Source: Bacteroidales bacterium
GTDB lineage: Bacteria > Bacteroidota > Bacteroidia > Bacteroidales > UBA3824
DNA length: 64,000 nt
Assembly (NCBI GenBank): GCA_016286055.1
Contig: JAEERW010000005.1
Coordinates: 1 to 64,000 of the forward strand
Reading direction: 5' to 3'
Part shown: positions 1 through 64,000 of the stretch, piece by piece
Layout of the letters: each line of letters begins with the position of its first letter
How positions within the stretch are numbered: position 1 is the first letter of the stretch
Program-made: the position numbers and the translations under genes
The notes under the pieces: generated by a model
What the model saw: only the letters and a program-made list of their open reading frames with translations
Database searches by the model: none
Told to the model about the DNA's origin: nothing

Positions 1-146
1 TATAGAGAGTTTGACAATCTATTCATATCTGAAACTTTGAAATATGGTATTCCACTTTCTGAATTAAGTTCTTCTTTCTTTGGTGTAAAACCACTTATAA
101 AATCGCAAATTTCACCTAATGACATATATACCCATCCTTCTTTCAT
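1..146 (-). CDS. hsdS: Type I restriction specificity subunit HsdS, N-terminal fragment
   Basis: Partial gene running off the left edge of the window. Its ATG (144-146) overlaps the TGA of hsdM in an ATGA arrangement, so the two are probably translationally coupled. The 48 visible residues begin MKEGWVYMSLGEICDF and continue with a SGFTPKKEE stretch, the usual opening of an S-subunit target recognition domain (Trp near residue 5, LGEI, G-x-TP). HsdS would choose the DNA target of the HsdM methylase and the HsdR nuclease. HsdR is not in the window. This stretch is clearly AT-rich, unlike hsdM next to it. The identity is strong from the N-terminal motif plus context; the target is unknown. Confidence 0.85.
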   Translation of the reverse strand, partial: MKEGWVYMSLGEICDFISGFTPKKEELNSESGIPYFKVSDMNRLSNSL

Positions 147-1594
147 AGCATCTCCTTTATTTCGTTAATCAATCTTGCGGAATCGCTGTTGAGGTCGGCG
201 ATTGTGCCGAGAATGTCGGCGGCGGTGCGGTTGTCAACAATTTCGGGTTTGTTGGGATTTTTAACCGAGAGGTCGCAATCGTCGCCAAGGTCGGCAACAT
301 TGAGAGTCCAAGAGTTTTCGCTCTCGGCTTTGGTCTGCTGCAACGCCACAAAGTCGGCAAGGTCGGCTTCGTTAAGTGGGTTAGTCTTGCCAAGTGTGCG
401 GCTGAGGTTCAGCTGGTAATACCAAATTTTGCGCGTTGGCTCGCCCTTAGTGAAGAAGAGCACCACGGTCTTTACGCCTGCACCGGTGAACACGCCCTGC
501 GGAAGGTCGAGAATGGTGTGTAGGTTGCACTCTTCGAGCAGTTTGCGGCGCACGGCTGCGGCATCGCCATTGCTTAGAAAGGTGTTTTTTATAACTATGC
601 CGGCGCGACCGTTCACCTTCAGCATCTTTATAAAATGCTGCATAAACATGTAAGCCGTCTCGCCGGTGCGAATGTCGAAGTTTTGCAGCACCTCGGCGCG
701 CTCGCTGCCTCCGAAAGGCGGATTGGCAAGGATAACGTCTTTGCGGTCGCGCTGCTGAATGGCGGCAAGGTTCTCGGTAAGCGTATTGCCACGCACGATG
801 TTGGGCGCAGCCACGCCGTGGAATATCATGTTCATGGTGGCTATGATGTACGGCAAGCCCTTCTTCTCCTTGCCATAGAAGGTCGACTTTTGCAGCGTGT
901 CGCTGTCTGCCACCGATTTTATCTGCTCCTGCATATAGTTGAACGCCTCGCAGAGGAAGCCTGCCGAGCCGCACGCAGGGTCGTAAACGGTTTCGCCAAT
1001 GCGCGGATTCACCACCTTAACGATGGTGCGAATGAGCGGACGCGGTGTGTAGTACTCGCCACCGTTGCGACCGGCGTTGCCCATGCGGCGAATCTTATCC
1101 TCGTAGAGCACGGTCATCTCGTGCTTGTCGTCGGCACTCTGAAAGTGTAGCGAGTCTATCTTGTTGATAATCTCGCGCATGTTGTAGCCGCTGTTTATCT
1201 TGTTGCGCAGTTCGTCGAAAATCTCGCCAATCTTATACTCCAGCGTGTCGGACGATGCCGCGCTGTCCTTGAACTTGCGGAACGACGGGAAGAGTTTGGT
1301 GTTTACAAACTCCACAAGGTCGTCGCCAGTCATGGCATTTATTACGTCGAGTTCGCCATTCTCCTTTTTAGGCGCAGCCCACGCGCTCCAGCGGTTGAAA
1401 CCCGTGATAATGCGGCGGTATTCCTTGCCGTTGAGTGCGGCTTCGTCTTCGCACTCCGTTTCAAGGTCGTCGAGGTATTTCAAAAAGAGCAACCACGAAG
1501 TCTGCTCTATGTAATCGAGTTCGTTGCTGCATCCCGCCTCGTTGCGCAGGATGGCATCGATTGCATTAAAAGTTGATTCGTATTTCATCTCCAT
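143..1594 (-). CDS. hsdM: Type I restriction-modification DNA methyltransferase HsdM
   Basis: A 483-residue adenine-N6 methyltransferase subunit of a type I restriction system. An N-terminal helical HsdM_N region (about residues 5-150) is followed by the SAM-binding motif DPACGSAGFL (about 205-214) and the catalytic motif NPPF (about 291-294). The length is normal for a short HsdM. ATG at 1594 is used here; a second ATG two codons later (1588) is equally possible. It is followed without a gap by hsdS. The gene is visibly GC-richer (some 60-base stretches near two-thirds GC) than hsdS and the flanking genes, and its antisense frames are long and open for that reason. This suggests recent transfer or a different amelioration history. 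The assignment is secure from both motifs. Confidence 0.95.
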   Translation of the reverse strand: MEMKYESTFNAIDAILRNEAGCSNELDYIEQTSWLLFLKYLDDLETECEDEAALNGKEYRRIITGFNRWSAWAAPKKENGELDVINAMTGDDLVEFVNTKLFPSFRKFKDSAASSDTLEYKIGEIFDELRNKINSGYNMREIINKIDSLHFQSADDKHEMTVLYEDKIRRMGNAGRNGGEYYTPRPLIRTIVKVVNPRIGETVYDPACGSAGFLCEAFNYMQEQIKSVADSDTLQKSTFYGKEKKGLPYIIATMNMIFHGVAAPNIVRGNTLTENLAAIQQRDRKDVILANPPFGGSERAEVLQNFDIRTGETAYMFMQHFIKMLKVNGRAGIVIKNTFLSNGDAAAVRRKLLEECNLHTILDLPQGVFTGAGVKTVVLFFTKGEPTRKIWYYQLNLSRTLGKTNPLNEADLADFVALQQTKAESENSWTLNVADLGDDCDLSVKNPNKPEIVDNRTAADILGTIADLNSDSARLINEIKEML

Positions 1595-1630
1595 CGAGTT
1601 GTGAATACGAATGCTATTTGTCTAAAAAAC

Positions 1631-1800
1631 GAAGGTCAGGCAGGTACCTACATAAAAAAACGTGGGACATTATTCTTATCCAACGTTCGAGGTACCTGGC
1701 ATGACCCAAAAGAGGAGATAAGAAATGCCCACGCTATACGCATGGGCATTTGCTTATTTAATTCTCCTCTTATTCTTCTACTGCCAGGTTTCCGAACGTT
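1631..1800. other. Complex inverted-repeat element with alternative pairings
   Basis: The 363-bp gap between hsdM and the next ATPase gene (1595-1957) has no convincing gene but holds nested inverted repeats. Arm 1682-1700 pairs with 1783-1800, arm 1710-1717 (AAGAGGAG) pairs with 1764-1771, and the core 1724-1731 (AATGCCCA) pairs with 1743-1750, giving a long imperfect hairpin. In competition with this, 1634-1649 is complementary to 1690-1706, and 1661-1678 is complementary to 1719-1733. The same bases can therefore form either of two mutually exclusive folds. It lies in the 5' leader of hsdM on the minus strand. It could be a structured leader RNA, an attenuator or a MITE-like palindromic repeat; I do not recognise a named family. 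Confidence 0.6.
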
Positions 1801-1957
1801 AATAGATTAAATAGCAAACGCTAATGTTATAATATGTCGTTAATTATGTTATCTATTTCATTAATACAAAGTTTGTTGTTTAACAAATTGTTTTGTTGCA
1901 ATAGTGCAATGCAAAGGTAGGAAATAATTGGGATTGTGCAAAAAAAATTCAAAGTTT

Positions 1958-3307
1958 TCAAAGCATTTCTTTAAATGTGTTGACGTTATGTTCAATAAAC
2001 ATAACGTAATAAATAGGTAAATACAAAATTTTGCCCTTGTTTTTTGTTTCACGGGCATTTGAAAATACTATGCCTTTTTTTATGCCGTATTCATCGTTGT
2101 TGACAAACATATTCAGTGCACTGTGAACATAGTAATCTTTGCCCGATTTCACTTCTATTGGCACAACTGACAACGAATCAAAATCATCGATTAGGAAATC
2201 AACTTCGCCGCTTTTTTTGTTGTCGTAATAGTATAAATGGAAGCCGTGAGCGTTAAGTTCTTGTGCTACAACTGATTCGTAAACAGTTCCAAGGTTGAGG
2301 CTGAGTTCGTCGTCCAATATGGCTCTGATATTGTATTGGTACAGCAAGGATGTGAGTATTCCCACGTCGTTGAGATATAGTTTCAACAAGTTTTTTTTGA
2401 CAGACTGCAACAAGGGGAATCGCGGATTGCTGATAGCATCCACCTGCAAGGCTATTCCTGACTGTACCAAATAATCAAATTCGTTTTCATAATCAGAAAA
2501 CTGTTTGCCTTGTTTGTTTTCTATCTTGCTGACAATCACACGTTTTTTTCGACTTTCGAGGTTTGAAGGTATCAAGTCGTAAACTCTTCTTATTTTCAGT
2601 TTTTGCTGACGGTCGTACTGCGAAGCATCAATACCATAAAGCGTATGCACGTCGTTTTGTATATCGCGCATCATCTGTATATTCTTGTCTTCCAAAAACT
2701 TGTTGACGGCATCGGGCAAACCGCCGGTAAGCAAATAATATCGGAACAGACGCATAAAATGATTGTGCAACGGTTCTGTTATCGGTTCGCCTTTGCTATA
2801 CTGCATTCGTGCCAATTCGATAACATCTTTGCCAACCCCCATTGCCCAAAAAAATTCTTCCATATCCAAAGGATACATTTGTTTTATCATCACGCTGCCC
2901 AACGGAACAGATGGGGTTTGCGATAATGCAATACCAAGTTGCGAACCACTGGCAATAAATGTATATCGTTGGTCTTGATTAAGGAATTTGAGCAACGTGA
3001 GCAATTGAGGATACACTTGTATCTCGTCGAGAAAAATAAGCGTGTCGCTCTTAGTCCCCAAACGATTACCGAATATGGCACTAAGTTGCATATAGAAAGA
3101 ATCGAGTCCTGTTACTTGGGCAAACAAACGATCTTTCTCGCTATCTGCCCTGAGGTCAATCTCGATATAATTCTTAAACAACTTGCTACATACATACCTG
3201 ATAATAAAAGACTTACCAATCTGTCTTGCTCCATTCACAAGTAGTATCTTGTTTTGCTGTGCAGAGAAATAATTCTCCAAGAAATATGAAAATTTACGTT
3301 CTAACAT
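1958..3307 (-). CDS. AAA+ ATPase with C-terminal DUF4143 (PD-(D/E)xK-like) domain, copy 1
   Basis: A 449-residue protein of the large AAA_14/DUF4143 family. It has Walker A GARQIGKS (26-33), Walker B LIFLDEIQ (90-97) and a sensor-like IASGSQLG (about 118-125). The C-terminal third carries the nuclease-fold signature GEVDFLID followed by PIEVKSG (D...ExK). The biochemical role of these proteins is not established; they resemble NTPase/nuclease modules and are often multicopy in Bacteroidales. It is divergent from copy 2 (3550-4851), and both promoters sit in one repeat-filled control region. A clear promoter (TTG 3358-3360, TATATTTG 3330-3337) supports the start at 3307. The family call is firm; the function is unknown. 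Confidence 0.85.
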   Translation of the reverse strand: MLERKFSYFLENYFSAQQNKILLVNGARQIGKSFIIRYVCSKLFKNYIEIDLRADSEKDRLFAQVTGLDSFYMQLSAIFGNRLGTKSDTLIFLDEIQVYPQLLTLLKFLNQDQRYTFIASGSQLGIALSQTPSVPLGSVMIKQMYPLDMEEFFWAMGVGKDVIELARMQYSKGEPITEPLHNHFMRLFRYYLLTGGLPDAVNKFLEDKNIQMMRDIQNDVHTLYGIDASQYDRQQKLKIRRVYDLIPSNLESRKKRVIVSKIENKQGKQFSDYENEFDYLVQSGIALQVDAISNPRFPLLQSVKKNLLKLYLNDVGILTSLLYQYNIRAILDDELSLNLGTVYESVVAQELNAHGFHLYYYDNKKSGEVDFLIDDFDSLSVVPIEVKSGKDYYVHSALNMFVNNDEYGIKKGIVFSNARETKNKGKILYLPIYYVMFIEHNVNTFKEML

Positions 3308-3329
3308 AACTTCAAAATTTATTGTGCTG

Positions 3330-3360
3330 CAAATATATTGATTTTTAATTTATTAAACAA
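3330..3360 (-). promoter_or_regulatory. Promoter of ATPase copy 1
   Basis: Reading the minus strand, TTG (3358-3360), 20 bases, then TATATTTG (3330-3337) followed by C. This matches the Bacteroidetes TTTG/TAnnTTTG promoter. The proximal edge of the 33-bp phased repeats (3367) lies only 6 bases upstream of the -33 box. Confidence 0.65.
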
Positions 3361-3366
3361 CAGTTT

Positions 3367-3446
3367 GTCATTTTTTCCATATTTTTTTGGGGTGATTTTG
3401 TCATTTTTTCCATAAAAAATAAGGGTAATTTTGTCATTTTTTCCAT
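3367..3446 (-). repeat. Three direct repeats at exact 33-bp spacing, minus orientation
   Basis: The 14-mer ATGGAAAAAATGAC (minus strand) occurs identically at 3367-3380, 3400-3413 and 3433-3446, so the period is exactly 33 bp. The 19-bp intervals differ, although the segments GGGTGATTTT and GGGTAATTTT before units 2 and 3 are also related. On the minus strand each unit reads in frame as MEKMT followed by K or N with an 11-residue period. The array sits directly upstream of the promoter of ATPase copy 1 and continues in register with the opposite-facing array at 3466. Confidence 0.9.
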
Positions 3447-3465
3447 ATTTGTAGAACTATACTTT

Positions 3466-3546
3466 CTGCAAAAAGTTACTAAAAATCCCTTGCAAATGCT
3501 GCAAAAAGTTACTAAATTTGCATCGAAAACACTGCAAAAAGTTACT
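3466..3546 (+). repeat. Three direct repeats at exact 33-bp spacing, plus orientation
   Basis: The 15-mer CTGCAAAAAGTTACT occurs identically at 3466-3480, 3499-3513 and 3532-3546. The first begins exactly 33 bp after the last unit of the opposing array (3433), so all six units are in one 33-bp register. The plus-strand unit (TGCAAAAAGTTACTAAA) and the minus-strand unit (TGGAAAAAATGACAAAA) agree at 13 of 17 positions, so they look like diverged copies of one repeat facing outward. Here the unit encodes LQKVT(K) in frame with ATPase copy 2. Confidence 0.9.
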
Positions 3547-3549
3547 GCG

Positions 3550-4851
3550 ATGATATTTAAACGAAAGATATTCAAAGATATAGAGCGTTGGAACAAAAAT
3601 TGTAAAAATGAGGCTCTGTTAATAAAAGGTGCGCGGCAGGTGGGCAAAACCACGGCGGTGCGCGAGTTCGCCCGTGCCAATTATACTAATTTCGTGGAAA
3701 TCAACTTTGAACAGAATCCCGAGGCGAAACAGGCTTTTGCCGGAAGCCGCGATGCCAACACCGTGATACAGCGGCTCAGCCTTATGGGCTACGGACCTTT
3801 TGTGCCGGGCAAGACCCTCGTTTTTTTTGACGAAATCCAAAGTTGTCCCGATGCTCGTACCGCGATTAAATTTTTGGCGGAGGACGGACGGTTTCAATAC
3901 ATAGAATCGGGTTCGCTGTTGGGCATCAATTACAAAGATGTAAGTAGTTATCCCGTAGGTTTTGAAAGTCAAATAGAAATGTACCCGCTTGATTTTGAGG
4001 AGTTTCTATGGGCAAAGGGAGTGTCAATGGATACAGTGGATAATGTAAAGCGTACATTAACGGAACTTAGGCGCGTGGACGATTTTACGCATGAAATTCT
4101 GATGAAACATTACAGAGAATACCTTGTGGTGGGCGGTATGCCTAAGGTTGTTTCTACATTTTTGACTAACAGCGACTTCAACGAAACACTGCGTCAGCAA
4201 AAAATTATTACAGACAGTTACCGGCTCGACATTTCTAAATACGCCGGAGCACAGAAAACGAGGGCAAAAAGGTTTTTCGATGCCATTCCGTCGCAACTCG
4301 CCAAGGAGCGCAAACGCTTCATACTCTCCGACTTAGAGGCAAGCGGCAGTATGCAGAAATATGAGGATTCGGCACAATGGCTTGCCGATGCAGGCGTGGC
4401 ATATTTTAGTTACAACACGCACTCGTTGCAAATGCCATTTGAACAATACGAAAACCGCAACTTGTTTAAAGTTTATCTTTTAGACACGGGGTTGTTGTGT
4501 TCGCTGTGGAGCGGCACAATTCAATGGGAAGTGATGCAGGGCAACATTTCTGTCAACGAAGGTGCGCTTACCGAAAATTTTGTTGCCGCCGAACTTGTAA
4601 AACACGGGCACACGCTCCACTATTACGACAACAAAAGCCGCAACGAACTCGATTTTCTTATCCGTGAAAAGAAATTTGTAACCATCTTGGAAATCAAATC
4701 GGGTAGCGACTATAAAAAACACGCCTCGCTAAACAATATTCTCGAAACCTCTGCCGACACCATTGAGCGCAGTATCGTCCTCTGCCGTGGAAATGTAGAA
4801 AAATACGGTGATATTGTGTACCTACCGCTGTATGCGGCGGGATTTTTGTAG
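3550..4851 (+). CDS. AAA+ ATPase with C-terminal DUF4143 domain, copy 2
   Basis: A 433-residue protein of the same family as its divergent neighbour. It has Walker A GARQVGKT (27-34), Walker B LVFFDEIQ, sensor-like IESGSLLG, and a C-terminal NELDFLIREKKF...ILEIKSGSDYKKH nuclease-fold signature. ATG at 3550 (MIFKRKIF) is chosen because it aligns with the starts of the other two ATPases. The frame stays open upstream through all six 33-bp repeat units back to about 3349, so a TTG (3490) or ATG (3496) start adding LQKVTK repeats cannot be excluded. A candidate promoter, TTG 3490-3492 with TAAATTTG 3513-3520, would favour 3550. Function unknown. Confidence 0.85.
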   Translation: MIFKRKIFKDIERWNKNCKNEALLIKGARQVGKTTAVREFARANYTNFVEINFEQNPEAKQAFAGSRDANTVIQRLSLMGYGPFVPGKTLVFFDEIQSCPDARTAIKFLAEDGRFQYIESGSLLGINYKDVSSYPVGFESQIEMYPLDFEEFLWAKGVSMDTVDNVKRTLTELRRVDDFTHEILMKHYREYLVVGGMPKVVSTFLTNSDFNETLRQQKIITDSYRLDISKYAGAQKTRAKRFFDAIPSQLAKERKRFILSDLEASGSMQKYEDSAQWLADAGVAYFSYNTHSLQMPFEQYENRNLFKVYLLDTGLLCSLWSGTIQWEVMQGNISVNEGALTENFVAAELVKHGHTLHYYDNKSRNELDFLIREKKFVTILEIKSGSDYKKHASLNNILETSADTIERSIVLCRGNVEKYGDIVYLPLYAAGFL

Positions 4852-4859
4852 AAAGATGA

Positions 4860-4889
4860 TTGTATTTTTGCAAAATTTTTCTATATTTG
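4860..4889 (+). promoter_or_regulatory. Promoter of the NADAR gene
   Basis: TTG (4860-4862), 19 bases, TATATTTG (4882-4889) followed by C. This is a near-ideal Bacteroidetes promoter. It excludes the upstream in-frame starts and fixes translation at 4917. Confidence 0.75.
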
Positions 4890-4916
4890 CATTGTAAACA
4901 ATTAACACCTACAATT

Positions 4917-5894
4917 ATGAATACAGTAATCTTGTTTTGGAATCCGGATATTTCGAGTTTTAAATACGACGATTGGGAATCTTCCATTAGGAATATTAAT
5001 ACCGAAACCTTCAATTGGAGTGTTTGGGAACACGAAAAGGCAAGGAAGGGCGACAAATTTTACCTCGTAAAGTGCGGCGGGGAACGCAACAATGGTATCT
5101 GTATGAGCGGACATTTCATCTCCGACCCATACCTCGGCGAAGATTGGTCGGGCAAGGGGCGCGAGGTCTATTATATGGATATGAAAATCGATGTTGCCAT
5201 CAATCCTAAGTATTTCCCTGTGTTAACGTCGGAAGAATTGCAAAAGGTGTTCCCCGAATTTGATTGGACGGGCGGACATTCGGGACGAATTTTGCCGAAT
5301 ATTTACTCGCCGGATAGCCTTTGGAGAAAGTTTATAGAAAATAATATGCGTGTTTTTGAGCAACAGACATATCTTGACACATCCATATTAAAAAAATACA
5401 CCCGCGAGGATTTCGTGTTCTTTTGGCACGAATATCCGCACGACCCTGTTCAGAAAACCTGCCTGAGCCAATGGTACGCCTGCAATTTTTGCGTTTCGGG
5501 CATAGAATATTTCACCACCGAGCAATATATGATGGCTTCAAAGGCTTTGTTGTTCAAGGATTTGAATATTTATCAACAGATATTCCAAGCCAAAACTCCA
5601 CAAGAGTTTAAGAATTTGGGCAAATTAGTGAAAAACTATGACGATGCCGTTTGGAATCTACACAAAGACCGCATTGTCGTCGAAGGTAACTACGCAAAAT
5701 TCTCTCAAAATCCCGCATTGAAGAACTTTTTGCTCTCTACCGGCAACAAAATTTTGGCTGAGGCAAGTCCCTACGATAAGATTTGGGGCATTGGACTTGA
5801 AGAATCCGACGACCGCGTTCTCGACCCTGCGCAATGGCAAGGCGAAAACCATCTCGGATTTGCATTGATGAAGGTAAGGGATATGCTGAGATAG
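4917..5894 (+). CDS. PUA/EVE-like domain fused to NADAR domain
   Basis: A 325-residue two-domain protein. The C-terminal half (about 165-325) is a NADAR (YbiA/DUF1768) domain: EYFTTEQYMMASKA, the GNYAKFSQNP segment (about 257-266), STGNKILAEASPYD and IWGIGL, ending in LGFALMKVRDML. NADAR enzymes cleave N-glycosidic bonds; some remove ADP-ribose from guanine in DNA and act as antitoxins. The N-terminal half (1-140) has ILFWNP, GDKFYL and GICMSGHF motifs and looks like an EVE/ASCH-type PUA fold that could read a modified base, which is inference. It is single-gene, convergent with recF, and sits beside restriction and ATPase genes. The NADAR call is firm; the N-terminal call is tentative. Confidence 0.85.
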   Translation: MNTVILFWNPDISSFKYDDWESSIRNINTETFNWSVWEHEKARKGDKFYLVKCGGERNNGICMSGHFISDPYLGEDWSGKGREVYYMDMKIDVAINPKYFPVLTSEELQKVFPEFDWTGGHSGRILPNIYSPDSLWRKFIENNMRVFEQQTYLDTSILKKYTREDFVFFWHEYPHDPVQKTCLSQWYACNFCVSGIEYFTTEQYMMASKALLFKDLNIYQQIFQAKTPQEFKNLGKLVKNYDDAVWNLHKDRIVVEGNYAKFSQNPALKNFLLSTGNKILAEASPYDKIWGIGLEESDDRVLDPAQWQGENHLGFALMKVRDMLR

Positions 5895-5895
5895 T

Positions 5896-6963
5896 TTACA
5901 ACTCCACCACCTGACACGCATCGTCGCTGCCAAATAGTCTGCGCATATCCTCTGCCGAAGTGTGTGTAATGAAAATTTGCTCAAATCCACTACCAAGTAT
6001 CAGATTTACAATATTTTGCACACGGGCGGAGTCGAGTTTGTCAAAAATATCGTCGAGCAGAAGAATGGGCGATTTGCCACACTGACGAAGGTAAACAAAT
6101 TGGGCAAGTTTGAGGGCGGCGAGAAACGTCTTTTGCTGACCTTGCGAACCACAGTTTTTGAGGGCGAGCGAATTGATTTCAAATATCAAATCATCTTTGT
6201 GAACGCCTGACGATGTGTATTGAAGTATGCGGTCTTTGTCGACACTCTGCCGCAAGAGGGTCCCCATATCAGCGTTTTCCAATTGCGAAAAATACTTAAT
6301 ATCAGGCGTTTCGCTGCCGTTGCTTATGGCTTTGTAATATTGTTGAAACTCTGGGGTAAAGGCGTCGATAAATGCACGGCGACCCTCATAGAGTTTTTTA
6401 GCGTTTGAAATCAAATGCATATCCCACATTTGCAGCATATTAGGGTCAAAAACCGTGTCGGACGATTTGAGATATTTGTTGCGCTGCATAAGGGCGCGGT
6501 TGTAGTTTTGAAGCGCTGCAAGAAACGCGCTATCGTTCTGAGCCACAGCCGAATCCACAAAGCGGCGACGTTCGCTGCTGCCGTCAAAAATCAGCCTTAT
6601 ATCTTGCGGACTGATTATCACAAGCGGAATCAAGCCGATATGGTCGGAGATTTTTTCGTACTCTTTGTCGTTGCGTTTCAAAGTTTTACCCTTTTGACGG
6701 TGAAACGACAGCACAATATTTTCGTCCATTCCGTCGATTTCGTAAACGCCGCGCACAGTAAAAAATTCCTCACCGTTTAAGATGTTGAGATTGTCGGCGG
6801 CGTTGATAAAACTCTTACTGAAAGAGAGATAGTAAAGCGCGTCGAGAATATTAGTCTTGCCCACACCGTTGCTGCCGGTAATGCAGACAATCTTTTTGTT
6901 GAACTCAAACTCGCGGCTTTGGTGGTTCTTAAAATTTACAAGTGTCAGCCTTTTAATCTTCAT
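5896..6963 (-). CDS. recF: DNA replication and repair protein RecF
   Basis: A 355-residue SMC-like ATPase that loads RecA on gapped DNA with RecO and RecR. It has Walker A GSNGVGKT (30-37), an ABC-type signature region NCGSQGQQKTFLAALKLAQ and Walker B ILLLDDIFDKLD. The length is typical for RecF (about 360). It starts 3 bp after the dnaX stop, so dnaX-recF form one transcript, and it is convergent with the NADAR gene with one base between the stops. The assignment is secure. Confidence 0.96.
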   Translation of the reverse strand: MKIKRLTLVNFKNHQSREFEFNKKIVCITGSNGVGKTNILDALYYLSFSKSFINAADNLNILNGEEFFTVRGVYEIDGMDENIVLSFHRQKGKTLKRNDKEYEKISDHIGLIPLVIISPQDIRLIFDGSSERRRFVDSAVAQNDSAFLAALQNYNRALMQRNKYLKSSDTVFDPNMLQMWDMHLISNAKKLYEGRRAFIDAFTPEFQQYYKAISNGSETPDIKYFSQLENADMGTLLRQSVDKDRILQYTSSGVHKDDLIFEINSLALKNCGSQGQQKTFLAALKLAQFVYLRQCGKSPILLLDDIFDKLDSARVQNIVNLILGSGFEQIFITHTSAEDMRRLFGSDDACQVVEL

Positions 6964-6966
6964 AGT

Positions 6967-8721
6967 TTAGAAATCGAGGTTGAGGTCTTTTTTGAAAACT
7001 TCGAGGTTAGGATTCTGCTGGTTCAGATAGTTGTATTTATCTGTGTCGGTGTAAATTACGGCAGAACCTTTGGTAGCATCGATTTTGGTTACCACATCAA
7101 TTTTTCCGTTGCGCAACTGCTTGCGGAGATAATTGATAAAGCCATCTTTCACCTCGTTGATAGCCTGCTCTTGAAGCGAGTTTTGAAGGCTCATCTCCAA
7201 CACGTAATTCTCTTTAATTTCGGGAATTCCCGACGAGAAAATTGCGTGCAGACGTGGCTTTTTGGTCTTGTAAATCTCAGCCAATTTTTTCCAAAGTTCG
7301 GTTATTTGCTCTTGCGTAAACGGCTGACATTCAGTAATAATCTCGCTTTGTGGTGCGGCTTGTTGCTGACTTTGCTGAGCAGGTGCGGCGGCTGCAACTG
7401 ATTTGTTTTGAAGATAATCTTTGATAGAAATCTGCGACGCCTTTCGCATTTCGGTAGCCGCCTGCTGTGCAGGAGAATTTTGCGATGGTTGCAACGGCTG
7501 TGCTGCGGGCATAGATGACTGAGTCTGAACAGGTTGCGGCTGTGTAACAGGTTGTGCCACGGGTTGAGCCACCGGCTGAGCAATGGTTTGTGCCATGGGT
7601 TGAGGTGCAACTGCCTGACCTGTAATCTTATTGCCAATATTGCACAACTGCATCAACATAAGTTCCACCAAAAGGCGTTTGCTCTTGCTTTCGCGATAGT
7701 CGAGGTCGCATTTGTTGGTGATATTCAATGCGGTATAGAGAAAAGGCAGTGAAACTTTTTCGGCTTGCTGCTTGTAGCGGTCGCGAATACCTGCGCCCAC
7801 TTCCAAAAGTTGCAGAGTAGATTGGTCGCGGCAAACCATAATATCACGTATATGCTGACTGAGTCCGCTTACAAAATGGTGAGCGTCAAAGCCTTTGCAA
7901 AGAATTTCGTTGAAAGTGAGCAACGAATTATTTACGTCGCCAGCCAAGAAATAATCTACAAGTTTAAAATAATATTCGTAATCAAGAACGTTAAGATTGT
8001 TGATAACATCTTGATATGTAAACTTTTTGCCCGAAAAACTAACAATTTGGTCGAAAAACGAAAGAGCATCGCGCATACCACCGTCGGCCTTTTGGGCAAT
8101 AACGTTGAGACCATCCAAATCGGCTTCCACACCTTCTTTAATGGCAAGATTTTGAAGGTGTCCCACAATATCCTCCACCTTCATTCTATTAAAGTCAAAT
8201 ATCTGACAGCGAGATAGAATGGTAGGCAGAATCTTGTGCTTTTCGGTGGTAGCAAGGATAAATTTGGCGTGTGCGGGCGGCTCTTCCAAGGTTTTAAGAA
8301 AAGCGTTGAAGGCAGCCGTAGAAAGCATGTGAACCTCGTCGACGATGTATATGCTGTAACGTCCAATTTGCGGTGGAATGCGCACTTTGTCAATTAGTTG
8401 GCGAATGTCGTCAACCGAGTTGTTAGATGCGGCGTCAAGTTCGTGAATATTGTACGAGCGGTTTTCGTTAAACGCACGGCACGACTCGCACTCGTTGCAC
8501 GCTTCGAGGTCGTCGGTAAGGTTCATACAGTTGATAGTCTTGGCAAAGATACGCGCACAAGTGGTTTTGCCCACACCACGCGGACCGCAAAACAGATATG
8601 CCTGCGCCAACTGATTGTTTTTTATAGCATTTTTGAGGGTAGCGGTAATGCTACCCTGCCCTACCACGGTGTCGAACGACGCCGGACGGTACTTCCTTGC
8701 CGAAACGATAAAATTTTCCAT
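6967..8721 (-). CDS. dnaX: DNA polymerase III subunit gamma/tau DnaX
   Basis: A 584-residue clamp-loader ATPase. It has Walker A GPRGVGKT (46-53), four zinc-binding cysteines (65, 75, 78, 81), Walker B IYIVDEVH (124-131) and the SRC sensor ILSRCQIFDF. After the collar domain there is a low-complexity linker of repeated AQPV/QP units (about 375-450), then a C-terminal tau-like domain. The repeat linker is encoded by near-identical 12-bp units and could vary in length by slippage. No frameshift signal was identified. It is first in an operon with recF; a TATATTTG promoter lies at 8747-8754. Confidence 0.96.
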   Translation of the reverse strand: MENFIVSARKYRPASFDTVVGQGSITATLKNAIKNNQLAQAYLFCGPRGVGKTTCARIFAKTINCMNLTDDLEACNECESCRAFNENRSYNIHELDAASNNSVDDIRQLIDKVRIPPQIGRYSIYIVDEVHMLSTAAFNAFLKTLEEPPAHAKFILATTEKHKILPTILSRCQIFDFNRMKVEDIVGHLQNLAIKEGVEADLDGLNVIAQKADGGMRDALSFFDQIVSFSGKKFTYQDVINNLNVLDYEYYFKLVDYFLAGDVNNSLLTFNEILCKGFDAHHFVSGLSQHIRDIMVCRDQSTLQLLEVGAGIRDRYKQQAEKVSLPFLYTALNITNKCDLDYRESKSKRLLVELMLMQLCNIGNKITGQAVAPQPMAQTIAQPVAQPVAQPVTQPQPVQTQSSMPAAQPLQPSQNSPAQQAATEMRKASQISIKDYLQNKSVAAAAPAQQSQQQAAPQSEIITECQPFTQEQITELWKKLAEIYKTKKPRLHAIFSSGIPEIKENYVLEMSLQNSLQEQAINEVKDGFINYLRKQLRNGKIDVVTKIDATKGSAVIYTDTDKYNYLNQQNPNLEVFKKDLNLDF

Positions 8722-8746
8722 AATTTATACTTGCATTTTCAAATCA

Positions 8747-8754
8747 CAAATATA
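8747..8754 (-). promoter_or_regulatory. -7 box upstream of dnaX
   Basis: The minus strand reads TATATTTG followed by TG, 25 bases before the dnaX ATG. No convincing -33 box was identified. Confidence 0.5.
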
Positions 8755-8815
8755 AGATTATTCGTGCGGAAAAAAAATTTTTAGAGCAATAAAATCAAAT
8801 TAGCAAAACTACAAC

Positions 8816-9496
8816 CTACAACTCAAACGTATACGCTATCGAAAATACGTGTTCTGCAATGTCGTTTTTGAGTTTGGTGCGCTTGGCGTTGGTGCGGTTA
8901 AAATGCTCTTCTAACTGATACTCAAAACCTAAGGCAGAACGTTTTGAGAGTTTTTTCTCCACACCGAATGTCCAACGGTCGCGGTCCACAAGTCCACGGG
9001 GAATATTGTAAAACCATTCATAACTAACATAAGGAGTGAGTTTTACAGGTTTAATTTTATATTGCGCCTGAAACCTTGTACGGAAATTTTGATCTTTGGT
9101 ATCCTCGTCGTAATCGTCGGTGTAGAGAGTGTATTTTAGACGGCAATCCAATTTTAAATTTCCAAAAGCGTATTTACCCTTGGCGGCAAGTCCGAGACGA
9201 CCTTGCCAAGCCGATTCGCCATCCTCCACCTCGTATTTTACACGATATTCGGCACCGAGAACAAGGTAATTAATTGGCGAATATTGAATAAAAGGCTTGA
9301 TACTGAAATCCTTAGAATTGGCGGCATTGCAGTAATTAGCCTCCACATCGGCACCTGTGGTGAGCACGGGCAAAATCTCTTTTTCGATAGAAAAAACTGG
9401 ATTTATTGTGTAACGGTGCTCGGTTTGCGCGTTCAGCGATGTGGCAAAAAATAATATCACTAATAAAAATGCTGTGTTTTTGATTGTTTGTTTCAT
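8816..9496 (-). CDS. DUF2490-like outer-membrane beta-barrel protein
   Basis: A 226-residue secreted protein with a Sec signal peptide (hydrophobic AFLLVILFF, cleavage after NAQ at about residue 24). Alternating-hydrophobicity strands follow (FIQYSPINYLVLGAEYRVKY, and TPYVSYEWFYN) and the C-terminus ends in aromatic FEL, the pattern of a small outer-membrane barrel. It resembles DUF2490. It is the last gene of the DUF4353-VTC-DUF4956 operon with an 8-bp gap, so it may be the outer-membrane exit or anchor for the product of that operon. Family likely; function unknown. Confidence 0.75.
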   Translation of the reverse strand: MKQTIKNTAFLLVILFFATSLNAQTEHRYTINPVFSIEKEILPVLTTGADVEANYCNAANSKDFSIKPFIQYSPINYLVLGAEYRVKYEVEDGESAWQGRLGLAAKGKYAFGNLKLDCRLKYTLYTDDYDEDTKDQNFRTRFQAQYKIKPVKLTPYVSYEWFYNIPRGLVDRDRWTFGVEKKLSKRSALGFEYQLEEHFNRTNAKRTKLKNDIAEHVFSIAYTFEL

Positions 9497-9504
9497 TATT
9501 ATAA

Positions 9505-10209
9505 TTATTTATCAGATTCAACAGATGTATTTTCAGTATCAACGGTTTTGGATTCAAGAAGAGCAGTTTTGTCGTAATATACTCGCAAAATGGCAATATC
9601 TTTAAGGAAATCGATACGCACAAAGTCGAAACGTTTGATTTTTAAACCAGTACGTTTCTCTAAATCAGCCATTAATACATCTTTATTTTCGGATTTAACG
9701 TTCTCAATTTTTTCGTAAATAATGTCGATATGACCCTCGCTTTTGATAAGGAATTTTTCTAAAAGAAAAACGCAAAATACAATGGCGGCATTGGTAAGCA
9801 CAAGTTCTGCCACGCTTACCTTCTTGTTAGCGAGAGCGTTAAGCACAGCAATGCCTATTACCACAAAGAGGTAAGTCATTTCGCGGATAGGAATCGGATC
9901 GGTGCGGTATTTTAGAATACCAAACACGGCAAAAAGTCCGAGTGCAAAACCAAGTTCCAATTTTACATCCTCTAACAAAAAGCACATCAAAAAGATAGCC
10001 GTTCCAAGAGCGTAATAAGTAAAAGTAAATTCGCGACGTCCGCCTTTGCCATAAATAAGGTTTATCAGCACAAAGAGAACGCCTGTATTGAATAGCAAAC
10101 GGAAAAATAGTTTTCCAAAATCGCGATAATCTATCAGACTAAGGTTATAAAACTTTATATCTTCTAAACTCACTACCTGAGTTGTGTCTTGTAAAATATC
10201 TAATATCAT
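9505..10209 (-). CDS. DUF4956 integral membrane protein
   Basis: A 234-residue inner-membrane protein with about four membrane segments in residues 30-150 (LLFNTGVLFVLINLIYG, YYALGTAIFLMCFLL, FALGLFAVFGIL, YLFVVIGIAVLNAL) and a soluble C-terminal domain. The segment FGILKYRTDPIPIREMTYLF is the DUF4956 hallmark. Genes of this family commonly sit beside VTC polyphosphate-polymerase-like genes and CotH or DUF4353 surface proteins, as here. Role unknown; possibly a membrane partner of the VTC protein. Confidence 0.85.
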   Translation of the reverse strand: MILDILQDTTQVVSLEDIKFYNLSLIDYRDFGKLFFRLLFNTGVLFVLINLIYGKGGRREFTFTYYALGTAIFLMCFLLEDVKLELGFALGLFAVFGILKYRTDPIPIREMTYLFVVIGIAVLNALANKKVSVAELVLTNAAIVFCVFLLEKFLIKSEGHIDIIYEKIENVKSENKDVLMADLEKRTGLKIKRFDFVRIDFLKDIAILRVYYDKTALLESKTVDTENTSVESDK

Positions 10210-10248
10210 TTTATTATTAATTACAAATTTTGAATTGTGAATTTTGAA

Positions 10249-11001
10249 TTAAAGTGCATTATCAAGTCGTTTTTGCAGCATACGTATTTTCATACGAAAC
10301 AGATTGGTTTTCAGATTGTTCTGACCATTTAGCACCCGTCCCATACAATATTTTGAAAAACCCGATTGACGAACGCCATATTTATAAAGTGTCTTGTGAA
10401 GCGGTGAATGTGGTGCACCCGCCTCGTGTTTAAGTTCCACAATGGCAAAATGGTCGGTTTCGTGACCGCAATTATCATCTTGGAAACCTAACTCACAGTC
10501 GATAGTGCAACGTTCGGTCAAGTCTTTTTTAACCAATGTGATACGATGAAAATGGTTTTCGATTACAGGACTCAAATCTATGGGATTGCAAGGGATATGC
10601 TGTTCGAGAAAAGCGTATTCTTCGGGCAGAATCACATCCAAAGATGACTGAGTTTCAATGCGTTTCTTCTTGGTTTTGCCCTTGTTGGTCTTATGCTTAA
10701 CTTCGAGATATGCCACGCCGGTATCCACATACATACGTTTGCGAACCTTGTAGCGGTCGAGTTTGCCATTGTGATGCCACGTGTAGAATAGGTTTTGAGG
10801 AGTGTCGAAATACACAGTGCGATATTCCAAATAGCGTAACCCATTGATTTGCACAATATAATAATCGTTGGTGATTTCGGGCAAGATATTATTCCATAGC
10901 ACTTCGCTACGGAGTGGAAACTTGGTGTCCACTCTGTTCATAAAGTTTGCCTTGCCGATGTCAGCGAGACCTACCGCCTTAAACCTATCCAAAACCTCCA
11001 T
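10249..11001 (-). CDS. VTC-domain protein (polyphosphate polymerase-like, triphosphate tunnel fold)
   Basis: A 250-residue soluble protein with the basic and acidic tunnel residues of VTC domains: NRVDTKFPL near the start, EYRTVYFDTP, DRYKVRKRMY, LEVKHKTNKGKTKKKR, and a late CELGFQ/FAIVELKHE pair. Yeast VTC4 makes polyphosphate from ATP; in bacteria the products of VTC genes next to DUF4956 are not well defined. It starts 2 bp after the stop of the upstream DUF4353 gene, implying coupling. Fold call strong; reaction inferred. Confidence 0.88.
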   Translation of the reverse strand: MEVLDRFKAVGLADIGKANFMNRVDTKFPLRSEVLWNNILPEITNDYYIVQINGLRYLEYRTVYFDTPQNLFYTWHHNGKLDRYKVRKRMYVDTGVAYLEVKHKTNKGKTKKKRIETQSSLDVILPEEYAFLEQHIPCNPIDLSPVIENHFHRITLVKKDLTERCTIDCELGFQDDNCGHETDHFAIVELKHEAGAPHSPLHKTLYKYGVRQSGFSKYCMGRVLNGQNNLKTNLFRMKIRMLQKRLDNAL

Positions 11002-11003
11002 CT

Positions 11004-12761
11004 TTATAATCTACGACCTCCGTTACCGTCTGACATTGTGGCAGTTACCTCGGTTTTAGTGCCACCTGAAACCAATGTGGGCGGAAAATAAAATCCCGTA
11101 TCCTGAATGTAGGGATCGCCTTTAATTGAGCCACCTACAACAAAGTTATATTGCTGATTTTCAACAAGTTTGTCGCTAATAAAAATAGCCGCATCAAAAT
11201 TTGACGGATTAGCCAATGCCACAATATCATCTACCGCCAAAGACGAACCGCCTGTCAATTGTTGCGAATAAACCATTGGCAATGAGGTAGATGAAGGAAT
11301 ACTTTCTGAAAACATATCCTTAGAACCCATAGCAAACACAGTTCCGCCCGTAACGGTAAACGCAAATCCACGGTCGCCACAGTCGATAGGCGAATTGCCT
11401 CCACCCGACTGACTTACAATCACTATGCCGCCGCTCACCTCGATATTGCCGTTAGAATCTATGCCATCGCCAAAAGAGCGAACCAACAGAAATCCACCTG
11501 AAACCTTAACCGAAGGATTTGTGTTAGAGGCATTTATGCCGTCGTCTTGTGACACTATCATAGTTTCGCCACCTGCAAAAGTAATATTTGTAGCCTCAAT
11601 ACCTTCCCAATTAGAATTAATTGATAATGAGCCGCTTTCAATAGTAAAATCTTGTTCGGCAGATATGCCGTGACGTTCCGACACAATAGAAATTTTGGCA
11701 TTGTTGAATATAATATTTCCATCGGCGTTAAACCCTTTGCCATAGACATTTAGGTTGAAATCGCCACCCAAAATCTTCAAATCTCTACCGCAGGTGATAC
11801 CGTGCATTCCCGCCAACTTGTTAGAGGTTTCTTCAAACATACCAGGATTCCAAGGATTGAAACCTTGTTTAGCAGTGGCATTCCGCTTAGTAACTATCTT
11901 AAAAGTGCCGTCTGAAATGGTGATGTCGGTTTCGGCCTTTATAGCATCGTTTTTGGCAGTGTCGGATAAAGCCGCGTTAGAAAGGCAAGTGAGATTAAAC
12001 ACGCCGCCATCGATTTTAACAAAACCGCTACCCTCGTCGGTAGATTTTAGCGCATCGCCAAAGGTGTTGGCAGTGATATTGCCGCCGTGAACAATTACAA
12101 AATCCTTGCCCACAATGCCGTCTACAATGCTATTGACTATAATGTTTCCGCTTTTGATAATTAAACCGTCTTTTGATTTAATGGCGTCGGTAGATTTTGC
12201 GTTAACGGTAAGAGTGCCAGATTGTGCCGATGCGCCTGCAATTGCAAGGTTCTCTTTACTAAAAAGCGCACCCTCTTTGTCGTTGTCTACTCCATCGGTA
12301 AGGGTGTTGGTAGTGCCGTCGTTGATAATCAAAACCGTTTTAAAACAGTTCTTTACATAAATTGGAGCGTTGTCGGTTGAGGTAATATTCACACCGTTGA
12401 GCACAAGTTTTACAAGCGCATCCTCTGGGGCATCTACCTTAATGTGACCATCGCTCAAAGTACCGTCAACCAAATATGTTCCCGCCGCCTTGATGGTAGC
12501 GTCAGAACCCGAAACTGCAACATTAGTATCACAGTTTTCGGTAGTAATTGCGTTGGTTTTCAGATGAATAAACATTGCCCCATCGGAAGAAAATTCGTAA
12601 TCAGAATTTTTTTCGTCGATAGGTTTGACGATTTTCTCATCATTGGGTTCATCATTTCCCGACTCAGACACAAGCAAATCGTCCTTCTCCCAAATTTTTT
12701 TGCATCCCGCCGTTAGCACTACAAGGCACAGCACAGGAATCACCATTCTTTTAAAATTCAT
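11004..12761 (-). CDS. DUF4353 carbohydrate-binding-type surface lipoprotein
   Basis: A 585-residue lipoprotein: signal peptide with lipobox LTAGC (Cys 20), then a region of repeated strands with Gly/Asp/Asn-rich turns (SKDGLIIKSGNIIVNS, DGINASN, DGIDSNGNIEVSGG) typical of right-handed beta-helices of the Cthe_2159/DUF4353 family, which bind acidic polysaccharide and calcium. First gene of a four-gene operon with VTC, DUF4956 and DUF2490. A TACTTTTG promoter box lies at 12800-12807. It probably acts at the cell surface; the ligand is unknown. Confidence 0.85.
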   Translation of the reverse strand: MNFKRMVIPVLCLVVLTAGCKKIWEKDDLLVSESGNDEPNDEKIVKPIDEKNSDYEFSSDGAMFIHLKTNAITTENCDTNVAVSGSDATIKAAGTYLVDGTLSDGHIKVDAPEDALVKLVLNGVNITSTDNAPIYVKNCFKTVLIINDGTTNTLTDGVDNDKEGALFSKENLAIAGASAQSGTLTVNAKSTDAIKSKDGLIIKSGNIIVNSIVDGIVGKDFVIVHGGNITANTFGDALKSTDEGSGFVKIDGGVFNLTCLSNAALSDTAKNDAIKAETDITISDGTFKIVTKRNATAKQGFNPWNPGMFEETSNKLAGMHGITCGRDLKILGGDFNLNVYGKGFNADGNIIFNNAKISIVSERHGISAEQDFTIESGSLSINSNWEGIEATNITFAGGETMIVSQDDGINASNTNPSVKVSGGFLLVRSFGDGIDSNGNIEVSGGIVIVSQSGGGNSPIDCGDRGFAFTVTGGTVFAMGSKDMFSESIPSSTSLPMVYSQQLTGGSSLAVDDIVALANPSNFDAAIFISDKLVENQQYNFVVGGSIKGDPYIQDTGFYFPPTLVSGGTKTEVTATMSDGNGGRRL

Positions 12762-12799
12762 ACATTTATCTTTTTATAGATTAGAGTATTATTACGCTA

Positions 12800-12807
12800 C
12801 AAAAGTA
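12800..12807 (-). promoter_or_regulatory. -7 box of the DUF4353-VTC operon
   Basis: Minus strand TACTTTTG followed by TAGCG, 39 bases before the start of the lipoprotein gene, in an AT-rich divergent intergenic region. The -33 box is unclear. Confidence 0.5.
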
Positions 12808-12908
12808 AAACATTGATTTAAAAAAACCTATTAAAATTTTTTAATTATCAAACTAAATATTTAATAATTATTAAACGGTGTGGTTAAACGATTTAGCACA
12901 ACAGTTGC

Positions 12909-12916
12909 TAAATTTG
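12909..12916 (+). promoter_or_regulatory. -7 box upstream of the 86-residue protein
   Basis: TAAATTTG ends 12 bases before the ATG at 12929, giving a very short leader. Confidence 0.45.
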
Positions 12917-12928
12917 TAAAAAAAAATA

Positions 12929-13189
12929 ATGATTACAAAAGAGAGCATCGAAACCGCGTATAGTTTTATCCATCAGAAACTTCGCATTTACAAATACTCT
13001 ACACTTGATTGGCAAAAAGACGACATCGAATATGCCATTGATTCGTTTGTGGAAACTATGAATCCCGACCTCTATGCCATACTCTCAAACGGCAATACCG
13101 GCTATCTCCGCGACCATAAGCGTTTTCTCAACGATATGACCGAGGCAGCGGAAAAATTAGAAAATATGCTCTTTAATGTAACTAATTGA
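12929..13189 (+). CDS. Small conserved-looking hypothetical protein
   Basis: An 86-residue soluble protein, no signal peptide, mostly helical by composition, with an LDWQKDDIEYAIDSFV stretch and a C-terminal helix TEAAEKLENML. It has its own promoter box and an ATG preceded by an A-rich leader. Its last 33 bp overlap the 3' end of the convergent flippase gene. No family recognised. The divergent promoter and codon use make it a likely real gene. Confidence 0.65.
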   Translation: MITKESIETAYSFIHQKLRIYKYSTLDWQKDDIEYAIDSFVETMNPDLYAILSNGNTGYLRDHKRFLNDMTEAAEKLENMLFNVTN

Positions 13190-14608
13190 TTCTCTAAGCA
13201 TTACCGAACGACATAAATATAGCGAGAGAATATAAAGCAATGCCGTGATAGTAATTTTAGCAACTATTACAAGATAAACATTTGACATAAAGGATGTTAT
13301 CCACAACGCCACAGCGATAGAACCTGTCGTTGCCATCAAATATGGCGCTATATTTTTGAAAACTTGAAATGTAGAAATTTTGATATAACGATTTGTAACA
13401 AAGTGAATTACCTCCAAAAACAAAAGATTTACCGAAACATATCCAACGGCAATCCATACAAGCCCGTGGCGGAGAGTGAAAATCAATGTCAAAATCTGCG
13501 CTACGCATCTAAAAATAGTTATCCACATTAGCGCACCTGATTGTCCACACGAGAGCAACTGCTTGTTGTACAAATGATAAGTGGAATAAAACGCTGCCCA
13601 AATGCACAAAATTTGCAAAACAGCCACCGAAGGAATCCACTTATCGCCTATCACTAAGGGAATTAACTCAGGCGAAACAAATCCGAAACCCAACATACAC
13701 GGAAACGAGACAAACACACAAAACCGCATCAACTTATTGAAAACCAAAGTTTTTTCATCATCAGCCGCTTTAACCAAAACAGGCTGAGCCACACCCTCCA
13801 AAGCATTAGAGATTGTCTGCTGACCCAATGTTGTCCACTTGGCACCCTGAGCATAAATTCCCACTTGATATTTGTTGTAAGATTTACCAATGATAAATGT
13901 GAAAAGATTGTCGCCAATTGATGTGAAAATATTGGAAATCAAAAGTTTAATACTAAACGGCAACATTTCCAAAACTGGTTTGAAAGTAAACTTAAAACTC
14001 GGCCGCCATCCACTGTAAAACCACATACATATCATATTTACAGTAACATAGCAAACACTCTGCGCGGCAATGCCCCAATATGCAAAACCGTTGTAAGCCA
14101 AGGTTACGCCGAGAGTTCCCGAAACTATCACTGCTATAAACGAAGATTTGGCTAAACATTTGTTTTTTAGTTCCTTAGTAAGCATTCCGCTCGGCACTAT
14201 ACTAATACTTGCCGCCAAAACTCCAAGAAACTGAAACCGTCCCAATGCGGTAAGATTCGGCTCGTTGAGAAAGTTGGAAAACAGCGGCATTATAAAAAAG
14301 AAAATAAGGTACAGCGACAAACCCACAAGGAAACTTGTCCAAAAAACCGAGTTGTAATCATCGTAAGTTACATTTTTTCGGTTGATTAGCGCCACACGGA
14401 AACCGCCTTCCTGAATCAAATACGACAGTGCGATAAACACGGCGAGAAGGTTTGCCATTCCGTAATCGTCTTCGCTGAGGATTCGGGCAAGAAAAACGCC
14501 GAACATCAGATTCAAAACCTGCTGTGTAACACTGCCCAAACCGCTCCAAAACAGTCCGTCGGCGGCTTTCTTTTTCAAGTTTTCGGGTTTCGGGGTTGTG
14601 TCAGGCAT
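13157..14608 (-). CDS. MOP-superfamily lipopolysaccharide/oligosaccharide flippase (Wzx-like)
   Basis: A 483-residue integral membrane protein with about 12-14 helices. The opening KKKAADGLFWSGLGS, the LARILSEDDYGMANL motif and IGKSYNKYQVGIYAQGAK are typical of the WzxC/polysaccharide-synthesis branch of MOP exporters, which flip lipid-linked sugars across the inner membrane. ATG 14608 (MPDTTPK) is chosen because the frame further upstream runs through the TATCTTTG promoter box (14624-14631). No glycosyltransferase cluster is adjacent, so the substrate is unknown. Confidence 0.88.
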   Translation of the reverse strand: MPDTTPKPENLKKKAADGLFWSGLGSVTQQVLNLMFGVFLARILSEDDYGMANLLAVFIALSYLIQEGGFRVALINRKNVTYDDYNSVFWTSFLVGLSLYLIFFFIMPLFSNFLNEPNLTALGRFQFLGVLAASISIVPSGMLTKELKNKCLAKSSFIAVIVSGTLGVTLAYNGFAYWGIAAQSVCYVTVNMICMWFYSGWRPSFKFTFKPVLEMLPFSIKLLISNIFTSIGDNLFTFIIGKSYNKYQVGIYAQGAKWTTLGQQTISNALEGVAQPVLVKAADDEKTLVFNKLMRFCVFVSFPCMLGFGFVSPELIPLVIGDKWIPSVAVLQILCIWAAFYSTYHLYNKQLLSCGQSGALMWITIFRCVAQILTLIFTLRHGLVWIAVGYVSVNLLFLEVIHFVTNRYIKISTFQVFKNIAPYLMATTGSIAVALWITSFMSNVYLVIVAKITITALLYILSLYLCRSVMLRESISYIKEHIF

Positions 14609-14623
14609 ATTCAAAATTTTTTG

Positions 14624-14650
14624 CAAAGATAACAAAAATCACTACCTTTG
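14624..14650. promoter_or_regulatory. Back-to-back promoter boxes between flippase and lipoprotein genes
   Basis: TATCTTTG on the minus strand (14624-14631) and TACCTTTG on the plus strand (14643-14650) lie 11 bases apart, driving the two divergent genes. Confidence 0.6.
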
Positions 14651-14669
14651 CGAGCGAAATCTAACAAAA

Positions 14670-15182
14670 ATGGAAATGAAACCACACTTTATTATTATAT
14701 GTGCAATAGCAGCGCTACTGATTTCAGGATGCGCTAAACCACAACCTAAACAGTTCAACTGCAACAAGATAAATCTCTCATTCACAGGCTACGAAGATAT
14801 GCAGATAACATCCAACGATGAAGAAGTATTCAACTGCTTCAACGAGCGTCTCGGCGTTGCCATACACCTCACCGACAGCGAAGGCATCGAAAACACGGAC
14901 AGCCTTATGCAAACGGTTTACCGCCAAAAAACTCAGAACTTAGCGTTAGACAGCCAAACAAAAATCAGCGACAGCAACCGCAAAGAATTTGATAATCAAA
15001 CACTTGCAGGCTTTTCTATTTCAGGCAACGGCAACAACCGAGGCATCAATTGGCTATTTGTTACAGCACACGCAAAAAAAGCCCCATTAGTATACTTTAT
15101 TGTAATATCATACACCGACGACGTAGACACACAAGAAACCGATATGGTACTCAACTCGCTACAATGCAGCGCCGAAGAATAA
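14670..15182 (+). CDS. Hypothetical lipoprotein
   Basis: A 170-residue protein with a signal peptide and lipobox LISGC (Cys about 19), then a soluble domain of mixed strands (INLSFTGYEDMQITSND, LGVAIHLTDSEG, NWLFVTAHAKKAPLVYFIVISY). ATG 14670 is chosen because the promoter box ends at 14650. It is followed 6 bp later by a GtrA gene in the same direction. No family recognised; presumably anchored in the inner or outer membrane facing the periplasm. Confidence 0.7.
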   Translation: MEMKPHFIIICAIAALLISGCAKPQPKQFNCNKINLSFTGYEDMQITSNDEEVFNCFNERLGVAIHLTDSEGIENTDSLMQTVYRQKTQNLALDSQTKISDSNRKEFDNQTLAGFSISGNGNNRGINWLFVTAHAKKAPLVYFIVISYTDDVDTQETDMVLNSLQCSAEE

Positions 15183-15188
15183 CTTAAA

Positions 15189-15644
15189 ATGGAGACACTT
15201 AGAGAGATAATTGCAAATCACGACCTTAAAACGCTGTTTCAAAAATACCGTCAAGTGGTATTCTACGTTATTTTCGGCTGTGTAAGCACGTTGGTAAACA
15301 TTATAGCGTTTTGGATAATCAACTCCGTTTTTGGCGTTAACTACAAGTTAGCCAACGTGTTGAGTTGGATTATTGCCGTTATGTGCGCCTACATCACCAA
15401 CAAGATTTGGGTGTTTGAAAGTCGCGGCAAAACTGGCAAAGAAAACGTATTTGAGGCTTCTAAATTCTTCTTTTTCAGACTAATAACCCTCGGTGTGGAT
15501 ATGCTATGTATGTACACATTTATCGAAAAACTTGGAATTTTAGAAATTGTGTCAAAAATAATCACAAACGCCATTGTGGTGGTGGCTAACTATCTGTTTA
15601 GCAAACTGATAATTTTTAGGAAAAAGAAAATAGAACAGGAATAA
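15189..15644 (+). CDS. GtrA family membrane protein
   Basis: A 151-residue protein with four membrane helices (VVFYVIFGCVSTLVNIIAFWII, LANVLSWIIAVMCAYITNK, a helix around LITLGVDMLCMYTF, and IITNAIVVVANYLFSK). The motifs FGCVSTLVN and ITNKIWVF...NYLFSKLIIFRKK are classic GtrA. GtrA proteins are implicated in moving undecaprenyl-linked sugars. It lies 6 bp after the lipoprotein gene and ends near a hairpin at 15663-15686. Confidence 0.88.
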   Translation: METLREIIANHDLKTLFQKYRQVVFYVIFGCVSTLVNIIAFWIINSVFGVNYKLANVLSWIIAVMCAYITNKIWVFESRGKTGKENVFEASKFFFFRLITLGVDMLCMYTFIEKLGILEIVSKIITNAIVVVANYLFSKLIIFRKKKIEQE

Positions 15645-15662
15645 AACTTACCATATAAAAAA

Positions 15663-15686
15663 AGAGACGCGCCGTGGCACGTCTCT
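15663..15686. terminator. Palindromic hairpin between convergent gtrA-like and slyD genes
   Basis: AGAGACGCGCC and GGCACGTCTCT form an 11-bp stem with one G-T wobble and a 2-base gap. The A-run before it supplies a T-run for the minus strand (slyD), and the convergent position suits a bidirectional terminator. Confidence 0.55.
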
Positions 15687-15707
15687 ACAATATGGTGCGA
15701 TAAAAAA

Positions 15708-16310
15708 TTATTCGTCGTGATGATGTCCACAGTGACCTGTGTTGTGGCAGCATTCGTGGTTGGGATCATCCTTGTGCTCGCAGTGATCGTGGTCGCCGTG
15801 TTCGTGACAATGTCCGTGTCCACAGCATTGTCCCTCGTGATGAACGTGGCCATGCTCGATTTCTTCCTCCGAAGCGTCGCGGATAGTTTTTACAACTCCC
15901 TCAAAATAAAGGTCTTTGCCAGCCATCGGGTGGTTAAAATCCATCTTGATTTTATCAGCGCCCACCTCTTTGATAGTACCTTGTAGGTGGTTTCCGTGAT
16001 TGTCTTGCATAGGAAGGGTGTTGCCCACTTCGAGATATTTTTCAGCAACAGCGGCAAAAGCGCTGCGAGGAATGCTTACAACCATTTGAGCGTTGTATTC
16101 GCCATAACCCTCGGCAGGCGAAAGATGGAAAGCGTACTTGTCGCCTTCGGCAAGTCCGTCGAGATATGATTCAAACTTTTCGAGAAGCATACCGCGTCCG
16201 AAAAGGAACTCCAAAGGACGGTCGTCGGTTGCCTGATCTACCACAGGTCCACCCTGCTCGGTTGTGAGCGAATATGTAATTGCTACAACTTTGTTTTTAG
16301 ATATTTTCAT
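15708..16310 (-). CDS. slyD: FKBP-type peptidyl-prolyl isomerase SlyD with metal-binding tail
   Basis: A 200-residue SlyD: split FKBP domain (LEFLFGRGMLLEKFESYLDGL, AEGYGEYN), an IF chaperone insert (about 75-120), return to FKBP (DFNHPMAGKDLYFEGVV), then a His/Cys-rich tail of about 50 residues starting at HGHVHHEGQCCGHGHCHEHG. SlyD is a cytoplasmic proline isomerase and chaperone; the tail binds nickel and feeds hydrogenase maturation in enterobacteria. No nickel enzyme gene is nearby, so metal storage or sensing is an inference. Confidence 0.92.
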   Translation of the reverse strand: MKISKNKVVAITYSLTTEQGGPVVDQATDDRPLEFLFGRGMLLEKFESYLDGLAEGDKYAFHLSPAEGYGEYNAQMVVSIPRSAFAAVAEKYLEVGNTLPMQDNHGNHLQGTIKEVGADKIKMDFNHPMAGKDLYFEGVVKTIRDASEEEIEHGHVHHEGQCCGHGHCHEHGDHDHCEHKDDPNHECCHNTGHCGHHHDE

Positions 16311-16392
16311 CTTGATAAATTCGTTAAATTTCCGCCAAAATTATAAAAAAAACGCCGTCAGAAAAAATTTTTTGCCAAAACACCGATTATTT

Positions 16393-16422
16393 TTTGAATA
16401 TACCCAAAAATTAGTACATTTG
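16393..16422 (+). promoter_or_regulatory. Promoter of tRNA-Arg
   Basis: TTTG (16393-16396), 18 bases, TACATTTG (16415-16422) followed by C, ending 11 bases before the tRNA. Confidence 0.7.
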
Positions 16423-16433
16423 CACCGCAAAAC

Positions 16434-16505
16434 GGCTGAGTAGTTCAATGGATAGAACGTCGGTTTCCTAAACCGTAAATTTGGGTTCGATTCCCAGCTC
16501 GGCTA
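16434..16505 (+). tRNA. tRNA-Arg (anticodon CCU)
   Basis: A 72-base cloverleaf. The acceptor GGCTGAG pairs with CTCGGCT (with wobble pairs), the D-stem is GTTC/GAAC, the anticodon loop is TTCCTAA with anticodon CCT, and the T-arm is TTGGG-TTCGATT-CCCAG, with discriminator A at 16505. The first anticodon-stem pair is T-T mismatched. CCA is not encoded. It reads AGG codons. A promoter lies directly upstream. No integrated element is seen downstream: the next gene is an intact GtrA protein. Confidence 0.93.
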
Positions 16506-16563
16506 CTTTTTTAACCCGATTTTGGAGGAAGATATTTCTACAAAATCGTTTTTTTTTATAAAG

Positions 16564-17091
16564 ATGGAAACAAACGAAAACGGACCCAAATCATTCAAAA
16601 TCAAAGATATATTTGTAGGCAAAACCGAAAATTCTGCCATTCAGATGGCACGCAACGTTATTGTAGAAGCCACAAGAATAGGATTAAACCTATTTTTGCT
16701 GTGGCTATCGTTTGATATAATTGCTGGCAAAGGCGAATATTTTGTTACGCTGTTTGGCAAAGAGACCAACATTATATTATCAGTATGCACAGTGATAGCC
16801 TCAATGCTCTCAGGCATAGCCAATTACATTTTCAGCACAATATGGGTATTTCATAAACGTCAGAAAAACAACAACATAGGTCGTTTTATTGTTTTTACAA
16901 TAATAGGCGCGTGCGGATTAGGTATCAACGTATTGATAACCAACTTATTAACCGACCAATACGGTTTGCATTACCTCGTTAGCAACATTATCGCTCAGGC
17001 AGTGGCGTTTCTATTCAACTTCTTTATGCGCAAGTATATTGTGTACGGCATAATGAGCAGAAAAAAAGAACAATTGACAACTGACAAATAA
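16564..17091 (+). CDS. GtrA family membrane protein, second copy
   Basis: A 175-residue protein with four membrane helices and the GtrA pattern: helix around LNLFLLWLSFDII, then ASMLSGIANYIFSTIWVFHK, FIVFTIIGACGLGINVLIT, and AVAFLFNFFMRKYIVYG. It is longer at the N-terminus than the copy at 15189, and the two are only distantly alike. ATG 16564 is preferred over an in-frame TTG at 16522. It starts 58 bp after tRNA-Arg and may be read from the same promoter. Confidence 0.82.
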   Translation: METNENGPKSFKIKDIFVGKTENSAIQMARNVIVEATRIGLNLFLLWLSFDIIAGKGEYFVTLFGKETNIILSVCTVIASMLSGIANYIFSTIWVFHKRQKNNNIGRFIVFTIIGACGLGINVLITNLLTDQYGLHYLVSNIIAQAVAFLFNFFMRKYIVYGIMSRKKEQLTTDK

Positions 17092-17094
17092 GAA

Positions 17095-17133
17095 GCATTG
17101 TCAATTGTCAATTGTCAATTATCAACTGTCAAT
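17095..17133. repeat. Short GTCAATT tandem/inverted repeats
   Basis: Several copies of (T)GTCAATT run in tandem after the gtrA-like stop and can pair with the CAATTGACA just upstream. This is a low-complexity spacer between convergent genes, possibly acting as a weak terminator. Confidence 0.5.
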
Positions 17134-17999
17134 TAATATGTAAGTATCTCCAATCCGTTGTCGGTCATTACAAAAGTATGTTCCCATTGAGCCGAAGGAA
17201 GTTCGTCTTCGGAAACCACTGTCCAACCGTCTTCCTCGTCTACAAACACGTGCCAATCGCCCATATTAATCATAGGTTCGATGGTAAACACCATTCCGGG
17301 AACGAGAAGCATACCAGTGCCTTTCTTTCCAAAATGCTCAACCTCAGGCTCTTCGTGAAATTTTAGACCAACGCCGTGTCCGCAAAGATCGCGCACTACT
17401 GTGTAGCCGTTGCGATGTGCGTGAGTTTGAATTGCGTTGCCTATGTCGCCCACAAAAGAGAACGGTGTAGCGGCCTTCATACCCTCTTCCAAGCACTCTT
17501 TGGCCACACGCACAAGGCGCTCTTTTTCGGGAGTGGTTTTGCCAATGATAAACATACGCGACGCATCGGCAAAATATCCTTTGTAAATAGTTGTAACATC
17601 AACATTTACGATGTCGCCCTCCTCCAAAACCACGTCGTCGGAAGGAATACCGTGACAAACCTCCTCGTTGATTGATACACAGCAACTTTTGGGGAATCCG
17701 TTGTAACCAAGGTCGGCGGGAGTAGCATCGTGGGCAATAGTAAAATCGTAAACAAGTTTGTCTATCTCGTTGGTAGTCATACCCTCACGGATAGTCTCCT
17801 GCACCTTGTCCAAAAGTGCGGTATTGATAACACCGCTCTGACGCACGCCCTCAATCTGTCCGGGAGTGAGAATCAAACCACGGCGAGGCACAAGTTTACC
17901 CTTGTCCTGCCAATACATTATCTTTCTGTCGAGTTCTGTAGGCTCCTGACCCTTGGGCAGCAGCCAATTTTTCTTATGCTTTTTGTTAAAAAATCCCAT
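17133..17999 (-). CDS. map: Type I methionine aminopeptidase
   Basis: A 288-residue enzyme that removes the initiator Met. All five metal ligands are recognisable: Asp in NVDVTT, Asp in FADASRMF, His in LCGHGVGLKFHEEP, Glu in FTIEPMIN and Glu in QWEHTFVMT. An N-terminal basic extension of about 40 residues (FFNKKHKKNWLLPKGQEPTE) precedes the catalytic domain and might touch the ribosome (inference). A TATCTTTG box at 18023-18030 gives a clear promoter. Confidence 0.95.
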   Translation of the reverse strand: MGFFNKKHKKNWLLPKGQEPTELDRKIMYWQDKGKLVPRRGLILTPGQIEGVRQSGVINTALLDKVQETIREGMTTNEIDKLVYDFTIAHDATPADLGYNGFPKSCCVSINEEVCHGIPSDDVVLEEGDIVNVDVTTIYKGYFADASRMFIIGKTTPEKERLVRVAKECLEEGMKAATPFSFVGDIGNAIQTHAHRNGYTVVRDLCGHGVGLKFHEEPEVEHFGKKGTGMLLVPGMVFTIEPMINMGDWHVFVDEEDGWTVVSEDELPSAQWEHTFVMTDNGLEILTY

Positions 18000-18022
18000 T
18001 ACAAAAATATTTTTTCAAGGCG

Positions 18023-18030
18023 CAAAGATA
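18023..18030 (-). promoter_or_regulatory. -7 box of map
   Basis: Minus strand TATCTTTG followed by CGCC, 23 bases before the ATG. Confidence 0.55.
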
Positions 18031-18107
18031 ATTAAAAAAAAAATCAAACAATCACCATTATTTATGGTTTTTTTTCGTATATTTAAAAACTGAAAATAAT
18101 AACGACT

Positions 18108-20444
18108 ATGACTACCATTCAAAATATAAAAAACATCGGCATAATATTGCTAATCATCGTTGTAGTGTATTTTGCACAGGTGCAAAAAGCATATTGCGTT
18201 AATAGCGGCGAAGATGGCAAGATTCTGGTACTCACTTCCTATGCCGAAGACCAGCGGCGAATAAATACATTGGTACAAGGGATTTTAGACCGTCTTGAAA
18301 ATTCAAACCTCAAATTTGGAGTGGCAATCGAAAAACTCGGCTACGGACCGCTCATCGGTGTAAACTCTTGGCACAAAACTATGCAGAATATGCTCGAAAA
18401 GTATGACTACAACGAACTCAAAGCAGTGATACTAGTGGGACAGGAAGCGTGGGCAGTATACCTGAGCCTCCAAATAGAGCGTCCCGACGTGCCATTCTAC
18501 GGTGTATACATCAGTCAAGACGGCGTTATAATTCCTTCACACATCGATGATTTCAGCAACTGGCAACCCGAGAGCATCAACACCAAAATATACGCCGACA
18601 CCAAAGGCCGCGCAGGTGCAGTAATGAATCATTACGATTTTGCCAAAAACATAGACCTTATAAAAAGATGTTACCCAAGAGTGAGAAACATCGCATTTTT
18701 GAGCGACAACACATACGGTGGAGTGTCGTTGCAAGCAAACTTTATTAAAGTAATGAAAGACAAATACAACGAAATAAATCCTATTCTTTTAGACGGCAGG
18801 AAAAACACTATCGATGAAATAAAACAAAAAATTGAAAATCTGCCAAATGATGCTGTTTTGCTCCTTGGCTCGTGGTTGGTGGACTATTCTGGAACATACT
18901 TTATAACAAAAGAATTTGATGTGCTATTTTCCAAAAGACCAGAACTGCCAATATTCACAATTTCAGGATTAGGATTCAACGAAGGTTACGCTATTGGAGG
19001 ATATGTGCCTAAGTATCAAACCGACCCTGATTTTATCATCAACGATATCAAACGTTACTACACACACACCGACAATGGCCGTTCGTATAAATACAACGGC
19101 AACGAGTATATCTGCAACGAATCGCTCCTCGAAAAATTCAACATCAACAAAACCGTATTCCCCGAAGGTACCATTTTCAACAACTCTTACGACCTGAAAA
19201 TGAAAAAGTACCAGCAAACAATAACAATAACAATTATCATAATTGTATTGCTCACTGGCTTACTTGTGTTTATTCTCAACCTTTTACAAAAAATAAAAAA
19301 ACAAAACGCCGCGCTGATTATCAAGAGCGAAGAACTAACCAAAGCAAAAGACACTGCAGAAAAGAGCGACAAACTAAAATCAGCATTCCTCGCCAATATG
19401 AGTCACGAAATTCGCACTCCACTAAACGCAATTGTGGGTTTTTCGGATATGCTGGTAAACGCAGAAGGCGACCAAAAAACAGAATTTGCCAAAATCATTG
19501 CCAACAACTCTGAACTACTGCTAAAACTTGTTGACGAAATTGTGAATTTTTCCAAAATAGAATCTGGACTTTTAGATTTCAAATACACAAAGTTCAATGT
19601 CTCGGAGCATTTCCGCGAAATGAAACAGTCGCTAAGCCTCAACAAGCCAGAAGAGATCGACCTCATTTGCGAAATTCCTTACTACAATTGCGAAATTGTG
19701 TACGACAAGGAACGGCTGTCTCAATTGATAACCAACCTAGTAACCAACGCATTTAAATTCACTCCCAAAGGGCGTGTGGTGATGGGATTCAAAGTGGAGA
19801 AAAAAGGGATTGTGCTATACGTTTCGGACACTGGAATAGGAATAGCCCGCCAAGACCAACAGAGAATATTCAAGAGGTTTGAAAAAGTTGACCCATTTGT
19901 GCAAGGCGCTGGATTAGGTTTGGCAGTTTGCAAAGCCATAGCCGAAAAATCAAACGGAAGTATCGACGTGCAATCCGAAGTAGGAAGCGGAACAATGTTC
20001 AGCGTACATATACCATGCGAAGTAACATTTTCAAAAGACAAAACCGAAGAAAACATTCCTGACGACATACCCGAAACTATGGGCAATCTTAGCGCTACAC
20101 TCAAAATACTTTACGCCGAAGACAACGAAAGCAACTCTATGTTAGTGAAGCATATACTTAGCGACTATCAGATTGTGCACGTTGACAACGGCAAAAAAGC
20201 AGTGGAAGCTATGCGAAACGACTGGTTTGACCTCGTGCTTATGGATATAAAGATGCCTGAGATGAACGGACTAGAAGCAGCTACTGCAATACGCCAATTC
20301 GACAAAGCCACGCCAATAATTGCACTTTCGGCATACGCCTACGACAGCGATAAGCAAAAAGCTATTGCAGCAGGCTGCAACGACTTTATTACCAAGCCGT
20401 TTTCCAAAACAAAACTATTTGTGGCAATCGAAAAACTAATGTAA
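18108..20444 (+). CDS. Hybrid sensor histidine kinase with periplasmic ABC-substrate-binding-like sensor
   Basis: A 778-residue membrane kinase. An N-terminal membrane anchor (IGIILLIIVVVYFAQV) is followed by a periplasmic region of about 330 residues resembling the ABC_sub_bind/BMP fold (ILVLTSYAEDQRRINTLVQG, AVILVGQEAWAVY, VLLLGSWLVDYSGTYF). Then come a second TM helix (about 366-388), a short coiled coil, the phosphoacceptor SHEIRTPLNAIVGFSDML, an HATPase with VSDTGIGIARQDQQRIFKRF and GAGLGLAVCKAI, and a C-terminal receiver (ILYAEDNESN, phospho-Asp in LVLMDIKMPEMNG, KPF). No DNA-binding output is attached, so a separate phosphotransfer or regulator must exist elsewhere. The ligand is unknown. 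A sirtuin gene follows 12 bp later. Confidence 0.9.
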   Translation: MTTIQNIKNIGIILLIIVVVYFAQVQKAYCVNSGEDGKILVLTSYAEDQRRINTLVQGILDRLENSNLKFGVAIEKLGYGPLIGVNSWHKTMQNMLEKYDYNELKAVILVGQEAWAVYLSLQIERPDVPFYGVYISQDGVIIPSHIDDFSNWQPESINTKIYADTKGRAGAVMNHYDFAKNIDLIKRCYPRVRNIAFLSDNTYGGVSLQANFIKVMKDKYNEINPILLDGRKNTIDEIKQKIENLPNDAVLLLGSWLVDYSGTYFITKEFDVLFSKRPELPIFTISGLGFNEGYAIGGYVPKYQTDPDFIINDIKRYYTHTDNGRSYKYNGNEYICNESLLEKFNINKTVFPEGTIFNNSYDLKMKKYQQTITITIIIIVLLTGLLVFILNLLQKIKKQNAALIIKSEELTKAKDTAEKSDKLKSAFLANMSHEIRTPLNAIVGFSDMLVNAEGDQKTEFAKIIANNSELLLKLVDEIVNFSKIESGLLDFKYTKFNVSEHFREMKQSLSLNKPEEIDLICEIPYYNCEIVYDKERLSQLITNLVTNAFKFTPKGRVVMGFKVEKKGIVLYVSDTGIGIARQDQQRIFKRFEKVDPFVQGAGLGLAVCKAIAEKSNGSIDVQSEVGSGTMFSVHIPCEVTFSKDKTEENIPDDIPETMGNLSATLKILYAEDNESNSMLVKHILSDYQIVHVDNGKKAVEAMRNDWFDLVLMDIKMPEMNGLEAATAIRQFDKATPIIALSAYAYDSDKQKAIAAGCNDFITKPFSKTKLFVAIEKLM

Positions 20445-20456
20445 ACTATTATCATA

Positions 20457-21191
20457 ATGGAAAAAGAACTCATTGAAAAGGCAGCTGAACTGATAAAAAA
20501 TTCAAAATATGCAATTGGATTTACAGGTGCAGGAGTGTCGGTAGAGAGCGGAATACCACCATTCCGTGGCGAAAACGGACTGTGGAATACCACAGACCCA
20601 TCGCTACTATCACTAAGTAGGTTTTACCGCGACCCTGCAAAAGCATGGAAAGACATAAAAAAAATTTTTTACGACTTCTTTGGACAAGCAAAGCCCAATG
20701 CTGCACACATAGCATTAGCCGAACTTGAAAAAAAAGGAATAGTCAAAGGCGTAATCACCCAAAACATCGACAACCTACACCAAGAAGCAGGAAGCACCAA
20801 AGTAATTGAATATCACGGCACTTGCAGCAATATGGTATGTATCAAATGCGGCAAAAAATACAGGAGCAAAGATGTTGACCTTACCACCCTCCCACCAACT
20901 TGTTCATGCGGTGGCGTACTAAAACCCGACTTTGTATTCTTTGAAGAAGGCATTCCAGAAAATGCGCAAATAGAGTCGCAAAAAATGATGCAAAAAACCG
21001 ATGTAATAATAATAATCGGAACCACTGGCGAAGTGATGCCTGCCGCCTACTTGCCTCACACAGCCCACCGAAACGGGGCAAAAATCATAGAGATAAATCC
21101 GCATCCATCTACCTTCACACGCTCAATCACCGACATTTACATACCGTTGAAGGCGGGTGAGGCTATGACACAGATTATGAAACTGATATAA
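20457..21191 (+). CDS. cobB: NAD-dependent protein deacylase (sirtuin)
   Basis: A 244-residue Sir2-family enzyme. It has the NAD motif GAGVSVESGIP (24-34), TQNID (101-105), catalytic His 120 in EYHG, zinc cysteines 128/131 and 149/151, and GTTGEVMPAA and EINPHPS near the end. It removes acyl groups from lysines using NAD. It starts 12 bp after the hybrid kinase, so the two are probably co-transcribed; a functional link is not shown. A strong hairpin (21197-21222) follows. Confidence 0.94.
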   Translation: MEKELIEKAAELIKNSKYAIGFTGAGVSVESGIPPFRGENGLWNTTDPSLLSLSRFYRDPAKAWKDIKKIFYDFFGQAKPNAAHIALAELEKKGIVKGVITQNIDNLHQEAGSTKVIEYHGTCSNMVCIKCGKKYRSKDVDLTTLPPTCSCGGVLKPDFVFFEEGIPENAQIESQKMMQKTDVIIIIGTTGEVMPAAYLPHTAHRNGAKIIEINPHPSTFTRSITDIYIPLKAGEAMTQIMKLI

Positions 21192-21196
21192 AAAAA

Positions 21197-21222
21197 CGGC
21201 GGCACTCAACTGAATGCCGCCG
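21197..21222 (-). terminator. Rho-independent terminator
   Basis: CGGCGGCA and TGCCGCCG form a perfect 8-bp stem with a 10-base loop. On the minus strand it is followed by a T-run, terminating the acidic-protein gene; it also lies just after cobB on the plus strand. Confidence 0.8.
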
Positions 21223-21243
21223 AATTTATACTATGAAACAGGA

Positions 21244-21750
21244 CTAATATTGGTCGTCGTAATATCCACCGCCATTGCCACCGTAGTTTTCGTCGTCGAT
21301 ATACTTGTCGAGGCTGATATCGTCGTCGTAATCGTTGGGGATAAAGTTGTCTTGGAAATCTGCGAAATCATCATCGAACAAATCATCGTCATCGTCCTCC
21401 TCCTCTTCCTCGTCATCGGGCATAACTTTTTTACCACGCTTTGTGGAAGATTTTTTGGATTTGCGAGAACCTTCGTCAGTAATAAAGTCGCCGTTTTCGT
21501 CCAACATATCGTCAAGATCACCAACATACTCATCAATGTTGATGTCTAAATCATCATCGTCGAAATCTTTGTCGAAATCATCGTCAAATTTTTCATCGGA
21601 ATAGTCGTCATAATTGTCATCAAAATCGTCATCATCATCGTCGTACGATTTCTTTTTGCACGATAACGATTTGGGGGCGAAAGGTTCGCCCACTGCTGAG
21701 AATCTGCTACTTTCGGTAAAGCAGCCAGTGTCATAAAGGTTTTTAAACAT
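21244..21750 (-). CDS. Extremely Asp-rich acidic protein
   Basis: A 168-residue protein with no signal peptide. The N-terminal 30 residues are ordinary (FTESSRFSAVGEPFAP). From about residue 38 it is dominated by Asp: DDDDDDFDDNYDDYSDEKF, then a Glu/Asp run near residues 110-125, with one basic island (RKSKKSSTKRGKK, about 96-108) in the middle. It ends in GGNGGGYYDDQY. Likely disordered; could bind cations or basic proteins. No family recognised. A good terminator follows, supporting that it is expressed. Confidence 0.7.
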   Translation of the reverse strand: MFKNLYDTGCFTESSRFSAVGEPFAPKSLSCKKKSYDDDDDDFDDNYDDYSDEKFDDDFDKDFDDDDLDINIDEYVGDLDDMLDENGDFITDEGSRKSKKSSTKRGKKVMPDDEEEEEDDDDDLFDDDFADFQDNFIPNDYDDDISLDKYIDDENYGGNGGGYYDDQY

Positions 21751-21807
21751 AATTTTTTGACTTTGAAGTTTTAATTTGTGGTCAATTTTTTAGATTAGTT
21801 TTTAACG

Positions 21808-22281
21808 CTATTTTTTCACTCCTACAAGCACACCAAGACACCCTTCGAGTTTAAACGAAGAACCGGCGTCGAATGGAACTATCTTGATTTTGACCTTAAG
21901 ATTCATATTGTGGTCGGGAGTAAACTCGAAAAAATTAAGTCCGTTGAGAGGCAACATAGTACCATCATCAAGAGTAACGAATTTGTCGTCGGTGCCGCGT
22001 CCGAAGTTTTTAAACAGCTCAGTTTTGCCTTCGGTGATGGTTATCTCTTTGAAAAACATATCCATACCGCACACGTTGAGCTTATAGTGTTTGCCTGCTT
22101 TAAAAGCGAAGTTGTAGGTAACTACCTCGCCCTCGCTGACAATAGGCGACTGAATATTGCCATCAAGCACATAGGGTTCAAGCTCCGATTCGGCTATTGA
22201 CTCGATATACTCACCGCACTGTGCCGAAGCATACGAGCACCAAAGCAAAAGAGCTTGTATCAATATCGCTAATTTCTTCAT
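21808..22281 (-). CDS. Hypothetical exported protein
   Basis: A 157-residue protein with a Sec signal peptide (LAILIQALLLWCSYASAQ, cleavage about residue 20), then a beta-rich domain with three Cys in the mature part (ECG-like CGEY, NVCGMD, EGCLG) that may form disulfides. Segments such as VTYNFAFKAGKHYKLNVCG suggest a bacterial pre-peptidase-like or jelly-roll fold. It is upstream of, and in the same direction as, the acidic protein. Not recognised. Confidence 0.7.
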   Translation of the reverse strand: MKKLAILIQALLLWCSYASAQCGEYIESIAESELEPYVLDGNIQSPIVSEGEVVTYNFAFKAGKHYKLNVCGMDMFFKEITITEGKTELFKNFGRGTDDKFVTLDDGTMLPLNGLNFFEFTPDHNMNLKVKIKIVPFDAGSSFKLEGCLGVLVGVKK

Positions 22282-22527
22282 TTCAAGTACTTTATTTCTT
22301 TTTACTAAATCAAACTATCCAATATCATTTTTTTGAAACCAATACACCAACAAAGCATACTGTTTTTTCAAAAGAACGCATACAAACAAAAAAACGTTTC
22401 AGAATAATACGCTTTTAACATTAATTTTATTAATTATCCAAACACAAAAATAACCCTTTTTTTTGTCATTTCAATAAAAAAAATGAGATAAAAAGTATTT
22501 ATAGATTTTTTTTCGCCACGTTTTTTA

Positions 22528-22535
22528 TAGCTTTG
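22528..22535 (+). promoter_or_regulatory. -7 box of the 178-residue protein gene
   Basis: TAGCTTTG followed by C, 31 bases before the ATG at 22567. The rest of the 285-bp region upstream is AT-rich without other signal. Confidence 0.5.
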
Positions 22536-22566
22536 CAATACAATATGTTTTATTTGCAATAGTGAA

Positions 22567-23103
22567 ATGAACAACGCGGAAAAAAAACTTTTTCTCTCGA
22601 AACTTAAGAGCGAATCCGATGAGCAGCTACTCAAGACGCTTGATTTTTTCAGAAACAACGGTGACACCGATGTGCTTGCCGATGTACTCAGATTGTTGGA
22701 ATCTGAACGATCGCAACAGGTATACGAATGCGTTCTTAATCTTGTGAGCGACCTTAAAAACCAGGCGGCGTCTGACATTGCATTTGAATATATGACCCAA
22801 ACCACCGACATGGATACCCAGAAGAAGATAATTTCGGCGCTGTGGCAATCTGAAGCCGATTTTTCGCACAAGGCGGAGGATATCACTAATATATTTACAT
22901 CCACCAACGATTTTGAAACAGCCTTTGAGATTCTTACTCTGATGGAAAATAACGCTTGCAACATCACCAAAGATACCGCAAACACTCTGCTCTACAACAT
23001 CTCTTCAAAAAAAGAATCTGCCGCCGCTGGATTCGAAGGCATTTATGATGCCGCTATCCAACACCTTTATAATATAGTCAACGGGAAAAAAGAAATAGAT
23101 TAG
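22567..23103 (+). CDS. Helical hypothetical protein (HEAT-repeat-like)
   Basis: A 178-residue soluble, all-helical protein with about four helical pairs: LKSESDEQLLKTLDFFRNNG, DVLADVLRLLESERSQQVY, DTQKKIISALWQSE and FETAFEILTLMENN. The pattern is like short HEAT/armadillo arrays used for protein binding. No signal peptide. Its stop overlaps the end of the convergent CYTH gene by 4 bp. Function unknown. Confidence 0.7.
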   Translation: MNNAEKKLFLSKLKSESDEQLLKTLDFFRNNGDTDVLADVLRLLESERSQQVYECVLNLVSDLKNQAASDIAFEYMTQTTDMDTQKKIISALWQSEADFSHKAEDITNIFTSTNDFETAFEILTLMENNACNITKDTANTLLYNISSKKESAAAGFEGIYDAAIQHLYNIVNGKKEID

Positions 23104-23591
23104 TCTGCTTCCTTTTCATCGTCAGTCCATTCGGAATATGGGTGTTTCGACAAACTTGCGTTGATGTACTTAGGATCTCCAGTAACCTCTTTTCCTAAGA
23201 AAGGTGGTTTGTCGAACTGCTGGTTCTCAAACGAAAGCTCCACTTCGGCAAGCTGGAGACCCTCGTTCTGACCATAAAACTCATCTATTTCAATTGTCTG
23301 GTTCTTATAATAGACTATATACCGAGTTTTTTCTATCAAAGAAGGTTCGCAAATACGCAGCAACTCGTTTACCTCGCTGGCTGGAATAGGATACTCCCAT
23401 TCGTTACGTGTTACCGATGTGTCTGATATAGTGCTTTTTACGGTGATAAATCCACGGTCTCCTTTTAAACGTACACGGACAGATTTTTCACTATTGGAAA
23501 AAATGTAACCCTGCACAATGTAGGTGCTACTGGTAGCAAGATGCTTATACTCGCCATTAACTATGTACTTGCGTTCTATTTCGTATGCCAT
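23100..23591 (-). CDS. CYTH-domain protein (inorganic triphosphatase / class IV cyclase fold)
   Basis: A 163-residue triphosphate-tunnel enzyme opening with the EIERKY (ExExK) motif at residues 4-9, followed by VQGYIF, VRVRLKGDRGFITVKS, EKTRYIVYYKNQTIEIDEFYG and LAEVELSFE, the alternating tunnel residues. Single-domain bacterial CYTH proteins of this length mostly hydrolyse inorganic triphosphate. ATG 23591 is chosen because ExExK must lie at the N-terminus. It is the second tunnel-fold protein in the window after the VTC protein. Confidence 0.88.
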   Translation of the reverse strand: MAYEIERKYIVNGEYKHLATSSTYIVQGYIFSNSEKSVRVRLKGDRGFITVKSTISDTSVTRNEWEYPIPASEVNELLRICEPSLIEKTRYIVYYKNQTIEIDEFYGQNEGLQLAEVELSFENQQFDKPPFLGKEVTGDPKYINASLSKHPYSEWTDDEKEAD

Positions 23592-23657
23592 TATTATAAC
23601 TGTTTTGAACGCAAAATACAAATTTTTTTATCGAAAAGCAAATATTTTGGGCAATTT

Positions 23658-23689
23658 TTTGTAGAAAACAAATAATATTAGTAACTTTG
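23658..23689 (+). promoter_or_regulatory. Promoter of parA
   Basis: TTTG (23658-23661), 20 bases, TAACTTTG (23682-23689), 22 bases before the parA ATG. Confidence 0.65.
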
Positions 23690-23711
23690 GCTTAGATTTT
23701 AAATTGCAGAT

Positions 23712-24467
23712 ATGAGTATTACTATAGCTATAAGCAATCACAAAGGAGGCGTAGGCAAAACCACCTCAACCGTCAATATAGGCGCAGGCCTTGCTATGGA
23801 AGGCAAAAAAGTACTGTTGATAGATATGGACCCACAGGCCAATCTAACACAAAGCTACGGCATCACCAAATCGGAAGTGTCGATTTACGAAGTGCTTACT
23901 GGCGAAGCGGAGCCTATACCCGTTACAGTATTTGAAAACTTAGACGTGCTTCCCTCTACACTCGACCTTTCGGGTGCCGAAATGGAGCTGAGCAACGAAG
24001 CCGGACGCGAGTACATATTGCGCGAGGCCATTGCCCCTATCGCAAGCAAATACGACTATATACTAATTGACTGCCCACCGTCGTTAGGTCTGCTGACTAT
24101 CAATGCGTTGACTGCCGCCGACGAGGTTTACATTCCATTGCAGGCGCATTACCTTGCCATTAAAGGTCTTACCAAAATTGTGGAGGTAATTGGCAAGGTG
24201 CAGAAACGTCTCAACAAGAATGTGCAGATTACAGGAGTGTTTGTTACCCAATTCGATAAACGTAAAGTGCTCCACCGCGACGTGGTGGAAACCATTTACA
24301 CATATTTCCAAGACAAGCTATTTAATTCAAGAATACGCGACAACATAGCTCTTGCCGAAGCACCGAGCCAGGGGCTCGACATCTTCCGCTACGATCCCGA
24401 CTGCAAAGGAGCTGAAGACTACAGATCTTTATGCAAAGAGATTATCGAAAGGCATGCGCAACTCTAA
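23712..24467 (+). CDS. parA: ParA/Soj-type partition ATPase
   Basis: A 251-residue deviant-Walker ATPase. It has KGGVGKTT (11-18), DMDPQANLTQSYG, YDYILIDCPPSLGLLT, the switch/arm region GVFVTQFDKRKVLHRDVVE and a C-terminal APSQGLDIF...GAEDYRSLCKEI. It has the length and motifs of chromosomal Soj. It moves cargo by ATP-dependent nucleoid binding. No parB with a CTP-binding domain follows; instead a 102-residue protein is 12 bp downstream. Confidence 0.93.
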   Translation: MSITIAISNHKGGVGKTTSTVNIGAGLAMEGKKVLLIDMDPQANLTQSYGITKSEVSIYEVLTGEAEPIPVTVFENLDVLPSTLDLSGAEMELSNEAGREYILREAIAPIASKYDYILIDCPPSLGLLTINALTAADEVYIPLQAHYLAIKGLTKIVEVIGKVQKRLNKNVQITGVFVTQFDKRKVLHRDVVETIYTYFQDKLFNSRIRDNIALAEAPSQGLDIFRYDPDCKGAEDYRSLCKEIIERHAQL

Positions 24468-24479
24468 TAACGTATTGAT

Positions 24480-24788
24480 ATGGCAAAATTAAAGAAAAAT
24501 TTCAAAGGAGGGCTCGACAGCCTGATAGAATCATCTCTCGGTATCACCAAAGAGGATATCGAAAGAAGCCGTATCGAGCGTGAGGAACAACAAAAGGAAC
24601 AACAAAGCTCTGCCAATGTGGTGGTAGACACCAAGGAAATTGAATATCTAAAATACAAAATTGCAGATTTAAAAAGCGAACTCTACCTTTGGCGCACTGG
24701 AAAAATCACACCTGAAACGTTTGTAGAAACGCTTAAAAATCACGGACTTGTATATAACAGCAAGACCAACGAAATAGAAGAGGCCTAA
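24480..24788 (+). CDS. Small ParA partner candidate with ParB-like N-terminal motif
   Basis: A 102-residue soluble protein. Residues 4-16 (LKKNFKGGLDSLI) resemble the extreme N-terminus of ParB (basic, then GRGLDALI), the segment that stimulates the ParA ATPase. It is followed by a charged helix (KEDIERSRIEREEQQKEQQ), a second helix (KEIEYLKYKIADLKSELYLW) likely to dimerise, and a short tail. There is no CTPase or HTH domain. Co-transcribed with parA (12-bp gap), it may be an adaptor linking ParA to some cargo. The role is inferred from motif and position only. Confidence 0.7.
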   Translation: MAKLKKNFKGGLDSLIESSLGITKEDIERSRIEREEQQKEQQSSANVVVDTKEIEYLKYKIADLKSELYLWRTGKITPETFVETLKNHGLVYNSKTNEIEEA

Positions 24789-24807
24789 TTTGTTACCCTC
24801 CTATCTC

Positions 24808-26859
24808 CTATCCCATCGCCGGTTCGTCACCGTCATCGTCATAATCATCAAAATCTTCGCCATCATTTAGGGCAAAGGCATCTTCTGCATGTTGCTCACC
24901 AGTGTAAATACCCTCTTCGGTATCTTCTGAAACCACCTCGGTGAAAGCTGGATCAGGTTCGGGATTAAGTTTCACCACATATGGCTCGTTCTTAGGCTGG
25001 GGATTAATTGGGTTGCCGTCACCATCAATAGCATCGGTGGTTTCGGTGGTAGTGGTTGTAGTAGTGGTGGTGGTAGTGGTGGTAGTTATCGTAACAGTCT
25101 GAGGCTCAGTAGAGAAGTCTTCCTCATCTTCAAAATCAAGCGGTACGGCTGCACCGATAGCAGTATCTTCAATATCTAAATTATCCAAATCATCGGGATG
25201 TTCTTCGTTGTGACTCTCGGTTTCAGCAACCTCGTTGTCGTTGTCGTAGAAACGGGCGAGAATATCCTCGTCGACATCAGATTCAGGTTCAACAGCCTCC
25301 TCCTCATCAGATTCGTTGATGTCCATTTGAGGAATATCGGTAAAATCCTCATCGGTTTTAACGTCTTCTTCTTCGTTATCAACTGTTATTACCGGCTGAT
25401 CATTTAATTCTTCCTTAATCTCCTCCTTGAGTTCGTCCTTAATTTCCTCTTTTACCTCCTCTTTTACCTCTTCTTTAACCTCTTCTTTAACTTCCTCTTT
25501 TATAGACTCCTTGATGTCATCTTTAACATTCTCAGAAACATTTACAACCAAATCAGTATGCTCTTTGGTAGCATCTTTCTCTACTTCCTCTCCGGCATTT
25601 TCGTTTTCGGCTGGGATAACCACTTTAAGAACAGGCTGTTCGCCATTGTCATTATCAGACTTAGAGTCGGAGGTATCGGTAGTGGTAAGGGTTACAATAG
25701 TCTTGTCGGAATCAGATGCAGATTCTTTATCAGTATCAGAGTTATATTCAAATGTGTCACCATTTTCGTAAGTTATCACCTTGTGCTTCTCTTCTTTAGA
25801 CGAAATATTGATATTAGCCTCCACATCGTGTGCGATAATCTCGTCATCGGTAGGACCTTCAACCTCCACATCCCCCTCGTTGTCGTCAACAACAACTGTA
25901 ACCTGATCTACTTTATCGTAAGGATTTGACTCTACCACCACACTTGCAGGTTCGCTCGTAGCTAAACTTTGCTGAGGTATGTCGATTTCCAAAACCTTTT
26001 CTAACACAAACTCATCGGCAAACATCTCAAATTCAGATGCCAAGCACCACATTCTGTACCAGATACGCAATAAGATAAACAACTGCTGAACAAAGAACAT
26101 AGCTATAATGCCAAAAGTGGTAGACATTCCAATCTTATCAAAAGTAAGCTTGTATAGAATCAAGGTTAAGATAGGGATAACCAAAAGCAAGAAATATAGG
26201 AAATAAGTGCGCACAAAGTGGTTGAAAACAAAGCAAGTAGCTTTCCAAATAGCCTTAATTACCCTAAAAGAGCCTACCATCTCCATGTAGAACTTGGCAT
26301 AATCAGAAATCATCATCAAAAGCACAGCCGCAGCCACAAAAATAAACGCCGTAATACCGAATGCCCAATACAGACTAGTTTCGGAAACCACATCTATATC
26401 TTTGAAAATCAAATATGCCAAACCGAACAAAAGCACAAAAGTAACCACTTGCAAAGCAAGCATAATAACATCGCAAAGCAGATAACGGAAGAAATTTACA
26501 CCCGCACCGGCAAAGAATGTAGACACCTTGAAATCTTCGATATTGTAAGTGCGTATGATACCACCAGTCAAGAAAATCTTAACAGCAAAAAATATCAAAG
26601 ATATCCACAACACTTGGTACAACATAGGAGAAATATCCCAATAATTGAAATTAACCAACTCGCTTATAGTGGAATAGTTCAATGATTTTGTGAGATTTTC
26701 GCCAGCCAGATTGTCGGTTAAAGCCGACTTGAACGAAAACAAGAAAGGTATAGCGCACGACAAAGCGAGCAATAAAGTTACTCCATAGATAAGGAATAAC
26801 ACTTTCGGGTTGCGGAGAGATGTCTTAAAACCTCGTGTATATGCTTTTAAAATATTCAT
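24808..26859 (-). CDS. Multi-pass membrane protein with long acidic repetitive C-terminal tail
   Basis: A 683-residue protein. Residues 1-280 carry about six membrane helices (VLFLIYGVTLLLALSCAI, VLWISLIFFAVKIFL, LQVVTFVLLFGLAYLIF, FIFVAAAVLLMMI, YFLYFLLLVIPILTLILY, TFGIIAMFFVQQLFILL). The rest is a cytoplasmic tail of about 380 residues, very acidic, with tandem EEVK units (about 445-475) and a poly-Thr block. Both blocks come from short in-frame DNA repeats and could vary in length. The tail ends in DDYDDDGDEPAMG. No family is firmly recognised; the membrane part resembles uncharacterised DUF7847-like or YciC-type proteins. Confidence 0.75.
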   Translation of the reverse strand: MNILKAYTRGFKTSLRNPKVLFLIYGVTLLLALSCAIPFLFSFKSALTDNLAGENLTKSLNYSTISELVNFNYWDISPMLYQVLWISLIFFAVKIFLTGGIIRTYNIEDFKVSTFFAGAGVNFFRYLLCDVIMLALQVVTFVLLFGLAYLIFKDIDVVSETSLYWAFGITAFIFVAAAVLLMMISDYAKFYMEMVGSFRVIKAIWKATCFVFNHFVRTYFLYFLLLVIPILTLILYKLTFDKIGMSTTFGIIAMFFVQQLFILLRIWYRMWCLASEFEMFADEFVLEKVLEIDIPQQSLATSEPASVVVESNPYDKVDQVTVVVDDNEGDVEVEGPTDDEIIAHDVEANINISSKEEKHKVITYENGDTFEYNSDTDKESASDSDKTIVTLTTTDTSDSKSDNDNGEQPVLKVVIPAENENAGEEVEKDATKEHTDLVVNVSENVKDDIKESIKEEVKEEVKEEVKEEVKEEIKDELKEEIKEELNDQPVITVDNEEEDVKTDEDFTDIPQMDINESDEEEAVEPESDVDEDILARFYDNDNEVAETESHNEEHPDDLDNLDIEDTAIGAAVPLDFEDEEDFSTEPQTVTITTTTTTTTTTTTTTETTDAIDGDGNPINPQPKNEPYVVKLNPEPDPAFTEVVSEDTEEGIYTGEQHAEDAFALNDGEDFDDYDDDGDEPAMG

Positions 26860-26883
26860 TATATATTGATAATTAAGGTTTTA

Positions 26884-28890
26884 CTATGCAAAAAATGCGA
26901 TTGATTGAAATAAGTTTTCTAACCAGAATAGAAATTTTACAGTATATTTCCATGCAGGAGAAGAAACACTTGTTATTGAATATGAATTGTTTACAAAATT
27001 TATATCGCAATAATTTTTGTTTTCGGGATCAATTTGAGCCGACACAATCTTGTGCGGGGATACCACTGCAAACTCTTTGCAACGTCCACGACCGTCCCAA
27101 TTGAAAGTCTGTGTGTCACCGTTGTCGAATGTTATAAGCACCTCTACTGGCATAACCATAGTGCCCATACGCTGAACAAATACCGACGAACGGTACTCTT
27201 TGGTTTCTTCGCTATCGTTTTTGAAAACTTTGCTAAACCCGTCGTCGAAAAATCCCTTGATACCCGAAGTCTGCGATTCGTTTTTAATTGAAGTAACCTT
27301 GTAGTCGCAAACCTCGTCGGTACTGAGCATACTGGTAAAAAACCAAGTATAATCTTTTTGCCCCAAAATGGTATTGCTTGATGCAGCCACCTTGTTGACA
27401 CAATTAATAAAATCACCAGAACATGGATGTTGGAATTTCCATTTGTTATAATAATCTCTAATAGCCTGATAATAAAGTTCTTCGCCCATCATACCTTTTA
27501 AAGATTCAAGCATAACCATTGGTTTGGCATACGCCATAAGGTCGTAGGTGTGAGTGGGATATTTCCATGAATAATTGTCAATGACTGATATTGCAGGATT
27601 AGACCACTGAGTGTAAGTGGTACGGTAATAATCAGATACTTTAACAGGAAATCCCATCATATTTACCAATGAACCGTTTGCATAATACTTATCCATAATT
27701 TCCGATTCAAAGAAAGTGGCCATTCCCTCGTCTAACCATGCCTCCTCAAATTCGTTGGTGGCAACCACCGCTTGGAAATAATTATGCACAAACTCGTGAA
27801 CAACAATGCGTTCAGGAATAGTAAAATTTGAAGGCAAATGTCGTATAGTACTTGTTGTAAACAACATAGGATACTCCATAGCGGCACATTTTTCAGCATA
27901 GAAAGGTACGTCAACCACTGTGATCGAAGGATAGGCGTATTTGCCAACTTTCTGCTCCATAAACTCCATGGCATTTTTAAGAGCGGCAATATAACGGTCG
28001 ATCTGAGCGCCATGATGTTCGGGCATATACAGCACCCTTATTCCCTTGCCATTGAAACGGTCGGCCCTTATTAAAAAACGAGGCGAAGCTGCCCAAGCAA
28101 AATCTATAACATCTTCAGCATGAAAAACATAAGTGTGGGTATCGCCTTCGGATGTAAAATCTTTTACAAGCAAACCCGTTGCACCCACACGGAAATCCTT
28201 GGGAACATTTATGCTAACGTCGTAGTTTCCAAAATCAGCATAAAATTCTGAGTGATAATGATATTGATGACAATTCCAACCACTTGTTTTACGTCCGCGC
28301 ATTCCAGCAGGTTCATACACTCCGATTTTGGGAAACCACTGTCCCACCATATAAAAATCGTCACGCTCATAACCAGAACGCTCGATAATACGTGGAAGTT
28401 TGGAAAGGAATGTAATCGACAGCTCAATCTCTTTGCCTGGAAGTATCGGTTCTTCTAACTTAACCATCATAACTGTCTGATCGGCAGAGTTATGATCGTC
28501 GGGTTGAACATAATGTAGGTCGGGCAAAAGCATAGCGCCATCGGAGGTGACCATACGCTGTATATCAATATAACCCCAATCACTGCTAGGAACAGTATCG
28601 GTAAAGGGTTCGTTGCGTTCGAGAAAATATGTGCTTTGAGAATTTTTAAAGGCGTTGAGATACGTGTGAAACATCAATTCGTTCACAGTATCGTTGGTAT
28701 TATTACGCCAAGTAAGTGTTTCTGTGGCAGTTATCACTTTAGCGGCAACGTCGAGCTTAGCGTCTATCTTGTAAGAGGCGATACGGTTGCTCTGCGGTTC
28801 TGCCGGAAATCCTCCTGCTGTTGTGTCGTTCTGCGCCCACAAAGATGCAGACATCAACAAAAATGCGGAAAGCAATATATTTTTTTTCAT
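26884..28890 (-). CDS. M1 family zinc aminopeptidase, exported
   Basis: A 668-residue protein with signal peptide (LLSAFLLMSASLWAQ). Catalytic zinc motif HEFVH (365-369) with Glu 388 eighteen residues later in AWLDEGMATFF, and AAMEY (336-340) in place of the usual GAMEN exopeptidase loop. The N-terminal domain (30-270) is the beta-saddle of M1 peptidases. A C-terminal hydrophobic stretch (YTVKFLFWLENLFQSIAFF) might attach it to a membrane. It would trim peptides in the periplasm. It follows the 955-residue gene in the same direction, separated by 169 bp without other genes. Confidence 0.9.
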   Translation of the reverse strand: MKKNILLSAFLLMSASLWAQNDTTAGGFPAEPQSNRIASYKIDAKLDVAAKVITATETLTWRNNTNDTVNELMFHTYLNAFKNSQSTYFLERNEPFTDTVPSSDWGYIDIQRMVTSDGAMLLPDLHYVQPDDHNSADQTVMMVKLEEPILPGKEIELSITFLSKLPRIIERSGYERDDFYMVGQWFPKIGVYEPAGMRGRKTSGWNCHQYHYHSEFYADFGNYDVSINVPKDFRVGATGLLVKDFTSEGDTHTYVFHAEDVIDFAWAASPRFLIRADRFNGKGIRVLYMPEHHGAQIDRYIAALKNAMEFMEQKVGKYAYPSITVVDVPFYAEKCAAMEYPMLFTTSTIRHLPSNFTIPERIVVHEFVHNYFQAVVATNEFEEAWLDEGMATFFESEIMDKYYANGSLVNMMGFPVKVSDYYRTTYTQWSNPAISVIDNYSWKYPTHTYDLMAYAKPMVMLESLKGMMGEELYYQAIRDYYNKWKFQHPCSGDFINCVNKVAASSNTILGQKDYTWFFTSMLSTDEVCDYKVTSIKNESQTSGIKGFFDDGFSKVFKNDSEETKEYRSSVFVQRMGTMVMPVEVLITFDNGDTQTFNWDGRGRCKEFAVVSPHKIVSAQIDPENKNYCDINFVNNSYSITSVSSPAWKYTVKFLFWLENLFQSIAFFA

Positions 28891-29059
28891 CGTGTATTAT
28901 TGTTCAAATTATATTTTTGTAATACATTATGTAAAACCGACTATTAATATGGTATACTCACTGCCATTATTATTAGTCAAATGTAAAATTAACAATATTT
29001 TTTGAAACAACGATAACAATTTTGTAAAAAAAATGTGCTCAGAAACAAAAAAAATATGC

Positions 29060-31927
29060 TTACATCTGATAAGTGAGGATAAAATCAAACCTTGAATCTG
29101 AATAATCATTAATAATCAACGGTTTGGCATAGGAGAAGCCAAACGAAACATTGTTGGCAATGCGTAATAAATTGACATCACATATAAATTTAAAGCCTGC
29201 CGAGGCAAAATTATACCTATAACCAAACATAAGCGGTGCAGAAGCTTGAGCAAAAACAGAACCCCGAAGGCGTTTTACCCATACCACTGCGGGAATTCCA
29301 AGGTCGGGATAACCCAAAGGAAAGGCATAATCTCCTGAAACTTTTAGATTTTGATGGCAACGAACCGATTTATAGCCAAGCACATCCAAATCGCTGTCGG
29401 AATATAGATAGATATTTTTTTGATCATTGTTGCGAACCTGCTGCATATAGCCAGCGTTAACTGTGAGTGAGTTTTGGCGAAACAAACCAGGCACTGTAAC
29501 AGATACCAACGTTTTAAATTTCTGCGAATTGCGATGACAGTTGACAGATTTTAGTGCGTCAACGGTGATAGAGAAACCTAGCGAAGAACGGAAATCACGG
29601 TAAGCAAGGGCACGATAAAGAGAGTAACTTACCCCACCGTAAACCACTGAAAATTCATCGTTGCCCATATCTATATAATTATCAGTAAGTTTGTTGCTTA
29701 TCATATAACGGCTCAACTGTGAGGAAAGTGTCAAATGTTGCGACCAATTGTATCGTGAAAAATCGAAAGGAACTGATACTGAGAAATTTAAAACCTTTGA
29801 ATCCCAATGGAGATACCGAGAATATACCTCGCCCATAGGATTGCGGAAATAATATTTGTCGGCGTCGGTATTAAAACTTGCCGAAACACCAAGCACAGGA
29901 TAAAAACCTGAATATGTGGCACCTACGGTAGTGCGCCAAATGTCAGCATCGGTGCGGTATATTTGATTTACAAATAATTGGAATGTTTGTAAGGTGTTTT
30001 CGGAATAAATAGTGCCGCCATACTTACCATCCATAAATTCTGGCATCCATCCGTAACACCTTATAAGATTGTAATATCGCTTATAATCCTTTACAGTATA
30101 GGAGTTGTTAATATCTGTGGGGGCATTGGCTACAACATCGAGTTGTTGATATGGTTCTGAAGCAGCCAAGGGTTTAAAATAATCTAATTTATAAGGTTTT
30201 ACATTTGAAATATCCACGGCATCAACATTAGGTAACGAAGCCGAAACGATATTAGAACCCGTTACAGAAAAATCACTATATATAAAGGTGTGTCCATCGG
30301 GCGAAACATCGGGAGCAGATGCAGAATAACGGCGGGAGGTTATCATTTTACAATTTCCAGAACTAATATCCAATGCCCAGATATTTGAAATACCAGAATA
30401 TTCCGAATCATAATAAATAATGCCATTGAAGGGCTTGATTGAATTAATAACCTCTGATTCATAATCTTTTACCACTTGTGTTTGCGAGGAAAAAAGGTCG
30501 TAAATCACAATAGCATTTTGGTTTTTGAGGTTTGAAACAGCAGCTACCTCGTGGTTGTTGACAAAATGCACACTGCGTAGATATTCGCCATAAGAAGTTG
30601 GTATCTGTTTGATTTTGTGCAATGAAGAAATTTTGTTTCCAATAAATTCTGCTTTAAATAACACAAGCGAAGTATTGCGATGTTTGTCGAATTCCACAGC
30701 GGCTATCATTTTACCATCGGGCGAAATAGTGGGAGAAAAATATCTACCTTTGTTAGTTACCCGATATCGCTTTTGTGTAGCTAAATCATATATCGCAATA
30801 TCAGAATATCCTCTAAAAGTCCATCGAATATCAGGCACAGCTGTAGCCCATATAATCTTGCCGTCGGCATAATCAAAAGAAGAAGCCTCGGTGGTAAACA
30901 ACTCAGTTTCTTCGCCGTTGAGCGATAACGAAACAATAGTATTAAGTTCGGTAAGTGAGGATTTTAAGGCTACAATATGGTTATTATCGATAAATTTGGC
31001 ATTAGTGTATGACGTGTAGCGGCGCGAGTGCTTTTGAGTAATGGTTTTAGCTTCGGTAATAGCGAGAGAATCATTGCGTTGATTGTACAAATTGCGCAAT
31101 TCATTCATAGTCTGCTTATAGTTTTTTGCAAGGTTAACACCCGCAAAATGTTTAAAAGACGAACCAAACGACCATGGCCAAAACGAATACCACGAAGATC
31201 GGCGGGCTGTCTTAGTCCACACATCTGCACCAGCAATTCTTCGCCCATGAGTAACGAGCGGATATCCAAGTTGGTAAATAGTAGGAATCTTATTTCGGAA
31301 AGAACCGTTCACCATCTTGTCGTAAGAATATGGTTTGTTACGGGAGGTGATAATAGCGGCTGTGAGCATGTTGAACGACGACAAACGTCCGCGGCCTCCT
31401 GAGGTCAGCACAGTTTCGGCATAAACGGCGTCGCCTTCAAACCACCAGTTAGGAACCGACATACGCATTGCAGAACGTCCATATGCGCCCAACAATATGC
31501 CGCTAAGTTTTGTAAATCCATGGTTTAAAATCTGATTCTGAACTACATGACGATATTCGTGCACAGCAAGATTTTGATACCACTCTCCTATGCCAATAGA
31601 GTTGTCGTAATATGGCAAGCCATACCAGTACATTTTATAAGGGAAAAGTGTAACATAGCCATTAGAAACCACTTCGGTGTTTGAAACCACAAGCGGAATA
31701 CGTCTAGGATTATCTTTGAGCGAAACAGTGTCGGCGGCAAAAACCTTTTCAAAAGAGTAAACCAAACGAGAAATATCTGCTTGATTAATATCCTTGTCGA
31801 AAATAATTTTTACGTGGGGCAAATCAACCACACCCCATTTTACCGAAGAGGGATGTTGAGCATAGGCAGCCGTGCACAACCACACTGCAACCCCTGCCAA
31901 AAAACATTTTAAACGCATATTATTCAA
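29060..31927 (-). CDS. Large exported protein: HExxH domain, TolB-like propeller and outer-membrane barrel
   Basis: A 955-residue protein with signal peptide (cleavage after AYAQ, about 24). Residues 30-190 contain VHEYRHVVQ with HEYRH at 123-127 and a Glu in WWFEGDA at 164, the layout of a gluzincin peptidase. Residues about 330-600 have WD40-like PD40/TolB repeats (ISPDGKMIAAVEF, VSPDGHTFIYSDF). The last 300 residues alternate strands (FSVSVPFDFSRYNWSQHLTLS, LGFSITVDAL) like a beta-barrel. It begins overlapping the stop of the FtsE-like gene by 8 bp; a second ATG at 31918 would avoid this. Substrate unknown. Confidence 0.8.
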   Translation of the reverse strand: MNNMRLKCFLAGVAVWLCTAAYAQHPSSVKWGVVDLPHVKIIFDKDINQADISRLVYSFEKVFAADTVSLKDNPRRIPLVVSNTEVVSNGYVTLFPYKMYWYGLPYYDNSIGIGEWYQNLAVHEYRHVVQNQILNHGFTKLSGILLGAYGRSAMRMSVPNWWFEGDAVYAETVLTSGGRGRLSSFNMLTAAIITSRNKPYSYDKMVNGSFRNKIPTIYQLGYPLVTHGRRIAGADVWTKTARRSSWYSFWPWSFGSSFKHFAGVNLAKNYKQTMNELRNLYNQRNDSLAITEAKTITQKHSRRYTSYTNAKFIDNNHIVALKSSLTELNTIVSLSLNGEETELFTTEASSFDYADGKIIWATAVPDIRWTFRGYSDIAIYDLATQKRYRVTNKGRYFSPTISPDGKMIAAVEFDKHRNTSLVLFKAEFIGNKISSLHKIKQIPTSYGEYLRSVHFVNNHEVAAVSNLKNQNAIVIYDLFSSQTQVVKDYESEVINSIKPFNGIIYYDSEYSGISNIWALDISSGNCKMITSRRYSASAPDVSPDGHTFIYSDFSVTGSNIVSASLPNVDAVDISNVKPYKLDYFKPLAASEPYQQLDVVANAPTDINNSYTVKDYKRYYNLIRCYGWMPEFMDGKYGGTIYSENTLQTFQLFVNQIYRTDADIWRTTVGATYSGFYPVLGVSASFNTDADKYYFRNPMGEVYSRYLHWDSKVLNFSVSVPFDFSRYNWSQHLTLSSQLSRYMISNKLTDNYIDMGNDEFSVVYGGVSYSLYRALAYRDFRSSLGFSITVDALKSVNCHRNSQKFKTLVSVTVPGLFRQNSLTVNAGYMQQVRNNDQKNIYLYSDSDLDVLGYKSVRCHQNLKVSGDYAFPLGYPDLGIPAVVWVKRLRGSVFAQASAPLMFGYRYNFASAGFKFICDVNLLRIANNVSFGFSYAKPLIINDYSDSRFDFILTYQM

Positions 31928-32597
31928 TTTTATCGAGCGAAGTCTCCTTTATTCTGTAACCGGTATGAGGAAAACTTGCAAACACAGGCTCGTCGTGTGT
32001 TGCCACTATAACCGCTGCACCACGTTTAGAATACGTATGGAGAATTTGAGCTATGTGTGCGGCGGTTTCATTGTCGAGGTTGCCAGTAGGTTCATCGGCA
32101 AGAATCAATTTGGGTTGGTGCACAAGAGCCCGGGCTATAGCCACAGTCTGCCGCTCCCCGCCAGAAAGCTTATGCGGAAAAATCATAGCCTTGCTTTCAA
32201 GACCCGTTTTCTGCAAAACAGACATAATATAATCTTTCTGATTGCCTTCCGTTTTAAAGCCCAACGAATCAACAACATACTTAAGATTATCGAAAACTGT
32301 CTTATTGTCGAAAAGAAGATAGTTTTGAAAAACAATACCCATCTGACTGCGTAATTTCGATTGTTTGCGGTATGGAAGGTGTTTGAGGTCGAACCCCAAA
32401 ACAAAAGCAGAACCTTGCGAAACTGGCACGTCGGCATACAACGACCTTAGAAGGGTCGACTTACCAGAACCGACCGCACCTTCGAGCGTAACAAAATCGC
32501 CCGCTACTACCTGGAAAGTAACATTTTTCAACAAATCGTCGCCATTGCGCTCAATAGCCACATGTTGATAATCTACCAAATATTGATCGTCTAACAT
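31920..32597 (-). CDS. ftsE: FtsE-like ABC transporter ATPase
   Basis: A 225-residue ABC ATPase. It has Walker A GAVGSGKS (40-47), Q-loop VFQNYLLF, signature [15 protein letters not shown], Walker [13 protein letters not shown] and switch His ATHDEP. The size and the ADEPTGNLD sequence fit the FtsE/LolD branch. FtsE with FtsX drives septal peptidoglycan hydrolysis; no ftsX is adjacent, so a LolD-type role remains possible. ATG 32597 is chosen because the promoter (32615-32645) lies upstream of it and the longer frame is not domain-like. Coupled to the 955-residue gene. Confidence 0.85.
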
Positions 32598-32614
32598 TGT
32601 TTTTATTTTGCTTA

Positions 32615-32645
32615 CAAATGTAAAAAAACTTTTACAATCTACAAA
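32615..32645 (-). promoter_or_regulatory. Promoter of the ftsE-like gene
   Basis: Minus strand TTTG (32642-32645), 19 bases, TACATTTG (32615-32622). It fixes the start of the ATPase at 32597. Confidence 0.7.
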
Positions 32646-32695
32646 ACTTGATGCAAAAAACTTATCTTTTTTTTTCATCAAAAGCAGTTTTTCAT

Positions 32696-32704
32696 TATCT
32701 TTAC
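32696..32704 (+). promoter_or_regulatory. -7 box of the DUF389 gene
   Basis: TATCTTTAC ends 8 bases before ATG 32712 and 14 before ATG 32718, so the leader is very short whichever start is used. Confidence 0.45.
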
Positions 32705-32717
32705 AAAAAATATGTGT

Positions 32718-34040
32718 ATGACAAATTTTATCAAGAATTTCACTAAGAATTATTTCTTCATAAACAAAGACATTGAAAACGAAAAACTTATAACGGATTC
32801 CATAACACAAGGAATATCGTTTAAGGGCACCAACCTCTGGATTTTAATTTTCGCAATATTTATAGCTTCTATCGGTCTCAATGTAAACTCAACAGCTGTA
32901 ATAATAGGCGCAATGCTTATTTCGCCACTTATGGGACCTATCATTGGCATGGGTTTTTCTTTGGGTGTCAACGACTTAAAGCTATTTTATTCAGCGTTGT
33001 TAAACTACTGCGTGGCAACAGTAATAAGCATCATTACAGCCACTATATATTTTATGGCGTCGCCATTCGACGAGGCGCAATCTGAACTATTGGCTCGAAC
33101 ATCCCCCACAACCTACGATGTTTTTATAGCTATGTTTGGTGGCGCTGCTGGAATTATAGCAATTTTTTCAAAAGACAAAGGCAACGTAATTCCGGGAGTT
33201 GCTATTGCCACTGCTCTTATGCCGCCTCTCTGCACAGCTGGATACGGCATTGCTCACAGCAATATTTATTTCTTCGCTGGCGCTTTCTACCTATATTTTA
33301 TCAACACGGTGTTTATTTGCGCTTCTACATACGCCGGAGTAAGGCTCATGAAATTTCACCAAAAGGAGATGCCGGAGCATATAGCAAAAAAAAGCCGCAG
33401 ACTTATTCTCGCAATTATCATAATTACCATTATTCCATCGGTTTTTCTTACATACAACGTTTTTAGCATCAACACTTTGCGCCGAAATGTCAGAATGTTT
33501 GTGAAAGAAGAACTAAATATGATAGGCGTTCAGGCAATATCGCACGAAATTGACGAAGACACAAAAACATTGAAAGTGGCAATTGTTGGCAACGAACTAT
33601 CCGCCAACGAAATAAGTCACATCGAAGATAAAATGCACAAATACCACATTGATGAGTTTAAACTCAAAATAATTCAAGGTATGCAAACCGACAGCATTAT
33701 CCGACATAATATCAACAACGAAAGCGCAAAATATGCTGGACAGTTTAACGAACAAGTTATAACAATAAAAAAACTTCAAGACCAGCTTAACAAATACACA
33801 CAATATCAAGAAATTACCAAAACTTTAGAACCAGAGGCAAAAATACTTTTCAAAAATCTTAAAAGCGCAACGGTAATGAACTGCGCCAACGAAAACTCAC
33901 CACAAGATGAGGCTATTGCCATTGTGGAGTTGTTGCCCGATACAAAAACACAAAAAACCGACATCTCACTGCTGAAACAATGGCTCACACAACGAATCAA
34001 TGCCGACAGTTTACGCATTATCATTGCCATAGATAGGTAA
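32718..34040 (+). CDS. DUF389 (TIGR00341-type) membrane protein
   Basis: A 440-residue protein. Its N-terminal half has about six membrane helices with the DUF389 core: LNVNSTAVIIGAMLISPLMG, GMGFSLGVNDLKLF, GNVIPGVAIATALMPPLCTA. Its C-terminal half is soluble (about 240-440), with a coiled-coil-like stretch (EQVITIKKLQDQLNKYTQ). Function is unknown for the family. Either ATG 32712 or 32718 could start it; 32718 gives a slightly longer leader after the promoter box. A hairpin follows at 34053-34076. Confidence 0.88.
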   Translation: MTNFIKNFTKNYFFINKDIENEKLITDSITQGISFKGTNLWILIFAIFIASIGLNVNSTAVIIGAMLISPLMGPIIGMGFSLGVNDLKLFYSALLNYCVATVISIITATIYFMASPFDEAQSELLARTSPTTYDVFIAMFGGAAGIIAIFSKDKGNVIPGVAIATALMPPLCTAGYGIAHSNIYFFAGAFYLYFINTVFICASTYAGVRLMKFHQKEMPEHIAKKSRRLILAIIIITIIPSVFLTYNVFSINTLRRNVRMFVKEELNMIGVQAISHEIDEDTKTLKVAIVGNELSANEISHIEDKMHKYHIDEFKLKIIQGMQTDSIIRHNINNESAKYAGQFNEQVITIKKLQDQLNKYTQYQEITKTLEPEAKILFKNLKSATVMNCANENSPQDEAIAIVELLPDTKTQKTDISLLKQWLTQRINADSLRIIIAIDR

Positions 34041-34052
34041 TAATAAAAAAAA

Positions 34053-34076
34053 GATTTCGCAGCGTGCTACGAAATC
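34053..34076 (-). terminator. Terminator hairpin, probably bidirectional
   Basis: GATTTCG and CGAAATC plus an inner AGC/GCT pairing form the stem; on the minus strand an eight-T run follows. It ends the tiny lipoprotein gene at 34120 and lies just after the DUF389 stop. Confidence 0.75.
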
Positions 34077-34119
34077 CCGTTAGGTTTAAGCTTGAGGTTG
34101 TGGGTCGAAACTTTCGCCA

Positions 34120-34185
34120 TTAGCTGCAGGCTAAGCCTAAAACAACAAATACGGCGAATAACAAAAATGCATAACTTCTTTTCAT
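34120..34185 (-). CDS. Tiny lipoprotein signal peptide-like ORF (21 residues), possibly frameshifted
   Basis: An ATG preceded by an AAGAAAAG stretch opens a 21-residue peptide: KRSYAF, a hydrophobic core FAVFVVLGLA and a lipobox-like LACS just before a TAA stop. Removing one T at the stop would extend it as CSNGESFDPQPQA to a TAA at 34086-34088, a normal small-lipoprotein tail. A strong terminator (34053-34076) follows. So this is either a lysis-protein-like mini lipoprotein or a small lipoprotein gene broken by a single-base change. The remainder of the 397-bp gap (34041-34437) is AT-rich with only the downstream promoter. Confidence 0.45.
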   Translation of the reverse strand: MKRSYAFLLFAVFVVLGLACS

Positions 34186-34418
34186 CTTTTCTTATTTTTA
34201 AATAATTAGTAGCTCTTAGTACAATAGTTAATACTAAAACCGAGCCAATATTAAAAATAAAAAAGGAAATAATCAAAAAAATATGTAACTTTTTTTTGAC
34301 ATAATTAAACCATTACTATACTTTTTAAAGAAAGTATTTTTATAGCACTATAAATCAACACATTAAACAAAATGTTAAAAAAAATTAAAAAACTATCGTA
34401 AAATCCAAGTAAAAAGAG

Positions 34419-34426
34419 TATATTTG
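34419..34426 (+). promoter_or_regulatory. -7 box of the C69 dipeptidase gene
   Basis: TATATTTG ends 11 bases before ATG 34438 and 23 before ATG 34450; the latter is the more likely start. Confidence 0.5.
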
Positions 34427-34449
34427 GAAAATAAAAAATGAGACAGCAG

Positions 34450-36195
34450 ATGAAAAGCATACTAAGACAAACAGCTACAATAATAGCAGCATTTTCCACC
34501 ATAATTGCCTCGTCAACACAAACAGACGCTTGCACAAATTTTTTAATAACAAAGTCGGCAAGCGGAGGCAACGGAAACATAATTACATATTCGGCAGATT
34601 CGCACCAACTTTACGGATGTTTATACCATTTTGCCGCACAAGATTGGCCTGAGGGTTCCACTACCAAAATCTACGACTGGGATTCGGGCAAGTTTATGGG
34701 AACAATTCCACAAGTGAGTCACACCTTTAATGTAATAGGCAACCAAAACGAAAACCAAGTGTCAATAGCCGAAACCACATATGGCGGCTTAGAACAGCTG
34801 CAACACCAAGATGGCGCTATAATGGACTATGGAAGCCTTATATACATTGCCCTTCAACGTGCTAAAACCGCCCGCGAAGCCATCAGAATAATGGCAGAAC
34901 TAACTGATTTATACGGCTATGCAAGCGAAGGAGAATCATTTTCAATAGCCGACAAAAAAGAAGTTTGGATAATGGAAGTAATAGGCAAAGGCAATCTCGG
35001 CAAAGGCATGGTATGGGTGGCACGACGGGTGCCCGACGGATACATCAGCGGACATGCAAACCAAGCACGTATCACCACTTTTAAATATCAGGGCAAAAAC
35101 AAGTGGAACGACCCCAAGGCCGACACATTCAACTCGCACGATGTAATATCATTTGCCATAAAAAACAACCTTTACAACGGTAGCGTCAAGGAATTCAGCT
35201 TTTCTGACGTATACAATCCCATTGACTTTGAAGGTGCGAGAATGTGCGACCTCAGGGTATGGATGTTTTTTAAAAGCGCCGCTCCAAAATCGTTTGACAA
35301 AAACAACAAATATTGGAACTATGCAACAGGTAATATTATCCGAGTAAAACCATACGAAGGAGGATGTCAGACACCAGAGAATTTTCCAACCAACCGTTTA
35401 CCACTGTGGATTAAACCAGATTGGCACGTTACTATACATCAAGCTATGAACGCTATGCGCAACCACTTTGAAAACACCGAATTAGATATGTCGGTTGATG
35501 TGGGAGCTGGACCTTTTAACTGTCCTTACCGAATGCGTCCGTTGACATTTGAGGTAGATGGCAAAACATATTTCAACGAACGCGCCACAGCAACACAGCA
35601 AACAGGTTTTGTGTTTGCAGCCCAAAGCCGCGACTGGATGCCCGACTATGTAGGCGGTATTTTCTGGTTTGGTACCGACGATGCCGCAAGCACAGTTTTC
35701 GCTCCTTTTTATAGTAGCATCACCGAAATTCCGTACGAATATTCTGCCAAAAACGGCTCGATGATAGAGTGGAGCGATAATTCGTCGTTTTGGGTAAACA
35801 ATATGATTTCAAACTGGGCTTACACACGCTACAATCTTATTCACCCCGAAATCGAAAAAGTGCAACAGCAACAAGAAAAAGAATTTATTGAGCGCACCAA
35901 AGAAATTGATAACCAAGCCATTGCATTAGGCAAAACCGACGAACAAGCGGCTATAAAACTGCTCACAGATTTTTCGGTAAAAACTGGCTCAAACCTTGTG
36001 GCAGAGCGCAAAAAATTGTTCAACTACCTGTTTATGAAATATATGGACGGCAACGTGAAGACCAACGACGGCGACCAAAAACTCAAAGACAACGGTAGCG
36101 GCAAAGGTATTCCCGAACTCACACAGCCTGGCTACGGCAAAGCTTGGGAAGAAAATGTGGCTCGCTCAACTGGCGACAAACTGCTTGAAAAATAA
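34450..36195 (+). CDS. C69 family dipeptidase (PepD-like), exported
   Basis: A 581-residue Ntn-type cysteine peptidase: signal peptide, then the mature N-terminal nucleophile region DACTNFLITKSAS (Cys about 28), and family blocks ISGHANQARITTF, GARMCDLRVWMF, FNCPYRMRPLTFEVDGKTYF and FWVNNMISNWAYTRY. The enzymes cleave dipeptides. The promoter box at 34419-34426 favours ATG 34450 over 34438. It is followed 20 bp later by an amino-acid symporter, suggesting peptide breakdown coupled to uptake of the products. Confidence 0.9.
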   Translation: MKSILRQTATIIAAFSTIIASSTQTDACTNFLITKSASGGNGNIITYSADSHQLYGCLYHFAAQDWPEGSTTKIYDWDSGKFMGTIPQVSHTFNVIGNQNENQVSIAETTYGGLEQLQHQDGAIMDYGSLIYIALQRAKTAREAIRIMAELTDLYGYASEGESFSIADKKEVWIMEVIGKGNLGKGMVWVARRVPDGYISGHANQARITTFKYQGKNKWNDPKADTFNSHDVISFAIKNNLYNGSVKEFSFSDVYNPIDFEGARMCDLRVWMFFKSAAPKSFDKNNKYWNYATGNIIRVKPYEGGCQTPENFPTNRLPLWIKPDWHVTIHQAMNAMRNHFENTELDMSVDVGAGPFNCPYRMRPLTFEVDGKTYFNERATATQQTGFVFAAQSRDWMPDYVGGIFWFGTDDAASTVFAPFYSSITEIPYEYSAKNGSMIEWSDNSSFWVNNMISNWAYTRYNLIHPEIEKVQQQQEKEFIERTKEIDNQAIALGKTDEQAAIKLLTDFSVKTGSNLVAERKKLFNYLFMKYMDGNVKTNDGDQKLKDNGSGKGIPELTQPGYGKAWEENVARSTGDKLLEK

Positions 36196-36215
36196 CAGAT
36201 TTTTGACTATCCAAT

Positions 36216-37439
36216 ATGAAAAAATTATCGTTTCCGCTATCTTGGCAAATACTCACGGCTGGTGCATTGGCTTTGGTTTTCGGTGTAGTTTTCCCCGAAG
36301 CTGCCAACATCACAGGATATTTAGGTAAATACTATATCAAAATTCTGCTTGTGATTCTATTGCCAACTATAGCGGCTCATATAATTACAGGTATAACACA
36401 AATCACTCATATTCAAACACTTGGAAGAATTGGTATAAAAAACGTGGTTTGGGCACTGTTCACCCAATTAATTGCTATGGTGTCGGCTCTGATAATGGTA
36501 AACATCATTATGCCTGGCAATGGTATCGACTTTGAATACACCACACAGGTTGATGCCAGTAAAACAATTAACTTCGGTGATTTTATACCACGAACATTCT
36601 GTCCAAATATATTCAAGGCATTGTCGGAAAACAACATGTGTGCCGTGGCTCTTTTCTGCACGGTGTTCGGCTGTTTTATCTCAAAATCAAAAGATAAAAC
36701 AAGGATATTCCTCACAAACTTTTTTAACTCCATATCAGAAGTGATGTCGAGAATAACCGATTTTGTTGCACGACTCGCTCCTATCGGTGTTTTTGGTGCT
36801 CTTACTCAATTAACTGCCAACACCGACTTTGTCACCTCAGCTTCTAAACTATGGGGGTTGATACTAACTATCACAGCCGCTCTATTGATACACACTTTTA
36901 TATCATTACCCTTATTTTTAAAAATATCGGCACGTTGCAAACCGTACCGACTAATGAAAGCTGTGGGAAGTGTGTTGTTCACCTCGTTTGGAATATCATC
37001 AGAAACTCTAACTATGCCTATGGCTATAAATCGGTTACACAAAGAAATAGGCATATCGGCACACACTGCCAATATATCAATGCCATTTCAGTCGCTCACC
37101 AACAGCAACGGCACAGCTATTTTCCTAAGCGTGGCTACAGTGTTTATAGCACAAGCTTACGGTATCTACATTTCGATATCTGAACAGATTATTCTAACGT
37201 TCGCTATTCTCTTTATCTCTTTTGGCATCCCCGATATGCCGATGAAATTCACAATGTTAATATTGCCTGTATTAGGATTTCTCGAACTTCCCGTAGAAGG
37301 GGCGGCACTTGTAGCAGGGTGCGAAATATTGTTCGGCAATATCTGCCCGTTTGTAAATATGTGGGGCAATATCTGCTGCACAGCCACAATTGCCCGTTCA
37401 GAAGGTGATACTCTCAATATTGAACGACAAAAACTATAA
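36216..37439 (+). CDS. Dicarboxylate/amino acid:cation symporter (DAACS family)
   Basis: A 407-residue membrane transporter with eight or more helices and the two hairpin motifs of GltPh-like carriers: SSETLTMPMAINRL (usual SSSAATLP region) and NSNGTAIFLSVATVFIAQA (usual NMDGTALY). The substitution of the normal Met-Asp by Ser-Asn in the second motif, and Glu in the serine-rich loop, suggests altered cation or substrate binding. Probably co-transcribed with the upstream C69 dipeptidase (20-bp gap). Substrate not assignable. Confidence 0.85.
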   Translation: MKKLSFPLSWQILTAGALALVFGVVFPEAANITGYLGKYYIKILLVILLPTIAAHIITGITQITHIQTLGRIGIKNVVWALFTQLIAMVSALIMVNIIMPGNGIDFEYTTQVDASKTINFGDFIPRTFCPNIFKALSENNMCAVALFCTVFGCFISKSKDKTRIFLTNFFNSISEVMSRITDFVARLAPIGVFGALTQLTANTDFVTSASKLWGLILTITAALLIHTFISLPLFLKISARCKPYRLMKAVGSVLFTSFGISSETLTMPMAINRLHKEIGISAHTANISMPFQSLTNSNGTAIFLSVATVFIAQAYGIYISISEQIILTFAILFISFGIPDMPMKFTMLILPVLGFLELPVEGAALVAGCEILFGNICPFVNMWGNICCTATIARSEGDTLNIERQKL

Positions 37440-37440
37440 C

Positions 37441-37962
37441 CTACTCTATCGGATAACAGTTGAGATAATTTTGACGCAAACGGCTTTGCATATCTACCAT
37501 TTGAAGTGCAGTAACAGCAGCCTCGTCGCCCTTGTTGCCAAGTTTTCCGCCGGCACGCTCTTGGGCTTGCTCCAAATTGTTGGTGGTTAACACTCCGAAG
37601 ATAACAGGCTGATTGTACTTGATATTCAGTTCGGTAACGCCTTGTGTAACGCTCTGACAGATGAAATCAAAATGGCGGGTTTCGCCTTGGATAACGCAGC
37701 CGAGTACAATCACAGCGTCTACATCGGTGTATTCCAAGAGGTTTTGAGCGGCGAGAGTCAACTCAAAAGTACCCGGCACCGACACAGAAATAATATTATC
37801 TTCCTTAACCTCGTGTTTCAGAAGGGTTTGTTTAGCACCGTTGAAAAGTGCCGAAGTAATTTCCTTGTTCCATTGAGCCACAGCAATACCGATTTTCATA
37901 TCGCTGCCGTTTGGGATTTCAGCATCCCCAAAATCAGATAAGTTTTTAAGATTTGAAGCCAT
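37441..37962 (-). CDS. ribH: 6,7-dimethyl-8-ribityllumazine synthase
   Basis: A 173-residue enzyme of riboflavin biosynthesis joining the 5-amino uracil and butanone phosphate precursors. Blocks AVAQWNKEITSALFNGA, VPGTFELTLAAQ, VIVLGCVIQGETRHFDFICQ and PVIFGVLTTNNLEQAQERAG are intact, including the catalytic His. It ends 1 bp from the symporter stop (convergent). Promoter box TACCTTTG at 37990-37997. Confidence 0.96.
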   Translation of the reverse strand: MASNLKNLSDFGDAEIPNGSDMKIGIAVAQWNKEITSALFNGAKQTLLKHEVKEDNIISVSVPGTFELTLAAQNLLEYTDVDAVIVLGCVIQGETRHFDFICQSVTQGVTELNIKYNQPVIFGVLTTNNLEQAQERAGGKLGNKGDEAAVTALQMVDMQSRLRQNYLNCYPIE

Positions 37963-37989
37963 TGTTGAGTGTGTTTAATTGTTACGCGG

Positions 37990-38037
37990 CAAAGGTAGAG
38001 AAAAAATTTGTAAATTCACTTTTATCAAGTATATTTG
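37990..38037. promoter_or_regulatory. Divergent promoter boxes of ribH and the 172-residue protein
   Basis: Minus-strand TACCTTTG at 37990-37997 (ribH) and plus-strand TATATTTG at 38030-38037 (next gene). Confidence 0.6.
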
Positions 38038-38056
38038 CGCATAATAAAAATTAACC

Positions 38057-38575
38057 ATGCAAAAATTTCTCATCATATTAGGTATAATCACCGGCATAAT
38101 GCTGATAGCCGCAGTTAAAAGTCACAACGCAGTGGTGTTTGTAATATTTGCGAGTTTGGTTTTGGTGTGGGTGCTATCGTGGAAATGGTGGCGAGGTAGA
38201 AACGAACGACTATACAAAAAGATTGCTTATAGTCTGAATTTCAAACCTATACAATTTATCAACAACACTGCTTCATACGAACTCGGCGGAAAGGTTTTCA
38301 ACATTGTGTTTCGTAAAAACCGAATAATAATGCTCACCGAAGCCACATTGCGCAAAGGCAGTGAAAAACAGAATTTTACCGAAACCAACCAAGAGATGAA
38401 GGCTCTTGAAACCATTCTTTCACCACTATATCAGGGCGTTAGCACCACCGGCGAAATGTCGAGCAACGGTCAACGGGCTGCATTTGCCGTAAACATTCCC
38501 CTTAACGACGAGAATATCAATGGCTTAGACGATATTCTAAACCGCTTTTCGCAAATCATTGAGGCGTATACTTAG
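38057..38575 (+). CDS. Hypothetical membrane-anchored protein
   Basis: A 172-residue protein with two adjacent N-terminal membrane helices (LIILGIITGIMLIAAV and VVFVIFASLVLVWVLSWKW) and a soluble domain of about 120 residues (FVN...YELGGKVFNIVFRKNRIIM, LETILSPLYQGVSTTGEM). Clear promoter. It is convergent with the M43 protease gene, 4 bp apart. No family recognised. Confidence 0.7.
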   Translation: MQKFLIILGIITGIMLIAAVKSHNAVVFVIFASLVLVWVLSWKWWRGRNERLYKKIAYSLNFKPIQFINNTASYELGGKVFNIVFRKNRIIMLTEATLRKGSEKQNFTETNQEMKALETILSPLYQGVSTTGEMSSNGQRAAFAVNIPLNDENINGLDDILNRFSQIIEAYT

Positions 38576-38579
38576 AGAA

Positions 38580-39989
38580 TCACTCCATCACCTCCAATTC
38601 GCCTTTATACTCAATCACAGGCGGAAGATTTTTTGGGAGGTCAACAGCCAAAAGCGAGATAAAATAATCGGAAGGAATTGTGGTGCGATTGTCGTTAAGT
38701 TGCTCTACCTTAATAAAATACTTGCCATCTTTAAAATCCGAAATATCAAGTTCGATTGTCTCATCCTTGGTATTAATATTAAAGGTGTCGATGGGCTGCA
38801 AATCCTTACCAAACAACACGGCGCGGATACCCGAAAACTCCATCAACCCAGGCTCAATCACAAGTTTGCGGTGTTGAAAATGCTTGATAACGTAGTCGCC
38901 CGAAAACTCAAACCAATCTTCATCGGTCATTGGTAAGCCCTTGCCGTCGAGTGGAGTATGAAAAGTGTGATGCTGACGGCTACCCAAAGGAAGCGCAGTG
39001 GCGGCACGTGGTGAAAAATCAGGTTCATAACCATCGGGCAACGAGGCAAAGCCATTATTATCGCCAGTAAAATCTATGCGCCAACGGTCGGAATGTCGCT
39101 TATTATCAAGCGTATAGAGCATTACCGACTTTTGCATACGGGTAAATTGTGTGCGGCACTCTTTGTTGTGAGTGTACGACATAATATTGTCGGTTTGAGG
39201 CGCATAACGATTGCCCCAACGGTCGGTAACGCCTTCATTATCAACAAAATTGCAATGCGAATCGGTAACACGGCGGAGGTACGGTTGGGCGTAAGTGTCG
39301 GCAAGACCGTCGCCATTGATTTCCACATTTCTACCACGGGCAAAAAGTCCACGGCGAAAAACGGTAGTGTCAACCGATTCTTGACGATGTTTTCCACGGT
39401 GATAATAACGGTGAGTGTGATGAAGACCGAGATAATGCCCCATTTCGTGAACAGCCACCGAGGGCGAACCGCTTGGAATTGTGGCGATTGTGTTGCTAAA
39501 ATGATTGTAACAGCCTGTAAATGCGAGATTTCGGTTCTTTTTGCCGGGTTTTGCGAGCCATCCCGTCAACATAATATTCACCACGCCACGTTTGTGATGC
39601 AAATGGCTCTGAATAGGCGCGTTAGAAAAATAACCGAATTTTTGGAAACGCTTTTTTTGAAATTTTTCTACACCACTAAGATAAAAAACAATCTTGGTAT
39701 TGTTAGCAGTAAACAACATATTGAGACTGATAATCAAACGTTTGATTTCGAGGTCGGAAGGAAGATTTTCGCCGCCGTAAGCCCAAATCTGCACCGGCAC
39801 GGCATACATCGGTGTAGAATCGTTATCGTAATGAATTTCAGAGAGATATTTTTCAAGAAAAACATTATTACCAATCCACGGCTTACAAAAAATATGCTTA
39901 TGCTGATATTTTGAAAAATCTGTCTGCGCAAAAAGACTGATATTCAGGAATATCAAAAAGATGGGCAATATTTTTTGCAAAGTGGTCAT
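38580..39989 (-). CDS. Exported M43 (pappalysin-like) metzincin protease
   Basis: A 469-residue protein with signal peptide (LPIFLIFLNISLFAQ). Zinc motif HEMGHYLGLHH (181-191) and Met-turn NIMSYTH define an M43-type metzincin; the surrounding TWGN-like GNRYAPQTDNIMSYT is also typical. A C-terminal domain of about 110 residues (DEDWFEFSGDYVIKHFQHRKL...FKDGKYFIKVEQL) looks like a beta-sandwich pre-peptidase domain. It probably cleaves extracellular proteins. A second, truncated copy of its first 135 codons lies at 41711-42118 beyond the ATPase gene. -7 box TATTTTTG at 40034-40041. Confidence 0.88.
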   Translation of the reverse strand: MTTLQKILPIFLIFLNISLFAQTDFSKYQHKHIFCKPWIGNNVFLEKYLSEIHYDNDSTPMYAVPVQIWAYGGENLPSDLEIKRLIISLNMLFTANNTKIVFYLSGVEKFQKKRFQKFGYFSNAPIQSHLHHKRGVVNIMLTGWLAKPGKKNRNLAFTGCYNHFSNTIATIPSGSPSVAVHEMGHYLGLHHTHRYYHRGKHRQESVDTTVFRRGLFARGRNVEINGDGLADTYAQPYLRRVTDSHCNFVDNEGVTDRWGNRYAPQTDNIMSYTHNKECRTQFTRMQKSVMLYTLDNKRHSDRWRIDFTGDNNGFASLPDGYEPDFSPRAATALPLGSRQHHTFHTPLDGKGLPMTDEDWFEFSGDYVIKHFQHRKLVIEPGLMEFSGIRAVLFGKDLQPIDTFNINTKDETIELDISDFKDGKYFIKVEQLNDNRTTIPSDYFISLLAVDLPKNLPPVIEYKGELEVME

Positions 39990-40072
39990 TAATCACAAAT
40001 TTTCAAAAACATAAAAGATTTAAGTTCATTACACAAAAATACAAAACTTTTCGTAATAAGCGAAAAAAACAC

Positions 40073-40080
40073 TATCTTTG
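40073..40080 (+). promoter_or_regulatory. Candidate outward promoter upstream of the 33-bp repeats
   Basis: TATCTTTG on the plus strand followed by TGATAG. Transcription from here would run through the repeat array at 40182-40260 toward the ATPase gene. The 332-bp gap (39990-40321) otherwise holds the protease promoter, the array and the ATPase promoter. Confidence 0.4.
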
Positions 40081-40181
40081 TGATAGAAAGTTACAGTTTC
40101 GACGTGCCTCATTTGGAAAATCGGCGTAAACTTTTCAAGCGAAAAACGGACGGTGGATGAGTGGGTGATATGGAAATAATG

Positions 40182-40260
40182 CGGGGAGAGATAGTATTTG
40201 AGCATATATTTTTTCGGGGAGAGATAGATTTTTTATGTTAAAAATATTGGGGAACGATAG
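40182..40260 (+). repeat. Three direct repeats at exact 33-bp spacing upstream of ATPase copy 3
   Basis: CGGGGAGAGATAG at 40182-40194 and 40215-40227 and the variant TGGGGAACGATAG at 40248-40260, starts exactly 33 bp apart. Intervals are 20 bp and differ. The core repeat sequence is unrelated to the AAAAAGTTAC-type repeats at 3.4 kb, yet period, copy number and position just upstream of a DUF4143 ATPase promoter are the same. Translated, units read RGEIV/RGEID/WGTIE with an 11-residue period from an ATG at 40179. Confidence 0.88.
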
Positions 40261-40267
40261 AAATAAT

Positions 40268-40297
40268 TTTGTATTTAATTAATTATTAGTAAATTTG
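40268..40297 (+). promoter_or_regulatory. Promoter of ATPase copy 3
   Basis: TTTG (40268-40271), 18 bases, TAAATTTG (40290-40297) followed by CC, 24 bases before the ATG. The last 33-bp repeat ends 7 bases upstream of the -33 box. Confidence 0.65.
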
Positions 40298-40321
40298 CCT
40301 CGATAAAAAAAATTCATAATT

Positions 40322-41656
40322 ATGGAGTATATATTTCAACGTAAAATATATGAGCAAATTAGTCAGTGGAAACGCGAAAATGCGGGGCGCAGCGCATTGC
40401 TTATTGAAGGTGCTCGGCGTATTGGCAAATCCACCATTGTTGAAGAGTTCGCAAAAAAGGAATACAAATCGTATATCCTAATTGACTTCATCAAAGCCTC
40501 TGAGCGCGTCAAATCGTTGTTTAACGATTTGATGGACTTGGATTACCTATTTCTATTCCTACAAAGTGCCTATCATACAACGCTTTATCAGCGAGAATCG
40601 TTAATTATCTTCGACGAAGTTCAAAAATGTCCTATGGCTCGTCAGGCTATAAAATACTTGGTGCAGGACGGACGGTATGATTACATAGAAACAGGTTCGC
40701 TCATCAGCATCAAACAGCACACAGAAAACATCACCATACCAAGCGAAGAAGATAGATTGGAAATGTTTCCGATGGATTACGAGGAGTACCGTTGGGCGAT
40801 GGGCGACACTGCGACAATTCCATTATTGAAGAAACAATTGGAGAGTGGACGCTCAATGGGCGACGACATCAATAGGCAATATATGCGCGACTTGCGACTG
40901 TATATGCTTGTTGGCGGTATGCCGCAGGTTGTCAGCGAATATCTTAAAACTAAAAATCTCCGCTCGGTTGACACAATGAAACGTAAGATACTCAATCTTT
41001 ACTTCGATGACTTCCGCAAAATTGACAAGACAGGCAAGATAGGTAAATTGTACGCAGCCATTCCCGCAATGCTATCGCACGGCGTGGGACGTTTTTATCC
41101 TACATCAGTAATCAAGGGCGTGGGAGCCGACAAAATGATGGATTTGTTGATAGCCTTGGAAGACAGCAAAACTGTTAACATTGCCTACCATTGCACCGAC
41201 CCTCAGGTTGGGCTACCGTTGAGCGAAGATCGCAGCCGTCAGAAAATTTACGTAGGCGACACGGGACTGATGGTAACACTTGCTTTTTGGGACAAGAAAT
41301 TCGCCGAAAATATTTTGTACGACAAGTTGCTTACCGATAAACTCCCTGCCAACCTCGGATATATATATGAGAATTTGGCAGCGCAGATGCTTTGCAGCAA
41401 CGGCAACAGATTGTATTTTTACACTTGGCCAAAAGATGAAAGACACAACTACGAAATTGACTTTTTGCTTTCGCGAGGAGCAAAGGTCTGTCCTTTGGAA
41501 ATAAAATCGTCTAACCATAAAAATCACGTGTCGCTTGACACGTTTTGCGAAAAATTCTCGTCTCGCATAGCCAATAGGTATTTGGTCTGCTCCAAAGATC
41601 TCAGATTAGACGGCAAGACGACAATCCTGCCTATTTATATGACTGGATTGATTTGA
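40322..41656 (+). CDS. AAA+ ATPase with C-terminal DUF4143 domain, copy 3
   Basis: A 444-residue relative of the two ATPases at 2-4.9 kb. It has Walker A GARRIGKS (30-37), Walker B SLIIFDEVQKCP, sensor-like IETGSLISI, and C-terminal NYEIDFLLSRGAKVCPLEIKS with the D...ExK pattern. It lies between an intact M43 protease gene and a broken duplicate of that gene, in the opposite direction, so it looks inserted as a cassette. The start MEYIFQRKI aligns with the other copies. Family certain, biological role unknown. Confidence 0.85.
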   Translation: MEYIFQRKIYEQISQWKRENAGRSALLIEGARRIGKSTIVEEFAKKEYKSYILIDFIKASERVKSLFNDLMDLDYLFLFLQSAYHTTLYQRESLIIFDEVQKCPMARQAIKYLVQDGRYDYIETGSLISIKQHTENITIPSEEDRLEMFPMDYEEYRWAMGDTATIPLLKKQLESGRSMGDDINRQYMRDLRLYMLVGGMPQVVSEYLKTKNLRSVDTMKRKILNLYFDDFRKIDKTGKIGKLYAAIPAMLSHGVGRFYPTSVIKGVGADKMMDLLIALEDSKTVNIAYHCTDPQVGLPLSEDRSRQKIYVGDTGLMVTLAFWDKKFAENILYDKLLTDKLPANLGYIYENLAAQMLCSNGNRLYFYTWPKDERHNYEIDFLLSRGAKVCPLEIKSSNHKNHVSLDTFCEKFSSRIANRYLVCSKDLRLDGKTTILPIYMTGLI

Positions 41657-41710
41657 TTTCAATTTCATAGAACAAAATCATTTATCAAAATACAAGGTAT
41701 GCAATTAACT

Positions 41711-42118
41711 CGCCACGTTTGTGATGCAAATGGCTCTGAATAGGCGCGTTAGAAAAATAACCGAATTTTTGGAAACGCTTTTTTTGAAATTTTTCTACGC
41801 CACTAAGATAAAAAACAATCTTGATATTGTTAGCAGTAAAAAGCGTATTGAGACTGATAATCAAACGTTTGATTTCGAGTCGGAAGGAAGATTTTCGCCG
41901 CCGTAAGCCCAAATCTGCACCGGCACGGCATACATCGGCGTAGAATCGTTATCGTAATGAATTTCAGAAAGATAACGTTCAAGAAAAGCATTATTACCAA
42001 TCCACGGCTTACAAAAAATATGTTTATGCTGATATTTTGAAAAATCTGCCTGAGCAAAAAGACTGATATTCAAGAATATCAACAAAAGGATTGGTAATAA
42101 TTTTTGTAGTATAATCAT
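41711..42118 (-). pseudogene. Truncated, frameshifted duplicate of the M43 protease gene (first 135 codons)
   Basis: From ATG 42118 the product follows the intact protease at 39989 closely (signal peptide, DFSKYQHKHIFCKPWIGNN, YAVPVQIWAYGGENLPSD). At about 41879 one G of a GAGG is missing relative to the full copy (GAGTCGG versus GAGGTCGG), shifting the frame. The other frame then carries EIKRLIISLN...HHKRG and similarity stops abruptly at about 41711, 55 bp after the ATPase stop. So the 3' two-thirds are gone. It is too short to include the zinc site. Confidence 0.88.
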
Positions 42119-42155
42119 ATTTTTCAATAATACTACAAATATATAAAATATTTAT

Positions 42156-42222
42156 AACAACGAATTAAACAAAATCAACGAAGGTTAGAAAGGTCTTCGT
42201 TTTATTAGTTTAATTCGTTGTT
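42156..42222. terminator. Long inverted repeat upstream of the protease remnant / after relA
   Basis: AACAACGAATTAAAC (42156-42170) and its perfect complement (42208-42222) enclose an inner 7-bp pair AACGAAG/CTTCGTT (42177-42183, 42195-42201). On the minus strand it lies just after the Rel-family gene and probably terminates it. The CGAATTAAAC word also begins the 86-bp repeats at 59 and 62 kb. Confidence 0.55.
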
Positions 42223-42231
42223 AAAACCTCA

Positions 42232-44349
42232 TCAATCCTTCTCCACCCCCACCTTATCCACAAACTTTATGCTTTTGAGTTTTTCAACAAGAAAATCTTG
42301 TTGCGATTTGCTGTTGAGGAGCACCACCACCGAAACGGAGAAGCGGCCGTTGTCGGTTTCGGAGAAGTTGAACGAGCGGATGTGGATGCGGTAAGTTTCT
42401 GAAATCAACTTGGTTATGCTGCCACTCGCTCCGGGTTGATAAACGCCTTCGATGTTAAGTTTGGCATTGAAGGTTTTGGATTCAGAATTCTGTTTCCACA
42501 CGGCATTAACCACACGGTAAGGATAGCGTGAGATTATATTTGCAGCATTGGGACAGTCGGTGCGGTGAATTTTTGTGCCGCTGCTTGCCGTTACAAATGC
42601 AAAAATCTTGTCGCCGGGCATTGGATTGCAGCATTTGGCAAACTGAAAATCGATGGTGTTTAAGTTGTCGATTATCAGTAGATTGTTATCAGAAGAGGAA
42701 ATATCATCCTGATAAACAGAGTGTTCCACAGGCTTGATTTCAGCAGCGGATTTATCGTCATCTTTCGATGCCTCTACAAAGGCGTGCTTAATCTTGCTTG
42801 GTTCGAGTTTGCCCTCTCCGAGTGTCTGATACAACTGCACTGCCGAATCCATACCGAAATATTTCACCAACTTATTGACAGCCACATCGTTGTATTCAAC
42901 ATCAATCTGTTGGAGTTTTTGCTTAACAATATCTTTGCCCACATCGGCAAGACGGTTTTCCATAGATGCCAAAATGTGGCGCAGACGAGTTTTAACACGT
43001 TGATTGTTAACAATTTTGAGCCATTCTGCCGAGGGCTTTTGATTGTTGGCGGTGAGGATTTTTACCGTGTCGCCGTTTTGCAGCACGTTTTTAATGGAGG
43101 CGAACTTGTTGTTGACCTGCGCACCGATGCACTTGCTGCCGATTTGCGAGTGAATTGTAAATGCGAAATCCAAAACGGTGTCGCCTTGGTGCATCTTCAT
43201 CAGGTCGCCATTGGGCGTAAAAATGTATATCTCGTTGCTATACAGAGCCTTCTTGACGGTAGAATCATTCTTGTCGGGCGTTTCGATAGCCTCACGAATT
43301 TTTGAGAAAATATTGCCGCCTTCTTTACCATCGGTGCCGTTTTTGTATTTCCAATGCGCGGCGAGACCCTTTTCGGCAACCTCGTCCATACGTTTTGTGC
43401 GGATTTGAACCTCGATCCAACGACCTCCGGGACCAATCACCGTGGTGTGTAGCGATTCGTATCCGCTCGGTTTGGGTACGGTAATCCAATCGCGCAGACG
43501 GTAGGGATTTGGCTTATATTTCTCTGTTACAATAGAATAGACACGCCAGCAATCTGCCTTTTCGTCCTCGGGTTTGCTGTCGATTATTACACGTATGGCA
43601 AAAAGGTCGTAGATGCCGTCAACGTCAACGCCTTGTTTCTTCATCTTGGTGCGGATGGAGGCAATCGACTTGGGACGTCCTTTGATGCTGACGTTCATTC
43701 CCATTTCGGTAAATTTCTTTTTCAGCGGCTCAATAAACTCGCTGATATATTTGTCGCGCTCTGCCTTTTTGATTTGCAACTTGTCGGCTATGGAGCGGTA
43801 AGTGTCGTATTCAAAGTATTTTAGGCAAATCTCCTCCATCTCGGTTTTCACCTTGTAAAGACCGATACGGTGGGCAATAGGACTATACACCAATTGAACC
43901 TCGGTGGCGGTTTTGAGAGCCTCATCGTTGGGCAGCGAGTTTAAATTTCGGATTTTAAACAGATGCTGAGCCAAGAGGATAATTATAGAACGCACATCGC
44001 CAGAGAGAGTTACAAGCAGTTTGATGTAATTCTCGGTTTGCACTTTAAGTTTGTCGAGATTAAACTCAGGAATTTTTACAATTCCCTTTAAAATACCGTT
44101 GATTTCGTCGCCAAGAACGCCCGAATCAATTACTGTATTCAACTGATTAAAAGGGATATATGCGTAAGCGGCAGCGGCTGCCACTGTGATAGAGTCGGCA
44201 CTGATTTCGTCTGCCACAATGCTCAACAGCGGTGCGGACGAAGGAGTTTCAACTGCAAATTTTTCTACCTCGGTCAAAACATTTTTGAGTGCGAGAGCCT
44301 CGTCTGTGGCAAGAGCGTTGATGTAAGTTTCAAGTTTTTCGGTTATCAT
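42232..44349 (-). CDS. relA: RelA/SpoT family (p)ppGpp synthetase with degenerate hydrolase domain
   Basis: A 705-residue long Rel protein. The synthetase domain is intact (RPKSIASIRTKM, YDLFAIRVI, DWITVPKPSGYESLHTTV, RWIEVQIRT, EVAEKGLAAHWKYK). TGS (IYIFTPNGDLMKMHQGDTVLDFAF), a CC-type region (FAKCCNPMPGDKIFAFVT) and a C-terminal ACT domain follow. The N-terminal region keeps its length, but the HD motif of the hydrolase is missing (AAAAYAYIPFNQ where HDVVEDT is expected), so it is predicted to make but not degrade (p)ppGpp. ATG 44349 is used because a TATTTTG promoter box lies at 44372-44378. Confidence 0.92.
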   Translation of the reverse strand: MITEKLETYINALATDEALALKNVLTEVEKFAVETPSSAPLLSIVADEISADSITVAAAAAYAYIPFNQLNTVIDSGVLGDEINGILKGIVKIPEFNLDKLKVQTENYIKLLVTLSGDVRSIIILLAQHLFKIRNLNSLPNDEALKTATEVQLVYSPIAHRIGLYKVKTEMEEICLKYFEYDTYRSIADKLQIKKAERDKYISEFIEPLKKKFTEMGMNVSIKGRPKSIASIRTKMKKQGVDVDGIYDLFAIRVIIDSKPEDEKADCWRVYSIVTEKYKPNPYRLRDWITVPKPSGYESLHTTVIGPGGRWIEVQIRTKRMDEVAEKGLAAHWKYKNGTDGKEGGNIFSKIREAIETPDKNDSTVKKALYSNEIYIFTPNGDLMKMHQGDTVLDFAFTIHSQIGSKCIGAQVNNKFASIKNVLQNGDTVKILTANNQKPSAEWLKIVNNQRVKTRLRHILASMENRLADVGKDIVKQKLQQIDVEYNDVAVNKLVKYFGMDSAVQLYQTLGEGKLEPSKIKHAFVEASKDDDKSAAEIKPVEHSVYQDDISSSDNNLLIIDNLNTIDFQFAKCCNPMPGDKIFAFVTASSGTKIHRTDCPNAANIISRYPYRVVNAVWKQNSESKTFNAKLNIEGVYQPGASGSITKLISETYRIHIRSFNFSETDNGRFSVSVVVLLNSKSQQDFLVEKLKSIKFVDKVGVEKD

Positions 44350-44380
44350 AGCGTTGTATTTAAAGGTTTTGCAAAATAAA

Positions 44381-44409
44381 AAAGCCTGCACGACATTCGC
44401 GCAGGCTTT
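44381..44409 (-). terminator. gyrB terminator overlapping the relA promoter
   Basis: AAAGCCTGC and GCAGGCTTT form a perfect 9-bp stem with an 11-base loop followed on the minus strand by a T-rich run. The run contains the TATTTTG box used by the downstream Rel-family gene. Confidence 0.8.
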
Positions 44410-44430
44410 ATCAATATTTAAGCGGTTTTC

Positions 44431-46395
44431 TTATGCGTCGATATTCGCATAAACTGCATTTTGTTCGATAAATTCTCTGCGCGGGGGAACGTCGTCGCCC
44501 ATAAGCATCGAGAAAGTGCGGTCGGCTTCGGCTGCGTTTTCGATAGTTACCTGTTTCAATGTACGAGTTTCGGGATTCATAGTAGTTTCCCACAACTGGT
44601 CGGCGTTCATCTCACCAAGACCTTTGTATCGCTGTACTGTACACGACTCTTCGGAGCCGTTGCCAAGGTCGATAAGCGCCTGCTTACGCTGCTCCTCTGT
44701 CCAACAGTACCGTTGCATCTTACCACGTTTTACAAGATAGAGCGGCGGCGATGCGAGGTAAAGGTGTCCGCGGTCGATCACCTCTTTCATATAGCGGAAG
44801 AATAGCGTCATAGCAAGAGTTTGAATGTGGGCACCGTCCACATCGGCATCGGTCATAATTATAATCTTGTTGTAACGGATGTCGTTGAGGTTTGCAGCCT
44901 GACTATCTTCCTCAGTGCCGATGGTAATGCCAAGGGCAGTGTAGATATTCTTAATTTCTTCGTTGTCAAGGGTTTTGTACTGAACGGCTTTTTCCACGTT
45001 GAGGATTTTACCACGCAACGGAAGGATAGCCTGATACATACGGTCGCGACCCTGTTTTGCTGTTCCACCTGCCGAATCACCCTCGACTATGAAAATCTCG
45101 GTCTTGGTATTGTCTCTCGATGAGCAGTCGGCAAGTTTACCGGGCAGACCTGCGCCCTTCAACTGACTGTGAGCCTGCACAAGTTTGCGTGCATTGCTTG
45201 CGGCTATACGGGCACGGGCTGCAAGAATCACCTTGTTGCAGATATTCTTAGCATCGTTGGGGTTCTCTTCAAGATAGTTTTTAAGAGCGTCGCTAATGGC
45301 TTGATCTACTGCCGGAGCCACTTCGGTGTTGCCAAGTTTTGTCTTGGTCTGACCCTCGAACAAAGGCTCTTGAACTTTTACCGAAATAATGGCTGTGAGA
45401 CCCTCGCGGAAGTCGTCGCCAGAGATTTCAATCTTGTTTTTGGCAAGGATACCCGATGTGTCGGCGTACTGTTTGAGAGTACGTGTCAAACCACGACGGA
45501 AACCTGTAAGGTGCGTGCCGCCTTCCTGAGTGTTGATGTTGTTGACGTAAGAGTGGATAACCTCGCGATACGAATTGTTGTATTGCAAAGCCACCTCGAT
45601 AGGAATTCCGCTCTTTTCGGTAGATATATAAATAATGTTTGAAAGTACGTCCTTAGAAACTTCAAGATAATCGATAAACTCTTTCAAGCCCTCTTGCGAA
45701 TAGAAAACATCACTGCGGGTGTTGCCTTCCTCATCCTTACGCAAGTCGGTGAGGGTAAGTTTGATACCTTTGTTAAGGAACGAAAGTTCGCGCAAACGTG
45801 CAGCGAGAATTTCGTATTGGTAACTATGGCACGAGAAAATAGAATCATCGGCCTTGAAAGTGATTTCTGTACCAGTTTCCTCGGTTTCGCCAATCACCTT
45901 AACCTCGGTGGTGGGCTTGCCTATTGAATATTCCTGTTGGAAAATTTTGCCGTCGCGACGGATAACTGCCTTGAAATAAGTAGAAAGCGCGTTAACACAC
46001 GAAACGCCCACACCGTGCAAACCGCCGGAAACCTTGTAGGAGTTTTTGTTGAACTTACCACCTGCGTGAAGTATTGTGAGCACCACTTCAAGTGCCGACT
46101 TGCCCTCTTTTTCGTGATAATCGGTAGGAATACCACGACCATTGTCGCGAACGGTGATAGATTCGTCTTCGTTGATTGTTACGGTAACATCGGTGCAAAA
46201 TCCTGCGAGAGCCTCGTCGATAGAGTTGTCAACTACCTCGTATACAAGGTGGTGGAGACCTCTTTCGCCTGTGTCGCCGATATACATTGCGGGACGTTTG
46301 CGCACAGCCTCCAAACCTTCAAGCACTTGGATGTTTTTCGCTGTGTATTCTTCTTGTTCCTGCGTTGCAGTTTGATTTATATTATTTTCTTCCAT
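44431..46395 (-). CDS. gyrB: DNA gyrase subunit B
   Basis: A 654-residue type II topoisomerase ATPase subunit. ATP site DNGRGIPTDYHEKEGKSALE, HAGGKFNKNSYKVSGGLHGVG, transducer QTKTKLGN, and TOPRIM EGDSAGGTAKQGRDR...PLRGKILNVEKA and DADVDGAHI. It ends with the RRKFI-like RREFIEQNA. It supercoils DNA with GyrA (not in window). The length is that of standard GyrB without the enterobacterial insert. Promoter at 46453-46483, terminator at 44381-44409. Confidence 0.97.
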   Translation of the reverse strand: MEENNINQTATQEQEEYTAKNIQVLEGLEAVRKRPAMYIGDTGERGLHHLVYEVVDNSIDEALAGFCTDVTVTINEDESITVRDNGRGIPTDYHEKEGKSALEVVLTILHAGGKFNKNSYKVSGGLHGVGVSCVNALSTYFKAVIRRDGKIFQQEYSIGKPTTEVKVIGETEETGTEITFKADDSIFSCHSYQYEILAARLRELSFLNKGIKLTLTDLRKDEEGNTRSDVFYSQEGLKEFIDYLEVSKDVLSNIIYISTEKSGIPIEVALQYNNSYREVIHSYVNNINTQEGGTHLTGFRRGLTRTLKQYADTSGILAKNKIEISGDDFREGLTAIISVKVQEPLFEGQTKTKLGNTEVAPAVDQAISDALKNYLEENPNDAKNICNKVILAARARIAASNARKLVQAHSQLKGAGLPGKLADCSSRDNTKTEIFIVEGDSAGGTAKQGRDRMYQAILPLRGKILNVEKAVQYKTLDNEEIKNIYTALGITIGTEEDSQAANLNDIRYNKIIIMTDADVDGAHIQTLAMTLFFRYMKEVIDRGHLYLASPPLYLVKRGKMQRYCWTEEQRKQALIDLGNGSEESCTVQRYKGLGEMNADQLWETTMNPETRTLKQVTIENAAEADRTFSMLMGDDVPPRREFIEQNAVYANIDA

Positions 46396-46452
46396 TTGGT
46401 TTTAAAAATTCTTACTATGGTGGCACAAATAGCACACCTTTATATAATAGCG

Positions 46453-46483
46453 CAAAGGTACAATTTTAGTTTTAATCTGCAAA
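46453..46483 (-). promoter_or_regulatory. Promoter of gyrB
   Basis: Minus strand TTTG (46480-46483), 19 bases, TACCTTTG (46453-46460) followed by CGC. The leader before gyrB is about 50 bases. Confidence 0.7.
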
Positions 46484-46511
46484 TTTTTTGACGAAAAAAA
46501 CTTTGGTAAAA

Positions 46512-46694
46512 TTATCGAAACTGTTTTTGCTGCTCGTTATACTCAAAGCCAAATTCGCGGAGATATTTTTTGATCTCGCCGGGCTGTTTGTCGTAACTGC
46601 TGCAAAGCGATTCGAGACTGTCGTATTCGCCATCGCGCAAAAGCATATTGATTGTAGAAACCAACATAAATGGGTCGTTAGGTAGATTGTTCAT
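46512..46694 (-). CDS. DUF4250 domain protein
   Basis: A 60-residue soluble protein with the DUF4250 pattern: LPNDPFMLVSTINMLLRDG, then YDSLESLCSSYDKQPGEIKK and FGFEYNEQQKQF. It looks like a small winged-helix-like or Sox-type helical domain. It lies upstream of gyrB, in the same direction, with gyrB having its own promoter in between. Function unknown. Confidence 0.85.
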   Translation of the reverse strand: MNNLPNDPFMLVSTINMLLRDGEYDSLESLCSSYDKQPGEIKKYLREFGFEYNEQQKQFR

Positions 46695-46767
46695 TGTTGT
46701 ACGTTTTATTTTTGTTGCAAATATAATAAAAAAAGGAAATTATACCACACAATTGTTATAAAAAAAA

Positions 46768-46792
46768 GCGGACTGCAAAAAATGCAATCCGC
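46768..46792 (-). terminator. Rho-independent terminator
   Basis: GCGGACTGCA and TGCAATCCGC form a 10-bp stem (one wobble), 5-base loop, with a T-run on the minus strand. It ends the lipoprotein gene at 46824. Confidence 0.85.
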
Positions 46793-46823
46793 CAATAATT
46801 TAATTTTTTTAATATGAAAAAGA

Positions 46824-47330
46824 TTATTTTGCTACGAAGTAAGAGGGAGAAAGATCGCCTTTTTTCTGCCAAGAGAGTTTTTCGTTGGTGAGTTCCAAGA
46901 TGGTGTACTCTTCGGGAGTTTCTACATAATCGCCTTTCTCGTCGTCCCATTTGCGGAGAAGAAGAGTTTTGTCGTCGGCACCGAGTTCCCAAAGACCAGA
47001 TTCAACAGTAGCCGAGAAGAAACCTTCGCCAGTAGAGATAGAGTAAACGAGTTTGCTGGGGTCTTTTTGACCACGACCAAACAACCATTTAGCAGCAAGG
47101 AAGTCGCCGATTTTGGCAACGTCGCCTTTGAGTTCCATTTCGTGACCAACACCAGTTTCCTCTTTTAGAGCCTCGCCATTGCCTTTGAGGTCGGCGTTAA
47201 GGTCGGCTGCCCAAGTTTTACCCATAAGCATTTTACCTTTTTCAGAAACTTGTGCTTCGTTGCTACCACCGCAAGATGCCATAAGGCTGATTACCAATGC
47301 AGCCATTAAGAATGTAAGTGTTTTTTTCAT
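46824..47330 (-). CDS. Hypothetical lipoprotein
   Basis: A 168-residue protein with signal peptide and lipobox LMASCGG (Cys 20). The mature domain (GKTWAADLNADLKGNG, KLVYSISTGEGFFSATVESG, LWELGADDKTLLLRKW) looks like a lipocalin-type DUF4923/DUF5004-like sheet, which is inference. Good terminator downstream. It is probably an abundant small lipoprotein; role unknown. Confidence 0.75.
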   Translation of the reverse strand: MKKTLTFLMAALVISLMASCGGSNEAQVSEKGKMLMGKTWAADLNADLKGNGEALKEETGVGHEMELKGDVAKIGDFLAAKWLFGRGQKDPSKLVYSISTGEGFFSATVESGLWELGADDKTLLLRKWDDEKGDYVETPEEYTILELTNEKLSWQKKGDLSPSYFVAK

Positions 47331-47552
47331 GTGTGTAAGTTTTTAAATTGTTACAAAAAATTTAAAATTCGTTATTATGGTTGAAGGCATCAATTCAAAG
47401 TGAAAAAATGTTTCAACCTTTTTGCAAATATATGCAAAAAAAATTTAAAAAGTGCAAAAATTTTTAAGTTTTTTTTTACAATGCGGATAATACTTATTCA
47501 GATTTTTTTTATTAACATTGCAAAATTTTACAATTCAAAAAACACCATACTT

Positions 47553-49049
47553 ATGGCACACATAATAAACGAAATTTCAAGAACTTTTAACGAGTATCTC
47601 TTGATACCCGGACTCACCACCAAGGAATGTACTCCCGACAATGTGAACCTCCGCACGCCGCTTGTAAAATTCAAGAAAGGCGAAGAACCAGCCATCACGC
47701 TCAACGCGCCCTTTGCATCGGCTATTATGCAGTCGGTGTCGGACAGCAATATGGCTATCGCGCTTGCCAAAAACGGCGGAATATCGTTTATTTTTGGCTC
47801 GCAATCTATTGAAAGTCAAGCCGAAATGGTTCGCAAGGTAAAAAAATACAAGGCAGGATTTGTGGTTAGCGACGCAAACCTCACTCCCGATGCCACTCTC
47901 AAAGACGTTATTGAACTTAAACAAAAATGCGGCTACTCTACAATAGGTATCACCGAAGACGGAACATCAAACGGCAAACTCCTCGGATTAGTTACCAGCC
48001 GCGACTATCGTCCCAACCGCGACCCGCAAGACCGTAAGGTTAAGGAGTTTATGACTCCGTTTTCAAAACTTATCGTTGCCAAATTCCCCATCACTCTTGA
48101 AGAGGCCAACGATATTATTTGGAACAACAAGATTAACGCCCTCCCAATTATCGACGACAATCAAAACCTCAAATATTTTGTTTTCCGCAAGGATTACGAC
48201 AGCCACAAGACCAATCCCCTCGAACTTTTAGACAGCGAAAAACGTCTTCTCGTGGGCGCAGGTATCAACACTCGCGACTATGCCGAGCGTATTCCTAAAC
48301 TTGTGGAAGCCGGTGTGGACGTTATCTGTATGGACTCGTCGGACGGTTTTTCAGAATGGCAAAAAGACACTATCAAGTGGGTTCGCGAAAATTATGGCGA
48401 CACTATTAAAATAGGTGCTGGCAACGTGGTAGATGCCGAAGGTTTCCGCTATCTTGCCGAGGCTGGTGCCGATTTCGTAAAAGTGGGTATCGGTGGCGGC
48501 TCTATCTGCATTACCCGCGAACAAAAAGGTATCGGACGAGGACAGGCTACCGCTATTATCGACGTGGCTGCCGAACGCGACCGTTATTACAAAGCCACAG
48601 GCATTTACGTTCCGATTTGCTCCGACGGCGGATTGGTTCAGGATTACCATATGGTGCTTGCATTGGCAATGGGTGCCGACTTTTTGATGATGGGACGCTA
48701 TTTTGCACGTTTCGACGAAAGTCCCACCAAAAAGATTATGATCAACGGCTCGTATATGAAAGAGTATTGGGGCGAAGGCAGCAACCGCGCACGCAACTGG
48801 CAACGTTACGATATGGGCGGCGCAGCCACAATGAAATTTGAAGAGGGAGTTGACTCATACGTTCCCTACGCTGGCAAACTCAAAGACAATCTTACAGTTA
48901 CCATCGATAAAATCAAGTCAACAATGTGCAGTTGCGGCGTTACCACACTGCCACAGTTGAAAGCCAACGCCAAGATTACCCTCGTATCGTCTACGGGCAT
49001 CATCGAAGGCGGCGCTCACGATGTGGTGCTCAAGGAACAGAAACAGTAG
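47553..49049 (+). CDS. guaB: IMP dehydrogenase
   Basis: A 498-residue enzyme converting IMP to XMP in GTP synthesis. The barrel is interrupted by a CBS pair ([29 protein letters not shown]). It has the catalytic loop [20 protein letters not shown] with the active Cys, the SDGGL phosphate site, and the flap GMEGSN-like [16 protein letters not shown] 47553 (MAHIINEIS) is chosen by alignment with the usual IMPDH N-terminus; the upstream frame is low-complexity. Terminator at 49113-49142. Confidence 0.92.
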
Positions 49050-49053
49050 ACAA

Positions 49054-49082
49054 TGCATAATGCATAATGCATAATGCATAAT
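49054..49082. repeat. TGCATAA 7-mer tandem repeat
   Basis: Four head-to-tail copies of TGCATAA starting at 49054, 49061, 49068 and 49075, directly after the guaB stop, with a further TTGCATAATTAAGA nearby. A small VNTR-like spacer; no coding role. Confidence 0.8.
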
Positions 49083-49112
49083 TAAGAGTGCAGATTGCAT
49101 AATTAAGAATTT

Positions 49113-49142
49113 AAAGCACAATTTCTTAGGAAGTTGTGCTTT
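49113..49142. terminator. Bidirectional terminator between guaB and rarA
   Basis: AAAGCACAA and TTGTGCTTT with an inner AGGAAG/TTTC pairing; T-rich on the plus side, and it abuts the rarA stop codon at 49143. Confidence 0.75.
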
Positions 49143-50414
49143 TTATTTATACTTTCCATTCCACAGTCTATCAATAGTCTCTTTGGCTTTGGCTTCGGAG
49201 GGGTTTTCTTGGGGATGGTAGAATGTGGTGCCGCGGATTTCGTCGGGAAGATATTCTTGATTTACAAAATGTCCGGGGAAATCGTGGGCGTATTTGTAAT
49301 CTTTGCCGTAGCCGAGTTGCTTCATCAGTTTTGTGGGTGCATTGCGAAGGTGAAGCGGCACAGGAAGGTCGCCAGTTTTTTCTACAAACTCCATAGCGGT
49401 GTTGATAGCGTTGTAAGCCGAATTACTCTTAGGCGAATTGGCAAGGTAAATAACTGTTTCGCTGAGCATTATGCGCGATTCGGGATAGCCCACAGTGTTA
49501 ACAGCATTAAAACAAGCCTGCGCAAGCAACATAGCGTTAGGATTGGCAAGACCAATATCCTCGCTTGCCGAAATAATCAGTCGTCGGGCAATAAATTTGA
49601 GGTCTTCGCCACCTGCAAGCATACGCGCAAGCCAATATACAGCGGCATTGGCATCGCTTCCTCGGATACTCTTGATAAACGCCGAAATAATATCGTAATG
49701 CATCTCGCCATTTTTATCATACATTGCAAGATTTTTTTGAAGACGTTGCATTACAATCTCGTCGTTGATAATTACTTGGTCGGACGTTTCGGCATTGATA
49801 ACTATCTCTAATATATTGAGCAACTTGCGTGCATCGCCACCACTCTGACGAAACAGTGCGGTGGTTTCTTCTACCTTGATATTTAGTTTTTTGAGTTCGG
49901 TATCGTTGTGGATAGTATTGTCCAAGAGGCGTTCAAGGTCTTCTTTTTCAAGGGGTTTCAAAACATAAACCTCGCAACGGGAAAGCAACGGCGAAATCAC
50001 CTCAAAACTTGGATTTTCGGTGGTAGCACCAATGAGAGTGATAATACCCTGCTCCACAGCGGCAAGGAGCGAATCTTGCTGACTTTTGTTGAAACGGTGA
50101 ATTTCGTCGATAAAGAGAATCGGCGACGGCGAACCAAAAAAAGTCTGATGCTGAGCCTTTTCTAACACCTCGCGAACATCTTTTACACCGCTACTTACTG
50201 CGCTGAGGGTATACATAGCACGGTTTCCGCTTGTGGCAATAATTTTGGCAAGAGTGGTTTTGCCCACACCGGGAGGTCCCCAGAGAATAATGCTGTGTAT
50301 TCTTCCGGTTTCAATCATATTTCGGAGAACAGCCCCCTTGCCCACAAGGTGCTGCTGACCAATATATTCGTCCAAATTTTTAGGACGCATCCGTTCTGCC
50401 AAAGGTTGTGCCAT
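49143..50414 (-). CDS. rarA: Replication-associated recombination protein RarA (MgsA/WRNIP1 family)
   Basis: A 423-residue AAA+ clamp-loader-like ATPase acting at stalled forks. It opens LAERMRPKNLDEYIGQQHLV, with Walker A GPPGVGKT (46-53), Walker B ILFIDEIHRF, sensor ATTENPSF, and the C-terminal tetramerisation region (RDYKYAHDFPGHFV-like DYKYAHDFPGHFVNQEYLP). Full-length. A TATCTTTG box lies at 50444-50451, so it has its own promoter between it and the phosphatase gene. Confidence 0.95.
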   Translation of the reverse strand: MAQPLAERMRPKNLDEYIGQQHLVGKGAVLRNMIETGRIHSIILWGPPGVGKTTLAKIIATSGNRAMYTLSAVSSGVKDVREVLEKAQHQTFFGSPSPILFIDEIHRFNKSQQDSLLAAVEQGIITLIGATTENPSFEVISPLLSRCEVYVLKPLEKEDLERLLDNTIHNDTELKKLNIKVEETTALFRQSGGDARKLLNILEIVINAETSDQVIINDEIVMQRLQKNLAMYDKNGEMHYDIISAFIKSIRGSDANAAVYWLARMLAGGEDLKFIARRLIISASEDIGLANPNAMLLAQACFNAVNTVGYPESRIMLSETVIYLANSPKSNSAYNAINTAMEFVEKTGDLPVPLHLRNAPTKLMKQLGYGKDYKYAHDFPGHFVNQEYLPDEIRGTTFYHPQENPSEAKAKETIDRLWNGKYK

Positions 50415-50443
50415 ATAGTGTAATCTTTTTGAATCTGATTCCG

Positions 50444-50451
50444 CAAAGATA
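50444..50451 (-). promoter_or_regulatory. -7 box of rarA
   Basis: Minus strand TATCTTTG followed by CGG, 30 bases before the ATG. Confidence 0.55.
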
Positions 50452-50460
50452 GAAAAAAAA

Positions 50461-52638
50461 TCAAATTCTTATACCCACAAGCGTCATATCATCTACCTGT
50501 TCGCGGCCGTTGATCCACAATTGAAGAGATTGGTCAACATACGTACATTGCTGATTCATAGGCATATTAGCAATACCTGTAAGAAGATTCAACAGATTTT
50601 TAGACAAAAGTTTTTTACCTTCGGGAATATCAAAATGGCCTCCGGGCTGATCCTGAATGCCGTCGCTGCAAAGGTAGACCATATCGCCAGTCTGCAAATC
50701 CTCTTCTTTGGTAGCAAAATGGGCTTTTTCGTGAAAATATCGCCCCACAGGCATTTTGTCGCTGTAAAGCCTAATAGCCGTACCGTTGCGCACAATATAA
50801 GCGTTTTGATAAGCCGAAGCATACACAAGTCGGTGATTTTCAATATCAAAACTGCAAATAATCATCTCAATTCCATCATAAAGCAGCGTACCCGAATCGT
50901 CTGACGTGCCGAGAGTATCTTTGATAAAATCTCTCATACGGTCGAGCACTTTGCCCGGTGAGGCTGCATCTTCCTCAGTTACAAGAAACTCTTTGAGCGA
51001 CGACAAGCCAAGCATCGAAAGAAAACCACCCGGAATGCCGTGCCCCGTGCAGTCTGCCACCACAAATACCTTATACTTACCGCATTGCGCAGCGTAATAA
51101 AAATCGCCGCTGACAATATCGCGCGGACGGTAATAGACAAAACTTTCGGGAAAAAGCGTCTTAATCTTGCGTTCGGATGTTATGGCGGCACGCTGTATGC
51201 GCTCGGAATATTTTATGCTGTTCAAAACTGCTGTGTGAACGTTCTCAATTTCATCACGTTGCGACTGAATTTCGTGTTTTTGCTGGTCGAGAATCTGATT
51301 TTTTTGCGAAAGAATGTTCAACGCCTTTTTCTTGATTTTCCACATTCGGTACACAAACACAATCAGCAGCGAGGCAAGTATCAGCACCACCAAAAGCGAA
51401 ACGATGATAATCTGCATACGATGGGTGCGCACAAGGTTGATTTCGTCGATTTGCCTTTGTTCTGCCTCTTTGTAAATCAACGCCTGATGGGTTTTAGAAT
51501 CGGCAAGTGCGGTGAGCGAACTATCGTTGAGATACTCCATAGCACATTCGTAGTGCATTTTTTGTTGAGCGAGAGCCTCCTTGTAATTGCCAAGTTTTTC
51601 GTAAACAAGGGTCATATATTTGTGATAATCGCGGCGGAGGTCGGGACCCGTTTGATATTTTTCACACTCTTTTAGCACGTTGAGAGCCTCGTTATACTTT
51701 TTGTAAAACATCAGATACTTGACGTAAGCGTAACGTGCAATCATATAATTGGAGTTTAAGCCATAACGCAGAAAATAATCGCCGCCCATCTTAGTGTAAA
51801 CCAAGCAACTATCGGCATAACGAGTTGTGCCAGTGTTCTCGGCAGAGGCTATATACGCATCTGCCATATACGAATAGGCAAGGTGAAGCACATTGGCATA
51901 ATACGAAAAACTGTATTTGTTTGCTTCAAGGATTTTTATGGATTTTCGAAGGTAATGACCCGTTTTTTGATACGATTTTGTGGCAATGTAATGACATCCG
52001 AGCCAAAAATAGTCGCACGCCAAATCAAGAGTGTTGTTGGTGATAGAATCAAGTTCGATAGCCTTCATAAGATACTCCTCGGCATTTTCGTAAAGGGTAA
52101 GGTTGGTGCTAACGCGGCCGAGATTCTGATACGAATATGCAATCTGCGCGGTATCGTGACGGTTGATACTGCTTTCGAGCGATTGGTTGAGGTAAAAAAA
52201 CACGCTGTCGGGAAGGTGCAAAGCCTCAAAGCCCTGAGCAAGATTTACACAGCAAAACACAATCTGACGATGGTCGCGCTGAGGATTATAAAGGTTGTAA
52301 CTTTTGCGCAGATGTTCGATAGAGGTGTACATCTCGTGACGGAGATAATACCGAGCTCCCATAACGTGGTGAGCGCTTGCAATCAAAAACGTGTCGGTAG
52401 GACGGCAGAGGTCGAGAGCGGTATTGCAATAATGCAGAGCCGAATCGATATTGTAGACAATAAACGCCATATCCACGTAATGCGCAGCCTTGGCGCTGTC
52501 GGAAATTTGTGGAGTGATAAGACTTTTGATACTGTCGATAAACACCATCGAAGGGTCGCGCGAAGGTTGCGCAACGCCCACCGAAACTGTTGTAAACCAC
52601 AACATTAAAGCCGATATCAATGCCAAAAGACGGTTCAT
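50461..52638 (-). CDS. TPR sensor with C-terminal SpoIIE-type PP2C phosphatase
   Basis: A 725-residue membrane protein. Signal anchor (LLALISALMLWFTTVSVGV), a periplasmic region (about 40-410) of tetratricopeptide helices (YENAEEYLMKAIELDS, YNEALNVLKECEKY), a TM helix (MQIIIVSLLVVLILASLLIVFVY within about 422-445), a coiled coil (QNQILDQQKHEIQSQRDEI), and a cytoplasmic SpoIIE domain with RDIVSGDFYY, VADCTGHGIPGGFLSMLG and DDMTLVGIRI holding the metal aspartates. It would dephosphorylate an anti-sigma antagonist-like partner in response to a periplasmic signal; no partner gene is adjacent. ATG 52638 is preferred over an in-frame TTG inside a promoter-like TAATATTTG. Confidence 0.88.
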   Translation of the reverse strand: MNRLLALISALMLWFTTVSVGVAQPSRDPSMVFIDSIKSLITPQISDSAKAAHYVDMAFIVYNIDSALHYCNTALDLCRPTDTFLIASAHHVMGARYYLRHEMYTSIEHLRKSYNLYNPQRDHRQIVFCCVNLAQGFEALHLPDSVFFYLNQSLESSINRHDTAQIAYSYQNLGRVSTNLTLYENAEEYLMKAIELDSITNNTLDLACDYFWLGCHYIATKSYQKTGHYLRKSIKILEANKYSFSYYANVLHLAYSYMADAYIASAENTGTTRYADSCLVYTKMGGDYFLRYGLNSNYMIARYAYVKYLMFYKKYNEALNVLKECEKYQTGPDLRRDYHKYMTLVYEKLGNYKEALAQQKMHYECAMEYLNDSSLTALADSKTHQALIYKEAEQRQIDEINLVRTHRMQIIIVSLLVVLILASLLIVFVYRMWKIKKKALNILSQKNQILDQQKHEIQSQRDEIENVHTAVLNSIKYSERIQRAAITSERKIKTLFPESFVYYRPRDIVSGDFYYAAQCGKYKVFVVADCTGHGIPGGFLSMLGLSSLKEFLVTEEDAASPGKVLDRMRDFIKDTLGTSDDSGTLLYDGIEMIICSFDIENHRLVYASAYQNAYIVRNGTAIRLYSDKMPVGRYFHEKAHFATKEEDLQTGDMVYLCSDGIQDQPGGHFDIPEGKKLLSKNLLNLLTGIANMPMNQQCTYVDQSLQLWINGREQVDDMTLVGIRI

Positions 52639-52674
52639 ATTCCACAAATATTAACGCACAATTTTACGAAAAAA

Positions 52675-53697
52675 CTATGCAAAAGTTGTACCGCCATAAA
52701 AATCTACCACAGGGTCGGGATGGTTCAAAGATATGCCGCATTGTTGATTGGCAGCCCGGCAACCCGCCTTACAACGTGGCAGACGAGAACAGTTGGCACA
52801 AAAATCAGGCACTACCCTGCCCCACTCCGTTGCCAAAGGGTTCTGAAAAATTTCTTCGGGAGTATTATTAAAAATATTACCAAGCACCACAGGCGAATGG
52901 TTGCAAAACCGCACGTTACCCAAATAGTCGATAACCACGGGACGGCGGCTAACATCAAACGAACAAGCCGAAAACCTTATGCCCGGATAAAGGTCGGGAT
53001 TGAGAACGCAATGCGGAGTACAAACACTCGAAAGTATTGTAAGTTTCAGTTTTACAGCCACATCAGATATTTCTTTAAAAGCATTTTGCAACTGCTCTTT
53101 GGTTGGAAGAATATTCTCGGGATGGCTAACACCCTCGCCACCAATATTATAGCGGTTGAGCATAATGCGAGAAATACCGAGCGAATGAATATAACTAACT
53201 GTTTCTGAGACTGTTTCGGCATTAAATTTGGTAAGCACAATCACAGCCGTGGGAACCACTCCGTGCTCAATCAACACCTTTATAATATGTAGCGATTTTT
53301 GGTGCGACCCCTCAACTGTGGTCATAAAATCGTGAACCTCAGGATTTACACTATGCAGCGGAAGTTCAAAAAGTCTGCACCCAAGACGCACCAATTGCAG
53401 ATATTTTTCGGGAGGAGCAAAATTGCCGTTAGAAATTATCCCCACTCCTACCCCTTTTAAACGTGCCGCAAGTACAAGTTCGCCAAAACGCTCAGTCATA
53501 AAAGGTTCGCCGCCGGTAAAAGTAATCTGCCCAACGTCAAACACTTTAAATATTTGCTGTAAAGTTTTTTTTGCCTGCGCATACGACGATGGTGCGGGAG
53601 TTTCGCCAGTATTTTTGTAATGATTGTAACAAAAGCGGCAACGGAGATTGCAACGCATTGTGGTCTCGAAACTTACGAGTGGCAGTTTAGCCTTCAT
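52675..53697 (-). CDS. Radical SAM/SPASM protein
   Basis: A 340-residue radical SAM enzyme. [4Fe-4S] motif CNLRCRFC (16-23) and the TGGEPF SAM motif (about 61-66). The C-terminal SPASM-like region has many Cys (SACSFD, RFCNHSPVVLGNI, CANCSRLPRCKAGCRAANQQC), so auxiliary clusters are expected. Such enzymes modify peptides or proteins. It starts 2 bp after the gene for a Cys-containing membrane/lipoprotein, suggesting an enzyme-substrate or enzyme-partner pair like the Bacteroidetes rSAM/lipoprotein systems. Substrate not shown. Confidence 0.88.
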   Translation of the reverse strand: MKAKLPLVSFETTMRCNLRCRFCYNHYKNTGETPAPSSYAQAKKTLQQIFKVFDVGQITFTGGEPFMTERFGELVLAARLKGVGVGIISNGNFAPPEKYLQLVRLGCRLFELPLHSVNPEVHDFMTTVEGSHQKSLHIIKVLIEHGVVPTAVIVLTKFNAETVSETVSYIHSLGISRIMLNRYNIGGEGVSHPENILPTKEQLQNAFKEISDVAVKLKLTILSSVCTPHCVLNPDLYPGIRFSACSFDVSRRPVVIDYLGNVRFCNHSPVVLGNIFNNTPEEIFQNPLATEWGRVVPDFCANCSRLPRCKAGCRAANQQCGISLNHPDPVVDFYGGTTFA

Positions 53698-53699
53698 CG

Positions 53700-54254
53700 C
53701 TACTCTATATTAATCTGATGCGAGTCAAAATTATAATCGTGATCGGAGGATTTAGAGATATTAATCCAATAACGCCCCGAAGCGAGTTTTTCCTTAACAA
53801 CAATCGAAAATTTAGAAGCGTAAGATGTTGAATCATCAGGAGTTACCTTTAATATGCCCTGTTGCAAGGTGTCGTTGGTTTTGTCTTTGGTAATGGAATA
53901 ATAATATTCTTCTTCTGTGGCGTCGAAAATTGAGCCTGTTATCTTATTGTTAATCACCACATTATTAGAAGAATCGGTATCAAAATTCACCACGTTTTGA
54001 GCGGGCATATCGTAGCACATAACCTCTGGTTCGGGATTAACAGTATCGTAGCAAGTGGGCTGACTGCCAAACATACAGCCACTTACCATCATCGAATTGA
54101 GCGTAATGAGCACTCCGCCCAAAACCATTTTTTTATTAATAAAAAAATCCGATTTGCCACGGCTAATCCACACGGCAGCCGACACAATCAAAAATGCCGC
54201 GCCCACAAACACAATGGCAAAAACTACAAACGGTGCTAAAAAGTCTTTATTCAT
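53700..54254 (-). CDS. Membrane/lipoprotein partner of the radical SAM enzyme
   Basis: A 184-residue protein: an N-terminal membrane helix (FVVFAIVFVGAAFLIVSAAVW), then a second hydrophobic segment with a lipobox-like MMVSGC (about residue 60), then a motif repeat TCYDTVNPEPEVMCYDMP in which two CYD units are spaced by 10 residues, and a beta-rich domain with an EEYYYSITKDKTND stretch. It is directly upstream of, and coupled (2 bp) to, the radical SAM gene, so it is a candidate target for modification. No family firmly recognised. Confidence 0.7.
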   Translation of the reverse strand: MNKDFLAPFVVFAIVFVGAAFLIVSAAVWISRGKSDFFINKKMVLGGVLITLNSMMVSGCMFGSQPTCYDTVNPEPEVMCYDMPAQNVVNFDTDSSNNVVINNKITGSIFDATEEEYYYSITKDKTNDTLQQGILKVTPDDSTSYASKFSIVVKEKLASGRYWINISKSSDHDYNFDSHQINIE

Positions 54255-54300
54255 AATTGGCTTATTTTAAGGTTACACACCGCAAATATACACATAATTA

Positions 54301-55101
54301 TTAATCTGCCAAATTTTTTTTCTCGGCACGTTTTACCACTGCCACACTCAATTCAAACACACAATAGAGGGGCAGCGCGGTAATCATCATAGTAAAAATA
54401 TCGGTTGAAGGAGTGATAATGGCAGCCAAAACCAACACAGCCACAAAAGCGTGACGGCGATAACGCTTTAAAAACGAATGAGTTAAAATGCCAGCCCGTG
54501 CAAGAAAATACGCCGCCACCGGAAGTTCAAACGAAAGCCCCGTGGCAAGACATAGTTCCACAAGCGTATCTATGTAAGAATCAATGGATATGAGGTTTTC
54601 GATGTCGGGCGTTACCTGATATGCCGCCAAAAAATTTACCGACAGAGGAAAAACCATAAAATACGACACCATTACACCAAGATAAAAAAGCAATCCAGTG
54701 TAAATCAGCGCCTTAAACATAAACTTTTTTTCCTTTTGATACAAAGCCGGACGCACAAACATCCACACCTCGCCGCTAAGATACGGCACACCAATCACCA
54801 AGGCAATATAAAACGACATACTCAGATGCGTAAACAACTGAGCAGCAAGCCTTGTGCTGATAATTTTTACCGGCTGTATATCGTTGATACCCACATCATA
54901 GCCCAACGCAACCATTCCGCGGCGCATAAGCCTAAAAGTAGGGAAATTTTCGTTGGTAGGATAAAAAACAACGTACTCAAAAACAAAGTCTTTGAGCATA
55001 AACACCGCCACAGCAATCACCGTTACCACAGCCAGCGAACGGATAATTGCTCCACGGAGTACTTCGAGATGATCCCAAAAACTTTCTTCGGAAGATGCCA
55101 T
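54301..55101 (-). CDS. tatC: Twin-arginine translocase subunit TatC
   Basis: A 266-residue six-helix membrane protein that recognises twin-arginine signal peptides. Motifs FWDHLEVLRGAIIRS at the N-terminus, YLSGEVWMFVRPALYQKEKKF, FLGVMVSYF-like GVMVSYFMVFPLSVNFL, and LSFELPVAAYFLARAGI. Its ATG shares a base with the stop of tatA upstream. Together they form a minimal TatAC system; folded redox or other proteins are exported. Confidence 0.95.
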   Translation of the reverse strand: MASSEESFWDHLEVLRGAIIRSLAVVTVIAVAVFMLKDFVFEYVVFYPTNENFPTFRLMRRGMVALGYDVGINDIQPVKIISTRLAAQLFTHLSMSFYIALVIGVPYLSGEVWMFVRPALYQKEKKFMFKALIYTGLLFYLGVMVSYFMVFPLSVNFLAAYQVTPDIENLISIDSYIDTLVELCLATGLSFELPVAAYFLARAGILTHSFLKRYRRHAFVAVLVLAAIITPSTDIFTMMITALPLYCVFELSVAVVKRAEKKNLAD

Positions 55102-55301
55102 TACTCTTTTTTGTCGGAAGTTTCGGTTTTTGGCTTGGATTCGGTGTCCACATTGGTGCCGTTCATACCGTCTTTAAACTCCTTTACCCCGCGACCGAGA
55201 CCGCGCATAAGGTCGGGAATTTTTTTTGCGCCAAACAGAACAAGTACAATCAGCAGAATGATAATAAGTTCCTGTCCTCCGATAATGCCTAATAGTGTCA
55301 T
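55101..55301 (-). CDS. tatA: Twin-arginine translocase subunit TatA/E
   Basis: A 66-residue protein with one membrane helix (IGGQELIIILLIVLVLFGAK) and the amphipathic FGAKKIPDLMRGLGRGVKEF helix typical of TatA, then a charged tail. Promoter box TATCTTTG at 55333-55340. First gene of tatA-tatC. Confidence 0.95.
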   Translation of the reverse strand: MTLLGIIGGQELIIILLIVLVLFGAKKIPDLMRGLGRGVKEFKDGMNGTNVDTESKPKTETSDKKE

Positions 55302-55332
55302 TTTAAAATGTGTTTAAATTGTTATAACGGGG

Positions 55333-55340
55333 CAAAGATA
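55333..55340 (-). promoter_or_regulatory. -7 box of tatA-tatC
   Basis: Minus strand TATCTTTG followed by CCCCG, 31 bases before the ATG. Confidence 0.55.
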
Positions 55341-55396
55341 AAAAAAAATGGTGAATAGCAAATGATTGTTTTCAAAATAAGGATAAAAAATGTGGT

Positions 55397-56500
55397 TTAA
55401 TAATACAAATAATAATTTGACATTCTTGTGGTTGGAAGAAACTCTTTGTTGTAATAGTTTTTGGTGATAGTGATATTGTTGTTAGTATCTCTATCAATGT
55501 TGAATAAAAAAATCCGGCTGTCGCTATATTTATAATCTATGCACATCAGAATGTCACAACTATCTTGCTGCGTGATGGCAATGTCTTCAATATTATTATT
55601 AATGAATTTGAGATTCTTGTCTTGAATCTTGAGAAGATATTTTGAATAACTTAAATAGTGCTTGCGCTCTAATTCATTTTGAAATTTTATATTACCTATG
55701 TTTTTTCTCTCTATTTCTCTTTTTTTATAGTTTCGTGATTGCCTATGATTAAGTTCATTTATCCAATCTTCAAAATAAAAATAATAATCTCTTATACCAT
55801 CATTGAGCACATAAAACCTATTATAACGATACATATTTTTAAATTTTAGTATCATATAAGATTGAGAGCTAATCCAGCCTAATATTATTTGATGTGTTCT
55901 AGCACGACCCCGAAGATATGTTCCTACTAATTGTGCCTGTGTGATTTCTATTAGTTTTGTCAACACTCTTTCGTCATAATGGTGACATTTCTTTTTGAAA
56001 TATAGCGAATTATTGCAAAAATTTGATAAGTCTTGAATATCATTGCATGTAGAAACTAATTGTTGGTATTCTGTAGACTTTAACCTTAGATACGGTATTT
56101 CTTCAAATTTTGATGACCATTTAAGACTATCAAATTCAGTCTGTTCAAAAGTGAGATTTAAATCATATTCTAATGAATCGTAATAAGGAATATAATTGTA
56201 TTTAATAACATCATCAAGCATTAAATAACTAAGTTGTTGTTGATTGTCAACGTTTTCCATTATAAAACAATGATAAGCTCCCGTATCTTGTGCAATTACA
56301 TCTATGGTCATCATAGAATTGACGATGTATCTAAACGAAGAATTATTACTTAAATATTTGTCAAATATTAAAGAATCAGGATTCCCTAAAACAGTTATTT
56401 CTTGATCCTTTATCTTTTCTGCAATGGATTTGTGTTCATCATTGTTGCACGACAAACATAAGATTATCAAACTGATGTACAATAATTTGTTATTTGTCAT
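55397..56500 (-). CDS. Hypothetical lipoprotein in accessory island
   Basis: A 367-residue protein with signal peptide and lipobox CLSCNN (Cys 18), AT-rich codon use, and no recognised domain. Composition is high in Tyr, Asn, Ile and Lys. Residues about 170-290 are mostly helical with basic patches (NHRQSRNYKKREIERKN). Its ATG overlaps the 3' end of the upstream gene by 11 bp, so the two are coupled. By setting (AT-rich secreted unknowns beside toxin remnants) it may be an immunity protein, but that is inference. Confidence 0.65.
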   Translation of the reverse strand: MTNNKLLYISLIILCLSCNNDEHKSIAEKIKDQEITVLGNPDSLIFDKYLSNNSSFRYIVNSMMTIDVIAQDTGAYHCFIMENVDNQQQLSYLMLDDVIKYNYIPYYDSLEYDLNLTFEQTEFDSLKWSSKFEEIPYLRLKSTEYQQLVSTCNDIQDLSNFCNNSLYFKKKCHHYDERVLTKLIEITQAQLVGTYLRGRARTHQIILGWISSQSYMILKFKNMYRYNRFYVLNDGIRDYYFYFEDWINELNHRQSRNYKKREIERKNIGNIKFQNELERKHYLSYSKYLLKIQDKNLKFINNNIEDIAITQQDSCDILMCIDYKYSDSRIFLFNIDRDTNNNITITKNYYNKEFLPTTRMSNYYLYY

Positions 56501-57245
56501 TTTTTATCTTTTTATAACCTATTATATTGATTATTAATACAATCAACAATAATAAATAATTGATGATTGTGATCGTGTTTGTCCAATGGTTGATATATAT
56601 GGGATTGTCAAACTTTGGGATAAATTCTTGTTCAGAAATATCCCAATATAGGGTATGTTCATAACGATCAACATCTAAAACATAACAATACGAAAGTTGT
56701 TTTCGTGAACCTAATTCTTTATGATTCCATTCGTCATCGTACGGATTATCAAACTCCTCATTATATAAAGCTTCGAGTATCATCAATTCATGATAAAACT
56801 CATCCCGACTTTCGTTATCAATAAAATCAATACACATTCCCCTTGGATATCGTTTACTATAATACCATTCTCCTTTTTTATAATACTCTGCGCTTCTTTC
56901 TGTACCATCCGGTGAGAAATATTTTTGAACTCCGTCAAGCGAGTCATTATCAAACAAATAATAATCACTTATTATGTTATAAGGATTGTTGTAGAATTTA
57001 AATAATTCTCCTTGTTTCTTATCGTTGTGGAAATTGGCTATGGTACTGATATTTCCATTGTCAGGATTTCTAAAAACCCAGTGCCCTTGTTTTCGATTAA
57101 AAAAATCAACCTTTCCTAAACCTTTGATACATCCATTGTCTGACAAATATATACAGTTTTTACCTGATGACAGATGGGTAAAAACAAAATTAATGGCTAT
57201 TAATAAACTTATTGCCAATATGTTAAATATGATAAGTTTTTTCAT
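56490..57245 (-). CDS. Membrane protein with YwqK/MORN-like repeats
   Basis: A 251-residue protein: N-terminal membrane segment (LIIFNILAISLLIAINFVF), a periplasmic region with YwqK-type antitoxin/MORN_2 repeats (GHWVFRNPDNGNIS, KKQGELFKFYNN, SLDGVQKYFSPDGTERSAEYY), then a second membrane helix near the C-terminus (TITIINYLLLLIVLIINIIGY). YwqK-like proteins are annotated as antitoxins or immunity proteins. ATG 57245 gives a cleaner signal than the ATG at 57266. Coupled to the downstream lipoprotein. Confidence 0.65.
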   Translation of the reverse strand: MKKLIIFNILAISLLIAINFVFTHLSSGKNCIYLSDNGCIKGLGKVDFFNRKQGHWVFRNPDNGNISTIANFHNDKKQGELFKFYNNPYNIISDYYLFDNDSLDGVQKYFSPDGTERSAEYYKKGEWYYSKRYPRGMCIDFIDNESRDEFYHELMILEALYNEEFDNPYDDEWNHKELGSRKQLSYCYVLDVDRYEHTLYWDISEQEFIPKFDNPIYINHWTNTITIINYLLLLIVLIINIIGYKKIKNDK

Positions 57246-57375
57246 TTTTGTCTTGATATTGCCCATTGATTCGCAAATTAGATTGCTTCAAAATAGTTTT
57301 TGTTTTTTGAGATTTTACTAACGTGTCGTCCTGCCCATCGAGAAAGGGTTAAAAAAGCATCTCATAATCTGCGTT

Positions 57376-58938
57376 TTATTCCCTCTCAATCACCTCCATC
57401 TCCACTTCGTGTTTGGATGTAGATTTGTTGTAGCTGATGCCGCAGAGGATGATGCGTTTTGAAAAGCCTTTGAGCGAAGCGGGATATTCTTTGCGGTGGA
57501 TTTGGTCGATGGCAGTGTCGGCAGATTTGTCGTATTTGAGTTCAACAACTATGGCAGGACGCGATGAATTATGCAGGGGTATGAAAACCATATCGGCAAA
57601 GCCTTTGCCTGTGGGTAGTTCGTGGAATATTTTGTAAAACGGTTTGGCGGCGTAATATGCAAGGACTATGGCGCAACGCATTGAATTTTCGTCGTTAAAT
57701 TCCAAAAGTGATGACGCCTCAAAATGGTAGTTGTCGAATGCGCGGGCAATTTTATCTTTGCGCAAGTTGATGGTGTCGTCCAAAAGGTTGAGCGACGAGT
57801 TTACTGCCTTAGATAATTCGCCCCAACCTGCCACGCTGACAGCATTTTCAAACTCTTCGGAAACCTCTGTATTGGGAATAGTAACACACTGTGTGGTAGG
57901 ATTGTACGAAAGGTATCCGAGATGGACGAGAAGGGTGAGAACGTCGTCGCAATTGTCGATATTCTTCATATCGTTGCGGAAACTTGAAACCCTCACTGTG
58001 GCACTCTCGCCGTTCATCATACCTATAATCTTTGACCTTACATTGTCGGCATCGGTGTGGAGATAGGTCTCGATTGCCATAAAGGATGCGGTCTTTGACC
58101 AATAACTATTGTAGTTGCGAAACAGAATCGACTGCATTACCGAAAACGGGTTGAACATAGACTTTTCGCGACCTATAATGTAGCCGTCGTAGGCGTGTTT
58201 CATCAGGTCAAAGTCCATATCGTTTTCCGCACAGAGTTTATTTACCTCTTGTTCGGTAAAACCATAATATTTGTCAGTGATGCCCGGATTTACCACGCTG
58301 TATTCCACAAAATTGTTCAATGCCGACTGAGTTCGTATCTTGATAATCGGCAGGATTCCGGTCATATACACCAAGAGAAAAATCTTGTTGGCATTGTTTG
58401 ACTTGAACATTGCTCGTAGAAAGTTGACATATTCGTCTTGAACATCCTGATCCACATCCCTCACAAGCATATCCCACTCATCGATTATGAGAATGAAACG
58501 GTCGCCGGTTTTGTCGTTGATTTCGGCAAGTGCTTTGGCAAATGATTCTTGTTCTTGTAAAAAGGGATATGATTTTTTCAAGTCGGCAACAAAGCATTTC
58601 TGTGCCTCTTTAAGTATCTCATTTTTTGGGACGTTGGCAAAACGATTCCAATCAATGAATATGGTTGGATATTTATTAAGGTGGGTTTTATAGTCGGGAT
58701 TCTTGGTGATTTCCAAACCATTGAAGAGTTTTGAGGAGTCGCACGAACGGTCGTAGTAGGCATACGCCATCTTGGCCGCCACCGACTTACCAAAACGGCG
58801 CGGACGGGAAATACAGATAAAACTTTGTTCTGTATCAAGATTGCTGTTTAAAAAAGCCAACAATCCCGACTTGTCAACAAAATTGCTGTTGATAACCCTC
58901 CTAAAATCGCTATTGCCGTAATCTATATAGTCGCTCAT
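57376..58938 (-). CDS. AAA-ATPase-like protein with PD-(D/E)xK domain (PF09820/PF08011 type)
   Basis: A 520-residue protein of a different branch from the DUF4143 ATPases. It opens DYGNSDFRRVINSNFVDKS, then Walker A SRPRRFGKS (about 49-57), Walker B RFILIIDEWDML, and a C-terminal nuclease-like region GFADMVFIPL...PAIVVELKYDKSADTAIDQI (D...ExK). ATG 58938 is chosen because the TAACTTTG promoter box lies at 58963-58970. The family is multicopy in Bacteroidales and of unknown function. No 33-bp phased repeats lie upstream. Confidence 0.85.
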   Translation of the reverse strand: MSDYIDYGNSDFRRVINSNFVDKSGLLAFLNSNLDTEQSFICISRPRRFGKSVAAKMAYAYYDRSCDSSKLFNGLEITKNPDYKTHLNKYPTIFIDWNRFANVPKNEILKEAQKCFVADLKKSYPFLQEQESFAKALAEINDKTGDRFILIIDEWDMLVRDVDQDVQDEYVNFLRAMFKSNNANKIFLLVYMTGILPIIKIRTQSALNNFVEYSVVNPGITDKYYGFTEQEVNKLCAENDMDFDLMKHAYDGYIIGREKSMFNPFSVMQSILFRNYNSYWSKTASFMAIETYLHTDADNVRSKIIGMMNGESATVRVSSFRNDMKNIDNCDDVLTLLVHLGYLSYNPTTQCVTIPNTEVSEEFENAVSVAGWGELSKAVNSSLNLLDDTINLRKDKIARAFDNYHFEASSLLEFNDENSMRCAIVLAYYAAKPFYKIFHELPTGKGFADMVFIPLHNSSRPAIVVELKYDKSADTAIDQIHRKEYPASLKGFSKRIILCGISYNKSTSKHEVEMEVIERE

Positions 58939-58962
58939 AACTCTTAGTGTTAATTGTTTCCG

Positions 58963-58970
58963 CAAAGTTA
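58963..58970 (-). promoter_or_regulatory. -7 box of the AAA-ATPase-like gene
   Basis: Minus strand TAACTTTG followed by CGG, 25 bases before ATG 58938. Confidence 0.55.
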
Positions 58971-59020
58971 GCGATTAATTCGGAGATTACAAAACAGAAA
59001 TGGCATTTTTTGGCGGCTTG

Positions 59021-59106
59021 TTATCACCGAATTAAACGAATAAAACGAAAAACCTTTATTAACAAAAAAATTATAAATCAACAAGTTGAATTATAATTTG
59101 GCGAAT
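59021..59106. repeat. 86-bp dispersed direct repeat, copy 1
   Basis: Starts TTATCACCGAATTAAACGAA and ends ATTATAATTTGGCGAAT. Identical to 61908-61993 except one base (A versus C after TTAAC). The copies are in the same orientation and bracket a 2.8-kb segment holding two secreted unknown proteins and two toxin-tail remnants. Confidence 0.9.
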
Positions 59107-59151
59107 TTAACAAATTGGGTTTTAACCACGGAAAGAACAAAGGGCACGGAT

Positions 59152-59184
59152 AAAGCATTGTGCAACGTGGTTGCATAATGCTTT
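59152..59184 (-). terminator. Terminator-like hairpin after the 352-residue gene
   Basis: AAAGCATTGTGCAAC and GTTGCATAATGCTTT form a 15-bp stem (one wobble) with a 3-base loop, just after the stop of the gene at 59212 on the minus strand. No long T-run follows. Confidence 0.6.
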
Positions 59185-59211
59185 TACGAATGGAACGGAT
59201 ACGAGGGGTCT

Positions 59212-60270
59212 TCATTCTTTTTTGTAATAGGGCATATTTTGTTTCCAATAGAGTTCTTCTTGTAAACATTTTTTATAAGTAGATTCAAGGAAAGGAACTA
59301 TATATTGTTTATTTTCAATAATCTCTTTAGATATTTTTTTACAAACTTTAAAGTTATTATAATTAACATCTCTCAGTTTATCAATTAAGTCAGATGTTTT
59401 GATATAGAAATCAGTGTGTTGATAATTAGTAAAACCCGGATACCACATCCACCAAGAGTTTTTCTCGTAACCAAATATTTTGACATTAAAAGGCATTTCT
59501 TTAAAGTCTAATAAAGAAACATACTCTAAATAATCCTTATCAATACATTTAATTAACAATCTAATCGCCTCACTTTTATATTGTCGCAAATAATTATAAG
59601 TTTCACTTCCACATATATTGTTATCTAATTCGGATTCTAAAAATTGAATTACTTCCGGACAATCTACGTTCAATAGATACTGAAAAGGAAAATCCCTTGT
59701 ACTGCATCCTGAAGCCTTCCAATAATATAACATTTTGTCGTATACTTCTGGATAGCGTGAATATGCAATAATATTTTTAAGGCTATAAGGAACATTCCAA
59801 GTACCACGTTTTTTTATATTTTCTTGAAAACTGTTTTCTTCCTCGTATACACAAAGTGAATCATAATATTGTGCAAACAATTGTTTATCGTTTAATACAC
59901 TATCGACAAATGCTTTTTTATAATTATGTTCTAAATAACCTTCCAAAGACATGCGTTTTTTATCATCTGGTTTATTTTCATAATATTGCCTTATTCCTTT
60001 TGCTGTATACCTTGCCCATCCTATTGAATCGTTGAAAAGATTGATGAGAATATGTTTTAAACTATCATTGAAATAGAAATCTTTTTCGTCAGTCCACGGT
60101 TCAAATTTTAAAACTACAGGATCTGATTTCCTATCATAATCAAAACATGCGAATAGATCGTCCGCTTGTTGTAAATAATGTAACAGACTGTCAGACGATA
60201 TCTTTATATTCTGACCAAATCCATTTATACCAAATATCATTATAGCAAATAATACAAATATTTTTCTCAT
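59212..60270 (-). CDS. Exported unknown protein, immunity candidate
   Basis: A 352-residue protein with signal peptide (IFVLFAIMIFGINGFGQ, cleavage about residue 19). It is helical, with many short helices (LLHYLQQADDLFACFDYD, VIQFLESELDNN, SEAIRLLIKCIDKDYLEY), suggestive of HEAT-like packing. Its ATG overlaps the stop of a toxin-like tail (ATGA at 60267-60270), the arrangement expected of an immunity gene following its toxin. No family recognised; AT-rich. Confidence 0.65.
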   Translation of the reverse strand: MRKIFVLFAIMIFGINGFGQNIKISSDSLLHYLQQADDLFACFDYDRKSDPVVLKFEPWTDEKDFYFNDSLKHILINLFNDSIGWARYTAKGIRQYYENKPDDKKRMSLEGYLEHNYKKAFVDSVLNDKQLFAQYYDSLCVYEEENSFQENIKKRGTWNVPYSLKNIIAYSRYPEVYDKMLYYWKASGCSTRDFPFQYLLNVDCPEVIQFLESELDNNICGSETYNYLRQYKSEAIRLLIKCIDKDYLEYVSLLDFKEMPFNVKIFGYEKNSWWMWYPGFTNYQHTDFYIKTSDLIDKLRDVNYNNFKVCKKISKEIIENKQYIVPFLESTYKKCLQEELYWKQNMPYYKKE

Positions 60271-60383
60271 TTTACATTAATAAATTGATTTTTAAACCAA
60301 GATTTTCTTTTTAAATTATAATCCATAAAATTATTGGTGGATTCACCGCCAGTCTTTTCCCCTTCAGGTTTGTCTTTTACGAA
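60267..60383 (-). pseudogene. Displaced C-terminal tail of a metzincin-like polymorphic toxin (38 residues)
   Basis: An open frame without a start, after a stop at 60384-60386, reads KDKPEGEKTGGESTNNFMDY then NLKRKSWFKNQF and ends in a TGA that overlaps the ATG of the next gene. The NNFMDY segment matches the sister fragment at 61736-61864 and resembles the Met-turn of metzincin proteases, followed by an aromatic W-F/Y-x-x-Q segment as in metallopeptidase toxin C-termini. It has no catalytic HExxH part, so it is a remnant. Confidence 0.55.
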
Positions 60384-60421
60384 TCAACAGTGCTACTATG
60401 CACATAAATTGACCGGTGGTT

Positions 60422-60517
60422 TAACTATCTTTTCGGGGTAAAGATAGTTATTTTTTTGATTTATCAGCAATTATCACAAGATTTTTTTTCCCCCGCCAAG
60501 GCGGCGGGCTTTTTTTT
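60422..60517 (+). terminator. Two hairpins with plus-strand T-runs in an otherwise empty gap
   Basis: TAACTATCTTT and AAAGATAGTTA (60422-60432, 60440-60450) form a perfect 11-bp stem followed by seven Ts; CCCGCC and GGCGGG (60492-60497, 60503-60508) form a second stem followed by eight Ts. Both look like intrinsic terminators on the plus strand although no plus-strand gene is upstream. On the minus strand the first contains TATCTTTAC, a possible promoter box for the genes below. Confidence 0.5.
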
Positions 60518-60559
60518 AAACAAAAATTTAAACGAATTAAAAGGAATGAAAAAGAATTT

Positions 60560-61681
60560 TTATGCTCTTAAATTAGGATTTACTTCTAATTTATCGATAT
60601 TCTCTTCCAACCACTTAGCAACTGGCTCGCATTTGGGTAATAGAGAGGAGTCTTCTACATCAATAAAAATAGATCCTTCAAAGGGAATTTCCATATTAAA
60701 ATAATCCCAAGAAAGAAGATCCCTTAAATTTGCAAGTTTAAAAAACATACCATCAACTTCAATATTTTTACGATCTCGTTTCTTTTTTGCACCAAAATTA
60801 TAAAAGGTATTATGTGTTCGACCTTCAAATCTTAGCCCTTGTATTATTGTTTCAAAACTTTTATGAGTATTAATAAATGCTAATTGATGAGTACTTATGC
60901 ATTTTGTATTCAACATTTTTTCTATTATTTCATCTTCATATTTAGTTACACCTAATCTGGCTAAATGTGTCAAGATTCTTTCATTATCAGGATATTGTTT
61001 AACATATTCTTCCATAAAGGGTATCGCTTCATATATATACAACCAAGCGCATAATTCAGAAAGTTCTTCAAATCCATAACAAACAGGTTGCTTTAGACTT
61101 TCGGAATATCTTCTCATTTGATAATTTGTTAAACTATCCCGCGCATAAGATAAACTTACAAGAGTAGTGTCAACATCTCTAAAATCTAATAAGTATTCAT
61201 CTGTATACAAACTGGTAAAATATCGTTTCTTTTTTGTTATTAACACTTTTAATTCTTTTTCATTATATGGTTTATTTGCCATCAAATATAAAATTTTTGC
61301 TTTGATAGTATCATCCATATCAGATGGTTGAATTGGGAATCGACTACCTGCAAAACCTAAACGATAAAAATCTAAACAGAGATTTAATGCTTTTTTTCTT
61401 ATCTCTTTATCATCATGAGATAATATATGATATAATATATATGCTACACCTTCAGAATTGTTATAAATAACAGAATCTGTATCATAATTTGATAAATAAT
61501 CAAGTGCTTGCAATATCGATTGTTTATCAAAACTTCTTATATACTCAGCATTTTCATGTTGAAAAAAGTTAATATGATTTACCAAACCGTTGTAAATAAA
61601 AGTATGCAATGTGGTATCGGTCTGTGAAAATAATCCTAAAGGAATTATTATGAATATTATCGATAACAATTTAAGTTTCAT
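60560..61681 (-). CDS. Exported unknown protein, immunity candidate
   Basis: A 373-residue protein with signal peptide (LKLLSIIFIIIPLGLFSQ, cleavage about residue 20). Mature part helical (QSILQALDYLSNYD, KEIRKKALNLCLDFYRLG, FEELSELCAWLYIYEAIPFMEEYVKQYP) with repeated helical pairs like HEAT arrays. It starts about 55 bp after the toxin-like tail at 61736. ATG 61681 (MKLKLL) is chosen over an in-frame TTG. The layout parallels the gene at 59212. No family recognised. Confidence 0.65.
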   Translation of the reverse strand: MKLKLLSIIFIIIPLGLFSQTDTTLHTFIYNGLVNHINFFQHENAEYIRSFDKQSILQALDYLSNYDTDSVIYNNSEGVAYILYHILSHDDKEIRKKALNLCLDFYRLGFAGSRFPIQPSDMDDTIKAKILYLMANKPYNEKELKVLITKKKRYFTSLYTDEYLLDFRDVDTTLVSLSYARDSLTNYQMRRYSESLKQPVCYGFEELSELCAWLYIYEAIPFMEEYVKQYPDNERILTHLARLGVTKYEDEIIEKMLNTKCISTHQLAFINTHKSFETIIQGLRFEGRTHNTFYNFGAKKKRDRKNIEVDGMFFKLANLRDLLSWDYFNMEIPFEGSIFIDVEDSSLLPKCEPVAKWLEENIDKLEVNPNLRA

Positions 61682-61735
61682 AATGTACAATCTATAATTT
61701 TGTTTGACAATTTAATATTTTATATCATCTGGATT

Positions 61736-61864
61736 CTATATCCTCCATTGGAAATACCAAAAACGAGTCATATTTTTAGCCCCACTATAATCCATAAAAT
61801 TATTAGTAATGTGCTTTTTATTACCCTTACTATCAAGTTCATAATTGTCCGCTAAGATAACCAT
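61736..61864 (-). pseudogene. Displaced C-terminal tail of a metzincin-like polymorphic toxin (42 residues)
   Basis: An ATG-initiated frame of 42 codons reads ADNYELDSKGNKKHITNNFM, then DYSGAKNMTRFWYFQWRI, stop. NNFMDYS resembles the metzincin Met-turn (xxMDYS) and the RFWYFQW tail matches the aromatic end common in metallopeptidase toxin domains. The zinc-binding half is absent. It is directly 5' of the secreted protein gene at 60560 and shares its NNFMDY motif with the fragment at 60267. The ATG may be fortuitous. Confidence 0.6.
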
Positions 61865-61907
61865 TTTTTTCTTCAGAAAAAATTATTTCGTACCGTGTGT
61901 CGCCGTT

Positions 61908-61993
61908 TTATCACCGAATTAAACGAATAAAACGAAAAACCTTTATTAACCAAAAAATTATAAATCAACAAGTTGAATTATAATTTGGCGAAT
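61908..61993. repeat. 86-bp dispersed direct repeat, copy 2
   Basis: Differs from copy 1 (59021-59106) by a single base. It lies just upstream (minus-strand sense) of the toxin-tail fragment. The following 250 bp (61994-62244) have no gene; only a TGCCACT/AGTGGCA hairpin (62023-62029, 62047-62053) is visible. Confidence 0.9.
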
Positions 61994-62244
61994 GGAACGA
62001 ATACAAATTAATGTGTGGTTTCTGCCACTGAAACTCTCCTTGCCATAGTGGCAATACAGAGGGACACCCGCTTTTTGAAGGGGTCTTTTCAATTTGTACA
62101 ATATCCTGTTTGTCAAGGTTTTATTGATATCCAATAAAAGGGTTGAAAACATTGTTTTATATTGCTATGTGTATTGGTTAATTCGTTTGTGAGGTTGTTT
62201 ATCTGAAAAGAACTATAATATTGGTTTCAATTAATATAATCAAA

Positions 62245-63126
62245 TCATTTATATTTTTCTATTTCCTCGTGAGACGGCAGCCAATTGATAACACGGTTAA
62301 CATCAGGATACTTTTTTGATACTTTCATTATTACAGTATCTCCAATTTCTATTTTGCGGAAAACATCAAAATATGCTTCATTGTTACGTTTTACATAATA
62401 TGCCGTAAACATTCCTTTTTTGATTCCGACAAGTATTATTCCCCAAGTTTTCTTATTGGAAGGCCAATCATTTTTTACAGATTTACGAATCACATAGCCT
62501 AATGAAATGTATGATTGAGCAAGAGCATCATCAACTTGTTTTTGTATTAATTTTTTTATTTCTTGCTCCCTTTCCTTGGTTGTCTTATAGTTACTATATT
62601 TGTGGTAAACAGCCTTGTAGGTTTCGTCGGGGAGCCTTTGTAAATAATCTTGCACCTCAGGTATTATTTGTGATGGTTCTAATTTTAAATCGCGGTAACA
62701 CTCCTCCGGCAAAATGCCTAAATCAATGGCTTCGACAGTGTCGATACGCTTAAAATGGTCATCGACATCTGGCCCCCGATAAAAGCCTGTAGAAAACACT
62801 TCAACATCTATACCATCAATAGATAATGGATAATCATATTTAGGGTAGAATTTCCATTCACCTATATATGTATTCGAATCTTTGTTATGCATATGGTAGC
62901 AACAAAAACCTTCATATTTATATTTATTTGATGTGGTGTCGTTGCAATAATGCAAAAAACTACCGTCTGCGTTTATAAGTACATAATGCAAAACGCCTTT
63001 TTCCAAACTATTTTTGTGTAGATATACGCCTACACAGTCTTCCTCTTCTATTGATGAAAAGCACGAAACCATAGACATCAAAAGAATCAAGACAATTACG
63101 ATTCTATTTAAAAATTGGTTCATCAT
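62245..63126 (-). CDS. Hypothetical lipoprotein in accessory island
   Basis: A 293-residue protein with signal peptide and lipobox MVSCFSS (Cys about 22). Mature part begins with a strand-rich domain (GVYLHKNSLEKGVLHYVLIN, YIGEWKFYPKYDYPLSIDG) and continues into a helical segment rich in Lys/Glu (TTKEREQEIKKLIQKQVDDA) and a final beta domain (KTWGIILVGIKKGMFTAYYVK, KIEIGDTVIMKVSKKYPD). ATG 63126 is chosen; an AACTTTG promoter-like box precedes it. No family recognised. Confidence 0.65.
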   Translation of the reverse strand: MMNQFLNRIVIVLILLMSMVSCFSSIEEEDCVGVYLHKNSLEKGVLHYVLINADGSFLHYCNDTTSNKYKYEGFCCYHMHNKDSNTYIGEWKFYPKYDYPLSIDGIDVEVFSTGFYRGPDVDDHFKRIDTVEAIDLGILPEECYRDLKLEPSQIIPEVQDYLQRLPDETYKAVYHKYSNYKTTKEREQEIKKLIQKQVDDALAQSYISLGYVIRKSVKNDWPSNKKTWGIILVGIKKGMFTAYYVKRNNEAYFDVFRKIEIGDTVIMKVSKKYPDVNRVINWLPSHEEIEKYK

Positions 63127-63225
63127 ATTCAATTACAAAGTTGAAATTTTGTATTATGGTTCTCATTTTTACGTTTTCTGTTTCTTCGAGGCGAAGTAAG
63201 GTATTAAAAATCAAATTACCAAATG

Positions 63226-64000
63226 TTATTTATTCTTTTTGCTAAAAATATCCTTCTTCTTCAAGCACATAACCGGCAGCACCAGCACCACGCCTACAAG
63301 CGACATTACCAAGCCGCCGATGGTGCCTACTGCCATTGGAAACCAAAAGCCTTCTGCCTCAGACCCTACTATAAAGGGTACAAAGCCGAGCGCAGTGCTG
63401 AGGACGGTGAGCATTATGGGTACAATTTTTACGTTAAAGGCTTTAAAATAGGCAGTTGCGGGTTTCATTCGCCGCTTGTATTTTTTAAACTCGTTGACAA
63501 TATAGATACTTGCGTTTACCGTGATGCCGCACAAAAGCACCATTGCCGCAAATCCTCCTATGTCGAACTTGATAGAAAAGAGGTAAAACGCCAAAAACAG
63601 CCCGATATACGACACAGGAATAATGCCGATTATGGCAAACGGATAGCGCAACGAATCAAATAGCACCGCCGTAACAAACACAATAACAGCAAGTATGAGG
63701 GCAAGCAAAATGTAATGTTTGGCTTCGTTGGGCCGCCACCAATAATAAGATTGGTTGTAACTAATAGAATAGCCCACAGGCAAACGCAGGCGATAAATAG
63801 AATCAGCCTCGGCAGAAACCTTGCCGCCCATCACCGACGAACCAATATATTCGTATTGGAGACAAAGTTGGTATTGTTGGTTTTTCTTAACTATCTGGTC
63901 TGCTGCTTGTTGCTTGCTAATTTCGCACAGTTCCGAAATCTTATAATGCCGTCCGCCAATCTCCACGGGATGGTTGAGCAGCCACCAAAGGTTGTACTCC
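63226..64000 (-). CDS. RND efflux transporter permease, C-terminal part
   Basis: Partial: the frame is open to the right edge of the window, so only the last 250 or so residues are seen. A periplasmic stretch (LWWLLNHPVEIGG, KNQQYQLCLQYEYIG) leads into membrane helices ILLALILAVIVFVTAVLFDS, FAIIGIIPVSYIGLFLAFYL, FAAMVLLCGITVNASIYIVNEF, MLTVLSTALGFVPFI and GGLVMSLVGVVLVLPVM. The VNASIYIVNEFKK and TVLSTALGFVPF signatures are those of the AcrB/CzcA last helices. It exports drugs or metals with an adaptor and TolC-type channel located outside the window. Confidence 0.92.
   Translation of the reverse strand, partial: EYNLWWLLNHPVEIGGRHYKISELCEISKQQAADQIVKKNQQYQLCLQYEYIGSSVMGGKVSAEADSIYRLRLPVGYSISYNQSYYWWRPNEAKHYILLALILAVIVFVTAVLFDSLRYPFAIIGIIPVSYIGLFLAFYLFSIKFDIGGFAAMVLLCGITVNASIYIVNEFKKYKRRMKPATAYFKAFNVKIVPIMLTVLSTALGFVPFIVGSEAEGFWFPMAVGTIGGLVMSLVGVVLVLPVMCLKKKDIFSKKNK

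Follow-up and report, generated by a model that had tools for sequence, protein, structure and literature searches.

The window, a 64,000-nucleotide (64 kb) stretch of a Bacteroidales contig, contains two divergent genes that each encode an AAA_14+DUF4143 ATPase. The genes are separated by a gap of 242 bp that holds two arrays of three units each. The start of the plus gene was set at 3550, as the alignment of its relatives begins at that methionine. Promoter boxes were assigned by match to TAnnTTTG, which we take to be the consensus of the Bacteroidetes-type -7 promoter box. The features were placed as follows.

1948..3462, minus strand: minus cassette (array plus gene), missing from locus L020 of genome G003 by comparison with L020
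1958..3307, minus strand: AAA_14+DUF4143 ATPase (minus gene), 449 aa, by Pfam and PADLOC PDC-S01
3330..3337, minus strand: putative -7 promoter box of the minus gene, TATATTTG, a sequence match with no mapped start
3364..3380, minus strand: minus-array unit closest to the gene, ATGGAAAAAATGACAAA, exact copy
3397..3413, minus strand: minus-array unit 2, ATGGAAAAAATGACAAA, exact copy
3430..3446, minus strand: outermost minus-array unit, ATGGAAAAAATGACAAA, exact copy
3463..4854, plus strand: plus cassette (array plus gene), a block common with L020 at 98%
3466..3480, plus strand: outermost plus-array unit, CTGCAAAAAGTTACT, exact copy
3499..3513, plus strand: plus-array unit 2, CTGCAAAAAGTTACT, its final base being the first base of the -7 box
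3513..3520, plus strand: putative -7 promoter box of the plus gene, TAAATTTG, a sequence match that relatives place alike
3532..3546, plus strand: plus-array unit 3, CTGCAAAAAGTTACT, between the -7 box and the start codon, exact copy
3550..4851, plus strand: AAA_14+DUF4143 ATPase (plus gene), 433 aa, by Pfam and PADLOC PDC-S01
4867..4916, plus strand: promoter of the NADAR gene with degenerate ATPase-type units, from a by-eye comparison with locus L022
4917..5894, plus strand: NADAR-domain protein, 325 aa, PADLOC PDC-M42C, not in L020
40181..40260, plus strand: third array of the window, three similar TCGGGGAGAGATAG-type units starting at 40181, 40214 and 40247, spacing 33
40322..41656, plus strand: gene for a third DUF4143 ATPase, domain matched at 41009-41512, ends taken from the open frame

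On the forward strand the minus array reads as GTCATTTTTTCCAT at 3367, 3400 and 3433 (minus-sense ATGGAAAAAATGAC). A sequence-only reading of this DNA had described six repeats spaced at 33 bp, and both the coordinates and the spacing were correct, with each copy exact within its array. The two unit types had been said to match at 13 of 17 positions when read outward, and recounting gave 12 of 17, with the third plus copy matching at 10 of 17. The single register proposed through all six units exists for their left-hand coordinates but not for the units themselves, which face opposite ways; because the minus and plus units are oppositely oriented, the step from 3433 to 3466 is not a like-for-like distance. 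Divergence of one repeat in two directions fits insofar as the two proteins share distant homology, at 34% identity, and have related units, but the arrays are separate. The minus array was not found in the L020 DNA examined, although the plus array was present there. TRF detected both arrays (period 33, scores 118 and 106). Only in the two-array region of the 64 kb window did a self-match at lag 31-34 reach a score of 15; the third array scored below it.

Both ATPases matched Pfam AAA_14 and DUF4143 above cut-off, and both matched the PADLOC PDC-S01 model PDLC04792 over nearly their full length (E 7e-172 and 1e-157). No NCBIfam family was above cut-off for either protein. PDC-S01 ATPases are presumably those also named COG1373. 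The predicted structure (mean pLDDT 90) contained an AAA core, a section at 233-310 and a C-terminal part. This section was modeled as helices at 233-250 and 268-281 followed by strands at 284-290 and 301-310, and the two helices and two strands of the model were read as a winged helix. Residues E381 and K383 were invariant in 55 sequences and an ExD...ExK-like regular expression matched 21 of the 40 proteins from the window's own genome; acidic and E-x-K residues of the PD-(D/E)XK superfamily were present, and the protein is a putative nuclease. Foldseek listed Apaf-1, Orc1/Cdc6, RuvB, clamp loaders (RFC), MuB and STAND defence proteins. The query-normalised TM was low throughout (0.21-0.39 among the 50 matches listed), none of these being a close match over the whole chain. 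A sequence search against solved structures returned no relative (best E 0.67). PMC12988326 describes PDC-S01 as a fusion of an ATPase domain with a PD-(D/E)-X-K member and as the fourth most common defence entry across prokaryotes, and it gives experimental validation as pending for most such defence candidates. In a survey of rumen genomes, PMC13356809, no individual locus was found more often than PDC-S01. The words promoter, operator, direct repeat, tandem repeat and autoregulat- do not occur in either text.

Recurrence of the array was assessed in a species-genome collection, where the plus protein had 214 relatives and the best 80 of them were used. About 220 bp upstream was read for 78 of these, the other two lying too close to a contig end. 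A self-match at lag 31-34 with a score of at least 12 was found in 57 of the 78 relatives from other genomes. In the window's own genome (G000), 37 of the 40 DUF4143 matches were analyzable and 3 were not, and the same periodicity was present upstream of 32 of the 37. Control genes from the same loci gave 14 of 217, which fell to 3 of 206 after removal of six genes that share the focal upstream region and five DUF4143 ATPases (four by Pfam, one look-alike). The 12 control genes with a best lag of 31-34 and a score of at least 12 comprised six that share the focal upstream region, four that are AAA_14+DUF4143 by Pfam, one that is likely so by its P-loop, and thiC. Neighboring lag bands were represented in at most 2 of 78 relatives and in none of the 37 own paralogues. 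When the 80 loci were scanned whole, with low-complexity stretches excluded and a score of at least 18 required, 38 of 42 matches at lag 31-34 lay at ATPase P-loop genes as compared to 0/2, 0/3 and 0/3 in the other lag bands (8 matches in total). The sequence-only reading had let its proposal depend on enrichment of 33-bp periodicity upstream of other DUF4143 genes, and relative to control genes the enrichment was strong. A chance origin of the repeats was rejected as 10 of 600 shuffles reached a score of 12 at any lag from 14 to 60. The same score within this range of lags was attained upstream of 58 of the 78 relatives and 36 of the 37 own paralogues, and upstream of 32 of the 217 controls before cleaning.

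Relatives of the minus protein were drawn from 149 genomes of the order. Eight of the 11 in other genomes had a best lag of 32-33 (scores 11 to 21, part of the score of L227 coming from a repeat farther upstream). The other three had a different best lag, with L232 showing repeated GGAAAAAAGC-type units by eye. Relatives on viral contigs had a lag of 32-33 with a score of at least 12 in 12 of the 22 examined, near duplicates counted.

The 33-bp array is not universal and looks like a trait of one large branch of the family, as judged from the loci sampled. At a score of 12 it was absent from 5 of the 37 own paralogues and 21 of the 78 relatives, and only 4 of 25 resolved DUF4143 loci with the best Pfam scores in a phylum sample of 61 genomes had an array at lag 31-34. 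Across the phylum, DUF4143 proteins of about 390 residues (L192-L218) often had one dyad, or repeats of 22 bp, close to the start codon in place of the 33-bp array, seen by eye only. The number of DUF4143 matches was 40 in the 4.18 Mb of G000 and ranged from 0 to 16 in the other 60 genomes of this sample. Two low-scoring matches to the DUF4143 model in G000, L143 and L144, had upstream repeats at lags 51 and 53, not 33. At L094 (3113-3298) it is thiC, not a DUF4143 ATPase gene, that follows a 33-bp array; the units are of the TTGACTTTGTG type and the array scores 80.5. This array may be a remnant or may belong to another regulator. At L057, nine copies of TGCAATAATCCACCA (up to 2 mismatches), mostly 32 bp apart, were found about 195-450 bp upstream of the ATPase start. 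Inverted repeats in the last 110 bp (score at least 9) were detected in 17 of 37 own paralogues, 7 of 78 relatives and 29 of 217 controls, and were rejected as a common feature since dyads were enriched among the own paralogues only.

Conservation was compared across eight arrays (the window, L020 and L022-L027). The units were 93-100% identical, the inter-unit bases were 41-82% identical with near-identical pairs left out, and third codon positions were 44-66% identical where compared. From these alignments the arrays are evidently under selection. The same comparison bears on the readings of the repeat as coding sequence for an 11-residue repeat or leader peptide, or as a minimal, CRISPR-like repeat-spacer array, both raised by the sequence-only reading and both extremely unlikely. 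Frames are open across the arrays on both strands, as had been noted and as a coding repeat would have it, but they appear incidental as the period is 32 bp in many relatives and in 8 of the 37 own paralogues, and the inter-unit sequence drifts while the units do not. The leader peptide fails on these two points. The intervals of a CRISPR-like array should be acquired spacers; here the inter-unit bases can be aligned between close relatives and contain the promoter box, and a search of viral contigs with the paired-unit pattern of the plus type gave 0 matches.

The units of the own paralogues were also compared with one another. Nearest-neighbor similarity among the 37 units had a mean of 9.38 of 14 and a maximum of 12, as compared to 8.61 for shuffled letters. 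By this comparison the units are weakly related with little sharing, though not fully independent, and most paralogues appear to have a unit of their own. For the plus unit, the minus unit and the unit of one further paralogue, exact copies occurred only in the own array within the 4.18 Mb genome. Matches outside the array with at most 2 mismatches in 15 were found at 6 of 80 loci (L022, L043, L051, L057, L073 and L084), those at L022 being a second promoter and those at L057 more of its own array. Unit similarity tracked protein identity (Mantel r 0.588, reached in 0 of 2000 permutations, with a unit in 43 of 55 rows), and the units in this respect follow the ancestry of the proteins. The correlation is compatible with co-evolution and also with plain co-inheritance. 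Partial correlations between unit and domain were 0.16 for the winged helix, 0.14 for AAA, 0.07 for the middle and -0.02 for the REase part, singling out none of the four as the domain that reads the unit. A host or global regulator might bind the arrays in place of the encoded ATPase, which we consider very unlikely: the unit differs in most paralogues and many dedicated regulators would be required, and related units accompany related ATPases in assemblies labeled Bacteroidales, Oscillospiraceae, Spirochaetes, Chitinispirillia and Euryarchaeota, bin labels that may be wrong.

The position of the units relative to the promoter was evaluated in L020-L053, 34 loci that all have an array score of at least 9. 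A TAnnTTTG box was present within 130 bp of the start in 28 of the 34 and absent in six. In all 28 box-bearing relatives the box start kept an equal 33-bp phase with the unit ends, within -2 to +7 bp, and in L029, L032, L039 and L042 the box lay one period upstream of the first detected unit. The minus gene has its box (3330-3337) downstream of the array, ahead of the start codon. A promoter of the form TTGACA-17-TATTAT was read in L077, from a Lachnospiraceae genome, and its TTGACA is overlapped by a unit. The arrays are repeated sites under selection that overlap the promoter of the gene they precede, the promoter boxes being sequence matches. A protein bound to the plus units would cover the core promoter, making repression the first guess. 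A multi-site operator had been among the possibilities offered by the sequence-only reading, and the selected units, their fixed phase to the promoter box, the recurrence at DUF4143 genes and the 33-bp enrichment all support it.

Gain and loss of the cassettes was followed by comparing the window with related loci. Homology to L020, the closest relative, had edges at 1947, 3463, 4854 and 5896, so that the plus cassette begins 3 bp outside its outermost unit and ends 3 bp past the stop codon, or 6 bp past it with different BLAST settings. L020 is without the minus cassette (1948-3462), where it has a short unrelated stretch, and without the NADAR gene (4855-5895). Genomes G001 and G006 share the left flank with the window up to 1946 and then carry another gene. 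The block common to L022 and the window runs from 3465 to 5893, no further. At a second locus, L131, the cassette is absent from G012 and homology resumes 6 bp outside the outermost unit, while on the other side it ends about 380 bp beyond the end of the gene; in the comparison with G003 neither edge is at the cassette ends. In place of the L131 cassette, a different gene is found in G012; in G003 the slot is filled by two TA-like genes, which to us look like HigB/HigA, and a further gene. A clean empty site was not found at either L020 or L131. The proposed comparison of copy number yielded one case, L021 with two units and L022 with three, in which the lost period takes the box along (by eye). 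These are metagenome assemblies and single turnover cases may be assembly faults.

These edges also relate to a reading in which the cassette replicates or moves by means of its array, which would act in cis like an iteron or a transposon end, with the ATPase as an initiator or transposition helper and promoter control secondary. Array and gene forming one block in L020, the limits of the block in L022, and the Orc1/Cdc6, RuvB, RFC and MuB matches listed by Foldseek all favor such a role, as do units downstream of the gene, two direct in L022 and one CTGCAAAAAGTTT about 90 bp downstream of the ATPase gene in L025, L026 and L027. However, no inverted copy was found in the 120 bp downstream of the ATPases of L020-L027 or of the window, three of the four L131 edges were off the cassette ends with other genes in the slot, and the fixed phase to the -7 box points to transcription. 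The downstream copies in L022 are two ATPase-type units (2 and 1 mismatches in 15) that lie over the NADAR promoter and cover the NADAR start, which is promoter-like. We consider a primary role in replication or movement quite unlikely. A shared partner gene was not recognized behind L025-L027, where the first long ORFs differ. The NADAR protein carries an extra N-terminal part in the window (4867-5894) and in L022.

The gene neighborhood is relevant to a further alternative, a sensor or decoy in which the ATPase-nuclease is parked on its array and is released or activated when an invader alters or titrates the binding, giving an antiphage switch. Neighbors of the two ATPases include a type I methyltransferase-like gene and NADAR, and the PDC-S01 match of both proteins, a defence candidate, and the invariance of E381 and K383 are in line with this function. 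Against it, the viral contigs contained no match to the paired plus-type units, and since the arrays are mostly private, there would hardly be common DNA sites through which a single invader signal could work. A switch of this kind is distinctly improbable.

The explanation that we consider probable, based on the sequence comparisons, is autoregulation: each ATPase would recognize the array in front of its gene and regulate transcription from that promoter, most likely by repression. We infer that the encoded ATPase is the protein that binds, that it does so through the winged helix, and that the outcome is repression over activation. Each DUF4143 ATPase would be encoded with a tandem array of its own candidate binding sites, most often two to four in number and separated by about three turns of the helix, a spacing that would put all of the sites on the same face of the DNA. 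From N to C terminus the protein combines an AAA core, a winged-helix-like part and a PD-(D/E)XK-like part. Within the core promoter of the plus gene and of its relatives one unit directly precedes the -7 box, and the ATPase would bind the array cooperatively and hold its own promoter low. A neighboring gene would sometimes come under the same units, as NADAR may in L022. Since most paralogues appear to have their own unit, dozens could coexist in one genome without cross-talk, and array and gene could be gained or lost together. Autoregulation of this kind could be extended to a more ambitious proposal, which we hold to be unlikely, that PDC-S01 proteins are highly diversified DNA-binding machines that are self-addressed. 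One genome would contain up to dozens of mutually orthogonal pairs of protein and array, and each pair would be portable as a one-gene cassette. The protein would form an ATP-dependent oligomer on its 33-bp array that both silences the promoter and restrains the nuclease, and loss of this oligomer would trigger defence.

No description of these arrays was found in the literature searched, which consisted mostly of titles and the starts of abstracts with subscription papers and preprints outside its scope. A private array gives each ATPase a likely DNA site that can be read from sequence, making binding, control and orthogonality testable at once, and it provides a sequence signature for annotation. 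One genome may supply a natural library of dozens of protein-operator pairs, and the ATPases with arrays appear to form a large branch of a huge and little-tested family.

Among known systems, the closest assignment is to PDC-S01 itself, the candidate single-gene phage defence defined in PADLOC, whose models both window proteins match nearly full length. Plasmids with iterons carry tandem direct repeats adjoining the gene of the encoded DNA-binding initiator. The ATPase loci resemble them in having tandem direct repeats beside a gene, here one of initiator-like fold, that are probably bound by the encoded protein; unlike iterons, arrays of the window type occur by the dozens in a genome and are in phase with the -7 box. 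Archaeal Orc1/Cdc6 proteins combine AAA+ with a winged helix and have origin-recognition boxes. The ATPases are similar in their AAA and winged-helix-like parts, and Orc1/Cdc6 in complex with origin DNA was among the best Foldseek matches, but the TM was low, the ATPases have a PD-(D/E)XK-like part and each paralogue mostly has a private array. The operators of autoregulated toxin-antitoxin systems are private, overlap the promoter and are present in many copies per genome, each being one palindrome. The ATPase arrays are likewise private, promoter-overlapping and many per genome. They differ in serving a single gene, with 33-bp direct tandem units in place of one palindrome, and no antitoxin partner was seen, as each array in the window precedes one ATPase gene and NADAR is what lies behind the plus ATPase. 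On this comparison we rate the arrays as probably of the autoregulatory-operator kind, the surprising part being that dozens of them occur in one genome.
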